Shown: positions 1 through 64,000, counted from the stretch's first letter. The stretch is DNA of 64,000 nt from Pontibacillus marinus BH030004 = DSM 16465 (GCF_000425225.1 NZ_AULJ01000012.1:1-64000), one strand, 5' to 3'. Numbers and translations: made by a program. Notes: a model not told the origin generated them from the letters alone.

Positions 1-74
1 ATTTGATCGAAGTAGCATGGAGTTAGACAAGTAAAGGTATATAATTGAAGAACCAATAGAAATTAGGTGGAAAC

Positions 75-728
75 TTGGTTAAAAAACAAATAGTAAAAGA
101 AAAAACTATTGCTATGATGGAAAAAGAGTTAGATGCACTCCTCAAAGCTAAAGGTTTTTCTAGAAGGAAGAACTCGACTAAATATCTAAGAAACTTTAAA
201 GAGTCTTCGCAGGGTGTAGAATTAACTACAATAATAAATCCTAAATATCAATCGCATGCCGAAGCCCATCTATATCCTTGGATAAAAATAGAGGTTCCTA
301 ATGTTAATAAAATAGCCCTAAATATGGTGGGTGATGAAAAACTATTAGCTAATAAACCAGATATTACATTAAGGCAACCATTGGAAACCTTGATACCCAA
401 AAGTTATCAAAAAAGGTTATTTTTTTATGAAGATGAAGGATATCTTCAAATTGGAGAGAAACTTAAATTCTATATGATCAATTGGGTATTTAATTTTCTT
501 GATGAGCTTTCAACAGCAAAAGGAATTGTTAAGAGCTATGAAAATAAAGATGCTCGACCATTAAAATCTGACCAGTGGATAATTTATGTGACAGCTTCCT
601 ATATAAGTCTAGATGAATATGATAAAGCTAAGAAGGTCTTAGAGGACAATTTTTCTAGTATAGGAAAACAAAAAAGATATAGAGAAGCATTTAATTATTT
701 GGATAAACTAAAGAAAAATAATTATTAA
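75..728 (+). CDS. hypothetical protein, 217 aa (accessory)
   Basis: Soluble, charged 217-residue protein with no signal peptide or membrane segment. It starts on TTG with AGGTGG four bases upstream; an in-frame ATG ATG pair at 114 gives a 204-residue version beginning at the helix with MEKELDALLKAKGF. The opening (helix, KGF, basic stretch) and the helical C-terminus loosely recall small DUF4304-like proteins, but I do not recognise the family. It is the first gene of the string of small unrelated genes separated by repeat R, whose first copy follows at 791. Function unknown. Confidence 0.7.
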   Translation: MVKKQIVKEKTIAMMEKELDALLKAKGFSRRKNSTKYLRNFKESSQGVELTTIINPKYQSHAEAHLYPWIKIEVPNVNKIALNMVGDEKLLANKPDITLRQPLETLIPKSYQKRLFFYEDEGYLQIGEKLKFYMINWVFNFLDELSTAKGIVKSYENKDARPLKSDQWIIYVTASYISLDEYDKAKKVLEDNFSSIGKQKRYREAFNYLDKLKKNNY

Positions 729-790
729 TATATTTGTAAAATCTGGATAGTTTCAAGGCTTATTGGAGGCTATTGAAGAATATTATCTTT

Positions 791-850
791 TAATTTATCT
801 CGAAATCAAGTCTTCAGTGTTAGGGCGCGAATATGGAATAAAGGTGTTTG
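791..850 (+). repeat. repeat R, copy A
   Basis: First copy of the intergenic repeat. It has the box CTCGAAATCAAGTCTTCA followed by TTAGGGCGCG and GGAATAA. The hairpin and T-run are weaker here than in copies B, C and G. The rest of 729-1015 holds no gene that I can support: only AT-rich sequence and the ribosome binding site of the next gene. Confidence 0.75.
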
Positions 851-1015
851 TACTCTGGATATTTTATGGAACCAATTTAGAATAGCTCGCCCTGGTATTT
901 ACGGTAATTAATCCGGGCTTGTAATGAAAATTATTTAAAACGAGCTTGGTAGTTTTAAAAAGGCTAAATCACGGAATATAAATTCTTCAAATTGCGTAAT
1001 AGAAGAGGATGATCA

Positions 1016-1456
1016 ATGATCATGTATGATGAGATACAAAGTCTAATTGCAGAGTCAAGGGACTCGGTTGAATTTGCAGACTACGGAGACGGGGTGGCTG
1101 AAGAATGGATAATAAAAGCAGAAGAACGTCTAGGATTTAAACTCCCGAATTCATACAAATGGTGGTTAAGAAAGTATGGCGGTGGAGAAATCTACGGTGA
1201 TGAGATATTTAGCATTTATGAACAGGATTTTGATACCGTCGTTGGAGGAGATATTGTTTATATGTATGAATTAAACAAGAAAAATAAAAATTACAGTAAT
1301 GATAAAGTTGTAATTTGTGAAGCTAATGATGCTGTTTTTTATTTTGATTTAAATAATAGAAAAGATGAAAATGAGATGCCAATTTATTCCTTACATGAAA
1401 ATATAAAATATGCAGATAGTTTTATCGAATTTTTAAAGAAGAGGATTAAAGAATAA
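1016..1456 (+). CDS. SMI1/KNR4 (SUKH-1) family immunity-like protein
   Basis: 146-residue protein with the SUKH-1 signature: EERLGFKLPNSYKWWLRKYGGG near residues 35-57, then GDEIF, then a negatively charged C-terminal half ending in a FIEFLKKRIKE helix. In bacteria SUKH proteins are mostly immunity proteins that neutralise polymorphic nuclease or deaminase toxins (family knowledge). No toxin gene is adjacent, so it would be an orphan immunity gene. ATG 1016 is preceded by AGAGGA with a 6-base gap; ATG 1022 is an alternative. It lies between repeat copies A and B. Confidence 0.85.
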   Translation: MIMYDEIQSLIAESRDSVEFADYGDGVAEEWIIKAEERLGFKLPNSYKWWLRKYGGGEIYGDEIFSIYEQDFDTVVGGDIVYMYELNKKNKNYSNDKVVICEANDAVFYFDLNNRKDENEMPIYSLHENIKYADSFIEFLKKRIKE

Positions 1457-1508
1457 TTGGGCTTGTGTTGTCTTAACCAGTTCTATAGTTTAAGAACAAT
1501 GTAATAAA

Positions 1509-1680
1509 AGTTTCGAATTTAAATCTTCAGTATTCGGGCGCTTTTCTGGAATAAGGAAAGCCCTTTTTATTTGTCTTGATCGTATATTAGAGCAGGCTAT
1601 TAACTAGATATTTGTTTTAAAATTTGAGTTGGAAAAATGTACTTAAACTAGGCAGTTTGTTTAAATAATGGTGAGGGGGT
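1509..1680 (+). repeat. repeat R copy B plus leader module P
   Basis: R box (TTTCGAATTTAAATCTTCAG) and GGGCGCTTTTCTGGAATAAGG. The arms CTTTTC and GGAAAG, plus GGG and CCC, form a hairpin followed by TTTTTATTT, so it looks like an intrinsic terminator for the SUKH gene. Module P follows (about 1575-1680): a GTTTTAAAATTTGA segment, ACTTAAACTAGGCAGTTT and GGTGAGGGGG, the last serving as ribosome binding site of the next gene. Copy H at 32.7 kb matches this copy over about 150 bases. Confidence 0.8.
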
Positions 1681-1688
1681 AAAAGGGA

Positions 1689-1988
1689 ATTTCATATATA
1701 GATTGGAGACACTTAGTAGAAAAATTCACACCAGCAGGATACGTTGGTGATTGGGAATCTATTGCAATGGTATTTCTTGTACCTTTAGTTATATTAATCG
1801 CGAGAAAGTGGAAATGGTTTGCGGTTTTTCTAACATTAGATATACTTTTTGCTTATATGATATTTGATTATATTTTAAACGGTACTAATGCAAAGGGTAT
1901 GGTAATATTCTGGATTATAATTCTGTTACTGTATTTTGTTTCTTTAATACAATTAATATCTAATTTCTATAAAAAGAGAAATAGTTAG
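1689..1988 (+). CDS. small membrane protein, 99 aa, probable ATT start
   Basis: An ATG at 1767 gives 73 residues, but it has no ribosome binding site. The frame stays open upstream to ATT 1689, which sits 8 bases after GGTGAGGGGG (1671-1680) and adds a plausible N-terminal segment (ISYIDWRHLVEKFTPAGYVGDWES). I therefore call the longer form with an ATT start (inference). Two or three hydrophobic helices follow (about residues 27-40, 45-60 and 70-90), then a basic tail KKRNS. Family unknown. It is bracketed by R/P repeats B and C. Confidence 0.6.
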   Translation: MSYIDWRHLVEKFTPAGYVGDWESIAMVFLVPLVILIARKWKWFAVFLTLDILFAYMIFDYILNGTNAKGMVIFWIIILLLYFVSLIQLISNFYKKRNS

Positions 1989-2038
1989 GGATAATTCATA
2001 TTCAACAAGCGGGTGATTTAGCGAAACAGATTAATGAA

Positions 2039-2227
2039 AATCTCGAATTCAAGTCTTCAAGATTAGGGCGCGATTCTTTAATAAGAATTAGCGTCTTTTT
2101 TTTTATTTTCAGAATGTAAAGACAGAATAATTCCCTACTCAACCTAATTGGGTAATTATGTTAAAATGGAGGTGCATTGTGAAAAGAAGGTCTTAAACTA
2201 AAGAAGCAGTTTAATATATGAGGGGTT
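2039..2227 (+). repeat. repeat R copy C plus leader module P
   Basis: Best preserved R copy: CTCGAATTCAAGTCTTCA, AGGGCGC, arms GATTCTT/AAGAATT around TAAT, closing AGCGTC, then a T8 run. This is a convincing terminator. Module P (about 2140-2227) has AATTGGGTAATTATGTTAAAAT, GTGAAAAG and CTTAAACTAAAGAAGCAGTTT, ending in AGGGG, which serves the lipoprotein gene at 2234. Copy G at 7.05 kb has the same hairpin sequence and the same start of module P. Confidence 0.85.
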
Positions 2228-2233
2228 TTTAAA

Positions 2234-2713
2234 TTGAAAAATTTAATTCTGATATTTTCATCATTATTTATTTTTGGATGTTTGGTGGCTTGTAGTTCTG
2301 AACCAGCTGCCAAAGAAGATAATCAACCTAAAGAAAGTGCGGAACAAGCGAATAATAGTTCTGAAACTGCACAAACAAGCAAAAAAGAAGATATAGATGA
2401 AAAAAATGGATATGATTATTTTGTAAAGAACCGTGATGAAACAATAGAAAAGCTTGATTTGTTTGTTGAAGATGTAAGTAAAGGTATAGAAAGTGAAGTA
2501 GATGTTGTAACTATTTCAGATGAAGTAAGCTTTACTCGTAAATTATATTTTGATGGTGAATTTATCACAACACAGGAAATTGAAATCGAAGACAAACCTC
2601 TTAAATGTTCGAATATCGAGAAACGAAATTCGGAAGATTTAATTGTTTATCATTTATCCGAGTGCGAAAATACAGCAGGAATATTACAAGTTAATATACC
2701 ACCACAACAATGA
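2234..2713 (+). CDS. small lipoprotein, 159 aa
   Basis: TTG start behind GAGGGG. The N-terminus is a lipoprotein signal peptide: KN, a hydrophobic stretch, then the lipobox LVAC with the lipidated Cys near residue 20. A low-complexity acidic/Gln/Ser linker covers about residues 22-55, then a small globular domain with two further Cys (near 124 and 143) that could form a disulfide outside the membrane. No recognised family. It is a typical cargo of the array, sitting between leader P of copy C and a hairpin at 2734. Confidence 0.75.
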   Translation: MKNLILIFSSLFIFGCLVACSSEPAAKEDNQPKESAEQANNSSETAQTSKKEDIDEKNGYDYFVKNRDETIEKLDLFVEDVSKGIESEVDVVTISDEVSFTRKLYFDGEFITTQEIEIEDKPLKCSNIEKRNSEDLIVYHLSECENTAGILQVNIPPQQ

Positions 2714-2733
2714 TAATTAAACTAAAGGATGCA

Positions 2734-2775
2734 GTTACTTCAAGAAGGAGAACGCACCTTTCTAATTGAAGTAAC
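2734..2775 (+). repeat. long hairpin after the lipoprotein gene
   Basis: Perfect 10-base inverted repeat GTTACTTCAA / TTGAAGTAAC with inner arms GAAGG/CCTTTC. It is preceded by AACTAAAGGATGCAGTT, which resembles the end of module P. There is no T-run, so this is a structured RNA or attenuator rather than a standard terminator. It lies between the lipoprotein and the next small membrane protein. Confidence 0.6.
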
Positions 2776-2852
2776 GAGGCAGGTTTCTATAATAAAAAGG
2801 TAGCGTTAATAATTTGGGAATGGACAAAAAGCGGGGGAGAGATAGATTTCTT

Positions 2853-3044
2853 ATGAACAGAAAACTAATTGGAAATAGCATTAGTTCTTTTGGGTTAGGT
2901 GTGCTTGTAAGTGCAATTGTCCATCCTTTAGGTTTTATGGAAAGCGATAACGTGTTTTATATAATGATGTTAGTTGGGTTAATTTTAATTCAAATTGGAA
3001 GGAGTTACGGTGAATACAAGGGCGGTAAAAGAAAATCACAATAG
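2853..3044 (+). CDS. small membrane protein, 63 aa
   Basis: Begins at ATG 2853 with GGGGGAGA at 2833-2840; an upstream TTG at 2814 would add 13 residues but lacks a ribosome binding site. Two hydrophobic helices (about residues 8-24 and 33-49) are separated by HPLGFMESDN, with a basic C-terminal tail GGKRKSQ. Family not recognised. It belongs to the same run of small genes. Confidence 0.6.
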   Translation: MNRKLIGNSISSFGLGVLVSAIVHPLGFMESDNVFYIMMLVGLILIQIGRSYGEYKGGKRKSQ

Positions 3045-3435
3045 GTTTTAAATTTTCTTGTTAAAATAAACGGTAGCAAGAGATGAACAAGGGGCTGTGA
3101 TACGACAGTTTTTAAGCTATTACTGGTATTTTCTTATTGTAATATCACTAAAATGAAGGTAAGAAAGGTATAGGCAATGTGAAGAACTACACTTAAACAA
3201 ACGGGTGCAAGATTAAAAAAAATAGCATTTATCTCGAATTCAAGTAATCCACAAACGGGCGCTTTTCTGTAATAAACAGAGGTGCTCTTTTATTTATTTG
3301 GTGTTTCGTTTTAACAAAGATAAATACTTTACGATATTACTGTTATGGTGAATTATATGATTAGGGACTATATACAGAGTTATCCTAAAATGAATTCCCC
3401 TCGAATTATGATTGTTTTAAAGGGTGAAATAAGAA
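3045..3435 (+). repeat. gene-free 390-bp spacer with module P and repeat R copy D
   Basis: No coding frame is supported here. A P-like leader lies at about 3125-3215 (ATATCACTAAAATGAAGG, GTGAAGAAC, ACTTAAACAAACGGGTGCAAG). It runs directly into R copy D at 3229-3298 (CTCGAATTCAAGTAATCC, CGGGCGC, arms TCTGT/ACAGA, then TTTTATTTATTT). P followed by R with no gene between them looks like an empty unit whose cargo was lost or never inserted. The ribosome binding site AAGGGTGA of the next gene is at 3420-3427. Confidence 0.65.
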
Positions 3436-3696
3436 ATGACTTCCTTAATGTGGTTATCGGTTTGGGTAATTATTTTTAGTGTACTAGAATTTTTAATAAT
3501 TGCTGTCCTTCATAGTATCTTAGGCTTTAATAACTTACTTTACTTATTGCCCATAATCTTTTTTATTATAAATCCATTATTCATTGTATTTTCATTAAAA
3601 AGATTGCAAAGGAAGAAAAGGATAGTAGGAGCATTTATTTTGTTCTGTCCTTTGGTGTTCATATTCTGTATATGGATGTTTAATTTGCCAACTTAA
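3436..3696 (+). CDS. small membrane protein, 86 aa
   Basis: ATG with AAGGGTGA upstream. Strongly hydrophobic: three predicted helices (about residues 5-25, 32-52 and 63-82), with a basic loop KRLQRKKR between helices 2 and 3 that should face the cytoplasm. No family recognised. It sits between repeat copies D and E. Confidence 0.65.
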   Translation: MTSLMWLSVWVIIFSVLEFLIIAVLHSILGFNNLLYLLPIIFFIINPLFIVFSLKRLQRKKRIVGAFILFCPLVFIFCIWMFNLPT

Positions 3697-3789
3697 AAAG
3701 AAGAGTTCTTTCCTGATGTATCTTGAATGAACTTAATATATGTATTTGTTTTTATAGCCTTAACTGTTGGATCATAATCTGGAAAAGTA

Positions 3790-3957
3790 GTTATCTCGAA
3801 ATCAAGTCTTCCGCATAAGGGCGCTTTCCTGGCATAAGGAAAGTTCTTTTTATGTGTTATGATCATCTAATAGCGCAGGTTATAACTGGATATATGTGTT
3901 AAAACTTGAATTAGATTGTGAAACAGTGTAATTAAGCTAACAAATAATTTAATAGGG
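3790..3957 (+). repeat. repeat R copy E plus leader module P
   Basis: CTCGAAATCAAGTCTTCC, AGGGCGC, arms CTTTCC/GGAAAG around TGGCATAA, then CTTTTTATG: terminator-like. Module P follows with CTAATAGCGCAGGTTATAAC, GTGTTAAAACTTGAATTAG and GTGTAATTAAGCTAAC, ending in AATAGGGAG, the ribosome binding region of the acetyltransferase gene. Confidence 0.8.
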
Positions 3958-3967
3958 AGACAACAAT

Positions 3968-4495
3968 ATGGTATTTGAAACTGAAAGAATTTATTTTAGA
4001 AAGTTAGAAAAAGAAGATATATCAATTCTTCATCGCTGGCAAAATGATACGGAAGTATATTCGAATGTGAGTGACTCTATTGACTTATATAGTAAAGAAG
4101 ATATAGAAAAGTTTTATGACAAAATCAAGAATGGTAAAAACTTTATCATAGTAGAGAAAAATACAAATAAAGAAATTGGCAGAGTAGCATTACCCTTTCT
4201 AGATTATGAACAACAAAATACTGAAATTATAATTATGATTGGGGAAAAAGAATATTGGGGTAAAGGGTATGGAAAAGAATCATTTCAACTGCTATTAGAT
4301 TATATATTTAACGAACTTAATTTACATCGTGTGGGGCTAAAGGTATTTTCTTTTAATGAAAATGCATTTAAATTATACGAAAAATTTGGCTTTCAAGTTG
4401 AAGGGAAAATAAGAGAGTCATTTTATAGAAATGGGAAATGGCACGATATTTATTTAATGGGATTATTAAAAAGTGAATATTTAAAAGGAAATTAA
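3968..4495 (+). CDS. GNAT family N-acetyltransferase (RimJ/RimL/SpeG type)
   Basis: 175 residues, full length for a GNAT domain. It opens with the RimJ/SpeG-like ETERIYFRKLEKEDISILHRW. Motif A, which binds the acetyl-CoA pyrophosphate, is YWGKGYGKES (about residues 97-106). Motif B contains HRVGLKVFSFNENAFKLYEKFGFQVEGK, and the tail (FYRNGKWHDIYLMGLL) is typical. It transfers acetyl from acetyl-CoA to an amine, here unknown: protein N-terminus, polyamine or antibiotic are all possible. It has its own leader P and lies ahead of a decayed group II intron. Confidence 0.9.
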   Translation: MVFETERIYFRKLEKEDISILHRWQNDTEVYSNVSDSIDLYSKEDIEKFYDKIKNGKNFIIVEKNTNKEIGRVALPFLDYEQQNTEIIIMIGEKEYWGKGYGKESFQLLLDYIFNELNLHRVGLKVFSFNENAFKLYEKFGFQVEGKIRESFYRNGKWHDIYLMGLLKSEYLKGN

Positions 4496-4510
4496 ACAAA
4501 TATTCAAAAC

Positions 4511-4694
4511 CTTCTTATCCTACATGAAGATGTTCACCGACTGATTCATTCGAAGGAAAAGGAAAGAATAGATCACTATATCCATCACATAACATTAATC
4601 GAACCAAGTTAAATAAGATTAACAAATACCGTGATGGCATGCTCTGTGTGGAGCAGGGGAGAAGCTGGAGATAACGTCAAACGCTTACCTATTG
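4511..4694 (+). mobile_element. remnant of a group II intron (3' end)
   Basis: Reading from 4511 gives LLILHEDVHRLIH and then a basic helical segment, ending at a stop at 4610. This matches the C-terminal HNH region of group II intron reverse transcriptases (HEDVHRLIH is diagnostic). With a one-base shift the frame continues as NQVKKINKYRD, again like the maturase C-terminus, so the ORF is frameshifted. Downstream GTGTGGAGCAGGGGAGAAGC and GGAGATAACGTCAAACGC, ending CCTATTGCT, look like the domain V/VI region of such introns. The bulk of the intron is missing. Confidence 0.6.
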
Positions 4695-4730
4695 CTAACG
4701 AATCTTTAATAAGAATTTGCGTCTTTTCTC
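4695..4730 (+). repeat. repeat R, partial copy F (hairpin half)
   Basis: Only the hairpin and terminator part of R remains: AACGAATCTTTAATAAGAAT, then TTGCGTCTTTTC, nearly identical to the loop and 3' arm of copies C and G. The conserved upstream box is absent and replaced by the intron 3' end. The rest of 4731-4889 holds only a weak hairpin and T-rich sequence, with no gene. Confidence 0.6.
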
Positions 4731-4889
4731 TTCAGTCTTATATTCAGCTCTATTAATATATTTCTGTTTGGGGCAAGCTCAAGGTTTCTTGAGAAACAAT
4801 CGAAAAAACAGCGTAAAAAAATACAAGGGATGTCTATAACAAGGCATCCCTTTTCTATATTAATTATTTAGTTTCTAAGCGATTTATAT

Positions 4890-5468
4890 CTAATCATGGG
4901 ATAGCATATTAAACATATAGTCAAATAACTTGTCCTGGGTAATTCCGAGTTCATCGGAAGTAATCGCATGATGAACATTTAATCCATACCCTATAAGTAA
5001 GAAGAGTTGACTCACATTCGTCGCATCAATATTAGATGGAATAGCTCCATGTTCTTGTCCATAGCGTATCCATTCTTTCGATTGTTCCAAGACAGTTTTA
5101 TGATGTTGCTCTAATAGTTGCGCAACGGATGGATCATGTCGATGGGAGAGTAGATAAAGTATAATTTCATTGCTTACGCTATCAGAATTAAAGGTGAAAG
5201 TCTCCGTCGTTTGATAAAGCGGTGAATGAAGCTTTTCTTCAGCGGGGTTTTGTGCTGCTTCATAAAAACGCTGATTGACTTGTTCAAGCTTTGAAGTTAA
5301 TAATTTTGCAAAAAGTTCATTTTTACTTTTGACATAATGATAGATGCCACCCTTTGTTAGTTCTGTGCGTTCCATAATATCTTTTAGGGTTGTTTTTTGA
5401 CATCCTTTTTCTTTTATGAGGATTTCGGTATTATTTAAGATCGTTTGCCACGTACTGTTGTCCGTCAT
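4890..5468 (-). CDS. TetR/AcrR family transcriptional regulator
   Basis: 192 residues. The N-terminal TetR HTH is clear: AEILIKEKGCQKTTLKDIMERTELTKGGIYHYVKSKNELFAKLL-like sequence (about residues 10-52), with the recognition helix GGIYHYVKSK. The remainder is a helical ligand-binding and dimerisation domain. I chose the ATG at 5468 (AAAGGA eight bases upstream); ATGs at 5477 and 5510 are possible. It is divergent from a membrane protein gene with two palindrome-like sites between them, which suggests that it represses itself and that neighbour. Ligand unknown. Confidence 0.88.
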   Translation of the reverse strand: MTDNSTWQTILNNTEILIKEKGCQKTTLKDIMERTELTKGGIYHYVKSKNELFAKLLTSKLEQVNQRFYEAAQNPAEEKLHSPLYQTTETFTFNSDSVSNEIILYLLSHRHDPSVAQLLEQHHKTVLEQSKEWIRYGQEHGAIPSNIDATNVSQLFLLIGYGLNVHHAITSDELGITQDKLFDYMFNMLSHD

Positions 5469-5504
5469 TGGATTCATCCTTTCTTCTATCCTCTCATCAT
5501 ATAA

Positions 5505-5556
5505 AACCAACCAATGGTTTGTAAAACCCTCTTTACAAACCGTCGGTCGGTATGTA
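5505..5556. promoter_or_regulatory. candidate TetR operator pair
   Basis: Two imperfect palindromes lie in the divergent spacer: ACCAACCAATGGTTTGT (about 5506-5522) and TACAAACCGTCGGTCGGTAT (from about 5534). The ACC...GGT half-sites are typical of TetR-family operators. Assignment to the adjacent regulator is an inference from position. Confidence 0.5.
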
Positions 5557-5593
5557 AAACTGAAAATAACATAATAAAGGAGCTGAAAAGATC

Positions 5594-6286
5594 ATGTTTA
5601 ATTTTTTATTAATCGCTCATATTATAGGTGGTTTTAGTGCTTTATTCTTGCTATGGGTACCCATTTTCACAAAAAAAGGAGGAACGTGGCATACCAGAAC
5701 AGGTTGGATGTTTGTATATGCAATGAGTCTAGTGAGCATTTCAGCTGTAGGGCTGGCATTAATAAGAATCTTTTTTCAAACGCATACTTCAGCTGATCAG
5801 GTATCCTTTTCCATATTTCTCATTTTTATTGCTGTATTAAGTTCAATGTCAGCCTATTATGGAATTCGAGTTCTCCGTTACAAACGAAAATCGTCACGTC
5901 ATCGTAATAGCATGGACTTAGCTGCTTCATCCCTTTTATTCACCAGTGGAATAACTTGTTTGATTTATGGATTCATGATTGGAAATGGCTTAATTCAGTA
6001 TTTTCCCATTATTGGAGTTGTTTTAGGGGCTGCTCAACTGGCCTATTGGTTAAGACCCATGGCACACAAAAATAGTTGGATTGTTGAGCATATCGCAGGT
6101 ATGATGTCATGTGCGATATCAACAGTTACAGCGTTTACAGTTTTTGGGGCCCCGCGTTTATTTCAATTAGGTTCAGGAAACGTACTTTTATGGTTTTTGC
6201 CAACCATTGTATTTATTCCTATGATTATTGGGTTTAGTAGAAAGTACTCGCTTCCAAGAAAAGGGGAAGGTGTGAAAAGTGCATAA
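5594..6286 (+). CDS. multi-pass membrane protein, DUF2306-like, TetR partner
   Basis: 230 residues with about seven hydrophobic helices. The first helix, FLLIAHIIGGFSALFLLWVP, is followed by KKGGTWHTRTGWMFVYAMS, a helix-His-Gly arrangement like that of DUF2306-type small membrane proteins. Further His occur at HRNSMDLAAS and near VEHIAG. Basic C-terminus. No enzymatic function is assigned. It starts at ATG 5594 behind AAAGGAG and is transcribed away from the TetR gene, so it is the probable regulated target and may respond to a toxic or lipophilic ligand. Confidence 0.65.
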   Translation: MFNFLLIAHIIGGFSALFLLWVPIFTKKGGTWHTRTGWMFVYAMSLVSISAVGLALIRIFFQTHTSADQVSFSIFLIFIAVLSSMSAYYGIRVLRYKRKSSRHRNSMDLAASSLLFTSGITCLIYGFMIGNGLIQYFPIIGVVLGAAQLAYWLRPMAHKNSWIVEHIAGMMSCAISTVTAFTVFGAPRLFQLGSGNVLLWFLPTIVFIPMIIGFSRKYSLPRKGEGVKSA

Positions 6287-6432
6287 AAAAGATTAAATGA
6301 AATCATGAGAAAAGGAAGAAATGTACTACTTACGTTTAGATTAGAGGAAGTAATAAACATAGATTGACAAGATTTTATTATAATAAATAAAAAGTTACTA
6401 ACGTATTATTTATGTGAAAGGATGATTACTGT

Positions 6433-6771
6433 ATGTTTATTTCAGTTACTAGGTTGCATTTAAAAGGAAAGCGAAAATTACCTAAATTTTTCTTTCATAC
6501 AATTAAGTCCATTCTTCAGTCAAAAAAAGCAGAAGGACTAAAATTTTCTTCTTTTAACAAAGAAGGATGGGATACATACTGGACTCTAACCGTATGGGAA
6601 AGTAAGGAAGATATGATTTTTTTTAGAAATAATGGTAATCATTTAAAAGCAATGAAAACATCACGAACTATAGCAGATAAATTAGAGTATATTAACTGCG
6701 AGAGAGAAACTATACCTACTTGGAATGAGTGTAAAGACAAATTATATAAGAAGTATGGAAGACTTGAGTGA
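6433..6771 (+). CDS. ABM/DUF3291-like small protein
   Basis: 112 residues, cytoplasmic. The pattern SVTRLHLKGKRKLPKFFFHT ... GWDTYWTLTVWESKEDMIFFRNNGNHLKAM is that of ferredoxin-like ABM-fold proteins: a first strand, then WTLTVWES, then the RN..H..AM helix. It often appears in proteins annotated as DUF3291 or monooxygenase-like; activity is unproven. ATG follows AAAGGATGA. A truncated VOC-family gene fragment lies immediately downstream. Confidence 0.65.
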   Translation: MFISVTRLHLKGKRKLPKFFFHTIKSILQSKKAEGLKFSSFNKEGWDTYWTLTVWESKEDMIFFRNNGNHLKAMKTSRTIADKLEYINCERETIPTWNECKDKLYKKYGRLE

Positions 6772-6777
6772 GTTTAA

Positions 6778-7020
6778 AAGTTTCTAAAAAGAGTTGGTTC
6801 AGCTCAAGAAAAACAAAGAGAACAACACCCTACTGTTCTACGTTTTGATGTAGACTCGTTAATTACTGAGGTAGAAAGGTTAGAGGATCGCGGAGTTGTC
6901 TTTTTACATAGAAGTTTAAATTTTGATTGGAGGAAAATTGCAGTTTTTAAGGACCCTGATGGAAATAGAGTTGAATTAGGAGAAATTAATAGATCCAGCG
7001 GTTTATATATACCAAATTAA
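6778..7020 (+). pseudogene. truncated glyoxalase/VOC-family gene fragment
   Basis: An open frame of about 80 codons, with no start codon or ribosome binding site, follows an in-frame stop at 6775. It reads HPTVLRFDVDSLITEVERLE, then GVVFLHRS, then KIAVFKDPDGNRVELGEI, ending at TAA 7018. The last part is the classic C-terminal strand of VOC (glyoxalase/bleomycin-resistance) domains, whose E is a metal ligand. The N-terminal half is missing, so this is a decayed remnant. It is followed within 40 bases by repeat copy G. Confidence 0.7.
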
Positions 7021-7052
7021 CAAAATTTATTGTTTAAGAATATTTTAGCAAT

Positions 7053-7231
7053 TTATCTCTAATTCAAGTATTCAACATAAGGGCGCGATTCTTTAATAAG
7101 AATTAGCGTCTTTTTTTATTTTCGAAACGATAAGGAAGAAGAATTCTCTTCGTAATCTAATTGGGTAATTATGTTAAAATTGAGTAGCATTGTGAAAAGA
7201 TAATCTTATACGAACTGGGTGGGTTATCTTA
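7053..7231 (+). repeat. repeat R copy G plus leader module P
   Basis: CTCTAATTCAAGTATTCA, AGGGCGC, arms GATTCTT/AAGAATT, AGCGTC and T7: same hairpin as copy C. Module P (about 7150-7231) carries AATTGGGTAATTATGTTAAAAT and GCATTGTGAAAAG as in copy C, then diverges. It lies 90 bases before the nucleosidase gene and is the last copy of the 5' array. Confidence 0.85.
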
Positions 7232-7317
7232 AAAACCTATATCATTATGGGTTTGCAAGATGTCGGTGTTAATAGATAATAAAATTCTTTAATTACAAAA
7301 AGTTAGGTGATAAGTCG

Positions 7318-7989
7318 ATGATAGGAATAAGTATAGCGACGCAGTGGGAATATGAAGCTACATTGGAATACTTTAGCATAAAAGATAACGAACGTTTCGG
7401 TTATCCTTATGGCGAGTATTTCATGAGAACAATTAATGATACTGAGCTTGTTTTTTATAGTACCGGCGTAAGAAAAGTAAATGGTGTTGGTGGTAATCAG
7501 TATATGATTTCTAAATTTAATTTGACTAAAGTAATCGTTGCAGGAACATGTGCAGGAATAGATGATAAGTTCAGTAGTTTGGATATTTTTGTACCCGATA
7601 AAGCTGTTCAATATGATTGCACAGTAAAAGAAATTGAGCCTTTTATTAAACAATCCTTCATAGTCGATATTGATCTATCAAAATATGGGGATGATTTTTA
7701 TACCGGAACAATTGGCACCGCTGATAAAGCAGTAGTTATGTGGAAGGACTATTTAGAACTTAAAGAAAACAAAATAATAATAGCCGATACAGAAGCGGGT
7801 GCAATTGCTTATATCTGTAAGAAGGATGATGTTGAGTGTATTATTATAAAAGGAATATCTGATTTTCCAACAGAAGAAAGTAATTCTGAAAAATTCGAAT
7901 CGAACAATGAACAAATTAATATTTATATAGAAAACACCCCTAAAGTTATGAACAAAATATTTGGCGAATATTTAGAGAGGTTTATTTGA
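7318..7989 (+). CDS. MTA/SAH nucleosidase-like protein (PNP/UDP phosphorylase family)
   Basis: 223 residues. Family marks: N-terminal IGISIATQWEYEA, a central glycine-rich strand VIVAGTCAGIDDKFS (phosphorylase fold), ADTEAGAIAYICKKDDVECIIIKGISDF (about residues 154-182), where the Glu is the ribose-binding residue and the SDF Asp the base-protonating residue of MTAN enzymes. It would hydrolyse the N-glycosidic bond of a purine nucleoside such as methylthioadenosine. Divergence from housekeeping MtnN and the accessory setting leave room for a defence or salvage role. ATG after TTAGGTGA. Confidence 0.78.
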   Translation: MIGISIATQWEYEATLEYFSIKDNERFGYPYGEYFMRTINDTELVFYSTGVRKVNGVGGNQYMISKFNLTKVIVAGTCAGIDDKFSSLDIFVPDKAVQYDCTVKEIEPFIKQSFIVDIDLSKYGDDFYTGTIGTADKAVVMWKDYLELKENKIIIADTEAGAIAYICKKDDVECIIIKGISDFPTEESNSEKFESNNEQINIYIENTPKVMNKIFGEYLERFI

Positions 7990-8108
7990 ATAATTTTGAA
8001 GTTAATAGAAAAATTGTGAAAAAACGGATTCTATAGTAGAAGGACATAAGTATTTGTCTAAGATTTTGTGAAGTTCTAAACCTGTGTTATGAAAGGGAGA
8101 TACCTTTT

Positions 8109-8648
8109 TTGAAGTTCTTTATTATGTTATTCATTATAATCCTAGCTATCTTATCAGCTACCATTCTCTTATCTTTATTAGAAAAGACCATTGATGAGGA
8201 TCATGCAGACGATGAGGAAGATATTCAGAATAAAGTATTTCGTTTTGCAATGAACAAACGAACATCTTGGAAGAAAGCTGCTTTTATATGGGGTATGGTT
8301 GGCTTTTTAAATACATATACCGCAATCGCTCTTGCACAGCCTATACCTTATGGCTACTTCGCCGTCGTAGGATTTGGAATTGCAATTGCACAAGTGAATA
8401 ATGCCTCTGAGATCTATGTTCGTATAATGAACAGTAATTTATCCATCTATCGAAACGCTTTCTTAGGGTCGAAGAAAATTAATCTACCTTCTCTTCTCCG
8501 TGTCGATTTAACGAAGAGTCAGTTTCGGTTTTATCAAGAGAATGTTCTTGTTGGGAAGGTTTCATTAAAGTATTTACGTGATGGGGATGAAGCAAGGTTG
8601 AAATCAGAAATAGAAGAGTACATCAAAGTGAGAACCACTCATACCTAA
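8109..8648 (+). CDS. membrane protein with C-terminal PH-like domain, 179 aa
   Basis: TTG start preceded by AAAGGGAGA. A first transmembrane helix (residues 2-24) is followed by an acidic segment DEDHADDEED, then two close helices (about 57-98, AAFIWGMVGFLNTY and YGYFAVVGFGIAIAQ), and a C-terminal domain, NLSIYRNAFLGSKKINLPSL onward, whose strand pattern resembles bacterial PH domains. Unknown function, probably membrane-anchored with a cytoplasmic domain. The 45-residue gene that follows may be co-transcribed. Confidence 0.6.
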   Translation: MKFFIMLFIIILAILSATILLSLLEKTIDEDHADDEEDIQNKVFRFAMNKRTSWKKAAFIWGMVGFLNTYTAIALAQPIPYGYFAVVGFGIAIAQVNNASEIYVRIMNSNLSIYRNAFLGSKKINLPSLLRVDLTKSQFRFYQENVLVGKVSLKYLRDGDEARLKSEIEEYIKVRTTHT

Positions 8649-8734
8649 GTTGGTTGGAATTTTATGTTAAACCCAACTAAGATTGTAACTTAATCTAATT
8701 GATCGGTAAGTGATAAATACGAAGAGGTGAGTAG

Positions 8735-8872
8735 ATGATCCTTATTTTTATACTTGTTCTGTTATTGATCGGAATGGTTAGCATAGAAAAATTACTGAGG
8801 AAGTTGGTTAATCAAAATAAACAAATACTTAAACACTTGGAAGAAGTAAAGAGCTCTGATAGTAGAAAATAA
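8735..8872 (+). CDS. small membrane-anchored protein, 45 aa
   Basis: ATG 8735 with GAAGAGGTGA at 8721-8730. One N-terminal transmembrane helix (residues 2-16, ILIFILVLLLIGMVS), then an amphipathic basic helix (EKLLRKLVNQNKQILKHLEE) suited to oligomerisation. This layout is common among small Bacillus membrane peptides of unknown role. A strong terminator follows. Confidence 0.6.
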   Translation: MILIFILVLLLIGMVSIEKLLRKLVNQNKQILKHLEEVKSSDSRK

Positions 8873-8896
8873 AATATCTTAATCTACTTATAAAAT

Positions 8897-8936
8897 AAAA
8901 AATCCTGTACACCAAAAAGTGTACAGGATTTTCTTT
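8897..8936. terminator. bidirectional intrinsic terminator
   Basis: AAAATCCTGTACAC and GTGTACAGGATTTT arms around CAAAAA. A-run upstream and T-run downstream serve both the 45-residue gene and the convergent YjcZ-family gene. Confidence 0.9.
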
Positions 8937-8947
8937 CTTGCATATGA

Positions 8948-9115
8948 TTAGCAGTAGCAAACAGCACCAACAATGATTAATAGGATGAACAACACAACAA
9001 TTAACACGAAGGTATCTCCTGTACGACCAGGACCACCATATCCATAACTAGGTGCAGTTGCCATAGGTGCGACATTAGCTCCAGCAACAGGAGCAGCATT
9101 TACATTTGCATACAT
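8948..9115 (-). CDS. YjcZ-family sporulation-type small protein, 55 aa
   Basis: 55 residues: an Ala/Pro/Gly-rich N-terminus (MYANVNAAPVAGANVAP), SYGYGGPGR, then a transmembrane helix DTFVLIVVLFILLIIVGA and a cysteine-tyrosine tail CYC. This is the YjcZ-type architecture of sporulation-associated peptides in Bacillaceae (family knowledge). AGGAAGTG-type ribosome binding site precedes it. It lies beside the spore transglutaminase gene, supporting a spore-coat context. Confidence 0.8.
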   Translation of the reverse strand: MYANVNAAPVAGANVAPMATAPSYGYGGPGRTGDTFVLIVVLFILLIIVGAVCYC

Positions 9116-9214
9116 TTTAACACTTCCTTTTTAGGATTATTCACTATATTATACTCACCTAGTACAGACATGAGCCCGTCAACCTCCAAAATGGGCGGAT
9201 CACTTTCTAAAAAG

Positions 9215-10057
9215 TTATAATGAACGCTTAAACATTTTTTGAAGGTAAGAAAGATAACGCTTATATGAAATGGATGGTTTATTGTGGTGAATAATCATAG
9301 GCTGCTTTTTATACACAGGATTCAATATGCTTCGGCTTATGTTATTTTGAAGCGAAATTCTAGTGACCAAGCTTGTTAAGTAAGCTGATTGATTACTCGT
9401 TGGTCTTCTCGTTTCATTCAGGGTCTCAATCATTTTCTCCGTATTCTTAATCCCAAATCCATGACCAAAAACATTACCATCGTACAAAGTAACGGCATTT
9501 ACACCACGGTACCAGGGAGTGCTGGGGTCATATTCAGGGTTATTAAAATAAACGACATCCCCTGGTATATAATGGTCCCCATAAAAGGTGTATAGACCGA
9601 GGTCAACGTCGGTGTGCCAACTGTATAAATACAGGTTTTGAAACAGATAGTTAAACATTTCATCACCTATACGATCCAAAATAGCTTTGTAAAAGTTCAT
9701 GACACAGGCCATTGCACACTCAAACGCATAAAGAGAACTGTTTCTATAAATATCTCGAATTGCATTAGAAGGGTATTGATTAGGTTTTAATTGAAATCCA
9801 CCTTCTGTCGTTAAGTACCAGTATTCAGGATTACATTGCGTATATTGAAATGTTGTGAATTCAGATTCACCTTCATTCATTACCTTAGCACTTTCTATAA
9901 TGTCTTTTCGAACATTGATCTCAAATAAAAAGTCATTCCAAGAGGAAAAACTATAGAGGGAAGGAGCTTCAATCATGGCTTTCACAATCAATGTTTGGTC
10001 ACTTCCAAAGTACGACGAATCCTTAAGTTGAAAAGGTGTTCCGGCTACTTGTATCAT
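9215..10057 (-). CDS. tgl: protein-glutamine gamma-glutamyltransferase (spore transglutaminase)
   Basis: 280 residues, longer than B. subtilis Tgl (about 245) by a basic C-terminal tail. It cross-links coat proteins through epsilon-(gamma-glutamyl)lysine bonds during sporulation. Visible family marks: N-terminal IQVAGTPF, YAFECAMACVMNFYKA with the catalytic Cys at residue 114, SWHTDVDLGLYTFYGDHYIPGDVVYFNNPEYDP, and the segment FGHGFGIKNTEKMIE. ATG at 10057 after GGGGGG. The extra C-terminus rich in Lys/Arg/Ser could aid coat association (inference). Confidence 0.93.
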   Translation of the reverse strand: MIQVAGTPFQLKDSSYFGSDQTLIVKAMIEAPSLYSFSSWNDFLFEINVRKDIIESAKVMNEGESEFTTFQYTQCNPEYWYLTTEGGFQLKPNQYPSNAIRDIYRNSSLYAFECAMACVMNFYKAILDRIGDEMFNYLFQNLYLYSWHTDVDLGLYTFYGDHYIPGDVVYFNNPEYDPSTPWYRGVNAVTLYDGNVFGHGFGIKNTEKMIETLNETRRPTSNQSAYLTSLVTRISLQNNISRSILNPVYKKQPMIIHHNKPSISYKRYLSYLQKMFKRSL

Positions 10058-10176
10058 GTTATGCCCCCCTTTCAGGATGGTTTACATTGATACTTATTTT
10101 ATTCGAGTAATGTATTGAAAATGTTTTATAAGGACTTAATATAATCTTCAAGAATAAAACTAAATTAGTAACTAAA

Positions 10177-10212
10177 AAAAGAGCAAACTCCTCATGGAAG
10201 ATGCTCTTTTTG
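10177..10212. terminator. bidirectional intrinsic terminator
   Basis: AAAAAGAGCA and TGCTCTTTTT arms around AACTCCTCATGGAAGA, just past the stop of the GbsR-type gene (minus strand). Confidence 0.75.
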
Positions 10213-10243
10213 TCTTTTATTAATATACAACTTTAAGATAGGT

Positions 10244-10789
10244 TTAACTCTCTTTATCTTCTGGTTTTGGCACGTGTTTAAATATTTCATGAGTTTCAAA
10301 AAACTCAACAAGCCTTGTTAACCACTCATAAAAGCCTAAAAAGTTATTGGACTCTTCTAAGTACTCCTCTGCTTTCTTGCGAGTTTCTTTGTCTGTATCA
10401 GGATCTTCGATTATTTCATTTAACTGGTGTGTAATCTTTCTGTGAAAGGTTTGGTTCATACTAATCCCTCTACGCCAGTTGGAGCTAAATAAGCTAATAA
10501 ACGTTTGGTAATAGTCTTGTTCTACACTATATTTATCTTTTCTTACACCTTTTTCGTAATGTTTTGTAGCAAGGTTGTTCTCTGACAGCTCTCTAACTGC
10601 TTGGCTCATTCTAGTCTTACTCATCCCAAGTTCTTCAGTCATTTCATCTAACGTCATAGGAGCTTTATTATAATAAATGGTTCCTAACAAACGTCCAACT
10701 GTAGAGGGAACCCCATATAGTTGCATATTCGTAGCAATTTGATCCACTATTCGTTTATGAACTTCATCGAGTTTCTCTTCGTTACCCAT
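10244..10789 (-). CDS. GbsR/OpcR-type transcriptional repressor of osmoprotectant genes
   Basis: 181 residues, the usual length of GbsR proteins. Winged HTH: GRLLGTIYYNKAPMTLDEMTEELGMSKTRMSQAVRELSENNLATKHYEKGVRKDKYSVEQDYYQTF (about 29-95), then a helical region with the family end YEWLTRLVEFFETHEIFKHVPKPE. GbsR-type regulators sense choline or related compounds and repress betaine uptake or synthesis genes (family knowledge). The gene is divergent from the opuC-like operon, with repeated AAGTTTATAAAGTTT-type sequences between them, so repression of that operon is likely. Confidence 0.9.
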   Translation of the reverse strand: MGNEEKLDEVHKRIVDQIATNMQLYGVPSTVGRLLGTIYYNKAPMTLDEMTEELGMSKTRMSQAVRELSENNLATKHYEKGVRKDKYSVEQDYYQTFISLFSSNWRRGISMNQTFHRKITHQLNEIIEDPDTDKETRKKAEEYLEESNNFLGFYEWLTRLVEFFETHEIFKHVPKPEDKES

Positions 10790-10956
10790 ACAATATCACT
10801 TCCCACTTATTACTTTCCCTAAGTATAACTTAGTCTAATGATTTTTAATAATACAATACCATCAACCTTTGAAGAAATAAAAGATAAGATTGATAAGGAT
10901 TTTCGAGAAATTTAAAGAAAAATGGAGGGATTCTTCTATAAATTCTGTAAACATAT

Positions 10957-11028
10957 AAGTTTATAAAGTTTATAGAGTTATGTGATCTCATTTGGATTTT
11001 GAACTTTGTAAACTTAAAACTTTATAAT
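10957..11028 (+). promoter_or_regulatory. promoter and candidate operator of the opuC-like operon
   Basis: A sigma-A-like promoter, TTGAAC (10999-11004) and TATAAT (11023-11028) with 18-bp spacing. The spacer contains AACTTTGTAAACTTAAAACT, and AAGTTTATAAAGTTTATA lies at 10957-10974. These related AT-rich elements, one between -35 and -10, are candidate GbsR-type operator half-sites (inference). Confidence 0.6.
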
Positions 11029-11105
11029 GTTTATTGTCAATTCATACAGAATTAACTTTGATCATTGTTAACAAGGATTTCAATCCAGGAGGGGTTAAGA
11101 GTCAC

Positions 11106-12239
11106 ATGATTCGTTTAGAGAAAGTAAAGAAAGTATATGATGATGGATTTCAAGCATTGAAAGACATTAATTTAGAATTTAAAGAAGGCGAGATTAACGT
11201 TTTAATCGGTCCAAGTGGTTGTGGAAAAACAACGACCATGAAGCTATTAAATCGTTTGAATGAACCTACTGATGGGACGGTTTATATTAATGAGAAAGAT
11301 ATCTCACAAATGGACCCGGTAGAGTTAAGAAGGCAAACGGGCTATGTTATTCAACATATTGGCCTATTTCCTCATATGAGTATTGCGGAGAATGTAGGTG
11401 CTGTTCCTACATTACTCAAATGGGATAAAGACAAAATTGATAAAAGAGTAGATGAACTGCTAAACCTTGTAAATCTTGATCCTGAGACGTATAAGACACG
11501 TTTTCCTTCAGAGTTAAGTGGAGGACAGCAACAAAGAATTGGAGTCATTCGTGCACTAGCTGCAGAACCACCAGTGATTCTTATGGATGAACCTTTTAGT
11601 GCTCTTGACCCAATAAGTAGAGAACAACTACAAGATGAGTTACTTCGTTTACAAAAAGAGATTAACAAAACATTTGTCTTTGTTACACATGACATTGATG
11701 AAGCATTAAAAATCGCAGATCAAATCATTTTAATGCAGGGTGGAGAAGTTGTACAAAAAGGGAAGCCTAGCGAGGTTTTAAGTAATCCTGAAAATGATTT
11801 TGTAGTTGATTTCATTGGAAAGCATCGATTAGAAGAAAATCGTAATAGTATTCCTAATGTGGATGAAGTCATGATGGAAAAACCTCTAACCATCTCATCT
11901 TCTGAATCCCTTACGAATGCGTATGAATCTATGAAACAACATGGTGTGAATTCTCTTGTTGTTGTAGATCGTGGAGAGTTAAAAGGACAAGTTTCCATTT
12001 TTGATGTAATCGATGTAGGAGTTTATGAGAACAAGTTGGTTAAAGAAGTTCTGAAACCTTTTGAACAGGTTGTGGAAATAGGAACTTCTCTAAAAGTTGT
12101 ATTAGATCTTATGGAGAAAAACAATGCAGCCAATATTCCAGTCATGAATAACAATCAGTTTGCTGGAATGGTTACTCGCGGAAGTGTAGTTGAATTGCTA
12201 GCTAGTGTTTACGCTAACTCACAAAGAGAGGGAGCCTAG
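11106..12239 (+). CDS. opuCA: osmoprotectant ABC transporter ATP-binding protein with CBS domains
   Basis: 377 residues. Energises uptake of quaternary ammonium osmolytes at the membrane. Walker A GPSGCGKT (35-42), signature LSGGQQQR, Walker B VILMDEPFSAL, then two C-terminal CBS domains (about 255-377), which in OpuA/OpuC ATPases sense ionic strength or c-di-AMP. A TTG far upstream would add 24 residues; I chose ATG 11106 because AGGAGGGG (11087-11094) precedes it. First gene of an opuCA-CB-CC-CD order, ending 2 bases before the permease. The substrate may be glycine betaine, carnitine or a less usual relative. Confidence 0.9.
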   Translation: MIRLEKVKKVYDDGFQALKDINLEFKEGEINVLIGPSGCGKTTTMKLLNRLNEPTDGTVYINEKDISQMDPVELRRQTGYVIQHIGLFPHMSIAENVGAVPTLLKWDKDKIDKRVDELLNLVNLDPETYKTRFPSELSGGQQQRIGVIRALAAEPPVILMDEPFSALDPISREQLQDELLRLQKEINKTFVFVTHDIDEALKIADQIILMQGGEVVQKGKPSEVLSNPENDFVVDFIGKHRLEENRNSIPNVDEVMMEKPLTISSSESLTNAYESMKQHGVNSLVVVDRGELKGQVSIFDVIDVGVYENKLVKEVLKPFEQVVEIGTSLKVVLDLMEKNNAANIPVMNNNQFAGMVTRGSVVELLASVYANSQREGA

Positions 12240-12241
12240 AT

Positions 12242-12883
12242 ATGGAACTGGTGACAGAATATATTCAGTTTTGGCAAGAACGATTTTCCACCATTATGTC
12301 CTATTTTGGTGAACATATATTTATTTCATTACTGTCGGTCTTCCTGGGGGCAATCGTCGCCATACCGTTAGGGATTTATTTATCAAAAACAACGAATAAC
12401 ACTATTCAAACCATTATCTTTAATGTTTCGAATATCTTTCAAACTATACCAACAATTGCGTTGTTAGCAGTTATGATCCCTTTATTAGGAATTGGGTATA
12501 CGCCTGCTATCACTGCACTGTTTTTATATTCCTTATTACCTATATTACGTAACACATATTCAGGGATTAAATCCATTAATCCCGAAGTGATTGAATCGGC
12601 AAAAGGTATGGGATATAGCAGCCTCCAGCGCTTATGGAAAATTGAAATAAGGTTAGCATTTCCATATATCATGTCAGGAGTTCGTGTTACGACGGTTTAT
12701 ATTATAAGTTGGACGACACTCGCTGCTGTAATTGGAGCAGGAGGTTTAGGAGGCTTAATCCTATCAGGTTTAGGGTTTAATGATAAATTCTATATTTTCA
12801 CAGGGACATTCCTGGCCTTAATATTAGCGCTATTAACGGACTTAACGCTTGGAAAACTAGAGAAAAAAGTAGCTTATAAATAA
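12242..12883 (+). CDS. opuCB: osmoprotectant ABC permease
   Basis: 213 residues with about six membrane helices. Binding-protein-dependent permease loop: PEVIESAKGMGYSSLQRLWKIEIRLAFPYIMSGVR (EAA-type motif). Typical OpuCB length. It starts 2 bases after the ATPase stop, so the two are translationally coupled. It pairs with the second permease at 13817 to form the channel. Confidence 0.9.
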   Translation: MELVTEYIQFWQERFSTIMSYFGEHIFISLLSVFLGAIVAIPLGIYLSKTTNNTIQTIIFNVSNIFQTIPTIALLAVMIPLLGIGYTPAITALFLYSLLPILRNTYSGIKSINPEVIESAKGMGYSSLQRLWKIEIRLAFPYIMSGVRVTTVYIISWTTLAAVIGAGGLGGLILSGLGFNDKFYIFTGTFLALILALLTDLTLGKLEKKVAYK

Positions 12884-12897
12884 AGGAGAGAACAACA

Positions 12898-13785
12898 ATG
12901 AAAAAATTATTATTTGGAAGTTTAGTAGGAATGATGTTACTTATGTCAGCATGTGGTAACAGCAAGCAAATTGAGATTGGAACTCAAACGTACACAGACC
13001 CTAAGATCATGGCTCATATTATTGAAACGCTAATCGAAGATCGCACAGATTTAGAAGTTAATATTACAAAAGACATTGCAGCAAGTCCTCAAATCATCTC
13101 TTCAATGGAAAAAGGGGATCTTGATATTGCAGCAACACTTTTCTCAGGTGAGGTTTATAACAATCACTTTGATGACCTTGAATTTACAACAGATCCAGAA
13201 GAAACAATGAAAAAAGCTCAAGAAGGATTTAAAGAGAAATATAATTTTAAATGGTACGACAGTATTGGATTCGAGAACGCATATGCTATTGCTGTGAGTC
13301 AGGATATAGTTGAACAATATGATCCACAAACAATTTCTGACTTAAAGCCAATTTCAGATAAGTTACGTTTCGGAACAGATACTTCTTGGTTAGAACGTCC
13401 AAATGATGGTTACAGAGCATTCAAAAAGAAATACGACATGTCCTTTAAAGAAGCTCGTGGTATGGAAGTTCGTCTAATGTACGAAGCGATTGAAAATGAT
13501 GAGCTTGATGTCATTACAGCTTATACGGTAGACCCTCAAATTCGTGACCTGAATATGAAGATTCTTGAGGATAATAAAAACTTCTTCCCACCATACGATG
13601 CTTCTGTTGTGGCTACACAAAAAGTTCTAGAGGAACATCCAAAAGTGGATAAAGTACTTCAAGAGTTAATCGGAAGTATTGATACAGAAACAATGTCTGG
13701 ATTAATAAAGAAAGTGGATATTGAAGGAAAAGAAGCAAAGAAGGTAGCAGAAAATTACCTTAAAGAACAAGGATATCTAGAATAA
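12898..13785 (+). CDS. opuCC: osmoprotectant-binding lipoprotein
   Basis: 295 residues. Lipoprotein signal peptide with lipobox MSAC (Cys19), then the OpuAC/ProX-type binding domain: IEIGTQTYTDPKIMAHIIETLIEDRT, DIAATLFSGEVYNNHF, FGTDTSWLERPNDGYRAFKKKYDMSFKE, LDVITAYTVDPQIRDLNMKILEDNKNFFPPYDASVV. It captures the solute outside the membrane. In QAC-binding members an aromatic cage holds the trimethylammonium head; the aromatic positions here would need modelling. AAAGGAG precedes the ATG. Confidence 0.9.
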   Translation: MKKLLFGSLVGMMLLMSACGNSKQIEIGTQTYTDPKIMAHIIETLIEDRTDLEVNITKDIAASPQIISSMEKGDLDIAATLFSGEVYNNHFDDLEFTTDPEETMKKAQEGFKEKYNFKWYDSIGFENAYAIAVSQDIVEQYDPQTISDLKPISDKLRFGTDTSWLERPNDGYRAFKKKYDMSFKEARGMEVRLMYEAIENDELDVITAYTVDPQIRDLNMKILEDNKNFFPPYDASVVATQKVLEEHPKVDKVLQELIGSIDTETMSGLIKKVDIEGKEAKKVAENYLKEQGYLE

Positions 13786-13816
13786 GAATCCATCATCTAA
13801 AAAAAGGTGTGAAAAA

Positions 13817-14467
13817 ATGGACGTAATACAGAAAATCACCGAGATCGGCCAATATATGATTGAGAATTGGGCCCATCTCTTGAGTTTAACCTTCGACCAT
13901 ATATTAATGGTGTTATACGGAATGGTTCTGGCAGCAGTAGTTGGTATTTCTCTTGGAATTGTTTGCGCAAAATTTGAAAAGGTGGCACCTATCATTTTAT
14001 CTATTGCAAACATTATTCAAATCATCCCAAGTCTAGCATTACTTTCAATTATTATGCTTTATTTTGGACTGGGCTTTACTACTGTAGTCATTGGGTTGTT
14101 CTTGTATTCTCTTTTACCAATCATTCGAAATACGTATGTAGGATTAAAAGAAGTTGATGGTCATGTATCAGAAGCTGGAAAAGGGATTGGTATGACCCCC
14201 TTCCAATTGTTATATAAAATTCAGATTCCTCTAGCGCTACCATTTATGATGGCAGGGGTACGAATCGCTACCGTTATTGCAGTAGGTGTTGCCTCTATAG
14301 CTCCCTTTGTAGGGGGAGATGGATTAGGCCGTGAAATTGTGTCTGGTATTAACAGTCGTAATGAAACTATGATTTATGCTGGTGCAATTCCTGCGGCGAT
14401 TCTAGCAGTTTTAGCTGACCTTATCTTAGGGAAGTTAGAGAAACGCCAAAAGAACAAAATAGCTTAA
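13817..14467 (+). CDS. opuCD: osmoprotectant ABC permease
   Basis: 216 residues, six predicted membrane helices. EAA-type loop: DGHVSEAGKGIGMTPFQLLYKIQIPLALPFMMAGVR. The C-terminal GGDGLGREIVSGINSRNETMIYAGAIPAAILAVLADLILGKLEKRQK is characteristic of OpuCD/ProW-like subunits. The gene completes the opuC-type set. It is followed within 19 bases by a peptidase-like gene, so the transport operon probably extends into that gene. Confidence 0.9.
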   Translation: MDVIQKITEIGQYMIENWAHLLSLTFDHILMVLYGMVLAAVVGISLGIVCAKFEKVAPIILSIANIIQIIPSLALLSIIMLYFGLGFTTVVIGLFLYSLLPIIRNTYVGLKEVDGHVSEAGKGIGMTPFQLLYKIQIPLALPFMMAGVRIATVIAVGVASIAPFVGGDGLGREIVSGINSRNETMIYAGAIPAAILAVLADLILGKLEKRQKNKIA

Positions 14468-14485
14468 TAATGAATAGGTGAATAT

Positions 14486-15667
14486 ATGATAAGCAAGGTT
14501 ATGGAACGCCTAGAGAACCTTTATGAAGAGATGGTAGAGATAAGAAGAGATTTGCATATGTATCCTGAGCTCTCTTTTGAAGAGGTTCGCACACCTGAGA
14601 TCATTGCGAATTATCTATCTGACTTAGGTTTAGAAGTGAAAACAGGTGTAGGTGGAAGAGGAGTTGTAGCTACTCTTAGAGGTAACAAACCTGGTAAAAC
14701 TGTAGCACTAAGGGCAGACTTTGATGCCCTTCCCATTCAAGAAAAAAATCAAGTGCCTTATAAGTCTACTGTACCAGGTGTTATGCATGCCTGTGGTCAT
14801 GATGCACATACGGCAATCGTTTTAGCCATTGCTAAGGCATTAAGTGAAAATACAGAAGTATTAGAAGGAAATGTAGTATTTATTCATCAGCATGCTGAAG
14901 AACAAGTGCCAGGTGGTGCGATCAAGATGATTGAAGACGGGTGCTTAGATGGAGTAGATGCCATCTTTGCACCTCATATGGAAAACTATCATCCTGTTGG
15001 TAGCATTGCATATAGAAGTGGTCCAATTATGGCTGCATCAGATCGATTTGAGATTGATATCATTGGTAATGGAGGGCATGGCGCTTTTCCACACCATACG
15101 AAAGATTCAGTAGTCATCGGTAGTCAATTAGTAACCAATTTACAACAAGTCATTAGTAGAGAGATTGATCCCTTAAAAGAGGCCGTGTTGTCTATCGGAT
15201 CTTTTCATTCAGGTGAAGGGTATAATGTAATTGCTGGAGAAGCATCTATTAAAGGAACGGTACGGACTTTTGATGAAGATGTTAGAAATAGTATTGAGGA
15301 AAAGATTAAGAGAATTGTTGAAGGGACCTGTCATGCTGCAGGAGCCTCATATAAGTTTCAATATAAGCGAGGATATCCTGCAACGATTAATCATGAACAA
15401 GAAACTGAGATATTAGTTGAATCTGCAAAGGATCTATTAAAGAATGAACAAATTATTGAGATTCCTCCGAACATGGGAGGAGAGGACTTTGCTTATTTTC
15501 TGCAGAAAGTTCCTGGTTCTTATGTTTTCTTTGGATCAGCTAACCCTGATATAGGAGCCATACACCCTTATCATCATCCTGAATTTGATATTGATGAACA
15601 GGTCATGCTCTATGCCTCAAAAATATTAACTCGTACTGTGGTTAATTATTTACAGAATTATGCTTGA
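14486..15667 (+). CDS. M20D family amidohydrolase (N-acyl-amino acid hydrolase type)
   Basis: 393 residues, full length. Removes acyl groups from amide-linked amino acids or related amides in the cytoplasm using a two-metal centre. Motifs: RRDLHMYPELSFEE, ALRADFDALPI (about 75-84), the metal-binding HACGHDAHT (101-109), HQHAEEQVPGGA, and NMGGEDFAYF near the C-terminus. Joining an opuC-type operon is unusual and suggests that the imported compound is an N-acylated or amide osmolyte or precursor (inference). ATG 14486 with TAGGTGA upstream; terminator-like hairpin after the stop. Confidence 0.88.
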   Translation: MISKVMERLENLYEEMVEIRRDLHMYPELSFEEVRTPEIIANYLSDLGLEVKTGVGGRGVVATLRGNKPGKTVALRADFDALPIQEKNQVPYKSTVPGVMHACGHDAHTAIVLAIAKALSENTEVLEGNVVFIHQHAEEQVPGGAIKMIEDGCLDGVDAIFAPHMENYHPVGSIAYRSGPIMAASDRFEIDIIGNGGHGAFPHHTKDSVVIGSQLVTNLQQVISREIDPLKEAVLSIGSFHSGEGYNVIAGEASIKGTVRTFDEDVRNSIEEKIKRIVEGTCHAAGASYKFQYKRGYPATINHEQETEILVESAKDLLKNEQIIEIPPNMGGEDFAYFLQKVPGSYVFFGSANPDIGAIHPYHHPEFDIDEQVMLYASKILTRTVVNYLQNYA

Positions 15668-15692
15668 GGTTTAAGGATAAAGAAATCCCACT

Positions 15693-15731
15693 TCGCTCAT
15701 ACAAGTTCATCTTGTATGGGCCTATTTTTTG
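15693..15731 (+). terminator. intrinsic terminator, moderate
   Basis: CTCATACAAG and CTTGTATGGG arms around TTCAT, then CCTATTTTTT. It lies between the amidohydrolase and the M81 gene, so the latter may be only partly co-transcribed. Confidence 0.65.
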
Positions 15732-15751
15732 AACAATAAAGGGTGAATGTA

Positions 15752-17215
15752 TTGAATATAGTTATTGGGCAAGTGGCACATGAAACGAATACCTTTTCTT
15801 CCATTAAAACAACTACTCAATTATTTCAGGATTGGGAATGGGATGAAGGATCAGAAATTATAGATAGGCATACTGGTGTTGAAGATTACTTAGGGGGAAT
15901 GATTAAGAGAGCCCTTGAACTTGGTATCAATACCAAGCCGTCATTTTCTGCTTATACAAATCCTTCTGGAATTATTACGAGAGACACATATGAAGGTATA
16001 AAAAACAAACTGATAGATTCAATTACCGAGATGGATGATTATGATGGAATCTGTCTCATGCTGCATGGTGCTGGTGTAGCTGAACAAACGGAGGATATTG
16101 AGGGGGATTTGTTACAATCACTTCGTGAGGAAGTTGGTTACGAGGTACCGGTTGTTGTAGTGCTTGATCTTCATGCCAATATATCTGAATTAATGGTACA
16201 TGAAGCTGACTTAATTATAGGGGATAATTATTATCCTCATACAGACTCTTTTGAGCGAGGAAAAGAGGCCATTGATCTATGTGTCAAAATGACAAAAGGT
16301 GAGATTCAGCCCACCATGGCTTTTGAAAGGCGCCCTTTGATGATTCCGACCTCTACTACAAATGTTTCTCCTGCAAGTGATATTAATGAATGGTGTTGGA
16401 GCTGGGAAGCTCATGATAATGTTCTGGATTGTACGTTCTATCATGGTTTTCCTTACTCTGACACTTCTAACACAGGAGTATCGGTGTTGACGATTACTGA
16501 TCAAAATGAAAGCTTCGCAAATGACATTGCCAAACAAGTAGCAGATAGAGTTTGGAATGTAAAAGATAAATTTGATGCAAATCACTTCTCACCTAGGGAA
16601 GGTATTGAGCATGCCTTAAAGTCGTTCACCTCTCCTGTCATCTTGAATGAGACCTCTGATAACCCTGGAGCTGGTACTCCTGGAGACGGAACTCACTTAT
16701 TAAAAGAAATGATAAATATGAACCTAGAGAATGCTTGTTTTGGTGCAATTTTTGACCCTGAAGTAGCTGAGGAAGCACATGAGCATGGTCCTGGGCAGTG
16801 TATTAGTGTTGAATTAGGTGCTAAAACTGATCAATTACATGGCACTCCTATTATAGGAGAGTTCTATGTCAAAAATATATCGGATGGTCGATTTAAACAA
16901 ACATCCCCGATGTGGAAAGGGATCCAAGTAGATGTAGGGAAGTCTGCACGATTGCAACTGAATGGGGTTGATATTATCGTTTGCTCAGTGAATAATCAAA
17001 TCATGGATGAACAACTCTTTTTATTACATGGTATAGTTCCGTCGAATTATAATATTGTTGCTTTAAAATCCAGTCAGCATTTTAGAGCAGCTTTCGATTC
17101 TATTGCTTCAAAAATTATAACAGTAGATTCAATGGGGCTTAGCACTTTTGATTTAAGCGTCTTTGAATACAAAAATATCTTGAGGCCAATTGCTCCTCTT
17201 GATAAAGAGGATTGA
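15752..17215 (+). CDS. M81 family metallopeptidase-like protein (MlrC-like)
   Basis: 487 residues. N-terminal IVIGQVAHETNTFSS is the M81/MlrC hallmark, followed by DGICLMLHGAGVAEQTEDIEGDLL, VVVLDLHANIS, DNYYPHTDSFERGKEA and the C-terminal segment GTPGDGTHLLKEM. The family is known from a microcystin-degradation gene but is widespread and mostly of unknown substrate. I chose TTG 15752 because AAAGGGTGA precedes it and the family N-terminus begins there; GTG 15743 overlaps the ribosome binding site. With the M20D gene it could process an imported amide or peptide. Confidence 0.87.
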   Translation: MNIVIGQVAHETNTFSSIKTTTQLFQDWEWDEGSEIIDRHTGVEDYLGGMIKRALELGINTKPSFSAYTNPSGIITRDTYEGIKNKLIDSITEMDDYDGICLMLHGAGVAEQTEDIEGDLLQSLREEVGYEVPVVVVLDLHANISELMVHEADLIIGDNYYPHTDSFERGKEAIDLCVKMTKGEIQPTMAFERRPLMIPTSTTNVSPASDINEWCWSWEAHDNVLDCTFYHGFPYSDTSNTGVSVLTITDQNESFANDIAKQVADRVWNVKDKFDANHFSPREGIEHALKSFTSPVILNETSDNPGAGTPGDGTHLLKEMINMNLENACFGAIFDPEVAEEAHEHGPGQCISVELGAKTDQLHGTPIIGEFYVKNISDGRFKQTSPMWKGIQVDVGKSARLQLNGVDIIVCSVNNQIMDEQLFLLHGIVPSNYNIVALKSSQHFRAAFDSIASKIITVDSMGLSTFDLSVFEYKNILRPIAPLDKED

Positions 17216-17396
17216 AGGAATTTAAAGTTAAACATAGTTGAAAGGTATGTATCTGTATAAAGCATATAACATCTCGTAGCTATGCTTATCCTTTCAGTCA
17301 AAATAGAAGAGTATTATGATCTTGCTTTAGGTGATGATAAAAGATTATTCGTTTTATAGAGAAGGAAAATAATCACTGTTAACCCTAGGTTCATGA

Positions 17397-17433
17397 AAAC
17401 CCCACCGAAATCAAGAGTTCGGTGGGGTTTTTA
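17397..17433. terminator. strong bidirectional terminator
   Basis: AACCCCACCGAA and TTCGGTGGGGTTTTT arms around ATCAAGAG. It separates the M81 gene from the convergent BCCT transporter gene. The stretch 17216-17396 holds no gene. Confidence 0.92.
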
Positions 17434-17437
17434 AAAC

Positions 17438-18938
17438 TTATTCCTCTTTACTAACTTCCAACTCCATCTTATCCTTCCGCAATGCTTTATACAGCGAGTA
17501 TACCATAAGAACCATGATGATCGAGAATGGGAAAGTAGCTGAGATTAATGCGTTTTGTAAGGCTTGAAGTCCGCCTGTGTATAGTAGCACAGCAGCAATA
17601 GCTGATTGGGCGATACCCCATGCAAACTTAACGCGTTTCGCTGGTTCAAGTGATCCATACGTTGTTTGCATGCCGAGTACGAACGTCGCTGAGTCGGCAG
17701 AGGTGATAAAGAATGTTCCGATAAGCATCATGGCGATGATTGACATGAGTAAGCTTAATGGGAACTGATCAAACACGCCGAATAACATCTGTGGATCAGG
17801 TAGCTCAGCAAGTTTTGCTCCAGCCTTTTGCTTTTCGATCGCAGCCATACCAAAAGTCGTCATCCAAATGAAACTAACAATGGATGGTACTAACAAAACC
17901 CCTGATAAGAATTCACGAATCGTACGTCCTTTTGAGACACGAGCAATGAAAATCCCAACAAATGGAGACCATGCAATCCACCACGCCCAGAAGAACACAG
18001 TCCAGTTTTGTACCCATTTTTGTTCCTCTTCATTATTAGGTGAAATGCGTAAGCTTTCTTGCGGTAATTTTTTCCACGTAAGCGCCTAATGTATCTACGA
18101 AAGAATTGACAATATAAAGGGTTGGTCCAATTACAATCATGATGCCGAATAATGCAATCGCTAGCCACATGTTCGCATTACTTAAATATCGGATCCCTTT
18201 GCTCAATCCAGAATAGGCTGAAATCATATATAAAACGGTAACAATTACGATAATGACAAGCTGGATCCAGAATTGTTTCTCGATTCCGGCTAAGTAGGTG
18301 AATCCACCGTTAATTTGGGCAGCTCCGAATCCAAGTGTGGTTGCTACACCGACGATGGTTGCAAAAACGGCAATCACATCAATCAATTTCCCCCATGGTC
18401 CGTCCATCTTATCTCCAAAGATCGGTTTTAATGTAGCGGAGATCAATCCAGGAGCATCGTGGCGGAACTTAAAATAGGCTAGCACAAGTGCGACGATTGC
18501 GTAGATTCCCCATGCATGAACACCATAGTGGAAAAAGGTAATACGCATAGCGTCATTTAGTGCTGCAGTTGATCCAGGTTCAGCGGTTGGAGGTGTTTTC
18601 ATGAATTGGTTGATTGGTGCCGCTGCTCCGTAGAACACAAGCCCGATTCCCATACCTGCACTAAACAACATGGCAAACCACGTAGAGTAGCTGTAATCTG
18701 GTTTACTACCTGGTTTACCGAGTTTGATTTTACCGTACGGACTAAAAATCATGTATAAACAAAAGACAACGAAGACGGAAACGATTAATAAATACCACCA
18801 GCCAAAATGAATAGAGATGTAGCTTTTAATGTTTCCTGTAATGGATTCTAAGTTTTTCGGTGCAAATGCTCCCCACACCGATGCTACAAGAGTAATAGCT
18901 AATGTAATCCAAAATACAGATGATACATGTTTTCTTAT
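17438..18938 (-). pseudogene. BCCT family betaine/carnitine/choline transporter, frameshifted
   Basis: About 500 residues over two frames, full length for OpuD-like Na+- or H+-coupled carriers. The N-terminal part (to 18036) has GMGIGLVFYGAAAPINQF and the C-terminal part begins QNWTVFFWAWWIAWSPFVGIFIARVSKGRTIREFL, holding the aromatic cage and scaffold helix of BCCT proteins. One extra base in a T6 run at 18068-18073 (plus strand) breaks the frame; removing it restores VEKLPQESLRISPNNEEEQKW. The best start is ATA at 18938 behind GGAGAAGGA, since no ATG is in frame. Either a decayed gene or a sequence error. Confidence 0.85.
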
Positions 18939-19185
18939 GTCCTTCTCCTTTCATGATGCAACAATTATTTCCTAGGTAATTTTTGATTCCACATATCTAT
19001 ACCCAATAGATTTCTAGATAAACAAAAGCTCGTCGGATGTTGTTGAGTGTTGATGAAAAAACATCTCCTTTTTTGTAGGGTATAATAGAGTTGCATACGT
19101 CAAAGAAGTAGAGTGAAAATGAAGCTTTTGCATGATCGTATTTATAACAAACTTGCACTACAATTTGACTAGATTTGTAAAAAAG
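18939..19185. other. intergenic region without genes
   Basis: Divergent spacer between the BCCT gene and the envelope operon. It holds the BCCT ribosome binding region at its left end. I see AT-rich sequence with a TATAAT at 19081-19086 lacking a properly spaced -35, and no supported gene. Confidence 0.4.
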
Positions 19186-19214
19186 TGAAACAAAACATGG
19201 TACTTTTTCGTCTA
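19186..19214 (+). promoter_or_regulatory. ECF-sigma-like promoter of the envelope operon
   Basis: TGAAAC (19186-19191), 17-bp spacer, CGTCTA (19209-19214). This matches the -35/-10 layout of extracytoplasmic-function sigma factors (TGAAAC/CGTC, close to sigma-M/W of B. subtilis). The predicted transcription start would be about 20-25 bases before the GTG at 19243. The call is by motif only. Confidence 0.6.
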
Positions 19215-19242
19215 ACAAAAGGAGCATAGGGGGGGGAGAACT

Positions 19243-21618
19243 GTGAAAAAACAGATCATAAAAATAATAGCATGTGCATTACTGCTGATAAGCATGTTTG
19301 CCGGTGCTAGCAATCTAGTACATGCTGATGAAGGCCGATTACATATAAAAGTCGATGAAGGCCTAAAAGGGAAAGCCAAACGATATAAGGGTTTCCCAAT
19401 AACGTTAACCGTTACGAATAATGGAAAAGACTTCTCAGGAGACCTAACGGTGGTCATTCCTCGAGATTATAATGCAATTGGAAATAAAGTCATTCCGATT
19501 GATATTGCCGCTGGGGCAACTAAAAAGATTCATTTTTCCGTTCCACAAATGGAAGGGATGAATGTGTTCCGGAATGGTCCGGGACAACCAAGTGTTGAAC
19601 AGTTTCACTTATATGAAGGAAGCTGGGAAGATGGGAAGGAAGTCCCCGTTGATACTGGATTATCGATTAGCCCAACATACATACAAGATAATAAAGCGGT
19701 AATCGGTGTTCTGACAGATCAACCGGATCAATTAAACTACTTAAAATTGCTTTCTTTTATGGGGGAAAGTCCCGAGGTTCTTTTCTTAGATGCTGAGGAT
19801 ATCCCGAAAGAGTCTGTAGGCCTTAATGTATTGGATCTTCTTGTGATTCAGGATTATGATGTGGCCAATCTATCACAAGAACGTCAAACGTCTATTAAAC
19901 AGTGGATGATGAAGGGTGGCCATATTGCAACGGGAAGTACCCCTGGTTTGATGCAGCAATTTGGAAGCCTTAGTGAAGACCTACCGTTACAAATAGAAGG
20001 TAAGGAATCTGTGAATTCGATTGAGCGTTTCAATCAAATCGAGTCGTTTACTATCACAAATTTTGAATTGTACAAGGGTTCCTTTAAAGAAACCGCTACG
20101 ATTCAATATGAAGAAAATGGTACGCCTTTAGTTATTGAACAAAGTCAAGGACAAGGTAAAATCACTCAATTCAGCTATGATATTAGTCATCCCGCTTTTC
20201 AAGAATGGGGTGGAAATGCAGATATATGGGATTCTGTTGTTGGAAATTATCAGCCTAACCGCAATAGGAATATCTATGATCGACTAGGGGATACATCTCG
20301 TTATTTTGAAACCTTAGCGAATTTTAAACTATCCACTTTAGCTTTATTGTTTTCAGGTTATATTTTGTTGGTTGTTCCCATTTTGTATTTCATTCTGAAG
20401 AAGATGGATAAGCGTGAGTGGGCATGGTTATTGATTCCAGCACTTGCGGTGATCACTTCGGTTGGATTGTATGTAGTGGGTGCCCAAGATCGATTAGGAG
20501 ATTACAAAACAAAAGCTGTTTCGATCGTATCCGTTGATCAAAATGGAGAGGGGTATGGAAGAGGTTCTGTTTCGATGCTTTCAAAAGAAGCTGGCACATA
20601 TGCATTAGAAGTAGATGCTTCCTTGCAACCTTTTCCAACCGAAACAAGACGCTCATCTACTATGCGAGCAGAAGAAATGCCTTATATTGAAATGGGTAAT
20701 GACACCAATCGTGTGTACTTCGAGGAAGTTGAATTCTGGTCTCCTCGTAGTGTAACGGTCGATCTTCCATCTAAGGAATATGGACAATTCTCAAGCAAGA
20801 TTAACCTGGATGATCAACATTTAACAGGTGAGATCACGAACCATTTCCCATATTCATTTGAAGATGTGTACATCGTTGGAGGACAGTCTTATCAAGAGAT
20901 CGGGTCTATAAAAGCTGGTGAGTCTAAGACGTTGGATATCAATATGCAAACGCAATTGATGTTCCAAGCACCAAATGAACGTACCGCCTATCAAATATTT
21001 AATAGACCAGCGAACAACATGAACCAAAACGAACAAAATGTAAGAAGAGATCTTGTTCAGATGGCAGCTCAGTACGGCATGTTTGCAGATGGAAATAACC
21101 CAGTGTTGATTGGGTTTACCAAGGATCAAATCTTTGAGGCGAATGTAAACGGAAAAGATACATCTCAAGATAATATTCACCTCGTAACCCAACCTGTGGA
21201 CATTAACTTAGGAAGTGGGAATAAATCGATATCCACTGAGCTCATAAACCCTACATTAACTACTGTGGAGGGTCAAGTTAAATATAATGGATTAAACCGA
21301 GGAGATTTAATGTTTGATGCGAATCAGGGCACGTATTTGCTGAAGTATAATCTACCTGAAGCTTATATCCAAAAAGGGTTTGAAGCGAGTGAATTGTCTT
21401 TAAACTTTCAACAACGACCAGGTGGGGTAAGCTTTGCTATCTATAATGCGAAAGTGGATGCGTACGATTCGATTGAAGATGCATCTTTTGATCAAAATGT
21501 TCAAGAAACCTATATCAAAGAAAACACGATTACTATTCGCGCTACAATAACGACAAATAACATGAATGGTCCGGTCTTCGTGCCAAGCATTAACGTAAAA
21601 GGGGTGACAAATCCATGA
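19243..21618 (+). CDS. large exported membrane protein, first gene of MoxR/vWA operon
   Basis: 791 residues, GTG start behind GGGGGGGAGAA. Signal peptide (about 1-28, IIACALLLISMFAGASNLVHA) and an Ig-like extracellular region beginning RLHIKVDEGLKGKAKRYKGFPITLTVTNNG. A gatase-like segment lies at about 120-220 (IGVLTDQPDQLNYLKLLSFMGES). Two membrane helices (about 365-415, LSTLALLFSGYILLVVPILYFIL and AWLLIPALAVITSVGLYVVG) are followed by a long second extracellular part to the end. Its stop overlaps the next ATG by 4 bases. No named family recognised; probably a sensor or scaffold for the envelope complex. Confidence 0.75.
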   Translation: MKKQIIKIIACALLLISMFAGASNLVHADEGRLHIKVDEGLKGKAKRYKGFPITLTVTNNGKDFSGDLTVVIPRDYNAIGNKVIPIDIAAGATKKIHFSVPQMEGMNVFRNGPGQPSVEQFHLYEGSWEDGKEVPVDTGLSISPTYIQDNKAVIGVLTDQPDQLNYLKLLSFMGESPEVLFLDAEDIPKESVGLNVLDLLVIQDYDVANLSQERQTSIKQWMMKGGHIATGSTPGLMQQFGSLSEDLPLQIEGKESVNSIERFNQIESFTITNFELYKGSFKETATIQYEENGTPLVIEQSQGQGKITQFSYDISHPAFQEWGGNADIWDSVVGNYQPNRNRNIYDRLGDTSRYFETLANFKLSTLALLFSGYILLVVPILYFILKKMDKREWAWLLIPALAVITSVGLYVVGAQDRLGDYKTKAVSIVSVDQNGEGYGRGSVSMLSKEAGTYALEVDASLQPFPTETRRSSTMRAEEMPYIEMGNDTNRVYFEEVEFWSPRSVTVDLPSKEYGQFSSKINLDDQHLTGEITNHFPYSFEDVYIVGGQSYQEIGSIKAGESKTLDINMQTQLMFQAPNERTAYQIFNRPANNMNQNEQNVRRDLVQMAAQYGMFADGNNPVLIGFTKDQIFEANVNGKDTSQDNIHLVTQPVDINLGSGNKSISTELINPTLTTVEGQVKYNGLNRGDLMFDANQGTYLLKYNLPEAYIQKGFEASELSLNFQQRPGGVSFAIYNAKVDAYDSIEDASFDQNVQETYIKENTITIRATITTNNMNGPVFVPSINVKGVTNP

Positions 21619-22547
21619 TTGAAATTACGAACTTAACCAAACGTTACGGCTCATTTACAGCGTTAAATGACTTGAACTTAACGATCGAAAAGGGGACAGT
21701 ATTTGGATTTGTTGGCCCAAATGGAGCTGGGAAGTCTACAACGTTTTCCATTTTAGCCACACTCTTAGCTCCAACAAGTGGAACAGCTTATGTGAATGGG
21801 TATGACGTAACCAAATCACCAAACGAGGTTCGGAAACATATTGGCTATATGCCGGACTTCTTCGGTGTTTATGATCAATTTAAAGTTCATGAGTACCTCG
21901 ACTTTTACGGAGCAAGCTACGGGGTTCCAAGCAAGGAACGTAAAGCCATCATTCCGCAATTGCTTGAGCTTGTGAACTTAACTGATAAAAGAGATGCGTA
22001 TGTGGATTACCTTTCTCGAGGGATGAAGCAGCGACTTTGCCTTGCACGTTCTCTTATCCATGACCCAGAGGTGCTGATATTGGATGAACCTGCTTCAGGA
22101 TTAGATCCGCGGGCACGGGTAGAGATGCGTGGGATTTTGCAGGAGCTTAAGAATATGGAGAAAACGATTTTGATCTCCTCGCATATTTTGCCTGAGTTAT
22201 CAGAGATGTGTGATTACCTGGGTGTCATTGAGCATGGAAATCTGATTGCGAGTGGTAATGTAAATCACATCGAGAACCAGTTGCAAGCTCAAAAAGTGCT
22301 GCAAGTTTCAGTGAAAAACGATGTGGAGCAAGCAGTATCCTTTTTTGAAGATGATCCGAATGTGCAACAAATCGATCGTGATAAAAAAGATGAGTTGCTT
22401 ATCCATGTTTCCTATGATGGCTCGGATGATGAACAAATTGAACTGTTGAAAAAAGCAGTAACGCAAGGAATTCCGATCCTGTCGTTCACACAAAAACAGA
22501 GCAATTTAGAAGATATCTTTATGGAAATTACGAAGGGAGGGGAGTAA
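21615..22547 (+). CDS. ABC-2 type transporter ATP-binding protein
   Basis: 310 residues. Walker A GPNGAGKS (about 34-41), Q-loop region GYMPDFFGVYDQFKVHEY, signature LSRGMKQRL, Walker B VLILDEPASGLDPRAR, H-loop SSHILPELSEMCD. The C-terminal ~90 residues are the regulatory domain usual in export ATPases of the drug/lipid class. It pairs with the permease that starts directly after its stop (22548). Function would be export of, or mechanical work on, an envelope substrate, by analogy only. Confidence 0.92.
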   Translation: MIEITNLTKRYGSFTALNDLNLTIEKGTVFGFVGPNGAGKSTTFSILATLLAPTSGTAYVNGYDVTKSPNEVRKHIGYMPDFFGVYDQFKVHEYLDFYGASYGVPSKERKAIIPQLLELVNLTDKRDAYVDYLSRGMKQRLCLARSLIHDPEVLILDEPASGLDPRARVEMRGILQELKNMEKTILISSHILPELSEMCDYLGVIEHGNLIASGNVNHIENQLQAQKVLQVSVKNDVEQAVSFFEDDPNVQQIDRDKKDELLIHVSYDGSDDEQIELLKKAVTQGIPILSFTQKQSNLEDIFMEITKGGE

Positions 22548-23420
22548 ATGAATAAACTATCTTCCCTATTCATTAATCCAGTTTTGAATAAAGAAATTAA
22601 ATTACGCTTCCGTTCGTTTAAGAGCTTTCTTGGTATTTTGTTTTACCTAGCTGTATGTGCTGCAGTGTGTCTTGCGTTTATATGGATTGAAGGTCATAAC
22701 CGTAATGGCTTTACCGCTAATGATAGTCGAACGTTGTTTATGCTATTATCCATTGGTCAAATGGGGTTGATCGCGTTTATTACGCCAGGGCTCACAGCAG
22801 GTGCTATTAGTGGGGAACGTGAACGTCAGACGCTTAATATCCTGCTTACGACCCAACAATCTTCTATGTCGATTGTGATTAGTAAACTGTTTTCTTCCTT
22901 AGCATTTCTCGTCTTAATGCTTGTAGCATCCCTTCCGTTATACAGCCTTGTGTTTTTATATGGTGGGGTTTCACCGAAAATGGTGCTGATCACGTTTGGA
23001 TTACACCTATTAACGATGCTCATGATTGGCAGTCTAGGAGTCATGTTTTCTACGATTATTCGAAAAACGATGGTCGCGACGATTACGACGTATGGCGTTA
23101 TGTTGTTTTTCGTAGTTGGAACAGGCTTTTTGTATATTTTTTTAGGGGAGATTATGTATAACCTTAATCAAAATCCAGCATCAACCAATCAAAGGTGGCT
23201 CCCTTATATTTCGCTTATGTTGAATCCAGGGATTGTGCTTTTCAATTCATTTGAAGCAGGTGGTCTTGATTATGCCTTACAAAGAATGGGGATTACCTGG
23301 CCGATTTGGAAAGGATTCACGCTATCCTATATTGGCATTAGTATCTTTGCTTTGTTCGTAAGTATCATGCGTTTACGACCTCGCATGCGTTCGAAAAAAG
23401 TGAAAAAGAAGGCGTCTTAA
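22548..23420 (+). CDS. ABC-2 type transporter permease
   Basis: 290 residues with about six membrane helices: one at 28-46, SIGQMGLIAFITPGLTAGAISGERERQTLNILL (the ABC-2 coupling motif with SGERE), then pairs near 110-130, 145-165, 175-200 and a final one near 260-278. Basic tail RPRMRSKKVKKKAS. Abuts the ATPase upstream and the coiled-coil gene downstream with no spacer, as expected of a translationally coupled operon. Confidence 0.88.
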   Translation: MNKLSSLFINPVLNKEIKLRFRSFKSFLGILFYLAVCAAVCLAFIWIEGHNRNGFTANDSRTLFMLLSIGQMGLIAFITPGLTAGAISGERERQTLNILLTTQQSSMSIVISKLFSSLAFLVLMLVASLPLYSLVFLYGGVSPKMVLITFGLHLLTMLMIGSLGVMFSTIIRKTMVATITTYGVMLFFVVGTGFLYIFLGEIMYNLNQNPASTNQRWLPYISLMLNPGIVLFNSFEAGGLDYALQRMGITWPIWKGFTLSYIGISIFALFVSIMRLRPRMRSKKVKKKAS

Positions 23421-25040
23421 ATGAATGAACAACGACAATTTTTCCATTTACTCAAGGAAGTGAAACGGAAGCTTTGGCTTCATGAAGGAATTCGAATCTT
23501 TTACATGAGTCTTCTGGCTTCTGCGGGAGTTACGTTGTTTTGGCTTATTTTGAGTCGATTTTTCTTAATCCTACACATTGATATGAAAGTTATGGTAAGT
23601 GTAGGTCTCGTGATTCTAGCAAGCCTTACTTATTTTGTTGTGAAGAAGCCTTCCGATACGGAGGCGTCTTCACGGTTTGATGATCAAGGGTTAGAGTCAC
23701 GTGTTCAAACCGCTTATCATTATATGGAAGACGAATCGGACATGGCAAAACTCCAGCGTAAGGATACCTTGAAGAAGATGAAAGAGGTTTTGCCTGCGAT
23801 TAAGCAGGAGCGCGTGAGGTGGTTCGATTGGAAAAAGCTCTCGATCGCTACCGGCTTATTTGCTCTTGCTTATCTTTCTCTTCTATTTCCGAATAGTGTG
23901 ATGGAACAGGCGGATCAAAAGGAACAAGAGGAAAAGATCGTCAAGGAGCAAAAGGAGAAAGTGGAAGAGCTTGCTGAGGAGCAAAAGAATACGGGTAAAG
24001 AAGCGAAAAAAGAGTTAGAAAAGCTCGCTGAGGAAGTGAAGAAAGAACAAAAAGCGGAAGAGATTCAAGAGGATCTGCTTCGAGCTGAAAATCAGTTAGA
24101 TAAGTTGAAAAAGCAGGCGGAGCAATCAAAACAAAAGCTTCAAGACATGAGTGAACGAATGAAGGGTCTGAATCTAGATAGCTTAGCTCAAGCACTGAAT
24201 AACGTGAATCAGGCTCAAATGGAAAACCGAATAGCGGACTTGAAAAAGCAATTGGAAGGCATGGACCAAGAGCAGCTTGAACAATTACAAAAGCAATTGC
24301 AAGAAGCCGCTAAACAGATGGGCCTTGAGGGGGAGAATGTGAATCAACAAACCCTTTCTAAAGAAGAGCTAGAAAAGTTAATGGCTCAATTGGAAGATGA
24401 AATGAAGAAAATGATGCAGAAAGCTGGGAATGCCTCGAAGCTTGCCCAAACCCAAGCCGATCTTCAAAAGCTCGCCCAACAAATGAACCAACAAATGATG
24501 AGTGCGGGGATCGGAACATCTGGAACGTTATCTTTTGCTGGAAGTTCTTCCTCTAGTGGCTCGTTTGGAGGGCAAGGACAATCTGGTCAAAGTGGACAGT
24601 CTGGCTCTGGGTCAAATAGCTCTGGCTCAAATGGATCGGGCTCTGGAAGCGGTTCTGGATCTGGTTCAGGGAGTGGCTCAGGTTCTGGTAGCGGTTCTGG
24701 ATCTGGTTCCGGCACTGGTAGTGGGTCTGGAACAGGAGGTAATGGAGCTGGTCTCGGGGCTGGGAATCAGAATTTAACGGTTCCTCAAGAAGGTTTAGAC
24801 GGAAAGGACAATGTTGAGCGCGATACAGGTGAACTAGGAGAAGGTTCTAGTGAACAGCAAATCGCACCTGATGCACCGATTTTACCAGGGCAAGTGCGTT
24901 CCTATGAGGAAGTGTATCAGAAATATGAAGATACGTACCGTCAGGCTTTAGAGCGTAATGATTATCCAGACCGACTACAGCGTATCATTAAGGATTATTT
25001 CTCAGATATCGAACCGAAGGAAGGAGACAGCGGATCATGA
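23421..25040 (+). CDS. membrane-anchored coiled-coil protein with Gly/Ser tract
   Basis: 539 residues. Two N-terminal membrane helices (about 25-45, 53-70) and a third (140-158), then a long charged coiled coil (about 168-350, many KEQKEKVEELAEEQKN-type heptads). A low-complexity Gly/Ser block (about 378-452, repeats of GSGSGS) follows. The C-terminal helix SYEEVYQKYEDTYRQALERNDYPDRLQRIIKDYFSDIEP resembles the ends of proteins found next to MoxR/DUF58 genes. Likely a structural partner of the AAA+ ATPase at the membrane (inference). Stop overlaps the next start by 4 bases. Confidence 0.8.
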   Translation: MNEQRQFFHLLKEVKRKLWLHEGIRIFYMSLLASAGVTLFWLILSRFFLILHIDMKVMVSVGLVILASLTYFVVKKPSDTEASSRFDDQGLESRVQTAYHYMEDESDMAKLQRKDTLKKMKEVLPAIKQERVRWFDWKKLSIATGLFALAYLSLLFPNSVMEQADQKEQEEKIVKEQKEKVEELAEEQKNTGKEAKKELEKLAEEVKKEQKAEEIQEDLLRAENQLDKLKKQAEQSKQKLQDMSERMKGLNLDSLAQALNNVNQAQMENRIADLKKQLEGMDQEQLEQLQKQLQEAAKQMGLEGENVNQQTLSKEELEKLMAQLEDEMKKMMQKAGNASKLAQTQADLQKLAQQMNQQMMSAGIGTSGTLSFAGSSSSSGSFGGQGQSGQSGQSGSGSNSSGSNGSGSGSGSGSGSGSGSGSGSGSGSGSGTGSGSGTGGNGAGLGAGNQNLTVPQEGLDGKDNVERDTGELGEGSSEQQIAPDAPILPGQVRSYEEVYQKYEDTYRQALERNDYPDRLQRIIKDYFSDIEPKEGDSGS

Positions 25041-26029
25041 CAGCCATAAATGAACAATCGTTAGCTGAAATTAAAGAAAACATCGATCTTGTAAAAGCCG
25101 AACTCCGTAAATTTATAGTCGGTCAGGAGGATGTGGTCGAACAACTTCTCTGGGGGATTTTTGCCGAAGGGCATGTTCTGTTAGAAGGTTTACCTGGACT
25201 AGGTAAAACCATGCTCGTACGTAAGATCTCTGAAGTCATGGAGCTACAGTTCTCCCGAGTTCAGTTCACACCTGATTTGATGCCGACAGATATTACAGGT
25301 ACAAACATGATACAGCCGAATGAACAGGGAGGCCAGTCCTTTGTGTTTCATGAGGGGCCGCTCTTTTCCAATATCGTGTTAGCTGATGAAGTGAACCGTG
25401 CCACTCCCAAAACGCAAAGTGCCTTACTAGAAGCGATGGGGGAAAAAACGGTTACGGTGATGGGGAAAATGCACCGACTGCCTGAACCTTTCTTCGTTTT
25501 GGCTACCCAAAACCCGATTGAATTAGAAGGAACGTATCCATTACCAGAAGCACAGATGGACCGTTTCCTGATGAAAATTGATGTGGACTATCCATCTCGC
25601 GAAGAGCTAAAAGAGATTGCGGTGCGTACGACTGCTCCGAATATCGAACCTCTTCAAAAAAGGGTGGATGCCGATTTTGTGGTGAATGTGCAAAAGACCG
25701 CGAAGGAGCTGCTTGTCGCTGAGCCTGTCCTTGATTATGCGGTGAATGTGATCATGGCGAGTCATCCTGATGATGAAGGAACAACGGAAGATATCCGTGA
25801 GTATGTGCGATATGGTTCAGGACCACGTGGACTGCAAAGCTTACTTTCTATTGCAAAGGTTCGAGCGCTTTTTGATGGTCGTTACAACGTATCGGTTGGC
25901 GATATTAAGAAGGCGGCCTATCCCGTTTTACGTCACCGTATGTTCTTAAACTTTGAAGGAGAAGCGTCAGGCATTTCGAAGGACAATCTTATCGGAGCTT
26001 TGCTGGAATCTGTAGCGGAAAGGGCGTGA
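25037..26029 (+). CDS. MoxR family AAA+ ATPase
   Basis: 330 residues, the family length. AAA_3 core: Walker A GLPGLGKT (51-58), Walker B with LADEVN (115-120), sensor ATQNPIELEGTYPLPEAQMDRF (from about 155), then the lid with GPRGLQSLL and a C-terminal helical part. MoxR proteins are chaperone-like ATPases that insert cofactors or remodel partner proteins together with vWA and DUF58 proteins (family knowledge). All of those partners are encoded directly downstream here, so it is almost certainly the motor of this system. Confidence 0.94.
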   Translation: MTAINEQSLAEIKENIDLVKAELRKFIVGQEDVVEQLLWGIFAEGHVLLEGLPGLGKTMLVRKISEVMELQFSRVQFTPDLMPTDITGTNMIQPNEQGGQSFVFHEGPLFSNIVLADEVNRATPKTQSALLEAMGEKTVTVMGKMHRLPEPFFVLATQNPIELEGTYPLPEAQMDRFLMKIDVDYPSREELKEIAVRTTAPNIEPLQKRVDADFVVNVQKTAKELLVAEPVLDYAVNVIMASHPDDEGTTEDIREYVRYGSGPRGLQSLLSIAKVRALFDGRYNVSVGDIKKAAYPVLRHRMFLNFEGEASGISKDNLIGALLESVAERA

Positions 26030-26033
26030 GGAT

Positions 26034-26915
26034 ATGAGCACGCTGTTGTCACCCGTTCTAACGAAGCGTTTAGCTAACTTTTCGCTTACGACCAGACAAA
26101 CTGTACGAGGAGGACATAAGGGAGAGAGACGATCCCAGCGACTCGGTTCTTCGCTTGAGTTCTCCGATTATCGCTTGTACAGCCCTGGTGATGATTTAAG
26201 ACAAATTGATTGGAACACCTATGCGCGAACAGAGAAATATTACATTAAGCGCTTTTTAGATGAGCAGGAGCTTCCTGTGTCGGTGTATATAGACAGTACA
26301 AAATCAATGGGGATTCATGAGGAAAAGTGGTTGCGCGCCAAACAAATGGCAGCCGTTTTTACTTTTTTGTCTCTAGCGAATTCTGATCGTCTATCCGTAA
26401 CACCCGTAGCATCTTCAACACGAGCTTATCCCTATACAAAAGGGAAAGCGATGACGAAAAAAGTGATGGATTATATCGAGGATGTGTCACTAGCTCCAGA
26501 AAATGAAGCTTTTGGTGATCATCTGTTGAAGAATGTAGATCGTTCTAGACAAGGTAGCTTCAGCATTGTGATTAGCGACTTTTTAGAGGATCCATCGAAA
26601 TTGTTTTCTTCTATAAAAAAGATGCAAGCGAAGCGTCAGCAGGTGTTACTGATCCAGGTTTTGTTACCGGAAGAAAAGGATCCGAATTACGCAGGGGATC
26701 TTAAGCTTATTGATGTTGAATCGAGTGGAGAGCGAGATATCTCGATGAATCCCCGTGTTATCAAGCAATACAGAGAACGGTTTGAAGAACATACAAACCA
26801 AATAAAATCGTTTTGCAATAAGCGTGGGATTGATCTTGTGCCATGTTTAACCTCAGACAGCCTTGAGGAGACGATTTTTTCATCACTAATGAAGAAAGGC
26901 TGGATTGGGAGGTGA
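26034..26915 (+). CDS. DUF58 domain protein
   Basis: 293 residues. The DUF58 signature RSQRLGSSLEFSDYRLYSPGDDLRQIDWNTYARTEKYYIKRFLDEQELPVSVYIDSTKSMG is plain: the SPGDDLRQIDW segment and the degenerate vWA/MIDAS-like DSTKSM. It starts 4 bases after the MoxR gene stop. DUF58 proteins act with MoxR ATPases as adaptors or substrates. It lacks the membrane helices that many family members carry at the N-terminus, so it should be cytoplasmic. Confidence 0.92.
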   Translation: MSTLLSPVLTKRLANFSLTTRQTVRGGHKGERRSQRLGSSLEFSDYRLYSPGDDLRQIDWNTYARTEKYYIKRFLDEQELPVSVYIDSTKSMGIHEEKWLRAKQMAAVFTFLSLANSDRLSVTPVASSTRAYPYTKGKAMTKKVMDYIEDVSLAPENEAFGDHLLKNVDRSRQGSFSIVISDFLEDPSKLFSSIKKMQAKRQQVLLIQVLLPEEKDPNYAGDLKLIDVESSGERDISMNPRVIKQYRERFEEHTNQIKSFCNKRGIDLVPCLTSDSLEETIFSSLMKKGWIGR

Positions 26916-26919
26916 GCTT

Positions 26920-28725
26920 ATGGGTTTTTTAGCACCAGTATCCCTATGGTTTTCAAGTGCCATTCCTATTTTACTGGCATTTTATTTTTTCAAAAAACAA
27001 TATGAGAAACAACCGATTTCGTCGATTTATCTTTGGGAGAAGACGTTAAAAGAATGGGAGACGGATCGCTGGTGGAATAAGCTACAGAAAAATATCCTGC
27101 TGTTTCTTCAGCTTCTCATTCTTCTGTTTTTAGTCATGGCGTTGTTGCGCCCCTTTATTCCTGGGGAGGAAGTACAGGGGGAGCAACTTGTGATCGTGAT
27201 GGATTCCTCAGCTTCGATGGCTGGAGAAGAGCGATTTTCAGATGTGAAAGAGGAAGTAAACGAATTGATCAACAGCCTGGGAAATGATCAGCAAGTAAGT
27301 GTGATTGTAGCTGAAGAATCTCCAAAACTATTAATCTCTAGAGAACAAAATAAGAATGAGGCAAAGCGTGTGGTTGAAGGGCTGGAATTAACGTATCAGC
27401 ACGAGAACATGCGTGATAGCTTGCAGTTAGCTTCGTCACTTCTTCAGGAAGGAGACGGCGAGATTCATGTTTATACAGATGGATTAGAGCAGGAAGAGGT
27501 AGAAGTGGAAGGTCCTTTTGTTGTACATAATCGCGAGAATAACGCTGCGAACAGTTCGATCTCTGCCTTCGGTGTTAGGCAAAATGGCGAAACCGGGTCT
27601 GCGATCGTAACGGTACATAACCAGTCTGAGGAATCGAGGAATCTATCGTTAACGGTTTTTGGTGAAGATGAAGTGCTAAAAGAAGTGACAGAAGAGGTTC
27701 CGGCTGGGAAGAAGCGTACGATTACGTTAAATCAGCTGCCTATAAGAGGTTACTATAAAGTAGATACGGATGTGGACCCTTATGAGGTAGACAATGAGAT
27801 GTTTGCCTTCTTACCCAATGATGCTCCGTCATCGATTTATCTCGCAGGTGATGTGAACCCGTTTATCCATAAAGCATTGCGATCTGCTGGTATTGAAACG
27901 GTTTCGATCTCTCAGAATGAGGACGGGACGTATCGCTTTTCTCAGGGGGATGAAGCGGTCTATCTTTTATCTGGTATTCAAGCAGATGCTTGGCCAGAAG
28001 GTCCAAAGCTTATCCTCTCTCCTGAAACGGGAGGTCCTTTTGGTATTACAGACAAGCAAGAGTTGCAATATACGATGAAAAGAACAGCAGATGATCCGTT
28101 GTTACAGTATTCAGATGTGGGAGAGGCTTACCTTGGGAAAGCGTATGGGATTGGTGATTTAAACGGACTCGATCCTCTTGTGATGAGTGGGGATACGACC
28201 ACAATGGCAAAAGGGATGTACCAAGGTTCTCCGGTGGTGCTGTTTCCGTTTGATGTTCAAGATTCGGATTGGCCTCTACATCCTGGATTTCCGATTTTGT
28301 TATCCAATGTGATCGACTATTTGGGACAGAAAGGTCAAAATCTAGGATACTTTGAGCCTGGTGAGGAGACTGAACTCTCCTTGTCCACAATGACAACGGA
28401 AGCGGTTATAGAGACGCTTTCTGGTGATGATGTGGTGGATGTTGATATGAATGAGTCTGTAGCTACTGTGCCTACTAAGCCAGGAATCTATCAACTCCAT
28501 GAGAAAACATCGAATGGATTTAAGTATCAGCATCTTGTTGTGCAGGTGCCTGGTGAAGAACGTAACGTTGAAGCTTCTACTTCTTTCAGGATGACGGAAG
28601 AAGGTCAACAAGGTGGAAATGTTACCGTTTCAAAACAGGAGATCTGGCGTTGGTTTGCCGCAATTGCCCTGTTGATTTTGTTTATAGAATGGGAGGTGTA
28701 TCGACGTGGTCTTTCAAGTCGATAA
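26920..28725 (+). CDS. BatA-like N-terminal and vWA domain membrane protein
   Basis: 601 residues, ATG 26920 with GGGAGGTGA; an earlier in-frame codon at 26905 has no ribosome binding site. N-terminal aerotolerance/BatA-type membrane region (about 1-80: FLAPVSLWFSSAIPILLAFYFF, then NILLFLQLLILLFLVMALLRPF). The vWA domain (from about 85) begins LVIVMDSSASMAGEE, with an intact MIDAS DxSxS. The remainder is extracellular. A C-terminal helix RWFAAIALLILFIEWEVYRRG returns through the membrane. Its stop overlaps the next gene by 20 bases. Confidence 0.87.
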   Translation: MGFLAPVSLWFSSAIPILLAFYFFKKQYEKQPISSIYLWEKTLKEWETDRWWNKLQKNILLFLQLLILLFLVMALLRPFIPGEEVQGEQLVIVMDSSASMAGEERFSDVKEEVNELINSLGNDQQVSVIVAEESPKLLISREQNKNEAKRVVEGLELTYQHENMRDSLQLASSLLQEGDGEIHVYTDGLEQEEVEVEGPFVVHNRENNAANSSISAFGVRQNGETGSAIVTVHNQSEESRNLSLTVFGEDEVLKEVTEEVPAGKKRTITLNQLPIRGYYKVDTDVDPYEVDNEMFAFLPNDAPSSIYLAGDVNPFIHKALRSAGIETVSISQNEDGTYRFSQGDEAVYLLSGIQADAWPEGPKLILSPETGGPFGITDKQELQYTMKRTADDPLLQYSDVGEAYLGKAYGIGDLNGLDPLVMSGDTTTMAKGMYQGSPVVLFPFDVQDSDWPLHPGFPILLSNVIDYLGQKGQNLGYFEPGEETELSLSTMTTEAVIETLSGDDVVDVDMNESVATVPTKPGIYQLHEKTSNGFKYQHLVVQVPGEERNVEASTSFRMTEEGQQGGNVTVSKQEIWRWFAAIALLILFIEWEVYRRGLSSR

Positions 28726-31516
28726 TCCTCTATGGTTGCTGACCTTTATCCCAATGGTTCTTGTGCTGTTTTTGTATGCGCGGGGCCTCACGGCGATATC
28801 GGGTGGCAGAAAAATGATATTAATGGTGTTACGAACGCTTGTATTTACACTTGTAATTTTAGCGTTGGCTGGAGTGCAAATTCTTTCTCCCATACAGCAT
28901 ATGGCTACTGCTTTTGTAGTCGATCGCTCTCATAGTATGCAAGATCATGAGAATGGAGCTTTGGAACAAGTGCAGGAAGCGGTGGATGGAAAAGCTCCAG
29001 AAGATGAGGTTGGGGTGATTTCAACCGGGGCAAAAGCTCAAGTAGAGATTCCTTTAACGAATTCGGATGATGCCGTGCAGTCTTTCCAAACCGATATCAA
29101 TACATCCTACACGAATCTAGGGGCAAGCCTTCAGTTAGGCGGAAGTCTTTTCTCTGGTGATGCTAAGGGACGCGTTGTGTTAATGACGGATGGAAATGAG
29201 AACGTTGGGGATGCAGTAAGGCAGGCAGGCTACTTGAAGCGGCAAGGATATGTCGTCGATGTCTTTCCTTATTCCACAACCTTTCAACAGGACATAGCGA
29301 TTGATTCGTTTGATGTACCAGAAAACATCTATTTAGGTGAACAAGCTTCCTTGTCTCTAAGCATTCAAAGCAGTATCGATACAACGAGTACCGTGCGAGT
29401 GCAGCAAAATGGGGAGCTGATTTTGGATCAGGAAGTGAACTTGAACGCAGGGATGAATCAGTTATCCTTTGAACACCTCGTTACTGAAGACGGCTTCCAC
29501 ACCTTTCAAGCTGAAATTGTGGCGGAGGGGGATCAAGTTTTAGAGAACAATAAACTTTCTGCGTTTGCTGAAACGAAAGGAATTCCACGCGTTTTGATAG
29601 TGGAAGGAAAAGATGGAGCGGCTGTGAATCTAGAAGAATCGTTGAATTCATCTGCAGTACAAGCAGATCGAATTCCGGTCGAGCTTTTACCGACCCAATT
29701 GAGTAATTTTCTGCAATATGATTCGATCGTGATGAGTAACGTTTCTGCTCATACGATGACGGAAAGTCAAATGAACCTCATTCATAAAGCTGTAAAAGAT
29801 TTTGGGGTAGGTTTTGTCATGACAGGTGGCGAACAATCCTACGGGGTTGGAGGCTATTTTAAGACGCCAATTGAACGATTACTCCCAGTCGATATGGACA
29901 TTAAAGGGAAGAAAGAGCTGCCATCTCTTGGTCTAGCGATTGTATTAGATAAGTCCGGAAGCATGGGCGGTAATAAAATGGCTCTGGCGCGAGAAGCTGC
30001 CGTTAGATCAATCGAGCTTTTGCGTGAAAAAGATACACTCGGTGTGATTGCGTTTGATTCGACACCTTGGCAAATCGTCGAAACTGGACCTATTGGGGAT
30101 AAGGAAGACGTTATTAAAAAGGTTCGTTCGATTATGCCTAGTGGGGGAACAGATATTTTCACACCTACTGCTCAGGCATTCTCTCAATTAGGGCCTATGG
30201 AGTTGAAGCGTAAACATATCATTCTCTTAACAGACGGACAATCAGCGGCATCTATGAACTATCGCCAAATGATTCAAAACGGAAAAGAGGATGGCGTGAC
30301 GTTGTCCACTGTTGCGATTGGAACAGGGGCTGATGGACCTCTGTTAGATGAGATGGCTCAGATTGGAGATGGGCGCTTTTATCAAGTTCAAAATGCGACC
30401 AAGATCCCTACCATTCTATCGCGTGAGACAGCCTTGATTACACGTACTTACATTGAAGATGATCCATTTTATCCAAAGCTCGTGCGTGGGTATGAGTGGG
30501 CTCCTTATTTTGCAAATGGGGTACCGAGGATGAATGCTTACATTGCGACATCACCTAAAGGGCGAGCTCAACAGGTGCTGGTGAGTGAGAAAAATGACCC
30601 TGTGCTGAGTCGCTGGCAGTATGGGCTGGGTAAAACCGTGGCATGGACATCTGACTTAACTGGAAAATGGGCAGGAGAATGGCCAAGTTGGGGGAATTGG
30701 TCACCTTTATGGAATGATATCGTCACATGGACGTTCCCTCAGTATGAGAACGATGCTTATGAGATCACAAAGCAGGTTGAAGGAAATGAAGTCACGCTCA
30801 ATGTAAAAGCTGCAGATGAAGGTGCTTCGACACTTGAAGGAAGCTTGGTTAACGAAGCGGGAGAAGAAGTGGATCTAAATCTTCAAGCAAAAGCTCCTGG
30901 TGTCTATGAAGGAACCTTTCAAACAGATGGCGCAGGTGTGTACTTTTTAAATCTCACGGAACAAGAAGACGGAGAACCTGTTGGAACCTTTAAGACTGGC
31001 GTGGTTGTTCCTTATTCAGAAGAGTACTCGTTCGAACCGACGAATGAAAAGCTCATTGGGGACATTGCTGAAGCTGGAGGAGGAAAAGTTTTAGAAAACA
31101 TGAACGACGTCTTTTCTACTAGAGGATTGGGACCTCGCTACGAGAAGCAGGATCTGTTTTATTTTCTTTTAGCTTTAGCTTTAATCTTGTTCATGCTTGA
31201 TGTTGCCATTAGACGCTTCCATGTGAACTTGGCGTTTATAGGGAAGCTGCGTACTTCTTCTGAGAAGAAAAAGAAGAAGGAGAAGCAGGTAACAGAAAAG
31301 CGTAGCACTCAATTGAGCCAGTTGAAGAGTGCTTCGACGAAGAGGACGCAAGGGTCTTCTTCTGATGAAAACAAGAAAGAGAAACAGCCTATTATTCAAG
31401 AAACGCCTGACTCGAAGCAAAAGCCACCTAAAAAAGAGAAGCAGAATGAATCTAGTGGTGGTGAATCGAGAGAAGAGCGGATGAATCGTTTGTTGAATGC
31501 GAAAAAGAGGAAGTAG
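28706..31516 (+). CDS. large vWA domain membrane protein with gatase-like domain
   Basis: 936 residues; GTG start (GTGGTCTTTC) overlapping the previous gene, with GGGAGGTG upstream. Two N-terminal helices (about 8-25, 35-58). A first vWA-like part (AFVVDRSHSMQD) and a second complete vWA domain: LAIVLDKSGSMGGNKMALA (about 409-427) with TDGQSAASMNYRQM. Between them a glutamine-amidotransferase-like fold region with VMTGGEQSYGVGGYFKTPIE, as seen in large vWA proteins of this kind. A final helix (about 810-830) is followed by a Lys/Ser/Glu-rich tail of about 100 residues. Last gene of the operon; terminator follows. Confidence 0.85.
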   Translation: MVFQVDNPLWLLTFIPMVLVLFLYARGLTAISGGRKMILMVLRTLVFTLVILALAGVQILSPIQHMATAFVVDRSHSMQDHENGALEQVQEAVDGKAPEDEVGVISTGAKAQVEIPLTNSDDAVQSFQTDINTSYTNLGASLQLGGSLFSGDAKGRVVLMTDGNENVGDAVRQAGYLKRQGYVVDVFPYSTTFQQDIAIDSFDVPENIYLGEQASLSLSIQSSIDTTSTVRVQQNGELILDQEVNLNAGMNQLSFEHLVTEDGFHTFQAEIVAEGDQVLENNKLSAFAETKGIPRVLIVEGKDGAAVNLEESLNSSAVQADRIPVELLPTQLSNFLQYDSIVMSNVSAHTMTESQMNLIHKAVKDFGVGFVMTGGEQSYGVGGYFKTPIERLLPVDMDIKGKKELPSLGLAIVLDKSGSMGGNKMALAREAAVRSIELLREKDTLGVIAFDSTPWQIVETGPIGDKEDVIKKVRSIMPSGGTDIFTPTAQAFSQLGPMELKRKHIILLTDGQSAASMNYRQMIQNGKEDGVTLSTVAIGTGADGPLLDEMAQIGDGRFYQVQNATKIPTILSRETALITRTYIEDDPFYPKLVRGYEWAPYFANGVPRMNAYIATSPKGRAQQVLVSEKNDPVLSRWQYGLGKTVAWTSDLTGKWAGEWPSWGNWSPLWNDIVTWTFPQYENDAYEITKQVEGNEVTLNVKAADEGASTLEGSLVNEAGEEVDLNLQAKAPGVYEGTFQTDGAGVYFLNLTEQEDGEPVGTFKTGVVVPYSEEYSFEPTNEKLIGDIAEAGGGKVLENMNDVFSTRGLGPRYEKQDLFYFLLALALILFMLDVAIRRFHVNLAFIGKLRTSSEKKKKKEKQVTEKRSTQLSQLKSASTKRTQGSSSDENKKEKQPIIQETPDSKQKPPKKEKQNESSGGESREERMNRLLNAKKRK

Positions 31517-31530
31517 TGTGTTGATGGAGT

Positions 31531-31586
31531 AGTTCAGTTTTGGAGTGGAATTAGGTTTTTACTCCTTGATTGAGCTACTTTTTTTA
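31531..31586 (+). terminator. terminator of the envelope operon
   Basis: Long stem with outer arms GTAGTTCA / TTGAGCTAC and inner arms GGAGT / ACTCC, followed by T7. The remaining gap to 31861 holds the inverted R copy at 31663 and no supported gene. Confidence 0.7.
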
Positions 31587-31662
31587 TGGACAAGCGGCAT
31601 GTTAGTTACATAATTTTACCTTTTTTGTGTGTTGGGTAACTCGAAACTGAGTATTACTTTTA

Positions 31663-31700
31663 AGGGCCATTATGTTGAAGACTTGGATTCGAGAAAATAA
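31663..31700 (-). repeat. repeat R, inverted degenerate copy I
   Basis: Reads on the minus strand as TTTTCTCGAATCCAAGTC, then TTCAACATAA and TGGCCC: the conserved R box followed by a degenerate GGGCGC. The hairpin is not well kept. It lies downstream of the minus-strand CBO0543-like gene in that gene's own orientation, which preserves the gene-then-R order of the 5' array. From 31701 to 31861 I see only AT-rich sequence with a small hairpin near 31822. Confidence 0.65.
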
Positions 31701-31861
31701 CTAACTAAATCTCATTTAGAAAAGAAGAAGGAAATTATGATTGGGTTGCACATATTGAGATTTACACAAACTTATTGACGGCACCCCTTGTGAGCATATG
31801 ACTTATATACGAAATAGAAAGAAGCGCTAATAAAAATATATTAGCACTTTAATTATATTTA

Positions 31862-32407
31862 CTATAATTGTTTGTACCGAGTTGTTTTAAATGCAATATT
31901 ATGACCAATTAGGTAAATCACTAAATTTATTGGAAATGAATAATAGTATTCCCAATTTAATGGCACATAAAAACCTAGAAATGTAAGAATAGGTAGTCCA
32001 ATGAAAGAGGATGAACCAGCGAATAAAACCGATTTAATTAATGGCGATATTTTAGGCTTCCACTGGATAAGTAGGGTGATAAACACAGGTATTAATACTA
32101 TATCCCATGGGGCAAACCACGGAGCAGCTGGAATAAGCTCGTATTGATAATCCCATAAACCAAAGAAGTTTCCCAAAATATCAAGAAAGAGAGATAATAT
32201 ACCGACTACTATTCCTACGTATAATAATCGTTGAGTGCTTTCTTTCTTTCGTAAGCATATCCATAACGTCACTAAAGAAATAAAAAGAATAAATATTAAC
32301 CACCATTGCCAGGAGAACAAAACTTCTGATTTCCAAAGTTCATATTTTTCTTGATTTGCTTTTAGAATCATGGATCGAGCTTTATCAAATTGGTTGGAAT
32401 AAGTCAT
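31862..32407 (-). CDS. CBO0543-like multi-pass membrane protein
   Basis: 181 residues with five predicted helices after an amphipathic N-terminal helix. Typical features of the CBO0543 family are the first-helix W-rich SWQWWLIFILF, LLYVGIVVGILSLFLDILGNFFGLWDY and the APWDIVLIPVFITLLIQW motif. No function is established for the family. The gene sits between an inverted R copy (its own 3' side) and R copy H. Good AGAGGTGC ribosome binding site before ATG 32407. Confidence 0.75.
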   Translation of the reverse strand: MTYSNQFDKARSMILKANQEKYELWKSEVLFSWQWWLIFILFISLVTLWICLRKKESTQRLLYVGIVVGILSLFLDILGNFFGLWDYQYELIPAAPWFAPWDIVLIPVFITLLIQWKPKISPLIKSVLFAGSSSFIGLPILTFLGFYVPLNWEYYYSFPINLVIYLIGHNIAFKTTRYKQL

Positions 32408-32685
32408 GGAACAAGCACCTCTCGTATTTAATTCAATTCAATTTTTATTGTTTTCATGGTTTTCTTTTATATTCGATGAATTATATGTAATAAAAAAGCA
32501 CACAGCTTTAAGCTATGTGTTAACTCTGGAACTGAGGGGAAATGCTCAGATTTCAAAATGTATATTTATTTACATTTAGTTTTAACAAAAGAATTATTTT
32601 TATAAGTGGTATTAAAGTTTTGATACACATCACGAAGATAATGCGTCATCACTTAATACCGGTTAAATGTTTTTTGAGTGAAGAG
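32408..32685. other. intergenic region without genes
   Basis: AT-rich spacer. It contains a hairpin near 32496-32520 with arms ACACAGCTT and AAGCTATGTGT, lying just 5' of the CBO0543-like gene. I see no coding frame that I can support. Confidence 0.4.
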
Positions 32686-32866
32686 GATCTCGAATTCAAG
32701 TCTTCATGAATAGGGCGCTCTCCTGGAATAAGAGTCCTTTTTATTTGTCTTGATTGTCTAATAGAGCGAGTTATTAATTGGATATTTGTGTTAAAATTTG
32801 ATTTGGATTGTGAAAAAATATACTTAAACAAAGTAGTTTTATAAATAATTGGTGAGGGGGTATTAA
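32686..32866 (+). repeat. repeat R copy H plus complete leader module P
   Basis: CTCGAATTCAAGTCTTCA, AGGGCGCTCTCCTGGAATAA, arms CTCT/AGAG, then CCTTTTTATTT. Module P follows (CTAATAGAGCGAGTTATTAA, GTGTTAAAATTTGA, TACTTAAACAAAGTAGTTT, GGTGAGGGGG). It is collinear with copy B over about 150 bases at 30 kb distance. The ribosome binding site at its end has no gene after it: it abuts the truncated, opposite-strand lipoprotein fragment. Confidence 0.8.
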
Positions 32867-32998
32867 GAAGGAATATTCCTTGTTTTTAGCGATGATTTCA
32901 CCCTTAAGTACATCTGGTCTTTTCACTTCATCACATGCAGTGAGGAGCAACATGGCGAGCGCGAGGTAGACTACTTTTTTGATGGTAAAAACCTCCAA
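32867..32998 (-). pseudogene. truncated lipoprotein gene fragment
   Basis: Minus-strand frame reading KKVVYLALAMLLLTACDEVK: a perfect lipoprotein signal peptide with lipobox LTAC, followed by about 20 residues before the frame enters repeat H, where it becomes meaningless. A good GGAGG (complement of 32992-32996) stands 8 bases before ATC at 32983, so the start codon may be mutated or noncanonical; TTG 32998 overlaps the ribosome binding site. Interpreted as a gene cut by the arrival of repeat H. Confidence 0.6.
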
Positions 32999-33063
32999 TG
33001 AAGGTGATATGGTTTAAGGGATAACATGTCTATTAATTTGATGGAATAAGGGGCCAAGATGTT

Positions 33064-33243
33064 ATGACAAAAGAAGATAAAAAAATAGGTTTATATATCA
33101 TCCTCTTTTGGATTGTGTTGATTATTCCCTTTTGGTTAACTACAGAAGGTACAGGGGTGCTAATTTTAATACCTTTGATCACGGTAGCGGTCATATCTAT
33201 TATTGTGTATTATCTGGCAGTAACAATAAAAGATGATGATTAA
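33064..33243 (+). CDS. small membrane protein, 59 aa
   Basis: ATG 33064 with AAGGGG ten bases upstream. Two transmembrane helices (about residues 9-24, LYIILFWIVLIIPFWL, and 31-52, VLILIPLITVAVISIIVYYL) joined by TTEGTG, with short charged ends (MTKEDKK and KDDD). A hairpin membrane peptide of unknown role, 30 bases upstream of the hydrolase gene and possibly co-transcribed with it. Confidence 0.65.
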   Translation: MTKEDKKIGLYIILFWIVLIIPFWLTTEGTGVLILIPLITVAVISIIVYYLAVTIKDDD

Positions 33244-33273
33244 ATGACTATATTTTAAAAAGGAGAGATCTTC

Positions 33274-34173
33274 ATTTTTAAAGACCTCATCGACATCAAT
33301 AACAAAAACCTAGAAGTATGGATTAAGGGTGAAGGACAACCCATCATTATTCAACCAGGAATGATCAGCTCAATAAGCGAATGGGAACCTTTAGTTGAAG
33401 AGCTTTCACAATACGCAAAGGTCATTTTATATAATAGAGCCGGATGCGGTAAAAGCGAAAGAGGTACCAAAACCAGGAATCTAAATGAGAATGCCAAAGA
33501 TCTACATACCTTAATACATAAATTAGAGCTAAATGATCCCATACTGATTGGTCATTCTTATGGTGGTCTAATCGTTCAATATTTTGCTATACATTATCCA
33601 AATATAGCAAGGTCACTTATTTTAGTAGACTCCACATCAGTTGATGCCCATCTATTAGATGAGGTAGAGATAGAAGGAGGAGACGAAACGAGTACACGAG
33701 CTTGGATTCAAAAGTGTAAAGAGTATGCAACGCTATCAAAGGAACATCTTCAAGTGGAAATGGAAGGTTGGATTGAAACGCTTAAGAAGAAACTTCCTCT
33801 CCAAACGCATAATGAAATCAGTGAACATATGAGCAACCCTTACATGTTTGAAATTCTTGGGGAAGAGCTTGAACATGATCCTTTCTATATGAAGGAATTA
33901 AAAGTTCAATTGGATGGCTTTCCTGACCTTCCTACTATCGTGATTGGAAGAGATCCAGAGGTCTCAATCAAACAAATGTTAGAACACGAAGGTCTAGAGA
34001 TTCGAGAGGCTGAAGAGATTGAACGTATATGGCAGTCTCTTATTCAAGAACAGACTAACCTCAATAGTCAGACTGAGTATATGTTAGCTCGAGGTTCAAG
34101 CCATGACATTCATAAAGAGAAACCAAAACAAATTTTAAATTTGGCTTGTAGTTTATTGGATATGACTTATTAA
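33274..34173 (+). CDS. alpha/beta hydrolase, probable ATT start
   Basis: 299 residues from ATT 33274. The first ATG in frame (33361) falls inside the first strands of the fold and has no ribosome binding site, whereas ATT lies 8 bases after AAAGGAG and restores FKDLIDINNKNLEVWIKGEGQP. Fold marks: VILYNRAGCGKSERG, nucleophile elbow IGHSYGGLI (GxSxG), VDSTSVDAH, and late His in RGSSHDIHKEKP. Likely carboxylester or related hydrolase; substrate unknown. Terminator shared with the convergent PAP2 gene. Confidence 0.82.
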   Translation: MFKDLIDINNKNLEVWIKGEGQPIIIQPGMISSISEWEPLVEELSQYAKVILYNRAGCGKSERGTKTRNLNENAKDLHTLIHKLELNDPILIGHSYGGLIVQYFAIHYPNIARSLILVDSTSVDAHLLDEVEIEGGDETSTRAWIQKCKEYATLSKEHLQVEMEGWIETLKKKLPLQTHNEISEHMSNPYMFEILGEELEHDPFYMKELKVQLDGFPDLPTIVIGRDPEVSIKQMLEHEGLEIREAEEIERIWQSLIQEQTNLNSQTEYMLARGSSHDIHKEKPKQILNLACSLLDMTY

Positions 34174-34221
34174 CTCATAAAAAGGATGACGATTACTATC
34201 TACAAAAGAGGTTTTCTACAT

Positions 34222-34257
34222 AAAAAGAGTCCAGTCTTGCAATACTGGACTCTTTTG
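34222..34257. terminator. bidirectional intrinsic terminator
   Basis: AAAAAGAGTCCAGT and ACTGGACTCTTTTG arms around CTTGCAAT, between the convergent hydrolase and PAP2 genes. Confidence 0.92.
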
Positions 34258-34950
34258 TTATGCCTGCATACTATCCTTTTTCACAACATGACTTTTCTCT
34301 TCTCTCATTAACGTCATCTCTAACGCCAGGATGGATATAAACAGCCATGAAAAACCAATTCCTAAACCAGCGATCACATCTGTAGGGTAATGAATGTGGC
34401 CAAAAACACGGCTAATGCTAATTGCTGCAATCATAAACGCTGAAAAGAGATTGATTGCCCATTTTGCCGAGCTAGAGAGGTTACTCACGAGAACGATATA
34501 AATGATAAATCCAAAAAAAGCTACCGCTCCGGATGTATGGCCGCTCGGAAAGCTTGCTGATGTACCTCCAAACTCCGTTTCATCAGGGCGTGGACGACTG
34601 TAAAAGATTTTTAAAGCCTTCGTAATGCCACTAATACCAATCATGTTCACAGCAAAATATGCCGCAAACCATTTGCTATAGGTGGAGAAAAGTAAAAAGT
34701 ACCCCATCAAGAGAAGCGAAGTTGCGGTAAGAGCCGGAACAGATCCGACCTTCGTTACCCATAGCATGATTTGTTTTACCCAGTCTGGCATGGCCGTTGT
34801 CCACTCAAATATGATTTGATCTATATATAAGCTTTTCTCATTCAAGACCTGATCTCCAACGAGAAAGTAGAAGGCTAGTGTGGATCCAGTAAGAAGAACG
34901 GTAATTATCGCAAGAACCGGAAATGTTTTAGATGTGGATTCCCTAAACAT
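34258..34950 (-). CDS. PAP2-family membrane phosphatase
   Basis: 230 residues. I chose ATG 34950 (GCAGGAGGTCACTTT upstream); the frame remains open further upstream without a ribosome binding site. Six membrane helices. The three phosphatase motifs are present: KIFYSRPRPDE, SFPSGHTSG and SRVFGHIHYPTD, with the catalytic His in each of the last two. Family members dephosphorylate lipid pyrophosphates (undecaprenyl-PP) or phosphatidylglycerol phosphate at the outer face. It is divergent from flotillin. Confidence 0.92.
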   Translation of the reverse strand: MFRESTSKTFPVLAIITVLLTGSTLAFYFLVGDQVLNEKSLYIDQIIFEWTTAMPDWVKQIMLWVTKVGSVPALTATSLLLMGYFLLFSTYSKWFAAYFAVNMIGISGITKALKIFYSRPRPDETEFGGTSASFPSGHTSGAVAFFGFIIYIVLVSNLSSSAKWAINLFSAFMIAAISISRVFGHIHYPTDVIAGLGIGFSWLFISILALEMTLMREEKSHVVKKDSMQA

Positions 34951-35237
34951 AAAGTGACCTCCTGCAAGTTCAATAGTGGTGATGGTATTCCCATATAGTG
35001 TTGATATCAAACGCCTTAGCTTGTATTGAAAATGGGGGGAATAAAATTTTGAAGATTTTTTGAAACGTGTGGGGGACCCTTCCCGTAAATATATTATAGG
35101 CAAAAACAACAAGGGATCCCTAAAACAGCAATTCAAACAAAATATGGAAAAATCCAATATTTGTATAAAATTGTATCGACGTTTTTGCTTCAAATTGCTA
35201 AAATGAACCATAAATAGGATAAAGGGGGAAAACGAGT

Positions 35238-36773
35238 ATGACATCATTTGTCGTGTTTGTCGTATTAGCCATTATTATTGGCTTAGCACTAATCGGCGGA
35301 ATTGCTACATTTATTATTTTCCGCATTCGTTACAAAACAGCAAGCTCAAATGAAGCGCTTATTGTAACAGGTCCAAAACTGGGAGACCCAGAGAAAGAGA
35401 AGAACGTCTTTGAGGATGCGAATGGACGTTCCATGAAAATCATTCGTGGTGGCGGTTATCGCTTACGTATGTTCCAAACCGCAACACCAATTGATTTAAC
35501 ATCCTTCCAGTTACAAGTTAATTCAGAGAAAGCTTACACCAAAGAAGGTATTCCAATCCGCGTAGCGAGTACAGCCGTTATCAGTATCGGTAGTGATTTA
35601 GAGATCATGGCGAACTTTGCGGAGAAATTCCTAGGTAAGAAACAAAGTGAACGTGAAGCGGAATTGAAAGACGTACTTAATGGTCACCTTCGTTCGATTA
35701 TCGCATCACTTCCAATCGAGAAGGTCTATAACGACTTTAAAGAAGTTAATACACAGGTGAAAAACATAGCAGAAGCTGACTTAAAAGGCATGGGCTTTGA
35801 AATTACATCCTTTGCTCTAAATGACGTTGAAGACGTTGATGAAGAGAATGGATATATCGACGCATTAGGCCGTCCGCACATAGCTGAAGTACAGAAGAAA
35901 GCGGATATGGCAGAATCCGATGCGAAGAAAGAAACAAGCATCTATCAAGCGAAAAACGATCAGGAAGCGAAGGACGAAGCAAACCGTCGCTTAACATCTA
36001 TCGCTGAGTCTAAGAAAGATAAAGACATCAAAGAAGCCGAGTTCCAAAAAGAAACGAACCGTGCTAAAGCTCAATCCGAGCAAGCTGGTGAGCTAGAGCG
36101 TCAAAAACTAGCTCAGCAGGTTAAGGAAGAAGAGCTTAAAGTTCAATACATCGAAAAGCAACGTGCTGTTGAACTAGAAGAAGAAGAAAACAAACGTCGT
36201 CGTTCCATTGCAGACGCAGAGGCGTATGAATTAACAAAACGCGCACAAGCTGAAGCCGACCAAGAGCGCATCAAGGGTGAATCTGAAGCGGAAGTTATCC
36301 GACAACGTGGTATCGCGGAAGCAGAATCCAAAGAGCGCATGGCTAAAGCTATGGAACACTATGGTGAAGCTGCGATTGTGGAAATGCTTATCTCTGTATT
36401 ACCTGAGTACGCTGATAAAGTAGCTAAACCACTATCTCAAATCCAGGATATGAAAGTGATCGACATGGGCGGAAGCGGTTCTCAAGGTGGTACTGCGAAA
36501 GTCGCAAACAGCGTAACGTCTACGATGCTTGGTATCCAAGAGTCTCTTAAGGAAACAACGGGTATGGATCTAAAAGCTTTAATTGAAAGCTTTGTTTCCC
36601 GCGGAGCTGTAAACAACTTCGATCTTCATCCAGATGAAGCGCGTGAAAAGCAGCTTCAAGAAACATCAGCATCTCAGGAAACTGAGGTAGAACAAGAGAC
36701 TTCTGCTGAAGCAAGCGCTGAGAAAGCAGAAAGTCATGAACAACAAAGTGATAATGAAGAGGAGCAGAACTAA
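35238..36773 (+). CDS. floT: flotillin-like membrane microdomain scaffold
   Basis: 511 residues, the size of B. subtilis FloT. An N-terminal membrane-insertion hairpin (FVVFVVLAIIIGLALIGGIATFIIF), the SPFH/PHB domain (about 35-205, NEALIVTGPKLGD ... IPIRVASTAVISIG ... FLGKKQSEREAELKDVLNGHLRSIIASL), then a long Ala/Glu-rich coiled coil (about 215-390) and an acidic Gln/Glu tail. It organises functional membrane microdomains. ATG behind AAAGGGGG. No NfeD-like partner gene is adjacent, unlike the yuaF-yuaG arrangement of B. subtilis. Confidence 0.93.
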   Translation: MTSFVVFVVLAIIIGLALIGGIATFIIFRIRYKTASSNEALIVTGPKLGDPEKEKNVFEDANGRSMKIIRGGGYRLRMFQTATPIDLTSFQLQVNSEKAYTKEGIPIRVASTAVISIGSDLEIMANFAEKFLGKKQSEREAELKDVLNGHLRSIIASLPIEKVYNDFKEVNTQVKNIAEADLKGMGFEITSFALNDVEDVDEENGYIDALGRPHIAEVQKKADMAESDAKKETSIYQAKNDQEAKDEANRRLTSIAESKKDKDIKEAEFQKETNRAKAQSEQAGELERQKLAQQVKEEELKVQYIEKQRAVELEEEENKRRRSIADAEAYELTKRAQAEADQERIKGESEAEVIRQRGIAEAESKERMAKAMEHYGEAAIVEMLISVLPEYADKVAKPLSQIQDMKVIDMGGSGSQGGTAKVANSVTSTMLGIQESLKETTGMDLKALIESFVSRGAVNNFDLHPDEAREKQLQETSASQETEVEQETSAEASAEKAESHEQQSDNEEEQN

Positions 36774-36788
36774 TTCCCTTCAATTTTG

Positions 36789-36826
36789 AGAAGCATGTGA
36801 GCCTTCGGGTTTGCATGCTTTTTCTA
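36789..36826 (+). terminator. intrinsic terminator after floT
   Basis: AAGCATG and GCATGCTT arms enclosing GAGCC-TTCG-GGTTT, followed by TTTTTC. Confidence 0.85.
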
Positions 36827-36906
36827 TTTCACGTTAATTAAACCAAAGTGATAGACCTAAGTTTTTTCCAAATAAAGTATGGCATAATAGAGAAGGGGGA
36901 GTTTAC

Positions 36907-37331
36907 ATGATACCAATTCAAAAGGCATATGGGTATGTCACAAGAGAAAAGATGGGAATACCACAAGTTTTAGTGTTCCAACACCCAATACCTGAAGCAG
37001 GCATACAAATCCCAAAAGGAACGGTAAAAGAAGGAGAGACTCCTGAAAATGCTGTATTACGAGAAATGAAAGAAGAAACAGGCTTACATAACTTATCGCT
37101 AAAAGGGTTGATTGCTAAAGATCTGTGGAAGGCAGATGATGGGTCGTTACATGAACGTTTTTTCTATCATCTTACAACTTCTAACACAATAGACGAATGG
37201 AGCTTTAACCCTACTGGTGGAGGAGAAGAGCATGGTCCACGTTTAGATTCTTTTGGATTTCAGGAGTACAAGATGTTCAGCTGATCCGAGGTCATGGGGA
37301 CTATTTAGAAGAGGTATTAGATGAGACATAG
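36907..37331 (+). pseudogene. Nudix hydrolase gene with frameshift
   Basis: The first frame (36907-37284, 125 residues) carries an intact Nudix box GTVKEGETPENAVLREMKEETGL (GX5EX7REUXEEXGU) and then GGGEEHG. After that the family-like continuation is in another frame: TFRFFWISGVQDVQLIRGHGDYLEEVLDET, ending TAG 37329-37331. A single-base change near 37230-37240 explains the break. The restored stop overlaps the next Nudix start (37321) as in a translationally coupled operon, so the break is recent or an error. The box itself is unbroken. Confidence 0.75.
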
Positions 37332-37710
37332 AGGCTCGGTCATTATCATAGAAGAGGGTAAAGTATGTCTGATCAAGCGTGTAAAGAACTCTGAAGTGTA
37401 CTATGTGTTTCCAGGTGGCGGAATTGAGGAAGGTGAGACTCCCAGAGAAGCAGCCAAAAGAGAGGCATTTGAAGAGTTAGGTGTACATGTGTCTATTGAG
37501 GATCTTCTTGATACTGTTTCATTTCATGGAACACAATATTTCTTTTCAGCTGAAATCATAGGAGGCGCTTTTGGTACTGGGCATGCGATTGAGTTTACCA
37601 AGAATAACAATGGACTTTACGAACCTATGTGGTTGAATATCGAAGCTCTATGCAATTTAGATGTTCGTCCAAAAGAAATGGCTCAAAAAATTGTAAATAT
37701 GTACATATAA
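37321..37710 (+). CDS. Nudix hydrolase, 129 aa
   Basis: Nudix box GGGIEEGETPREAAKREAFEELGV (about 37-60) after VCLIKRVKNSEVYYVFPGGG; metal-binding Glu residues REAFEE are present. Typical small MutT-like protein hydrolysing a nucleoside diphosphate linked to an unknown group. AGAAGAGGT stands upstream of ATG 37321. It follows the frameshifted Nudix gene and ends in a bidirectional terminator. Confidence 0.9.
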   Translation: MRHRGSVIIIEEGKVCLIKRVKNSEVYYVFPGGGIEEGETPREAAKREAFEELGVHVSIEDLLDTVSFHGTQYFFSAEIIGGAFGTGHAIEFTKNNNGLYEPMWLNIEALCNLDVRPKEMAQKIVNMYI

Positions 37711-37743
37711 AAAAGCGCAATCTCACATGAGATTGCGCTTTTC
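37708..37743. terminator. bidirectional intrinsic terminator
   Basis: Near-perfect palindrome AAAAAGCGCAATCTCA / TGAGATTGCGCTTTT, serving the Nudix gene and the convergent 42-residue gene. Confidence 0.95.
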
Positions 37744-37744
37744 A

Positions 37745-37873
37745 TTATAAAAGGGTCAGGAGGCCTGCGATAACTGCAAAGATCATGATAAACACGAACA
37801 CCATGATGCCCTCTTTGGCCGAAAATTGCTCTGCTGTTTCTTTGCTTTTATTATAAAAACGACCTGGTAGCAT
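37745..37873 (-). CDS. small membrane protein, 42 aa
   Basis: ATG 37873 preceded by GGAGGTCTTGAGC. Soluble N-terminus LPGRFYNKSKETAEQFSAKEG and one C-terminal membrane helix (about residues 24-42, IMVFVFIMIFAVIAGLLTLL). It is the next gene after the YutJ-like dehydrogenase, 26 bases past its stop, so the two are probably one transcript. Family not recognised. Confidence 0.65.
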   Translation of the reverse strand: MLPGRFYNKSKETAEQFSAKEGIMVFVFIMIFAVIAGLLTLL

Positions 37874-37899
37874 GCTCAAGACCTCCTTGCTCCGTATCA

Positions 37900-38958
37900 T
37901 TAGTTCTGAAACTTATGATACCATAAAACGCCGGTTTTGATGACACGTGGAAGTACCCCTTTTAACGGATAGTTTAGTGTCAGGCCAAATCCATCGTCTT
38001 TTCCGAGTGAACCAAGCGTTCCTTTGATCACAATTTTAGATGGCTTTTTAGGGTCTTTCCCTCTTAGGATGTCTGTTAAAATATCTGCGATTTGTTTTCC
38101 TTGCTGTTCTGCTAGTTGAGCACTTGGAGGCAAGTAAAGGCTTGCGCAATCTCCCGTTACAAAAATGTTTGGATGCTCAGGAACCTGGTGATAGTCGTTA
38201 AGAATAATTCTTCCTGCATTATCTTTTTCTAAATCAAGCTTGTCCACGACTTTACTTGGCTTGATTCCTGCAGTCCAAATGGTAACGTCACTTAATAGGC
38301 ATGTCCCTGCATTACATAAAATGTTTGGTTCAACATAGTCAACTTTGGATTGATACACCAGTTCAACATCGTGCTCTTGGAACCACTCGATCGCATGCTC
38401 TTGAATCTTTTCAGGGAACGATTTCAGAATGCTGTCACCACGATCTAAGAGTCTGATGTTAATATCAGGTCTGCTTTCTCGAAGTTCGGAAGCCATTTCA
38501 ACACCACTTAGCCCTCCGCCGACTATGGTAGCGGTACCATAATTCTTCATGTTGTTTACAGCTTCGTAGGTTTGACGGGTCTTTTTAATCGTTGAAATCT
38601 TATGCGTATATTCGCTAGCCCCATCAATACCATGGAAGTTGTCCTCCGAACCTAGACCAATAATCAAGTAGTCATAATATACTTTTTCAGTGTGTCGTAG
38701 CATGACGGATTGATGCTCAATGTTAATGTGTAAAATTTCATCTGCAATAAAATGAAGTCGCTCATCTTCAGGGAACGATGTGCGTACATCTTTTTCAGCA
38801 ATTGTCCCAGCTGCAAGTGCATAGAACTCTGTTTTCATAGAATGGTACGGGTTTCGATCAATTAATGTAATCGATGTCTCTCGATCTGTATTAGAAAGGA
38901 GTTGATGAGCAATTTTTAACCCACCATAACCTCCACCTAATATCACGATGCGGTTCAT
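37900..38958 (-). CDS. yutJ: NADH dehydrogenase-like FAD oxidoreductase
   Basis: 352 residues, the length of B. subtilis YutJ. N-terminal FAD dinucleotide motif IVILGGGYGGLKIAHQL, second NADH-binding GxGxxG as TIVGGGLSGVEMASELRE (about 148-165), and third FAD motif ITTG-like NIFVTGDCASLYLPPSAQLAEQQGKQ. Type II NADH dehydrogenase family: peripheral membrane flavoprotein passing electrons from NADH to quinone; YutJ paralogues may differ in acceptor. Good GGTGATC before ATG. The C-terminal GSLGKDDGFGLTLNYPLKG is intact. Confidence 0.88.
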   Translation of the reverse strand: MNRIVILGGGYGGLKIAHQLLSNTDRETSITLIDRNPYHSMKTEFYALAAGTIAEKDVRTSFPEDERLHFIADEILHINIEHQSVMLRHTEKVYYDYLIIGLGSEDNFHGIDGASEYTHKISTIKKTRQTYEAVNNMKNYGTATIVGGGLSGVEMASELRESRPDINIRLLDRGDSILKSFPEKIQEHAIEWFQEHDVELVYQSKVDYVEPNILCNAGTCLLSDVTIWTAGIKPSKVVDKLDLEKDNAGRIILNDYHQVPEHPNIFVTGDCASLYLPPSAQLAEQQGKQIADILTDILRGKDPKKPSKIVIKGTLGSLGKDDGFGLTLNYPLKGVLPRVIKTGVLWYHKFQN

Positions 38959-39145
38959 AAGATCACCTCTATTATGTAATATCCCCCCTTATTTTACCAC
39001 GCAAAACACAAGTTGAAAGCGTAAACATGAAAATTGCTCCATTTTGTCGAAAGGATGTGCTTTGAATGTTGGTATGACAAGCGTTTAGAGGGCCTCAGTC
39101 ACAATGAAAATTTCGTGTTAAAATAAAAATGTAGGGGGGAGCATT

Positions 39146-39550
39146 ATCTATAAAAATATTTTGTTTTACTTTTGTATTGTAGTAGGTATCGTAAGCATGT
39201 TTTATTTAATGGTTGAGACATTTTATGAACTTGTAAAAGCACTAAACGATGTGAATGGATTCAACTTAGCTTATACAAAAATGTCGTTAGGGGCATTGGG
39301 TGTTGGGATACTGATTGAATGGAAAGGTTTAAAAAACATTTTTTTAGGATACATAAAAGTTAATCTACTCATGTTCTTAACCATTCCGTTGTTAGTCATT
39401 ACTTTTATCCCACCGTTATATTGGATTGACTGGTATGGGCTAGGAGGACCTTTCTATAAACAAGTTTTACAAATAAGAGAGGTCAAAGCTGTGTTAACGG
39501 TAGTTACAGGAATATTGTTAGTCCGATCCTTAAATTCTAATCATACATAA
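39146..39550 (+). CDS. small membrane protein, 134 aa, probable ATC/ATT start
   Basis: Four predicted helices in a 134-residue protein. The shortest possible start (TTG 39161) has no ribosome binding site, while AGGGGGGA (39133-39140) lies 2-5 bases before ATT 39143 and ATC 39146, both in frame, giving (I)IYKNILFYFCIVVGIVSMF. No ATG, GTG or useful TTG matches this spacing. Family unknown: YLMVETFYEL after helix 1, YTKMSLGALGVGILI in helix 2, IPPLYWIDWYGLGGPF in the last loop. A terminator follows. Confidence 0.55.
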   Translation: MYKNILFYFCIVVGIVSMFYLMVETFYELVKALNDVNGFNLAYTKMSLGALGVGILIEWKGLKNIFLGYIKVNLLMFLTIPLLVITFIPPLYWIDWYGLGGPFYKQVLQIREVKAVLTVVTGILLVRSLNSNHT

Positions 39551-39551
39551 T

Positions 39552-39587
39552 GAATCGCTCTGAGCCTATTTAGCTCAGAGCGAATTT
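39552..39587. terminator. bidirectional intrinsic terminator
   Basis: AATCGCTCTGAGC and GCTCAGAGCG arms around CTATTTA, between two convergent genes. Confidence 0.9.
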
Positions 39588-39591
39588 AATT

Positions 39592-39900
39592 TTATTCATT
39601 CATTTCATTGATCTTCTCAAAGACCTGATCTAACGACTCATATCCTTTATACTCACCCTCTTCAGCTTGAATTGTCCACTCTGGTTTACCGAGGGCTAAA
39701 TGATCTTCATCATTTTTTTCAAAAGGCATATGAATGTGATACGTTTTGCCACCTTTTAATACTGTATATCCAATATAATAGGTGTCACCTTCGCCTTCCT
39801 CTTCATAAATCGAAGCCTCAGCAAGGTTGTACTGCTTAATGAGTACAGATAGTGATTCTTTAAAATCATTTAATATGGTTTCAACACTGATATATTCCAC
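39592..39900 (-). CDS. small cytoplasmic protein, 102 aa (DUF5634-like)
   Basis: I chose GTG 39900, since GAGGGGG precedes it by six bases; an ATG at 39936 would add 12 residues across the ribosome binding site. Alpha/beta protein: MEYISVETILNDFKESLSVLIKQY helix, then IYEEEGEGDTYYIGYTVLKGGKTYHIHMPF strands and a C-terminal helix. It resembles Bacillus DUF5634 proteins by pattern; function unknown. Confidence 0.65.
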   Translation of the reverse strand: MEYISVETILNDFKESLSVLIKQYNLAEASIYEEEGEGDTYYIGYTVLKGGKTYHIHMPFEKNDEDHLALGKPEWTIQAEEGEYKGYESLDQVFEKINEMNE

Positions 39901-39966
39901 AGGGATCCCCCTCAATATCTTTTTCTTCCCAATCATACCATATCTGGGCAGGGTTAAGCTTGCTGG

Positions 39967-40125
39967 TTACTCTCCACTTGGGTATTCGTTCATCAATCTT
40001 GTTACGCGAGTTGAATCGCCTTTTTCAACTTCCTCTTCTGTAGCATCTTCGCCGTAAGAATCCTCTTCGTTAACGGTAGGAGCTACAGTCTCTTCTGTAT
40101 CATAATCTCGTTTCTTTTTGTTCAT
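39967..40125 (-). CDS. small acidic hydrophilic protein, 52 aa
   Basis: ATG 40125 with AAGGAGTGATG upstream. Sequence begins NKKKRDYDTEETVAPTVNEED and ends STRVTRLMNEYPSGE. Half the residues are charged and the mid-part is acidic, so the protein is probably disordered. No known family. It lies 108 bases ahead of the divergent YaaH/SleL-like gene. Confidence 0.65.
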   Translation of the reverse strand: MNKKKRDYDTEETVAPTVNEEDSYGEDATEEEVEKGDSTRVTRLMNEYPSGE

Positions 40126-40232
40126 GTTCATCACTCCTTATACTCTTATTTTGGCTAAAAAATTTATAAATATTGATGATATGCAAAATCCGATGCATAG
40201 AATGGAAATAGAAGCGATTTTTAAAGGAGCTG

Positions 40233-41516
40233 GTGCGATTGATCCATGTAGTGAAGTCAGGAGATGCTTTATGGAAGATTTCACAAAAGTATGGAGTGTC
40301 GATTCAAGCAATTCGTGAAGTGAATGGATTAGCCTCTGTGGATCAACTCGTGCCAGGGCTAGCGTTATATATACCAACAGAGAGCTTGAACGACCGTGTA
40401 TATGTGATTCAAGCAGGGGATACGTATTGGAAGCTTGCACAGCGGTTTCAAACGAGTATCCAACTTATTTTAGATGCGAATCCAGGGGTTGATCCAAACC
40501 TACTGTCGATCGGTCAACAAATCCAAATCCCATCTCCCCAACCTTTAAGTATTGAGACATTAGGGTTTCTCGTGCCTTACAATATCGAACCATTTCTACC
40601 AAGGCTTCAAGAGATATCGCAGCATCTAACTTATTTAGCTGTTGTAGCTTATACGTTCACTGAAGAGGGTTATGCATATAAGCAAGGGGAGGATGAACAA
40701 GTTGTAAAAGCGAGTAAACAGTTTGGCATTCAACCTTTGCTATGCATTCGAAATTTTACCGGTGGAGATTTCTCGGCAGAGTTAGTAGGGAGTGTTTTTA
40801 CGAACAGTGTTTATCGGACAAATTTAGTTCAAAGCATTGTAAGGTTCGTCAATGAACAAGGGTATGCTGGTGTGAGTATTGACTTTGAGTTTGTACCCCC
40901 TGCACAACGAAAGGATTTTGAATTATTTTTAGCGGCTTTAAAAATTGAATTGGGAGATCGGATTCTTCATGTGAATGTACATGCGAAAACTGCAGACGTT
41001 CCAACCAATCCGATTATTGGAGCCTATGATTACGAAATCATCGGGGAGATCGCTGATATTGTTGCCGTCATGACGATCGACTATGGTTATCCAACTGGCC
41101 CACCAAAAGCCGTCGCTCCGATCTGGTGGATGGAAGAGGTTATCCGCTTTGCGCTAAGCAAAATTCCTGCCAGAAAAATGCAAGTGAGCTTTCCTATGTA
41201 TGGCTACGATAAGGTGATTCCTGGATTTGAAACAAGTGCATTATCTGCTTTGGATGCTCAAAACATGGCCATAAGGCGTTGGCTGCCCATTCAATTTGAA
41301 GAAAGAAGCCAATCTCCTCACTACGGTTATGTGCTCAATAATAGACAACATGAAGTATGGTTTGAAGACATTCGAAGTTATCAAGCTAAGTATCGATTAC
41401 TTGATGTGTATAACTTACTCGGGACGACTTTCTGGCAAGTGCGCTTTCGCTTTCCACAAAACTGGGCGTTCATGGATCAGCATATTAACGTTATGAAAAA
41501 CTTAGATAAGGTGTAG
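40233..41516 (+). CDS. spore-type LysM-GH18 N-acetylglucosaminidase
   Basis: 427 residues, the length of B. subtilis YaaH/SleL. Two N-terminal LysM domains (about 1-47 with IHVVKSGDALWKISQKYGVSIQAIREVN and 52-98 with YVIQAGDTYWKLAQRFQTSIQLILDANP) bind peptidoglycan. The GH18 barrel (from about 110) carries the catalytic strand GYAGVSIDFEFV with the general-acid Glu, and the later IVAVMTIDYGYPTGPPKAVAPIWWM typical of YaaH. It degrades spore cortex fragments on germination (family knowledge). GTG start behind AAAGGAG; the stop codon lies in the terminator stem. Confidence 0.92.
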   Translation: MRLIHVVKSGDALWKISQKYGVSIQAIREVNGLASVDQLVPGLALYIPTESLNDRVYVIQAGDTYWKLAQRFQTSIQLILDANPGVDPNLLSIGQQIQIPSPQPLSIETLGFLVPYNIEPFLPRLQEISQHLTYLAVVAYTFTEEGYAYKQGEDEQVVKASKQFGIQPLLCIRNFTGGDFSAELVGSVFTNSVYRTNLVQSIVRFVNEQGYAGVSIDFEFVPPAQRKDFELFLAALKIELGDRILHVNVHAKTADVPTNPIIGAYDYEIIGEIADIVAVMTIDYGYPTGPPKAVAPIWWMEEVIRFALSKIPARKMQVSFPMYGYDKVIPGFETSALSALDAQNMAIRRWLPIQFEERSQSPHYGYVLNNRQHEVWFEDIRSYQAKYRLLDVYNLLGTTFWQVRFRFPQNWAFMDQHINVMKNLDKV

Positions 41517-41534
41517 AGCCTTATCTTTTTTTTG
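41505..41534 (+). terminator. terminator overlapping a stop codon
   Basis: GATAAGG and CCTTATC arms around TGTAGAG, which contains the stop codon of the LysM-GH18 gene, then T8. Confidence 0.85.
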
Positions 41535-41709
41535 TGAAGGTCAAATTTAATAAATCTCTCTCCTTGAATAAATGATTATAAGAATTTGAGGGTAGAGAAA
41601 GCAAGTTTTCAAAGGTTTGTCCAAATAAGAAATGAGATTTTGTCCATTTTCCATTCTCAACCATTCAATATATACTGGAAGAAATTCTAAGGTAAGGGGA
41701 GTGCTGAAA

Positions 41710-42021
41710 ATGACAAAAGTTCATGAAATCAAGGAGGAAGTCATTGTACCAGCCAATCACAGACAGGACGAAACAGTTCACTATCATGTGTGTTATGGGA
41801 CCGTGAACTGGGAGAAAACAGAAGGGGCTGAACGTAAAGCCATCTATGTTTTAATGAGCTATCACGGCGTAAAAAATTATCGCGTTCCTGCTCATCTTAC
41901 GCTAGATAGTGAAGGAGAGAAGGATTTCGATAAGGTGATGGAAGCGATGAGGTATTTGCGTGAGAAGTATAAGGTTTTGGATAAGTATGAAGTTCATCAA
42001 TTGGAGAAAGCTGTTCATTAA
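41710..42021 (+). CDS. hypothetical cytoplasmic protein, 103 aa
   Basis: ATG 41710 with AAGGGGAGTG upstream. Compact alpha/beta protein: HEIKEEVIVPANHRQDETVHYHVCYGTVNWEKT, then KAIYVLMSYHGVKNYRVPAHLTL and a C-terminal helix KVMEAMRYLREKYKVLDKYEVHQLEKAVH. No signal peptide or membrane helix. Not recognised as a named family. The preceding 190 bases hold nothing that I can support. Confidence 0.7.
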   Translation: MTKVHEIKEEVIVPANHRQDETVHYHVCYGTVNWEKTEGAERKAIYVLMSYHGVKNYRVPAHLTLDSEGEKDFDKVMEAMRYLREKYKVLDKYEVHQLEKAVH

Positions 42022-42117
42022 AAAGTTTCCTAAAACTAACGTTCATTTCCTACTACATCCACCTTCGTAACCATGCTACAATTAAAGAATTGAGTTTTGT
42101 TACGGAGGTAGAGCACC

Positions 42118-43851
42118 ATGAAGGAATTTCCAACAGATCAGGATATAAATAAAGCAGTGGAATTATTACTTGATACATATAACGTACCAGATCGTCTTAT
42201 TAAAGGATTAATGGGGAAAGAGCAGATTTCACAATTAAACCGACTGCTTCAGGATTTTTCAAAAGAATCCATGAGTTCATATGAATTAACGCGTCTAGTT
42301 GTCATGCAAAAGGGAGCCGATGTGTTTTCAGGGTCCAATCAGGCAGTACGTGATCTGCGTAAATTTCTATTAAAGACCTTGGAGGATGAAGACGTCATAG
42401 AGCTCTATCAAAGACATCCAAATCCAAAGAAAAAGATCAATTCGCCAAAATATATGTATGGTGAACTTTCTTCGAAAAAGTGGATTCCAGGTGGGAGGTG
42501 GCCGAAAGAGTTTGTGAGAACGTTTGGTTTTCCAAACATCTTCGCAGGTGTGAATCAAAAGAGTGGTCCGAAAAAAGCTGTTTTTGAGGATATTTCGCCA
42601 CAAAAGAAAGTACCAGCGCTTGTCCCTTATCAGGAAGACATGAAAAACCGAATGCTCGAGGTGCTGAATCGAGAAGGAAAACACACGCGTTGCATGCTTT
42701 CTCTTCCAACAGGTGGAGGGAAGACGCGAATTGCTGTGGAGAGCTTTATCGAATGGATGCAACCTCGATTTTATGATGGAAAATATATGGTTTGGATCGC
42801 ACAAAGCGAAGAGTTATGTGAGCAGGCGATCTCCTGTATTTCAGATATGTGGGTCGACAAGGAGTTTGCGGAAAGTCTACGAATCTATCGTTATTTTGGT
42901 GGTAATGATGTGGATCCTGATGATTTGACTGGTGGCGTTGTTGTGGCTAGTATTCGTCAATTGCATTCTCGCATCCAGAATGAAGATCCGTTTATTCAAG
43001 AGGTCCTTCGTGATTGCGGAGCGATGATTATAGATGAAGCACACCATGCTGCAGCACCCATGTATGCCCAGTTGTTCGAAAAAGCAGAAGAGCTTGCAGG
43101 AAAAGGACTTTTTGCTGTATGTGGTCTCACAGCCACACCTGGCCGAAGTGATGAAACCACTTATACGCTAGTGGATCGATTTGAAGCTTATTTAATTAAG
43201 CCAGAGTTCAAGTGGAGTGAAGCATATGATCGCAGTCCATTGCAATTCTTCAGAGATGAAGGATACCTTGCTACTCCAAAGCATATTGTTTATGAAAATA
43301 ATAACAAACCGATCGAAATTCAAGAGGACAGTGTGTTTGATCATTTTGGTGACTTTACACCTGAATTCTTACGTGTCTTAGCAGCTGATTCGAAACGAAA
43401 TAAACTAATTACGAAGCGGTTAATGGATATCCCTAGTGGCTCATCCACACTCGTTTATGCTTGTACGGTAGAGCATGCTGAGTTTTTATCTAGTGTGATG
43501 AACGCTTTTGGACGTAAAGCTGTAGCCATATCAGCCAAAACTTCCAAAGCGCAGAGAAGGGTTTATATCGATGCCTTTAAACGTGGGGAAATTGAGTTTC
43601 TATTTAACTATGGCGTGTTAACAACGGGTTTTGATGCGCCGAAAACGGAGTATATTGTAATTTGCCGACCTACAACAAGTGCTGTGTTGTATGAACAAAT
43701 CATAGGACGTGGTTTACGTGGACCTAAGTTCGGAGGAACGAAGCAATGTACGATCGTTGATTTCTCGGATAACATTTTAAATCTTGGACCACCACTTGCC
43801 TATACGCGGTTTAAGGAACTTTGGGAAGTGAAGGAAGCTGTGATGCAGTAA
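42118..43851 (+). CDS. SF2 DEAD/DEAH-type helicase
   Basis: 577 residues. Walker A PTGGGKT (197-203), DEAH (305-308) in MIIDEAHHA, motif III CGLTATPGR, and a C-terminal RecA domain with motif VI YEQIIGRGLRGP. The overall pattern is that of XPB/type I restriction R-like helicases. The N-terminal ~165 residues (helical, MKEFPTDQDINKAVELLLDT) are not recognised and could bind a partner or nucleic acid. No methylase or nuclease gene adjoins it, so restriction is unsupported. ATG 42118 after TACGGAGG. Confidence 0.85.
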   Translation: MKEFPTDQDINKAVELLLDTYNVPDRLIKGLMGKEQISQLNRLLQDFSKESMSSYELTRLVVMQKGADVFSGSNQAVRDLRKFLLKTLEDEDVIELYQRHPNPKKKINSPKYMYGELSSKKWIPGGRWPKEFVRTFGFPNIFAGVNQKSGPKKAVFEDISPQKKVPALVPYQEDMKNRMLEVLNREGKHTRCMLSLPTGGGKTRIAVESFIEWMQPRFYDGKYMVWIAQSEELCEQAISCISDMWVDKEFAESLRIYRYFGGNDVDPDDLTGGVVVASIRQLHSRIQNEDPFIQEVLRDCGAMIIDEAHHAAAPMYAQLFEKAEELAGKGLFAVCGLTATPGRSDETTYTLVDRFEAYLIKPEFKWSEAYDRSPLQFFRDEGYLATPKHIVYENNNKPIEIQEDSVFDHFGDFTPEFLRVLAADSKRNKLITKRLMDIPSGSSTLVYACTVEHAEFLSSVMNAFGRKAVAISAKTSKAQRRVYIDAFKRGEIEFLFNYGVLTTGFDAPKTEYIVICRPTTSAVLYEQIIGRGLRGPKFGGTKQCTIVDFSDNILNLGPPLAYTRFKELWEVKEAVMQ

Positions 43852-43854
43852 GAA

Positions 43855-44151
43855 CTAGGAATGAAAAAATAGGACCACAAGCTGAAATATGAATTGCATA
43901 AGCATAAACATGAGTACAGCGACAACTATTCTATTACTCTTCTTAATTGCACGCTTCATAAAATAAACTAACGAAACGATTACGCCTATTATCCAAATAG
44001 TCATACCTATATAAATTAGTTTATTTTCCGAAAAGGTATTGAAGATGTATTCTGAAAATAAAGGAACGATAAGCGCACTGATTAATAGTAATGATAGAAT
44101 GTTATGTAAAAAATTAGACTTGAATTTCATAAATGCCAAAGACTTTTGCAT
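43855..44151 (-). CDS. small membrane protein, 98 aa
   Basis: ATG 44151 chosen because GGGGGATC precedes it. Three hydrophobic helices: LHNILSLLLISALIVPLFSEYIF, LIYIGMTIWIIGVIVSLVYFM, and IVVAVLMFMLMQFIFQLVVLFF, with a basic loop KRAIKKSNR before the last. Convergent with the helicase gene, ending three bases past its stop. Unknown function. Confidence 0.6.
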   Translation of the reverse strand: MQKSLAFMKFKSNFLHNILSLLLISALIVPLFSEYIFNTFSENKLIYIGMTIWIIGVIVSLVYFMKRAIKKSNRIVVAVLMFMLMQFIFQLVVLFFHS

Positions 44152-44218
44152 GATGATCCCCCAGATATTTTTATTCATTTTAACATATATACCCAGGTGT
44201 AAACTGTTGTTTTAGAAT

Positions 44219-44258
44219 AAGAAGCCACTAACCATTTTACTAGGTTAGTGGCTTCTTG
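44219..44258. terminator. strong terminator
   Basis: AGAAGCCACTAACC and GGTTAGTGGCTTCTT arms around ATTTTACTA, just past the pterin dehydratase stop (minus strand). Confidence 0.93.
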
Positions 44259-44262
44259 TAGT

Positions 44263-44553
44263 TTATTTCATCTTTTCAAACGTATCATCAATCTTTTGAG
44301 CGAGTTTGAAGTCACGCTCTGTTAAACCTCCAGCATCATGGGATGTGACAGCTACGACCACTTCACCATATTCGATTTGAATAGATGGGTGATGGTCCAT
44401 TTCCTCTGCTGTACGTCCGATGTCATATGCGAATTGTACACCGTCCATATATTGTTTGAACTTAAAGCTGCGAGAAATAAATTTTTCGTTAGAAACTTCC
44501 CACTGTGGTACATTCTCAAGTTGGTTTTTGATTTGATCTTGTGTTAGTGCCAT
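44263..44553 (-). CDS. pterin-4a-carbinolamine dehydratase
   Basis: 96 residues, the whole PCD domain. Dehydrates 4a-hydroxytetrahydropterin to quinonoid dihydropterin, recycling pterin cofactors. The family motif EEMDHHPSIQIEYGEVVVAVTSHDAGGLTERDFKLAQKID is intact, including the two catalytic His of DHHP and the later His in TSHDAGG. A phenylalanine hydroxylase gene would be the classical partner but none is in the window. GGAGGTATTAC precedes ATG. Confidence 0.94.
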   Translation of the reverse strand: MALTQDQIKNQLENVPQWEVSNEKFISRSFKFKQYMDGVQFAYDIGRTAEEMDHHPSIQIEYGEVVVAVTSHDAGGLTERDFKLAQKIDDTFEKMK

Positions 44554-44727
44554 GTAATACCTCCTTTATCATTTCCATTATCCATTTTCCTGCTGCAAGG
44601 GGGATTTAAACACGTAAATGAAATGTTCTTTTTCTGTTAGGTACGTTTAATAATTTTACCTCCTAGATGAATCATTCATTTCCACAAATAAGTAAAGACC
44701 GAACTAGATTCATTTTAAGAAAATTGA

Positions 44728-44770
44728 AAAAGTAAAAATCACAAACAAAAAGTATAATTTCATGCATGTT
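44728..44770 (+). promoter_or_regulatory. AAAAGTA direct-repeat promoter element, copy 1
   Basis: AAAAGTA at 44728-44734 and 44748-44754 (20-bp period), followed by TATAATTTCATGCATGTT. The same arrangement stands at 51966-52008 in front of the binding-protein gene, about 27 of 34 aligned positions identical. Likely the binding site of the AraC-type response regulator of this locus (inference). The rest of 44554-44728 holds no gene. Confidence 0.6.
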
Positions 44771-44828
44771 GATTCTTAAGGTACTGCTCTATGATTTATG
44801 TAAAGGCTTACAAAAAAGGAGAGGTTTT

Positions 44829-46913
44829 ATGAGCTTTGTACCACTAAAACATGGTGAAGTATTTTCAGTAACAAATGAACTCGGAGATATGAACCCAAAT
44901 GATATGGGAGCAGGAATTTATTATAGAGATACAAGGTTTTTACGCAAGTATAATATGACGATTAATGATCAATCTTGTATTTTTCTGAAAAAAGATCAAA
45001 GTAAAGGTATTGAGAATCAGTTTAAATTGAGTAATGGAGATATCCAATCAGGGGATGCTCATTACGAGAAAATGGACTTAGAAATTAATCGAAATCAATT
45101 GATGTATAATGGAATCTTTTACGACAAAATACAAGTTGAAAATGGTAGTCAAAAGCATATAACGTGCTCTTTAAACGTAACTTTTGATTTAGGCTTTGAG
45201 GATCTATTTGAAGTTCGTGGAGCCAAAAGAGAGAAAAGAGGCACAATCCATAAACCAGAAATGAACCATAACCGCCTTAAATACCAATATACCGGACTAG
45301 ATGAGATCGAGCGGATATTAACGATGGATGTTTCAGCAGATGCTAAAACAGAAGGAAATGGCTTTTCTTTTGATATGGATCTAAAACCAGGTGACAGTCA
45401 TACTATTGAAGTTGCTATACAAGTTCGAGAAGGCACAGAAGATGACCAGAAACCACTAAATTATGATCAAGCATATGCAGCATGTGAAAACGAATTAGAA
45501 CAGTGGATGAATGATCAAACGAAAGTAACCACAAGTCATCCTATTATAAATAAAACGCTAGAAAGAGCAGAAAAGGATCTATATCTTTTAGCAACTGATA
45601 TAGGTCAGGGAAGTTTTCCTGTAGCAGGTATCCCTTGGTTTTGTGTTCCGTTTGGCAGAGACTCCATGATTACAGCTATTCAATCCTTAGTCCTAAACCC
45701 TGATCTTGCTAAAAGTACTTTACTTACATTAGCACATTTGCAAGGGGATATCGAAAACGATTGGAATGAGGAAGCACCAGGTAAGATTCTCCATGAGATG
45801 CGCAATGGGGAAATGGCGAATCTAAATGAAATTCCTTTTAAACGTTATTACGGAAGCATTGACTCAACTCCTTTATATATTGTTCTGTTTGCGGAAACGA
45901 TTCGTTGGACGGGAGATATGGAGCTCATGAATGAATTACTTCCTTCAGTTGAAAAGGCACTTGATTATGTAGAGCAATATGCTGACCTTGATGGAGATGG
46001 TTTCGTTGAGTTTCATAAGCAGTCAGATGGAGGTTTAGCGGTACAGAGTTGGAAGGATTCAAACCACTCGATGGTCCATAAAGAAGGAACTCATTCCGAA
46101 TCTCCTATGGCTGTTGTTGAGGTTCAAGGATATGTATATGATGCGAAATCAAAAATGGCTGAGCTATATAAGTACATTGGAGAAGAACATAAGGCACAAA
46201 AGTTAATTGAAGAAGCTCAACAGCTTAAGAAACAATTTAATGAAGCATTTTGGATGGAACATGAAGATTTCTATGCACTTGCTTTAGATAAAAATAAAAA
46301 GCAAGTTCAAACCATCACTTCAGACCCTGGACATGCCTTATGGTCAACGATTATTGAAGAAAGTAAGGTGCAGGATGTAGCACGAGTTCTATTATCTGAC
46401 AAGTTGTACTCTGGATGGGGCATTCGCACAATGAGCCAGGAAGAGAAAGTTTATAATCCAATCGCTTATCATAACGGAACGGTATGGCCTCATGATAATT
46501 CATTAATTCTATTAGGATTAGCGAAGCACAGCCTAAAAGATCAGGTTAATCAGTTAGTTCAATCTTTATTTGAGAGTGCAAATCAATTTGAGGATGCTAG
46601 GTTACCAGAATTATTTTGCGGTCACAGTCGTGAAGAAGAAGAAACCATAGTACCGTTTCCTGTAGCATGCTCACCTCAAGCTTGGGCTGCTGGTACACCG
46701 TTTGCTTGTGTTCAAGCTTTACTTGGTATGGAAGTGAATGCATTTACAAAATCGATATCTATTAATCCAACTTTACCTGAAGATATGGATTGGATTGAAG
46801 TAAATGATTTAACTGTTGGGTCTGGAAAGCTTAATGTCGTTGTTAAGAAGGTACAAGATCATGTGGTAGCTACAGTAGAACAAAATACTTCTGAATTTAC
46901 CATTATTCAATAA
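44829..46913 (+). CDS. amylo-alpha-1,6-glucosidase-like (alpha/alpha)6-barrel glycosidase
   Basis: 694 residues. The N-terminal beta-domain (GDE_N_bis-like) begins SFVPLKHGEVFSVTNELGDMNPNDMGAGIYYRDTRFLRKY; the catalytic barrel (from about 240) has AGIPWFCVPFGRDSMITAIQSL, EAPGKILHEMRNGE and YHNGTVWPHDNSLI. Debranching-type or disaccharide-cleaving activity is likely; substrate unknown. ATG 44829 with AAAGGAGAGG. First gene of a carbohydrate operon, with ABC permeases starting 14 bases downstream. A shared direct-repeat element precedes it. Confidence 0.87.
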   Translation: MSFVPLKHGEVFSVTNELGDMNPNDMGAGIYYRDTRFLRKYNMTINDQSCIFLKKDQSKGIENQFKLSNGDIQSGDAHYEKMDLEINRNQLMYNGIFYDKIQVENGSQKHITCSLNVTFDLGFEDLFEVRGAKREKRGTIHKPEMNHNRLKYQYTGLDEIERILTMDVSADAKTEGNGFSFDMDLKPGDSHTIEVAIQVREGTEDDQKPLNYDQAYAACENELEQWMNDQTKVTTSHPIINKTLERAEKDLYLLATDIGQGSFPVAGIPWFCVPFGRDSMITAIQSLVLNPDLAKSTLLTLAHLQGDIENDWNEEAPGKILHEMRNGEMANLNEIPFKRYYGSIDSTPLYIVLFAETIRWTGDMELMNELLPSVEKALDYVEQYADLDGDGFVEFHKQSDGGLAVQSWKDSNHSMVHKEGTHSESPMAVVEVQGYVYDAKSKMAELYKYIGEEHKAQKLIEEAQQLKKQFNEAFWMEHEDFYALALDKNKKQVQTITSDPGHALWSTIIEESKVQDVARVLLSDKLYSGWGIRTMSQEEKVYNPIAYHNGTVWPHDNSLILLGLAKHSLKDQVNQLVQSLFESANQFEDARLPELFCGHSREEEETIVPFPVACSPQAWAAGTPFACVQALLGMEVNAFTKSISINPTLPEDMDWIEVNDLTVGSGKLNVVVKKVQDHVVATVEQNTSEFTIIQ

Positions 46914-46927
46914 AGCGGGGGATATAC

Positions 46928-47878
46928 ATGCAAAATGTATCCACACAAACACAAGCTACGAAGGTTAAAGGTAAGCAAAAGATCAGTCGTACCAAGTTAA
47001 AGGAAATCGGAACGGGAGTCTTCTTGATGGCTCCTTTCCTCCTTATTGCAGGGATATTCATTTTTTATCCCATTTTATATTCTCTACAAATTAGTTTTCA
47101 GAACTTCAGTTATTTGAATCCATCAGCAGCAGAGTGGGTTGGTTTAGAAAATTATAAAAAACTCCTGCAGGATACCACGTTTTTAACAGCGATATGGAAC
47201 ACTGTAAAACTGTTAATAATTGTATTGCCGATTCAGACCCTTATCTCTCTAGTTTTAGCGAATCTATTAAATTCTAAGATAAAAGGTAAATCTTTTTTTA
47301 GGATCGTTTTCTACCTACCTTATATTACCTCACCAATTGCTGTTGGTGCGGTAATGGTTTATCTATTTAACCAAGATGGGCTTGTAACGAGATTTTTCAC
47401 CCTTTTTGGTCTGGAGAATGTGGCTTGGTACACAGATGGCGATTATGCATTTTATTTAATCGTCCTGATTATTATATGGACACAAATTGGTTTTTACACC
47501 GTCATCTATTTGTCAGGTCTTCAAAGTATTCCCGAGGATTTATATGAAGCCGCTCGCATTGATGGCGCTTCAAAGCTTCAACAGTTCTTACGTATTACTG
47601 TTCCACTGCTGAAACCTACTACATTTCTAGTGTTATTTATGGGAGGATTAGCGACTCTGCAAATCTTTGAGCAACCCTATGTTGTATCTACAACAGGTGG
47701 AGCATTACCAGGAAGTCCAGGGGATTCCACACTAACCATGGTGATGTATTTATATACTCAAGCCTTTAAATACTTTGAAATGGGTTATGCCTCTGCAGCA
47801 GCATTCATCATTTTTGTGATGATCTTTTCATTAACTGTACTACAGTATCTATTCTTTGAGCGAAAGAATAAGGGGTGA
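46928..47878 (+). CDS. sugar ABC transporter permease (MalF type)
   Basis: 316 residues with six membrane helices. EAA loop EDLYEAARIDGASKLQQFLRITVPLLKPT (about 205-233). Typical carbohydrate-uptake CUT1 permease. It overlaps nothing but is followed at once by the second permease (its TGA lies in the ribosome binding site of that gene). No ATP-binding subunit is encoded nearby, so the transporter probably uses a shared MsmK/MsmX-type ATPase. Confidence 0.9.
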   Translation: MQNVSTQTQATKVKGKQKISRTKLKEIGTGVFLMAPFLLIAGIFIFYPILYSLQISFQNFSYLNPSAAEWVGLENYKKLLQDTTFLTAIWNTVKLLIIVLPIQTLISLVLANLLNSKIKGKSFFRIVFYLPYITSPIAVGAVMVYLFNQDGLVTRFFTLFGLENVAWYTDGDYAFYLIVLIIIWTQIGFYTVIYLSGLQSIPEDLYEAARIDGASKLQQFLRITVPLLKPTTFLVLFMGGLATLQIFEQPYVVSTTGGALPGSPGDSTLTMVMYLYTQAFKYFEMGYASAAAFIIFVMIFSLTVLQYLFFERKNKG

Positions 47879-47883
47879 ATGTC

Positions 47884-48699
47884 ATGAATACGAAACGAAT
47901 TCTATTTTATCTTGTGTTAGGATTAACAGCTTTTGTTATGCTTCTGCCGTTTATTTGGACATTGTACGCTTCATTTGTAAAACAGGACTTAAACGTAGAC
48001 ACATTCTCTTTTGATTTAGCTCAATATGGAATTGATAATTTTGTCTACATCATAACGCAAAGTCATATTGCAGATTGGTATAAAAATAGTATTTTTGTGA
48101 CGGGTGTCATTACGATATGTAACCTTTTGTTTAATTCGATGGCCGGTTATGCTTTAGCACGTGTACGCTTTCCAGGGAAAAATATTATGTTTTTTTTCAC
48201 ACTTGGCATTATGATGGTACCCGTGCAAATCTTACTTATACCGATCTTTGTGATGATGGCAAAGATGGGATTGATTAATACGTACTTTGCTTTGATTGTT
48301 CCATTCATGGTAAATCCATTCGGTGTGTTTTTGATGAGACAATTCTTTGTAGGGTTTCCTTCAGAATTAGAGGAAGCAGCCAAAATGGATGGCCTAAGTC
48401 GTATTGCGATCTTTTTCAAGATTGCCCTGCCATTAGCTAAGCCGGCACTGATCGCACAAGCTATTTTTATCTTTGTGTGGAATTGGAACAGCTTTCCGTT
48501 CCCAAGTATTTTGGCAACTCAGCCTGATATGTTTACACTTCCAGTTGGTATCTATCAAATTACGAACACAGCTTATACAAGTTCGATAACGAAGTCTATG
48601 GCTGGTGTGGTATTAATGACCATTCCAACTCTCATATTCTTCATGGTTTTCCAGAAACATTTTATGAAAAGTTCTATGAATACAGGTGTTAAAGGATAG
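47884..48699 (+). CDS. sugar ABC transporter permease (MalG type)
   Basis: 271 residues, six helices. EAA loop ELEEAAKMDGLSRIAIFFKIALPLAKPALI (about 160-190). ATG 47884 follows AAGGGGTGA. Forms the channel with the preceding permease. Standard CUT1 architecture. Confidence 0.9.
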   Translation: MNTKRILFYLVLGLTAFVMLLPFIWTLYASFVKQDLNVDTFSFDLAQYGIDNFVYIITQSHIADWYKNSIFVTGVITICNLLFNSMAGYALARVRFPGKNIMFFFTLGIMMVPVQILLIPIFVMMAKMGLINTYFALIVPFMVNPFGVFLMRQFFVGFPSELEEAAKMDGLSRIAIFFKIALPLAKPALIAQAIFIFVWNWNSFPFPSILATQPDMFTLPVGIYQITNTAYTSSITKSMAGVVLMTIPTLIFFMVFQKHFMKSSMNTGVKG

Positions 48700-48744
48700 T
48701 ATAATCGAGGTTACAACATCTTGTATTGAGAGAAGGGGTCATCT

Positions 48745-50463
48745 ATGAAATATAGGCACAAGTTGATGATTGCGTTTACAGTTATAGCTTTATTTCCGAT
48801 GAGTATTTTCGGGGTTTATGCTTATCAAAGTGCTGTTAGTCACACAAAAGAAAAAGCCTTAACCTATGGAAGAACAATGGCAACAGATCTGAATTCCACT
48901 TTCAATCAATGGATTCAAGATAGTGTTACGTTAACTCGGTCTATGATAGGTGACCCTCAACTAGAAGCGTTATTAAAAAAAGATTTCGATTCATATCAAT
49001 ATCCAGTCTATGAAAAGGTTCAAGATAAAAAGTCTTATCAGTACTTTCTAAACCATACCATGAATGTATATCCAAACGTTGATTATGTCTTGTTGTTTCC
49101 TTTAAATCAGCCATATACAATAGGTTACTCTAATCAGAACCTCCTGATATCAGAAGAGAATAATGAGGATGATGGTTGGTATAAAAAAACAATGAAAGCA
49201 AATGGGTATTGGGTTTATACAGGTCTTCACAAGGAATCTCAAATCGTTGAACAACCGAAAGTTGTTTCTATATCTCGTCTTATTAAAGATCCTCAAACCC
49301 AGGAACCTCTAGGTATAATCAAGGTGATGTATAATCAACAATCCATTAATAATCTATTAAATCAAAAAGCTCGAAATAGTAATTTTTCTTTTCTTCTAAC
49401 TAATGAAAATGGCGAGATGATGGCTACAAGTGAACATATTGAGAAAGGTTTTGATAAAGCATTATCCCCATCTGAAAATGATGAGGAAGTTCTATTTAAC
49501 GATCAGTCTTATTTTATAACTTCAAGTACATCTGATGAAACGGGTTGGACCGTTTATGCGATTTCTAATCGAAATCAACTCTTTCAACAACTAAATTCTA
49601 TCAAAGAAATATTCTTGTATTTACTTATTGGAACGACGATCGGTTCCATTGTATTTGCATATTTAGTGTCTTCAAGACTTGTACGTCCACTCGAGCACCT
49701 TAAATCGAGTATGACTAAGCTCACAACTGGAGAATGGAAACAAATCCCTAACCCTAATCGAAAAGATGAAATAGGTGATTTGACTTACCATTACAATGAT
49801 ATGCTGACTAGACTTGATGAATATGTCACATTGCTTGTTGAGAAAGAAAAGCAAAAGAAAGATCTTGAGTATAAAAGCCTGCAGTCCCAGATTAACCCAC
49901 ACTTTTTATTTAACACGTTAAATAATATCAAGTGGTGTGTTTATTTAAATCAACCTGATCTGGTAAATAAAATGATAGATTCTCTTGTCTATATTTTTCG
50001 CTTCATCTCAAAAAGAAGTGACGATATGATCCCTTTATCAGAGGAAGAAGAGTTCTTATATCATTATTTACAGATTATGCAAATTCGGTTTGATGGCGAA
50101 TTTGAGGTCAGTTTAGACATAAATGAGGAAGTAAAAGAGATCGAGGTGCCTATACTTCTATTACAACCTCTCTTAGAAAATGCTATTATTCATGGAATGG
50201 AAAAAGAAAGTGAAGATCGACACATTTCGCTAAGAGCTTATCTTAAAGCACCGAATCGAGTCATTATAGAGGTAGAAGATAATGGAGTAGGTTTTTTTGA
50301 GGATCGTCCTCAACAAAAGGGTGTTAAATTTAGCTCTATAGGTTTTGAAAATGTTAAAGAACGAGTGAGATTAATGTATGGGGATCAGGGGGCTATCTCT
50401 GTGGAAAGTAAAGCAAATGAAGGAACGATCGTTACACTTGATCTAAGTCATTCACTACCATAA
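48745..50463 (+). CDS. YesM-type sensor histidine kinase
   Basis: 572 residues. N-terminal helix (about 6-26), extracellular dCache-type sensor (27-280), second helix (about 288-309), HAMP (310-363), then the His_kinase domain with QINPHFLFNTLNNIKW (phospho-acceptor His) and ATPase N-box LLLQPLLENAIIHGMEK, G-box VEDNGVGF. Partner of the YesN-like regulator that starts 13 bases later. It should sense the transported sugar or its binding protein and control the locus. Confidence 0.93.
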   Translation: MKYRHKLMIAFTVIALFPMSIFGVYAYQSAVSHTKEKALTYGRTMATDLNSTFNQWIQDSVTLTRSMIGDPQLEALLKKDFDSYQYPVYEKVQDKKSYQYFLNHTMNVYPNVDYVLLFPLNQPYTIGYSNQNLLISEENNEDDGWYKKTMKANGYWVYTGLHKESQIVEQPKVVSISRLIKDPQTQEPLGIIKVMYNQQSINNLLNQKARNSNFSFLLTNENGEMMATSEHIEKGFDKALSPSENDEEVLFNDQSYFITSSTSDETGWTVYAISNRNQLFQQLNSIKEIFLYLLIGTTIGSIVFAYLVSSRLVRPLEHLKSSMTKLTTGEWKQIPNPNRKDEIGDLTYHYNDMLTRLDEYVTLLVEKEKQKKDLEYKSLQSQINPHFLFNTLNNIKWCVYLNQPDLVNKMIDSLVYIFRFISKRSDDMIPLSEEEEFLYHYLQIMQIRFDGEFEVSLDINEEVKEIEVPILLLQPLLENAIIHGMEKESEDRHISLRAYLKAPNRVIIEVEDNGVGFFEDRPQQKGVKFSSIGFENVKERVRLMYGDQGAISVESKANEGTIVTLDLSHSLP

Positions 50464-50476
50464 TTGAGGTGATAGG

Positions 50477-51973
50477 ATGAATATCTTAATTGTTGATGAT
50501 GAAAACATTACAAGAATGGGACTAAGAAAGACGATTGAATCATCTGAGCAATTTTCTGTTGTTGGTGAAGCAGCAAATGGAAAACAAGCTCTTGAATTTG
50601 TCCGTCAACAGCATCATATTGATGTGATTTTATTAGATCTGAATATGCCGATTATGGATGGTTTACAATTCTTAGATCATATAGACTCTACTTTTCAAGG
50701 ACAAGTGGTTGTTTTGAGCAGTTATGATGACTTAGATCATGTCAAGAGTGCTATGAAAAAGGGAGCTTCCGATTATTTTCATAAACCAACCATGTCTCCT
50801 GACAAAATTACGAATATGCTGTTATCACTCTCTAAAGAAGAGTCTGAATCAAAACATACTGACGAAGTAGATGATTGGCTGAAACATTTAATTTTACATC
50901 CTTCTGAGAAGCTTTTAAAAGTGAATCATCCTTTTGTAGATCACTCCAAAGGAAAAGTCGTCATCTTGGTATCTGTCAATGACTTTGAACATGTAAAGAT
51001 CAATGATTTCGAGATCTATAATTCCATTCTTCAGTGGAAAGAACAATCAAATTTTCTTGGTGAAATTGTTCCTTGGAGAGAAGGGCAGTATGTTGTTATT
51101 GATGTATTACAAACCAAGAGCTTGTTAAATCAATATCAACATATTCAAACATTATGTGATTCCATTCAAAGGTTCTTGAAGACTGCTAAAGAGGTGTCGT
51201 TATCTTTCGGTGTGAGTCAAATGGTATATGATCCTCTTCAATTAAAACAAAGTGTTAGGGAAGCAGAGGAAATCATTCAGCAGGAATTCTTTAAAGGCCG
51301 TCAGACCGTGCATTTTTATAAAGAAGAAAGTAAAAGCAATCAAAATGTAAAAATAAGTACACAAGGTATTTGGAAAGCAATGGATGAAGTAGACAAGCAA
51401 GCTCTTAAAAATGAGTTGAATACGTACTTTAAAGAACTGATTAAAACTGAAGATAAAGAAAAGGTCATACAAGAATCTTTAAATTTATTAATATCACTTA
51501 AGAATTATATGGAAAGCTTTAATGAAACATCTCTTATGCAACAAATTCCTATTCAACGTATCCCTAAACTGCAATATGCATCAGACATTCATCATGAAGT
51601 CTATCAATCATTCGAAATAATGCTGAATTGGATTGCAGAGTATGAAAATAATCATTATTCACCAATCGTAAAGTCTGTTATGAAATATGTTCATCAACAT
51701 TACACGAAGGAAGTTTCATTAGATGGTTTAGCGAGACATGTTCAAACTAACCCATCTTACCTGAGTAGAATTTTTAAAGAACAAACAGGATCCACAGTCA
51801 GTGATTGTATTGCTGAGTTACGAGTTCAAAAAGCGAAAGAGTTGCTTAGACACAATCAACTAAGAACCAAAGATGTTTCCTTAGCAGTTGGATATGCAAA
51901 TGAAAGGTATTTCTCCCAAATCTTTAAAAAGTACACAGGTATGACACCAACAAAATATAGAAAGCAAAAGTAA
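50477..51973 (+). CDS. YesN-type response regulator with AraC HTH
   Basis: 498 residues. Receiver (1-120) with acidic pair D7-D8, phospho-acceptor D54 in VILLDLNMPIMDG, and Lys near 103. A long linker (about 130-390) as in YesN, then the AraC DNA-binding domain with two HTH: DGLARHVQTNPSYLSRIFKEQTG and DVSLAVGYANERYFSQIFKKYTGMTPTKYRK. Expected to bind the AAAAGTA direct repeats at 44728 and 51966. It ends 113 bases before the binding-protein gene. Confidence 0.93.
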   Translation: MNILIVDDENITRMGLRKTIESSEQFSVVGEAANGKQALEFVRQQHHIDVILLDLNMPIMDGLQFLDHIDSTFQGQVVVLSSYDDLDHVKSAMKKGASDYFHKPTMSPDKITNMLLSLSKEESESKHTDEVDDWLKHLILHPSEKLLKVNHPFVDHSKGKVVILVSVNDFEHVKINDFEIYNSILQWKEQSNFLGEIVPWREGQYVVIDVLQTKSLLNQYQHIQTLCDSIQRFLKTAKEVSLSFGVSQMVYDPLQLKQSVREAEEIIQQEFFKGRQTVHFYKEESKSNQNVKISTQGIWKAMDEVDKQALKNELNTYFKELIKTEDKEKVIQESLNLLISLKNYMESFNETSLMQQIPIQRIPKLQYASDIHHEVYQSFEIMLNWIAEYENNHYSPIVKSVMKYVHQHYTKEVSLDGLARHVQTNPSYLSRIFKEQTGSTVSDCIAELRVQKAKELLRHNQLRTKDVSLAVGYANERYFSQIFKKYTGMTPTKYRKQK

Positions 51974-52008
51974 ATATAATGAACGAAAAGTAAAATTTCA
52001 TACATGTT
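51966..52008 (+). promoter_or_regulatory. AAAAGTA direct-repeat promoter element, copy 2
   Basis: AAAAGTA at 51966-51972 and 51986-51992 (20-bp period), then AAAATTTCATACATGTT; it overlaps the stop codon of the response regulator. It mirrors the element at 44728, so the binding-protein gene probably has its own regulated promoter in addition to read-through. Confidence 0.6.
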
Positions 52009-52085
52009 TCTAGAAGTCCATGAACGATAAAGTGAAGGTAAGGAATTAGAAGTTAATTTACTCAGAAATGAAAGGGGTTACATTT

Positions 52086-53333
52086 ATGAAGCGAATGAAG
52101 TGGAAGTTCATGGTACCGGTACTTATTTTATCTTTAATCCTCTCAGCATGTGGGTCAGATTCTGAGACAAAAGGAGAGGGAGATAGTGGAGAAGGAGACG
52201 GTAAAGTTAACCTTCAAATTGCCATCGAAGCAACTGGTGATATCCCATCTGAATTTCAAAAGCAGATTGATCGGTTTAACGAACAAAACGGAGAAAATAT
52301 CTCAGTAAAAATTCGTACGTTTAGTGGCGGTGACTCTTATAATCAAGCACTTATGGGACAAGTAGCTGGAGGCGTCGCTCCTGATATCTTTTTATTAGAT
52401 GGAGGACAAAGAACGAAAACATTCGCTGATTCTGGCGCAATCCTTCCATTATCCGATTTAGCGTCCAATCATAATCTGGGTCTAGATAACTTTCAAGACA
52501 CGTTAATGGATGCATTTAAAGTAGATGACAAGCTATATGCCATTCCTAAAGATTACAATACAACAGCACTTTTTTACCATAAAGACTTATTGAAAGAGGC
52601 TGGTGTTGAGCCACCAGAAACTTGGGAAGAACTTAGAAGTGCAGCGAAAAAGTTAACGACTGACGATCGTTACGGATTCGGTATTAACCCTCAAATCAAT
52701 TACTTTTTACCATTCGTTGAATCAGCAGGTGCTGATATTATTACATCTTCTGGACTACAGAATGACGCTATAAAATCCCAGGAACACCAGAAAGCCTTAG
52801 CTTATATGTCTTCCTTATTTAATGAAGACAAAACAGCAGCCTCTCCGCAGATGGTCGGAGCTGGTTGGGATGGTGAAATGTTTGCTAATAAAAAAGTCGC
52901 TATGCTTTATGCAGGAAGCTGGGTAACTGGCGTATTAGATGAGAATTCAAATGTTGGTGCTGTTCCACTACCCGTTAAAGATCAAAAAGCAAGCATGCTT
53001 TATACAGCTGGTTGGGTTATATCTAAGAAGTCCGAAAATCCAGAAGCAGCTATGAAACTAATTAAATTCTTATCCTCAGATGAGGAGCTTGTTAAAGGAA
53101 ACAAAGCAGGTCTAATCGGATTACCACCAACCAAATCTGCAATGGACAAACTAGTGAAAGAGAAGAAGGACGATCCTTTCTTAAATGTGTACTCCAAAGT
53201 AGTTGAATATGGAACACCATTTGGATGGTTAGATCCTAAATTCGTAGATGAATATAACAAGAAGATGGAAGTTCTAATGTATAAACCAGGCGAAACGACT
53301 CCTGAAGAAGTAGCAAACCAACTTGCAAAATAA
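52086..53333 (+). CDS. carbohydrate-binding ABC lipoprotein
   Basis: 415 residues, ATG 52086 with AAAGGGG upstream. Lipobox LSAC with lipidated Cys22 and a Gly/Asp/Glu linker, then the type I/CUT1 solute-binding fold: FNEQNGENISVKIRTFSGGDSYNQALMGQVAGGVAPDIFLLDGGQRTK, PPETWEELRSAAKKL, and MLYAGSWVTG. It collects the sugar outside the cell for the two permeases. Its separate promoter element may allow a high level of expression. Confidence 0.92.
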   Translation: MKRMKWKFMVPVLILSLILSACGSDSETKGEGDSGEGDGKVNLQIAIEATGDIPSEFQKQIDRFNEQNGENISVKIRTFSGGDSYNQALMGQVAGGVAPDIFLLDGGQRTKTFADSGAILPLSDLASNHNLGLDNFQDTLMDAFKVDDKLYAIPKDYNTTALFYHKDLLKEAGVEPPETWEELRSAAKKLTTDDRYGFGINPQINYFLPFVESAGADIITSSGLQNDAIKSQEHQKALAYMSSLFNEDKTAASPQMVGAGWDGEMFANKKVAMLYAGSWVTGVLDENSNVGAVPLPVKDQKASMLYTAGWVISKKSENPEAAMKLIKFLSSDEELVKGNKAGLIGLPPTKSAMDKLVKEKKDDPFLNVYSKVVEYGTPFGWLDPKFVDEYNKKMEVLMYKPGETTPEEVANQLAK

Positions 53334-53355
53334 TTAGTTATCAGAGGTGAACATC

Positions 53356-54549
53356 ATGTTTCAAACGATATCTCCAAAGGATTGGGGTTATAAAATACCA
53401 GATCATACCGGTAAAGAGTATGTAAAGGAAGTAATAGGTTATTCCTATGACGATTTAGAGAAGCGAGCATCAAAGGCAGTATATGAGTTTGTTGATCGCT
53501 TGTATAATGAAGAAGAAGGGGCTCTGCACCATTATTATCGTGGAGATATCCAATATACTTCAGAAATGGATAGCGGTAACTTTTTGATGGCTATCAATTA
53601 TTTAACGATGTATGATCGCTTTAATGATGATAAGATGCTTCAAAAGGCAGAAAATTGTTTTAAGTGGGCATACGATCATTGGACGGAGACCCATCCAATG
53701 TTTACATGGCAAGGTGGCGTTAAAGACGGATTCAAGCCTAATGAACTGTATGTTAAATACACCGGGGATGCTTTCTGGCTTGCCTTAGCGTTGCTGAAAA
53801 GAACGAATAAGGAAGAATATCAATTTTATATTAAACAGTTTCATAATTTCATGAAACAGGCTAGAAAAGCAGGCTTTAAATACAAATATGACACCAATAC
53901 GTATCAATGGACAGATACAGGCTTCACATGGAGAGGATTTGGTTTTCCTGTAACTGCATATCTTGAATTGTATGAACTAACGGGTGATGAAGCATACAAA
54001 GAACATGCAATAGCCTGGGGAGAACATGGTTTGACCCTTCAAGAAGAAGACGGTGGTTTCTATTTAATTGACGGACAGTTCTGGAATTCTGACTTAGTAG
54101 CTCCTGAACTAAGAGGACTTGTTTTCCTTTATGAAATTACGCAAAATGAGAAGTTTCTAGTATCAGCCAAACGATTTGCGGATTGGCTGATTGAACATCA
54201 GCGTGAAGACGGTGCTTGGCCAATTGGTATTGATGATGATGGCGAAGTATGTGCCCCTAATGTTGGACCAGGGGATATGCCGAACATTGCAATTAGCTTA
54301 ATTCGACTTCACCAGAATACAAATGAGAAACGTTATTTGGATTCCGCAATTTTAGCTGTTCAATACGGATTAGAAATGCAAGCCGTAGAAGATGGTCGTT
54401 ATCCTTATTATTTGGATGATCCTAATGTGAAATGGGGATTTTGGTCTTGGGAACCTTTAAATGATTACTCATTGTCTGGTGATCAAAGTGTTCACCATGT
54501 AAGAGGAATACTTTTCTTAGCTGATTACTTAGGAAATCTAAAAAGTTAG
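53356..54549 (+). CDS. (alpha/alpha)6-barrel glycosidase-like protein
   Basis: 397 residues without a signal peptide, ATG 53356 behind GAGGTGA (an in-frame GTG at 53347 overlaps that site). Repeated helical hairpins with aromatic loops, e.g. GNFLMAINYLTMYDRF, FTWRGFGFPVTAYLELYELTGDEAYKEHA, LEIT-like FLYEITQNEKFLVSAKRFADWLIEHQREDGAWP, suit a six-hairpin glycoside hydrolase or epimerase. The family is not fixed; unsaturated glucuronyl hydrolase and AGE-like folds are both possible. Last gene of the locus, cytoplasmic, so the imported sugar is processed inside. Confidence 0.75.
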   Translation: MFQTISPKDWGYKIPDHTGKEYVKEVIGYSYDDLEKRASKAVYEFVDRLYNEEEGALHHYYRGDIQYTSEMDSGNFLMAINYLTMYDRFNDDKMLQKAENCFKWAYDHWTETHPMFTWQGGVKDGFKPNELYVKYTGDAFWLALALLKRTNKEEYQFYIKQFHNFMKQARKAGFKYKYDTNTYQWTDTGFTWRGFGFPVTAYLELYELTGDEAYKEHAIAWGEHGLTLQEEDGGFYLIDGQFWNSDLVAPELRGLVFLYEITQNEKFLVSAKRFADWLIEHQREDGAWPIGIDDDGEVCAPNVGPGDMPNIAISLIRLHQNTNEKRYLDSAILAVQYGLEMQAVEDGRYPYYLDDPNVKWGFWSWEPLNDYSLSGDQSVHHVRGILFLADYLGNLKS

Positions 54550-54569
54550 CTTTTAATAGCCTTTGAGAG

Positions 54570-54606
54570 TATCTCTAGCAAAAAATGTTGCTAGAGATAT
54601 TTTCGT
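54570..54606 (+). terminator. terminator of the carbohydrate locus
   Basis: ATCTCTAGCA and TGCTAGAGAT arms around AAAAAATGT, followed by ATTTT. Confidence 0.75.
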
Positions 54607-54707
54607 GTCGAATTTCGCTTGTTATTTAGGGCTAAAGTGAGTTTGTAGTCACAAATACCTATATACATTAGAGTGGGAATGTTCTAATATTTTAAATGAA
54701 TTTTCTT

Positions 54708-54795
54708 ACATAACTATAGGGCAAACTTATCGAAAGGTAAGGACGCAAAGCTACGGACCTAAGGTATAAAGTACGATGGTCGCCTGGCTGCTTAA
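54708..54795 (+). promoter_or_regulatory. cyclic di-GMP-I (GEMM) riboswitch
   Basis: Conserved GEMM-I elements in order: AGGGCAAAC, GAAA tetraloop (ATCGAAAGGT), AAGGACGCAAAGCTACGGAC, CTAAGG, then the second hairpin with GATGGTCGCCTGGCTGC. The P1 strands and tetraloop-receptor spacing agree with the class. It is followed by a terminator hairpin at 54808 and the chemoreceptor gene at 54866, so c-di-GMP probably switches between termination and read-through of that gene. Confidence 0.9.
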
Positions 54796-54807
54796 TTTGT
54801 TTCAAGC

Positions 54808-54837
54808 CCACTATAACGCTGTATAGTGGATTTTTTT
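54808..54837 (+). terminator. riboswitch-linked intrinsic terminator
   Basis: CCACTATA and TATAGTGG arms around ACGCTG, then T7, 29 bases before the MCP start. It is the presumed expression platform of the GEMM riboswitch. Confidence 0.88.
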
Positions 54838-54865
54838 ATTTTAAAAGATAAAGGGGGACGTTGAT

Positions 54866-56572
54866 GTGAAGAAAGCCAAGTGGAGTGACATAAAGATTGG
54901 GACGAAATACTTATTAGCTTTTTCGGTTAGTATTGTGTTGTTTTTGGTAGCAGGATTTGTGATTTTTAATCAGGTACAAAATGTTCAATCGGACATAGAA
55001 GCGCTAGAGCGACGAGGGGATCGTTCCATTGATATTACTGAAATGGGATCATTGATTCGTACAAAAGACATACGGGTTGCAGATTATGTTAATTTTGAGT
55101 CCAAGGAATTAATCAAACAGTTTGAAGAACGTCGTGAAAAGTTCAATGAGTTAGAAGCTCAAATTCGACCAAAGATGGACACAGATGAACAGAAGAAACT
55201 TTATGATCGTATCGTATTAAACGATAAAAAGATGAACGATTTATTTATGAATGAACTCGTTCCTTCTGTTGATGAGAACGGTGCATCTGGTGCAACAGTT
55301 ATCCGAAACCAAATTGGTGCGATTCGTACGGAAACAGTAAACTTACTTCAGGATCTAAAAGGAATTGTAAACGAAGAACGTCAACTAGCGATTCAACAAG
55401 CCAAAGACAGCTTAGCACAAAGTATCCTGACATTATTAATCTCTATTGTTGCAGCGGCTGTTGTTGGCACAATTCTTATTATGGTTGTGAACCGCATGAT
55501 TCAGAAGAACTTACGCAAAGTGGTTCACATGTCGAATGAAATTTCGAATGGAAATCTTCAAGTTGAATCCATTGATTATGATGGAAAAGATGAAGTTGGG
55601 CAGTTAGCTAGCTCGATTAATGAGATGAAGGATAGCTTAAGAAGCGTGATTCAGCAAGTATCTACTGCAAGTGAGTCTGTTTCTAGTCAAAGTGAGGAAT
55701 TAACGCAATCCTCTCATGAAGTAAAAGAGGGAAGTGAACAAGTTGCTTCCACAATGCAAGAGCTTGCTTCAGGAGCAGAGTCTCAAGCGACGCATTCTAC
55801 AACGTTATCGGAAAAGATGGAAGGCTTTTTAGGGAAAATTCAACTAGCTCATGATAGTGGTGAACAAGTATCAAAAGCGTCTAATGAAGTGTTAACGATG
55901 ACGGATGAAGGTAGTGCACTTATGAAACAATCCGTTGAGCAAATGAGCACTATCGATGAAATTGTAAAAGATGCTGTGAAAAAGGTAGAAGGATTAGATG
56001 AGCAATCGAAGGAAATTTCTAAGCTGATCCAAGTCATTAATGATATTGCTGAACAGACAAACCTTTTATCCCTAAACGCAGCAATTGAAGCGGCACGAGC
56101 TGGTGAGCATGGTAAAGGTTTTGCTGTTGTAGCGGATGAAGTACGTAAACTAGCCGAACAAGTTACAGCTTCTGTTGGGGATATTACAAGTATCGTAAAC
56201 AACATTCAAAACGAGTCCAACGCTGTGGTTCATTCCTTACAGACGGGATATGATCAAGTTGATGAAGGCTCTAAGCAAATTAAAGTAACGGGAGAAACGT
56301 TTGAAAATATTCGTGGCTCTGTTTCTGAGATGGCAACGAAGATTACTGTGATCTCAGAAAACTTAACGGATATCTCAAATGATAGTCAGGAGATGAACGG
56401 TTCAATCCAAGAGATCGCATCTGTATCTGAGGAGTCTGCCGCTGGAGTTGAACAAGCATCTGCCTCTGCTCAACAATCAAGTAGCTCCATGGATGAGATT
56501 TCGAACAACTCAAATGACTTAGCACAACTAGCTGAGCAATTGAATGAACAAGTACAGAAGTTTAAGGTGTAA
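54866..56572 (+). CDS. methyl-accepting chemotaxis protein
   Basis: 568 residues, GTG start after AAGGGGGACG. Helix 1 (about 14-34), an extracellular helical bundle sensor (35-185, 4HB-like: [23 protein letters not shown]), helix 2 (about 187-208), HAMP (209-262), and the signalling domain with the hairpin tip [42 protein letters not shown]. It reports to CheA. Control by the upstream c-di-GMP riboswitch links taxis to the motile/sessile decision. Confidence 0.95.
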
Positions 56573-56589
56573 GGCCTTGAATGTATTGG

Positions 56590-56620
56590 AAAAGACGCCC
56601 GGTTGAGGCGTCTTTTTTTA
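56590..56620 (+). terminator. intrinsic terminator after MCP
   Basis: AAAAGACGCC and GGCGTCTTTTTTT arms around CGGTTGA. Confidence 0.92.
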
Positions 56621-56685
56621 TTTAGAAGGAATTCACATTTTTTATCGAATTAAATAAAGACTGATATATGAAAAGAGGTAAAGAT

Positions 56686-57171
56686 GTGAAACGTGTCTTA
56701 TTTGTCTGTACAGATAACTTTACGAGGAGTGTTACAGCAGAGTTTTGCTTAAAACATTTCTTAAACAAAAACAGAATTCGAGATGTTAAAGTAGAATCAG
56801 CTGGTTTCAAAGCTGATAGTGATCTTTCAAAGTTTTCAACGACTCATTTTGATCGTCTCGCTGAGTTAGGGATAATCACGTCTCAACATAGTCGGACCCC
56901 ATTTAAGCAAACGTTTCTTCACGAATATGATTTGATCTTTGCTATGGGAATTGAACATCAAGACTACCTAATAAATGAGTATCATTACAGATCTCCCTTA
57001 TTTAATGAAGTGTGCTTGAATGCGTCTACTTCGATTCAAGTACCAGCTCCCGGTGGAAATGAAGACGTGGAGCAAGCATTAAGAAAGATGGTTGATTACA
57101 TACATGATCACATCCCTAAGGTCTATGAACATATCCAAAAGAAAGGTGAGAATAATGCGCGCAAACGATAA
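56686..57171 (+). CDS. low-molecular-weight protein tyrosine phosphatase-like protein
   Basis: 161 residues. GTG 56686 with AAGAGGTAAAGAT upstream fits the family N-terminus KRVLFVCTDNFTRS; an ATG at 56668 is possible. The P-loop CTDNFTR (CX5R, Cys8 to Arg14) is intact. The usual DP dipeptide that supplies the general acid appears here as VPAPGGNED: Asp is replaced by Ala. So the protein binds phosphate but may be catalytically weak or use another acid. The C-terminus overlaps the FAH gene by 17 bases. Confidence 0.75.
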   Translation: MKRVLFVCTDNFTRSVTAEFCLKHFLNKNRIRDVKVESAGFKADSDLSKFSTTHFDRLAELGIITSQHSRTPFKQTFLHEYDLIFAMGIEHQDYLINEYHYRSPLFNEVCLNASTSIQVPAPGGNEDVEQALRKMVDYIHDHIPKVYEHIQKKGENNARKR

Positions 57172-57802
57172 ATCCATTCGAAATATTTATTGTATAGGAA
57201 GAAACTATGCTCAACATGCTCAGGAAATGGGGAGTGACCTTCCTACAAAACCGATGATATTTTCAAAACCCACCCATGCGTTACATCCAGCCGAAGGAGA
57301 CCTTGAGTTGCCCTCCGAGATTGGGCAGATACATTATGAAGTAGAGCTAGTGGTGAAGATGGCAGAAGCTTATGATCCTGAAAAGCCTCTGGAACAGATG
57401 ATTGATGGGGTTGCACTTGGGATTGACCTAACAGCACGTGATGTACAAACTCAATTAAAAGAAAAGGGGCACCCTTGGCTTGTCTCTAAAGGGTTTAAAG
57501 GATCTGCTGTGTTAACGGAATTCATTCCATTTGAGAGTCTTGAGTCATTTGAAAAGATAGAATTTAGTCTTGAAAAAAATAAAGAAGTGGTTCAAAAGGG
57601 TACCCCAACGCAGATGATCTTTTCTCTTAAAGAGCTCTTTTCCTATATTGCTTCTAACCTTGGATTAGGAAAAGGAGACGTTGTGTACACAGGTACGCCA
57701 GAAGGAGTGGGACCCTTACAAGACGGGGATGTTTTAGAAATGAAAGCTGAGTTTTCAGGGAGTGAAAAAAACTACGGGCCTTTGAAAGTCATATTCAAAT
57801 AA
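57155..57802 (+). CDS. fumarylacetoacetate hydrolase (FAH) family protein
   Basis: 215 residues. ATG 57155 with AAAGGTGAG. FAH C-terminal fold: YCIGRNYAQHAQEM (first strand), PMIFSKPTHAL, EVELVVKMA with the metal-binding Glu pair (HYEVELVV), GVALGIDLTARDVQ, and the end GDVVYTGTPEGVGPLQDGD. Typical members are acylpyruvase or oxaloacetate-handling enzymes; the substrate here is undetermined. It is translationally coupled to the phosphatase-like gene. Confidence 0.9.
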   Translation: MRANDKSIRNIYCIGRNYAQHAQEMGSDLPTKPMIFSKPTHALHPAEGDLELPSEIGQIHYEVELVVKMAEAYDPEKPLEQMIDGVALGIDLTARDVQTQLKEKGHPWLVSKGFKGSAVLTEFIPFESLESFEKIEFSLEKNKEVVQKGTPTQMIFSLKELFSYIASNLGLGKGDVVYTGTPEGVGPLQDGDVLEMKAEFSGSEKNYGPLKVIFK

Positions 57803-57810
57803 GGAAAAGG

Positions 57811-57842
57811 AAGCAGAAAGAACGTTAGCATTCTTTCTGCTC
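57811..57842. terminator. bidirectional intrinsic terminator
   Basis: AGCAGAAAGAA and TTCTTTCTGCT arms around CGTTAGCA, between convergent genes. Confidence 0.85.
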
Positions 57843-57847
57843 TGTTT

Positions 57848-58447
57848 CTACTCTTCTTTCATCTTCTTAAAAAGATCATTGATTTGCCTCTGAACTTCAG
57901 GGTGATTCAAGACATCTTGCAATGCATCTTCGGATAGATGGTTCTTATCCTGGTTTTCTTCAGATTTCATGCTTTCAGCTATTTGTTTGATGCTGTCTTG
58001 GATCCCCTCGTCCTGCAGAATACCTTCTACCATATTCGAGAGTGTGCTTGATTTTTTGTCATCAGACATATGGTTCATCCCCTCCTTGTTTACGAATTTT
58101 CCAGCTATGTTGGCACTAATTTTTTCGATTGTTCGATCGATTAATTGGGAGCTTGTATTCTGTAAAAGCTTAACGGTTTTATCTGACAGCTGGGGGAGTT
58201 CAATTTTTTCATTAAGAAATGTCGGGGTACTCGTTTTTTTCTCCTCATTTTGACCTAAAAAGTAAAGGGTATCGTATTTGGATTGCTTGTTTAGGTCATC
58301 AAATAGGCTAGTTAAATCCTTTGGTTTAGGTTTTGTGTTATTTGAGGAAGAGTCTGTGGTCGTAGTGGATGTTGGGATAGTCAATGACCTTAATAAAGTG
58401 TGTGGTAAGTCCAACATGCCTCCTGAATTTGTCCTTTTATTCTTCAT
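57848..58447 (-). CDS. hypothetical hydrophilic protein, 199 aa
   Basis: Low-complexity N-terminus rich in Thr/Ser/Asn/Lys (TSTTTTDSSSNNTKPKPKDL), then helical segments. The C-terminal LSEDALQDVLNHPEVQRQINDLFKKMKEE is reminiscent of a STI1-type helix bundle. No signal peptide or membrane helix. Its Ser/Thr/Asn-rich start recalls spore coat proteins, but there is no direct evidence. GAGGTG ribosome binding site near 58455. Gene 58695 follows on the other strand; 58448-58694 holds nothing else that I can support. Confidence 0.6.
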   Translation of the reverse strand: MKNKRTNSGGMLDLPHTLLRSLTIPTSTTTTDSSSNNTKPKPKDLTSLFDDLNKQSKYDTLYFLGQNEEKKTSTPTFLNEKIELPQLSDKTVKLLQNTSSQLIDRTIEKISANIAGKFVNKEGMNHMSDDKKSSTLSNMVEGILQDEGIQDSIKQIAESMKSEENQDKNHLSEDALQDVLNHPEVQRQINDLFKKMKEE

Positions 58448-58694
58448 ACATTCACCTCCTGCATAGCTATTTTATGTCTCTGATTGTACAAAGGAAGTGT
58501 GGATACCTATTAAATGGATAAGCATTTCGACCATTTTTAATAGAAGTCATAGAAAAACAAGCTTATGCCATCTATCAAACACCCTGTCAAAAGAGGAGAG
58601 CGCTCATATAAATAAAGTGTGAGATAGAAAATATCTATCTCTCAGTATGAATCTAGTCTATCTTCACAACTAGATGAATAAGGGGGTGACACAC

Positions 58695-58781
58695 ATGGAG
58701 GTTGGTTTAGCGATCGTGGTGTTGCTGATCTTTTTAGTCATTTTTGTAGCGGGTCTTCTCGTTGCAGAGATTGCTGATTAA
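58695..58781 (+). CDS. single-helix membrane microprotein, 28 aa
   Basis: ATG 58695 with AAGGGGGTGAC upstream: an excellent ribosome binding site for so small a frame. Nearly the whole peptide is one transmembrane helix (MEVGLAIVVLLIFLVIFVAG, then an acidic end). A strong terminator follows directly after its stop. The shape (own ribosome binding site and terminator) supports a real microprotein. Confidence 0.55.
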   Translation: MEVGLAIVVLLIFLVIFVAGLLVAEIAD

Positions 58782-58786
58782 CAAAA

Positions 58787-58822
58787 TAAGAAAGCTCTCA
58801 TCCTGTTAGGGTGAGAGCTTTT
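58787..58822. terminator. bidirectional intrinsic terminator
   Basis: AAAGCTCTCA and TGAGAGCTTTT arms around TCCTGTTAGGG, between the microprotein and HemAT genes. Confidence 0.88.
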
Positions 58823-58827
58823 CCTCT

Positions 58828-60132
58828 TTAGCGATTTGTTTGTTCCGTCAATGTATGAAGTTGTGTGGATGAGTCCGTTACGTGCATAATGGCGCTATTA
58901 ATTTCTTGAATGACATACGTGAAGTTCTCTAGTTCTTTTTCAATGGAATCATTATAGTCATTACTCTGAGACATAGCCGATACAATCTCATTAAAAGATT
59001 GATTGATTTGGTCCATGTTGGAGGTGCTGTTTGAGATTAACTGGTCTATATCTGTTGCATTGTGTGAAACACTTTCAATCTGTTCATTGGTGGTGTGGAT
59101 CAGTGAAGATACATTGGATACAGATTCTTTGGTTTGTTCGGCTAACTTTCGTACTTCATTTGCTACTACTGCAAACCCTTGGCCATGTTCTCCAGCGCGT
59201 GCTGCTTCAATGGCAGCATTTAAGGCTAGGAGGTTCGTCTGTTCAGCAATTCCTGTTACGATATCGACGATGTGGCGGATCTCATTTGATATATCCGTTA
59301 GTTTACTCATTTCTTCTAGCATTTCCGTGATGCTTGTTTGAATATGTTTCATTTGTTGTTGCTGGGCTTCTAGCTCATTTTTCCCTGTTTGGGATTGATC
59401 TTTTACTTGATGAGAAATTTCGGCCCCTTTTCTAGACAAGGATAAAATTTGTTCAGATCTCGCCGTTATTTCTTGAGAAGAGGCATTTGTTTGCTGTGAG
59501 ACAGCTGCAAGTGTTTCTGCCGTATGGTCAATTTCTCTTAGAAGTTGATTTTTGCTCTCCTCTTGTTGATTGCGGATACGTTCATTCTCTTGTTCAAACG
59601 CCTCTAAAACAAGTTGTTGTTCAATATTTAGCATTTTTGTAGTAGATTGTATGGCTTTTATGTATGTATCTCGGTCTTGAATATGTTCTTCTAAAATGCG
59701 CATAAGAGATAGCAAAAGGTCCTGGAAGGCACACATATACCATTTCGGTTTTAGTCCGATCTTTACGTGTATGTAAGCAATTTTATTTCGTTTTTCCACG
59801 AATGAAGGGTCTACTATCCCATCGAACATTTCGATGATATGAGTGGTAAGCGTCTTTTTTAGTCGATCAACAGAGCTGTTATCTTGGATAATCGTCATTA
59901 AGGAGCCTTCATGCTCAAGGTTTTTATAGAACTGATTGACGATTACATGGATATTCTCTTGGATGATCGGCTGTAGTGATTTTAAGATAGACAAGTCTTC
60001 TTTTTGAAAGTCTATCATTTTTAATTGCTTATCCAGGTCACTATTTCTCTTAACTTGTATCTTTCCCTCGAAGTCTTCTCGAAATTCAAATGGCTTTTCC
60101 TTGGTTTGGGTTCGTAAAAGTTGTTTAATCAT
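58828..60132 (-). CDS. hemAT: heme-based aerotactic transducer
   Basis: 434 residues, the length of B. subtilis HemAT. Globin-coupled sensor at the N-terminus: [24 protein letters not shown] and [25 protein letters not shown], with the proximal heme ligand His122. A receiver-less MCP signalling domain follows with [43 protein letters not shown]. It binds O2 and signals to CheA; soluble, no membrane helix. Two ATGs (60135, 60132) lie just after GAGGAAA; the second has better spacing. Confidence 0.95.
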
Positions 60133-60374
60133 CATTTTCCTCATTTCTAACATGTAAATAGTTTAGGTCTTTTCATTATACAATGAAAATTGTTGGAAAC
60201 CCACACTGGTATTGGAAATTTTTTGTGACAATTTATAAAAGTATTTTGTACTATAAATAACCCGATATTTGTCGATGAGTTTATAGAGAAATAATTCGAA
60301 ACTCGAAGGGAAATACGCTATACTGGATTTATCCGTATGATTATCAGAATATTTCCAAAAGGGAGGAATCGAGA

Positions 60375-61895
60375 ATGGCAGTAGCAGTAAATGAGTCGCT
60401 TCAACAATTGAAGCAATTAGATGAGAAGATTTCTGCATTTTCAAGCATATTGAGTTTGGCTGGATGGGATCAGAAGGTGAAGGCTCCCAAAAAAGGTCGC
60501 AGTACGTTTGCGAAATCCATGGGGGCGGTATCTACTGAGGTTTTCAAAATGTCTATTTCACCTGAATTGGGTGAAGCGCTAGAGGAGTTAACGAAGCCTG
60601 AAGTGTACGAGACATTAGATGAAAAGGATCAGGCACTAGTACGTGACTACAACCATAATTATACGCGTAGTAAAAGCATCCCAACAGATCTTTTCCAAGA
60701 GTATAGTGTCTTAACAGGAGAAGCGAATCAGGCGTGGGAAGAGGCGCGCGCGAATAACGATTTTGCTTCGTATCAACCTTATTTAGAAAAAATGGTCGAC
60801 TTCAAGCGTAAGTTTGCGGAGTATTACGGATATGAAGATCATCCATACGATGCCTTAATGGACGCATTTGAACCAGGACTTAAAGTGAAAGATATCGATC
60901 CGATTTTCCGTGACCTACGTGAAAGTTCTATTAACCTACTTGAACGCATTCAGAATTCTGGTACGAAGATGGATCGCTCATTCTTAGAGAAGAATTATGA
61001 TACTAAGACGCAAGAAGAATTTTTACATAATCTGTTGCCAAAGCTTGGCTATGACACAGAAGCAGGACGTCTTGATGCAACAGCGCATCCATTTGCACAG
61101 AAAGTAAATATTGGTGACGTTCGTATTACAACACGTTATGATGAGGATAATCTTTCATTTGCTTTATTCTCTACGATTCACGAGGTTGGACATGCGCTAT
61201 ATGAACAGGGCGTGAGAGAAGATCTTGAGGGTACAGGTCTTAATGGTGGTACGTCTCTTGGAATTCACGAGTCCCAGTCTCGATTCTTAGAAAACATGGT
61301 CGGTCGTACTCCTGAATTTTGGCAGGCTCATTACAGCGACCTTCAAGAGACATTCCCAGAACAACTGAAGGATGTTTCTCGAGAAGATTTCTATCATGCT
61401 GTGAATAGTGTTCAACCATCCTTTATCCGAGTTGAAGCGGATGAATTAACGTATAACCTACACATCATGATTCGTTATGAAATTGAAAAAGGTTTGATTG
61501 CAGGCGATATTGAGGTTAAAGATCTTCCGCGCGTATGGAATGAGAAAATGGAAGAGTATCTCGGTATTGTGCCAGATAATGATAGTGTCGGTGTCCTTCA
61601 AGATGTTCACTGGTCATTCGGTGCAATTGGCTACTTCCACACCTATTCGCTAGGAAACCTTTATTCTGCTCAGATTTTAAATACCATTCAAAAAGAGATC
61701 CCTGGTTTCTACGAGCAAATCGCTCAAGGTGATCTAACTCAGATTCGTGAATGGCTACGTGAAAAAATCCACCAGCACGGCAGCATCTATCAGCCAAGTC
61801 AATTGATAGAGATGGTGACAGGTGAGAAGCTGAACTCGGATTATCTAGTAAACTATTTAGAAGAGAAGTATTCGAAGTTGTATAACTTAAAATAA
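60375..61895 (+). CDS. carboxypeptidase Taq (M32 metallocarboxypeptidase)
   Basis: 506 residues, the M32 length. The metal site HEVGH (269-273) is in STIHEVGHALYEQG with a downstream Glu in HESQSRFLENMVGR. Other family segments: DATAHPFAQKVNIGDVRITTRYDEDN and SLGIHESQSR. Releases C-terminal residues with broad specificity, cytoplasmic. GGGAGGAATCG precedes ATG. Divergent from hemAT; the 242-base gap holds only promoters. Confidence 0.95.
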   Translation: MAVAVNESLQQLKQLDEKISAFSSILSLAGWDQKVKAPKKGRSTFAKSMGAVSTEVFKMSISPELGEALEELTKPEVYETLDEKDQALVRDYNHNYTRSKSIPTDLFQEYSVLTGEANQAWEEARANNDFASYQPYLEKMVDFKRKFAEYYGYEDHPYDALMDAFEPGLKVKDIDPIFRDLRESSINLLERIQNSGTKMDRSFLEKNYDTKTQEEFLHNLLPKLGYDTEAGRLDATAHPFAQKVNIGDVRITTRYDEDNLSFALFSTIHEVGHALYEQGVREDLEGTGLNGGTSLGIHESQSRFLENMVGRTPEFWQAHYSDLQETFPEQLKDVSREDFYHAVNSVQPSFIRVEADELTYNLHIMIRYEIEKGLIAGDIEVKDLPRVWNEKMEEYLGIVPDNDSVGVLQDVHWSFGAIGYFHTYSLGNLYSAQILNTIQKEIPGFYEQIAQGDLTQIREWLREKIHQHGSIYQPSQLIEMVTGEKLNSDYLVNYLEEKYSKLYNLK

Positions 61896-61911
61896 GAGAT
61901 TAGCATTTGAG

Positions 61912-61943
61912 GACTAAATCTATTAGGGTTTAGTCCTTTTTAT
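61912..61943 (+). terminator. intrinsic terminator
   Basis: AGGACTAAATC and GGTTTAGTCCTTTTT arms around TATTAG, after the carboxypeptidase gene. Confidence 0.88.
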
Positions 61944-62002
61944 GTTTTGGAAGGAAAATGCAAAAGAGATATTGAAATAATTGCTAGAAGGGAAGGTTAT
62001 GA

Positions 62003-62548
62003 ATGGATAAATGGAAAACGTTAAAATCTGAATATCTATATCAAACTCCATTTGGAAACTTAAGAAAAGAAAAGTGTGAACTCCCGAATAGTAATATCAT
62101 TGATTACTATGTAAATGAATATGAAGACTGGGTGAATGCAGTAGTTCTTACGAAAGAGAAACAAATGGTTTTGGTTAAACAGTACAGACATGCGGGTGAA
62201 GATTTCTTTTTAGAGATTCCAGCAGGTAAAATGGAAAAAGGCGAGTCACATGAAGAAGGGATACTTAGAGAGGTGAAAGAGGAAACCGGATATGTTTCGC
62301 AAAAACCTCCTATTCTATTAGGAGATTTTATGGTTAACCCTGCAACACAGACGAATAAGGTCAGAACCTATTTAATACAAGATGCTTATAAAGAATTCGA
62401 GCAAGATTTGGATGAGAACGAAGAGATTAGGGTTGAGCTGATCGATTTTGGAGAGATGGGGAACATACTCCAAAACAATCAGATCAAAACCCAATTGTTT
62501 ACCGCCAATGGCTACTATATGGCTAGAGCCTATCTTGGTACATGTTAA
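62003..62548 (+). CDS. Nudix hydrolase, ADP-ribose pyrophosphatase-like
   Basis: 181 residues. The N-terminal beta arm (WKTLKSEYLYQTPFGNLRKEKCELPN) and the Nudix box AGKMEKGESHEEGILREVKEETGY (about 74-97) fit the ADP-ribose/sugar nucleotide pyrophosphatase subgroup. Metal-binding RE..EE residues present. TTG or GTG alternatives absent; ATG 62003 after GAAGGTTATG. Substrate not proven. Confidence 0.88.
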   Translation: MDKWKTLKSEYLYQTPFGNLRKEKCELPNSNIIDYYVNEYEDWVNAVVLTKEKQMVLVKQYRHAGEDFFLEIPAGKMEKGESHEEGILREVKEETGYVSQKPPILLGDFMVNPATQTNKVRTYLIQDAYKEFEQDLDENEEIRVELIDFGEMGNILQNNQIKTQLFTANGYYMARAYLGTC

Positions 62549-62552
62549 GCCA

Positions 62553-62734
62553 ACGGACATTTGTTCCACTATTTTCATAGATAAAGCGATTTGGTGAATG
62601 CTTACGGACATCTATTCCGTTATCTCATCAAAATAAGAAAGAAAACATCTGTTTTGTCTCAAATAGCGGAATAAATGTCCGCAAAGGAAGGCTTTCCCCT
62701 TGAATCAGTGCAAATAGCGGAACAAATGTCCGTA
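62553..62734. repeat. cluster of four 20-bp palindromic-type repeats
   Basis: Two plus-oriented copies (ACGGACATTTGTTCCACTAT at 62553, ACGGACATCTATTCCGTTAT at 62604) and two inverted copies (AATAGCGGAATAAATGTCCG near 62662, AATAGCGGAACAAATGTCCG near 62713). Paired, they can fold into long hairpins. The 238-base gap between the Nudix and lipoprotein genes otherwise holds no gene. Confidence 0.85.
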
Positions 62735-62786
62735 GGGAGCGCTGGGCACCGGCACACCAGAGATTTTTAACAGAAAGTGTGATTTT

Positions 62787-63320
62787 ATGAAACGATCCAT
62801 ACTAGGGCTTGTCCTTTTTATATTAGGAGTTTCGCTCTTAGGTTGTTCATCTGAAGGAGATGCAGAAGAGCAAGTTACATACGAAGGACCTCGGCTGAAA
62901 ATTGCTGTATATGGAGAAATGCCAGCGTACAAGTTTGAACGAATTCAATTTGTTCAAGTCGATAGAGAATACCTTTTCAAAAAAGGTGAAGATGCTAATT
63001 ATGACGCACTTTTCGTAATGAACAATGTGCATGAAGAAGCAGATACACCTGAGTTTGCACCTGTTTTTAAAAGCTTACCTTATCCTGTGTTTTTTATCGA
63101 TACATACGCTGAAGCTTATGTATTCTTACACCCTAATACAGGTTTAGGGTGGGTTGATGACCCTGGATACAACCTCTTCTTTGCAACAGGATCTTTTAAA
63201 GATGAAAACGGCACGACTTTCAATAGGTCGATAACATATCAACATCCACGTGAAGAAGATCAGGACTACGAATCATTGTATGTGCAACTATTCAAAGCTA
63301 TAAATTCGATGATTCATTAG
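62787..63320 (+). CDS. lipoprotein, 177 aa
   Basis: Signal peptide MKRSILGLVLFILGVSLLGC with the lipidated Cys20, followed by a compact domain: RLKIAVYGEMPAYKFERIQFVQVDREYL, then DALFVMNNVHEEADTPEFAPVFKSLPYPVFFIDTYAEAYVF and a C-terminal helix QDYESLYVQLFKAINSMIH. The DALFV/PVFFID pattern suggests an alpha/beta fold. No named family recognised. Ribosome binding site weak. Confidence 0.78.
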   Translation: MKRSILGLVLFILGVSLLGCSSEGDAEEQVTYEGPRLKIAVYGEMPAYKFERIQFVQVDREYLFKKGEDANYDALFVMNNVHEEADTPEFAPVFKSLPYPVFFIDTYAEAYVFLHPNTGLGWVDDPGYNLFFATGSFKDENGTTFNRSITYQHPREEDQDYESLYVQLFKAINSMIH

Positions 63321-63345
63321 AGAAAACCATATAGCCTTCTTTCCA

Positions 63346-63379
63346 TACTCAGAGCCTATCAAGCTCTGAGTATTTTTTT
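63346..63379 (+). terminator. intrinsic terminator
   Basis: TACTCAGAGC and GCTCTGAGTATTTTTTT arms around CTATCAA, after the lipoprotein gene. Confidence 0.9.
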
Positions 63380-63501
63380 CTTCAAAAAATCCATTAATGA
63401 AAAGACAAGTGTCTTAATAGGATAGAATAACTGATCTTATCTATATAAGGAAGAAATCTAAACAGGTTCATTCAATCTGATCATAAGCGGGGTGACCAAA
63501 G

Positions 63502-64000
63502 ATGTCCTATGCTTCAAAACAGGTTCAAAGTTTACCACCTTATTTGTTTTCAGTTTTTCATGAAAAGAAGAAACGTCTGCAAGCCAAAGGGGTTGATGTG
63601 ATTGACCTCGGAATTGGTGCACCTGACTTGCCTACACCAGATTTCATTGTGGATCGACTCAAGGAAGAAGCGGTAAAACCGGAACATCACAAATATGCGC
63701 CGTATGCAGGTACACAGGAGTTTAGAGAAGCTGTCGCCGCATTTTATGAAAAGCAGTATAACGTCAGTTTGGATCCTGATAAGGAAGTTCTGACCTTGAT
63801 TGGGTCTAAAGAGGGCATAGCTCACATGATATCAGCCGTGATTGATCCAGGTGAGGGGGTTCTCATTCCAGACCCAGGTTATCCCGTTTATGATTCTGCG
63901 GTGCATCTTGCATATGGAAAAAGCGTACCTTTACCGCTCGATCCTGACAGAGGGTATGTTCCTATGTTCGATCAATTAGATAAGGAAGAACTTAAACATG
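63502..64000 (+). CDS. class I/II aminotransferase (diaminopimelate/aspartate type), partial
   Basis: The first 166 codons of a PLP-dependent aminotransferase; it runs off the end of the window. ATG 63502 behind GCGGGGTGA. Fold-type I features: SLPPYLFSVFHEKKKRLQAKGVDVIDLGIGAPDLPTPDFIVDRL, KYAPYAGTQEFREAVAAFY, TLIGSKEGIAHMISAVIDPGEGVLIPDPGYPVYDSAV. The opening resembles LL-diaminopimelate/aspartate aminotransferases of Bacillaceae. The catalytic Lys lies beyond the window, so the exact reaction is not fixed. Confidence 0.9.
   Translation, partial: MSYASKQVQSLPPYLFSVFHEKKKRLQAKGVDVIDLGIGAPDLPTPDFIVDRLKEEAVKPEHHKYAPYAGTQEFREAVAAFYEKQYNVSLDPDKEVLTLIGSKEGIAHMISAVIDPGEGVLIPDPGYPVYDSAVHLAYGKSVPLPLDPDRGYVPMFDQLDKEELKH

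Follow-up and report, generated by a model that had tools for sequence, protein, structure and literature searches.

The hairpin repeats in the first 7 kb of the window (the whole stretch of 64,000 nt of Pontibacillus marinus DNA that was analysed) are probably the joints of an integron-like cassette system of Bacillales, in which the recombination site doubles as an intrinsic terminator; we put the probability of this reading at about 0.8. Each joint would be a tyrosine-recombinase core site, and crossover inside its 6-bp GGGCGC overlap would exchange cassettes. The left arm and an accessory box would move with the upstream gene, and the right arm, the remaining hairpin, the promoter, and the next gene would move together as the following cassette. 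For the upstream gene, the right arm and its 3′ complement would fold with GGGCGC into a putative intrinsic terminator. An incoming cassette with a GCGTC- or GCCC-like 3′ arm would rebuild this terminator behind its new upstream neighbour. Two demands, strand exchange and stem formation, would thus each keep GGGCGC unchanged. The likely enzyme is an array-encoded 280-aa tyrosine recombinase of the Xer/XerA-like type, itself borne on a cassette.

Sites and cassettes in the window and in related genomes

The six repeat copies in the first 7 kb each lie 3′ of a gene and on the strand of that gene, with the layout TTATC-TCGAATTCAAGTCTTC-N7-GGGCGC-N5-TGGAATAA (R sites). All are on the + strand. At site A (795-842), the accessory box and left arm are followed by the core GGGCGC (823-828) and the right arm, and the hairpin is weak; its upstream flank was found again before a different cassette at L033:274 and L052:18272. 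Site B (1508-1568) has its core at 1536-1541, a hairpin at 1536-1563, and a T-run at 1564-1568. A T-run also follows the hairpins of sites C (2038-2104; core 2066-2071, hairpin 2066-2096), D (3229-3291; core 3257-3262, hairpin 3257-3287), E (3791-3852; core 3819-3824, hairpin about 3820-3847), and G (7053-7118; core 7081-7086, hairpin 7081-7111). A lone seventh site is found on the + strand at 32685-32731 (core 32713-32718). A 29-nt pattern of box and core, with up to three mismatches, matched six times in the window and not once in 100 shuffles. An Rfam scan of the window gave no match at the R sites.

Counted from core to core, the sites delimit a series of intervals on the + strand. Cassette A-B (823-1541) carries a SMI1/KNR4 (SUKH) gene (1016-1456), cassette B-C (1536-2071) encodes a 73-aa membrane-like protein (1767-1988), cassette C-D (2066-3262) a lipoprotein-like protein (2234-2713) and a 76-aa protein (2814-3044), and cassette D-E (3257-3824) an 86-aa membrane-like protein (3436-3696). 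The interval E-G (3819-7086) contains the genes for a GNAT acetyltransferase (3968-4495) and, on the minus strand, a TetR-type regulator (4890-5510), together with other genes.

Arrays were also found in the same-genus genomes G001, G002 (a single complete contig), and G007. In array loci totalling 667,823 bases, 228 sites reached a PSSM score of at least 18, versus none on the reversed sequence. A sequence-only site model matches the genome of the window itself at 150 or more places, two other site classes included. An exact pattern scan of genome contigs was too strict and gave one match, in Bacillus sp. CHD6a. The R sites of one array are direct repeats, all on one strand, and the median distance between consecutive sites is 823 bp. 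The largest ORF is on the site strand in 132 of the 148 ORF-bearing cassettes. A promoter-like TGnTAnAAT motif occurs in 47 of 141 leaders, versus 5 in the reversed control, and many cassettes seem to have a promoter of their own; neither a platform promoter (Pc) nor an attI site was identified.

Several additional arrangements were observed. A hairpin half-site (CGAATCTTTAATAAGAATTTGCGTC) without R box is located at 4699-4732 of the window and is probably a decayed joint. At 31641-31692, two R boxes stand head to head around GGGCCA/TGGCCC and form a palindrome of about 64 bp; such palindromes are also present at L032:3718, L054:3034, and L057:9497, and three head-to-head sites are identical over 300 bases, but to just one side. 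At the loci L010, L014-L017, L021, L022, L026-L028, and L030 of the same genome, the R box ends dispersed GC-rich repeats, in which a GGGGGC-like core is followed by a degenerate TGGAATAA arm. Some of these repeats adjoin a minisatellite (gctcgggtaggcgacggaat); they are found where many contigs end and have probably interrupted the assembly. The locus L105 (G088 contig C17, 78001-98000) has 25 sites in 20 kb, often paired per spacer at a distance of about 46 bp and with differing cores (GGGGGC, GGGCAG). The window also contains a c-di-GMP-I riboswitch (54710-54795, + strand).

Hairpins and core sites

The sequence-only reading had proposed that the hairpin arms differ between copies yet remain paired, and that a T-run follows each hairpin. 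Both points were confirmed for the copies that it had named: the arms are CTTTTC/GGAAAG at site B, CTTTCC/GGAAAG at site E, TCTGT/ACAGA at site D, and ATTCTT/AAGAAT plus a G-U pair at sites C and G, and T-runs are present 3′ of the hairpins. Compensatory change also holds for the 44 distinct copies of the same genome, which were aligned without gaps. The stem covariation score is 0.527 compared to 0.267 for shuffles, the fraction of paired cells in the five upper stem pairs is 73.6% compared to 55.9%, and 55 stem cells are double-changed compared to 24.5; none of these values was reached in 500 shuffles. The true stem register scores highest, and all slid registers score lower.

A strict-register stem count labelled many real hairpins as lacking a stem, and therefore the folding of real copies was compared with that of chimeras, which join the 5′ part of one copy to the 3′ part of another. 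The 119 non-redundant copies, taken from several genomes, gave −11.2 kcal/mol for the real hairpins and −8.2 kcal/mol for the chimeras (p=6e-13). An MFE of −8 kcal/mol or lower was obtained for 90 of the 119 copies, and a T-rich stretch follows in 78 of these 90. Seventeen of the 119 are nearly structureless (MFE above −5 kcal/mol), and the copy before the recombinase gene is without terminator. The proposed selection for a terminator thus stands in part: the paired structure is kept by compensatory change, but the terminator is not universal. Most of the hairpins look like intrinsic terminators, with termination predicted from the observed pairing.

The invariant box had been thought to lie outside the stem, which turned out to be wrong: the GGGCGC at its 3′ end forms the stem base. 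Of the 90 stable hairpins, 89 pair three or more bases of this hexamer, and 81 pair five or more. The hairpin loop TGGAATAA shows stronger conservation than the stem and keeps it in copies that do not form a hairpin. As far as its sequence tells, this loop is the right arm of the recombination site.

The site consists of two imperfect inverted arms that flank the invariant 6-bp core. The left arm is of the AGTCTTCAGYAAAC type and is preceded by the accessory box TTATCTCGAATTCA, which was found only in R-type sites; the right arm (N4 CTGGAATAAG) is imperfectly inverted relative to it. The arm-to-arm match probability of R sites is 0.452 at the true register and 0.23-0.34 at slid registers. The symmetry is clearer in related sites of other Bacillales genera (CTTATTCAACWAWC-GGGNGC-inverted arm), with 0.538 at the true register compared to 0.24-0.35. 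Judged by this layout, the site is a tyrosine-recombinase core site with a 6-bp overlap, and its arms would be bound by the recombinase. By eye, the consensus around GGGCGC shows no evident RYYYAAC/GTTRRRY pair as in attC sites.

The strong covariation, the T-runs, and the agreement of site and gene orientation are also compatible with the view that the repeats are intrinsic terminators under RNA selection, with a protein-bound upstream box and without any recombination. However, selection for termination leaves unexplained why the arms are symmetrical, why the loop TGGAATAA is conserved even in stemless copies, why flanks switch exactly at GGGCGC, and why cassettes have precise core-to-core ends (see below), and we regard it as very improbable.

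Junctions, moved cassettes, and leader sites

To the extent that the sequence records it, the history of cassette exchange can be read from pairs of sites with flanks common to one side only. All such pairs were collected, and identities were counted for each position class; the site pairs and the genomes compared share phylogeny and are not independent. The N5 to the right of the core is identical at 5/5 positions in all 17 downstream-shared pairs (4% expected by chance), one of which (L042:5465/L052:772) looks orthologous and is uninformative. In these pairs, the N7 agrees no better than by chance (3.3/7), and neither does the 21-nt box. Conversely, the N7 to the left of the core is identical at 7/7 positions in 11 of the 15 upstream-shared pairs (1.4% expected by chance), and the N5 is random. 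Because the N5 stays with the downstream side and the N7 with the upstream side, the exchange point maps to the GGGCGC hexamer. Not every junction lies at the core, since 4 of the 15 upstream-shared pairs lose part of the N7. In other genera, the junction test yielded one informative pair only.

Whole cassettes were found to have moved. Three cassettes of 937, 816, and 447 bp are 100% identical from core to core in other arrays, where both neighbours are different, and the window cassette 1536-2066 has a 95% identical copy on contig C50 of the same genome, again with different neighbours on both sides. Such core-to-core copies in new contexts are what is expected if each cassette is a discrete mobile unit with a single site. 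Simple pairs of an empty and an occupied site were not found among the genomes G000, G001, G002, and G007. Recombination, which the sequence-only reading had named beside protein binding as one possible reason for the invariant box, is the better of these two guesses and fits both the junction mapping and the core-to-core cassettes.

Homologous recombination between dispersed repeats could also shuffle genes, without a dedicated enzyme. The repeats have about 48 nt in common, many of their leaders resemble one another (631 downstream flank pairs), and a few junctions lie to the left of the core, all of which would suit this explanation. It predicts crossovers across the whole 48-nt site and the leader, whereas the downstream-shared pairs combine a random box and N7 with a 100% identical N5, which places the switch within six bases. 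We therefore consider homologous recombination improbable and favour site-specific exchange within the core.

A second type of site is present in the leaders. It has the left arm TGTACTTAAGCTAAC and the core GGGCAG, which is found about 120 nt past the first core in 17 cassettes, versus 0 in the control. In the leader of cassette E, such a site lies at 3927-3947 (+ strand), with the left arm TGTAATTAAGCTAAC and a degenerate core position at 3942-3947. In 21 cassette pairs with related leaders and unrelated genes, the identity is 0.98 up to the end of the second-type left arm and falls to 0.32 directly behind it; these leader pairs are few and not independent. The pattern suggests that terminator-promoter modules have been swapped separately from the genes.

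The array-encoded recombinase and comparison with known systems

A 280-aa tyrosine recombinase is encoded in the arrays, with two copies in the genome of the window (contigs C66 and C70), one in G002, and two in G001; remnants were also detected. The protein matches Phage_integrase (PF00589, 1.5e-39) and scores 220.4 with the XerA-like model NF040815 (cutoff 220). R138, K162, H229, H255, and Y264 are invariant and R232 is nearly so among 15 homologs (62-100% identity); by family motif, we take these residues to have the catalytic roles R-K-H-R-H-Y. An AlphaFold model has a pLDDT of 80 and a pTM of 0.57. In G001, the recombinase gene is in a cassette of its own between two sites, and at L060 a site is directly upstream of the gene and an R box downstream.

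About one in four of 101 Bacillales genomes has a relative with at least 58% identity, with a clear gap to the housekeeping Xer proteins (at most 43%); further relatives are encoded on large plasmids, among others in Peribacillus and Sporosarcina. A phage collection contained no close relative, all proteins having less than 60% identity. Five or more sites, counting either type, are present in 15 of 15 genomes with a near-full-length recombinase, compared to 48 of 86 genomes without one. The association is significant for counts with the general site model (R2 model; p=1e-4); for R-site counts alone, it is not (p=0.19). Several genomes, e.g. G007, have many R sites but no intact recombinase of the family, so that one has to suppose orphan arrays or the action of another Xer. 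Every one of the related genomes encodes housekeeping Xer-like proteins. The array-encoded protein is a better candidate for the catalysis of exchange than the host XerC/XerD, which we infer from its location, its family, its intact catalytic residues, and its co-distribution with the sites. In G002, two integrase-like genes close to where a cassette array ends (L053:7853-9070 and 14214-15389) perhaps belong to an inserted prophage or integrative element.

Single-gene cassettes, direct arrays, and a site at the cassette end would also be expected of a canonical integron, with IntI acting on folded single-stranded attC sites. However, the recombinase scores 103 bits with the IntI model TIGR02249 (cutoff 265), and in a comparison with the PDB only its stretch 203-267 aligns to IntI4. 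The sites resemble duplex Xer-type core sites with inverted arms. Apparent promoters in many cassettes and a recombinase that is itself in a cassette also speak against an integron, which we regard as the least probable of the explanations weighed. We lean slightly towards a cassette class of the Bacillales' own that is independent of IntI and combines a self-mobile Xer-like recombinase, duplex core sites that serve as terminators, and GGGCAG leader sites that swap terminator-promoter modules.

In textbooks, it is integrons that let bacteria acquire and reshuffle individual genes. If the proposed reading is true, the Bacillales system would fill the niche that integrons have left empty in Firmicutes; a widespread, separately evolved cassette system would explain how the large accessory gene pools of Bacillales are maintained and exchanged. 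The site would restore a terminator after each insertion, so that every cassette would stay insulated. Complete integrons are almost absent from Bacillales, integrons in general are nearly absent from Firmicutes, and their rarity outside a few clades, including the poverty of Firmicutes, has been noted as unexplained (PMC9024848). The open-access literature on Bacillus cassette arrays, integron-like systems of Firmicutes, and dif modules of Gram-positive bacteria yielded no description of the system; subscription papers and preprints were outside the scope, and it may be described elsewhere.

Like integrons, the arrays run in one direction, consist mostly of cassettes with a single accessory gene, have a recombination site where each cassette ends, and come with a tyrosine recombinase of their own. 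In contrast to integrons, the recombinase is Xer/XerA-like and cassette-borne, the site is an inverted-arm core with a 6-bp GGGCGC overlap that doubles as a putative terminator, and many cassettes appear to have promoters. In pdif modules, two recombinase arms flank a 6-bp spacer that has to be (nearly) identical for exchange, and shuffling is of the Xer type (PMC13141974). The arrangement of two arms around a 6-bp spacer, with crossover in the spacer, is common to the R sites and the pdif sites of Acinetobacter plasmids (XerC/XerD). The R sites, however, are direct repeats in long chromosomal arrays that encode the recombinase, and are fused with a putative terminator, whereas pdif sites form alternating inverted C and D modules. 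Like intrinsic (Rho-independent) terminators, the R sites combine a stable G+C-containing hairpin and a T-rich stretch at a gene end; unlike ordinary terminators, the base of the 5′ arm would be the recombination overlap, a recombinase arm would make up the loop, and the larger part of the hairpin would belong to the downstream cassette.
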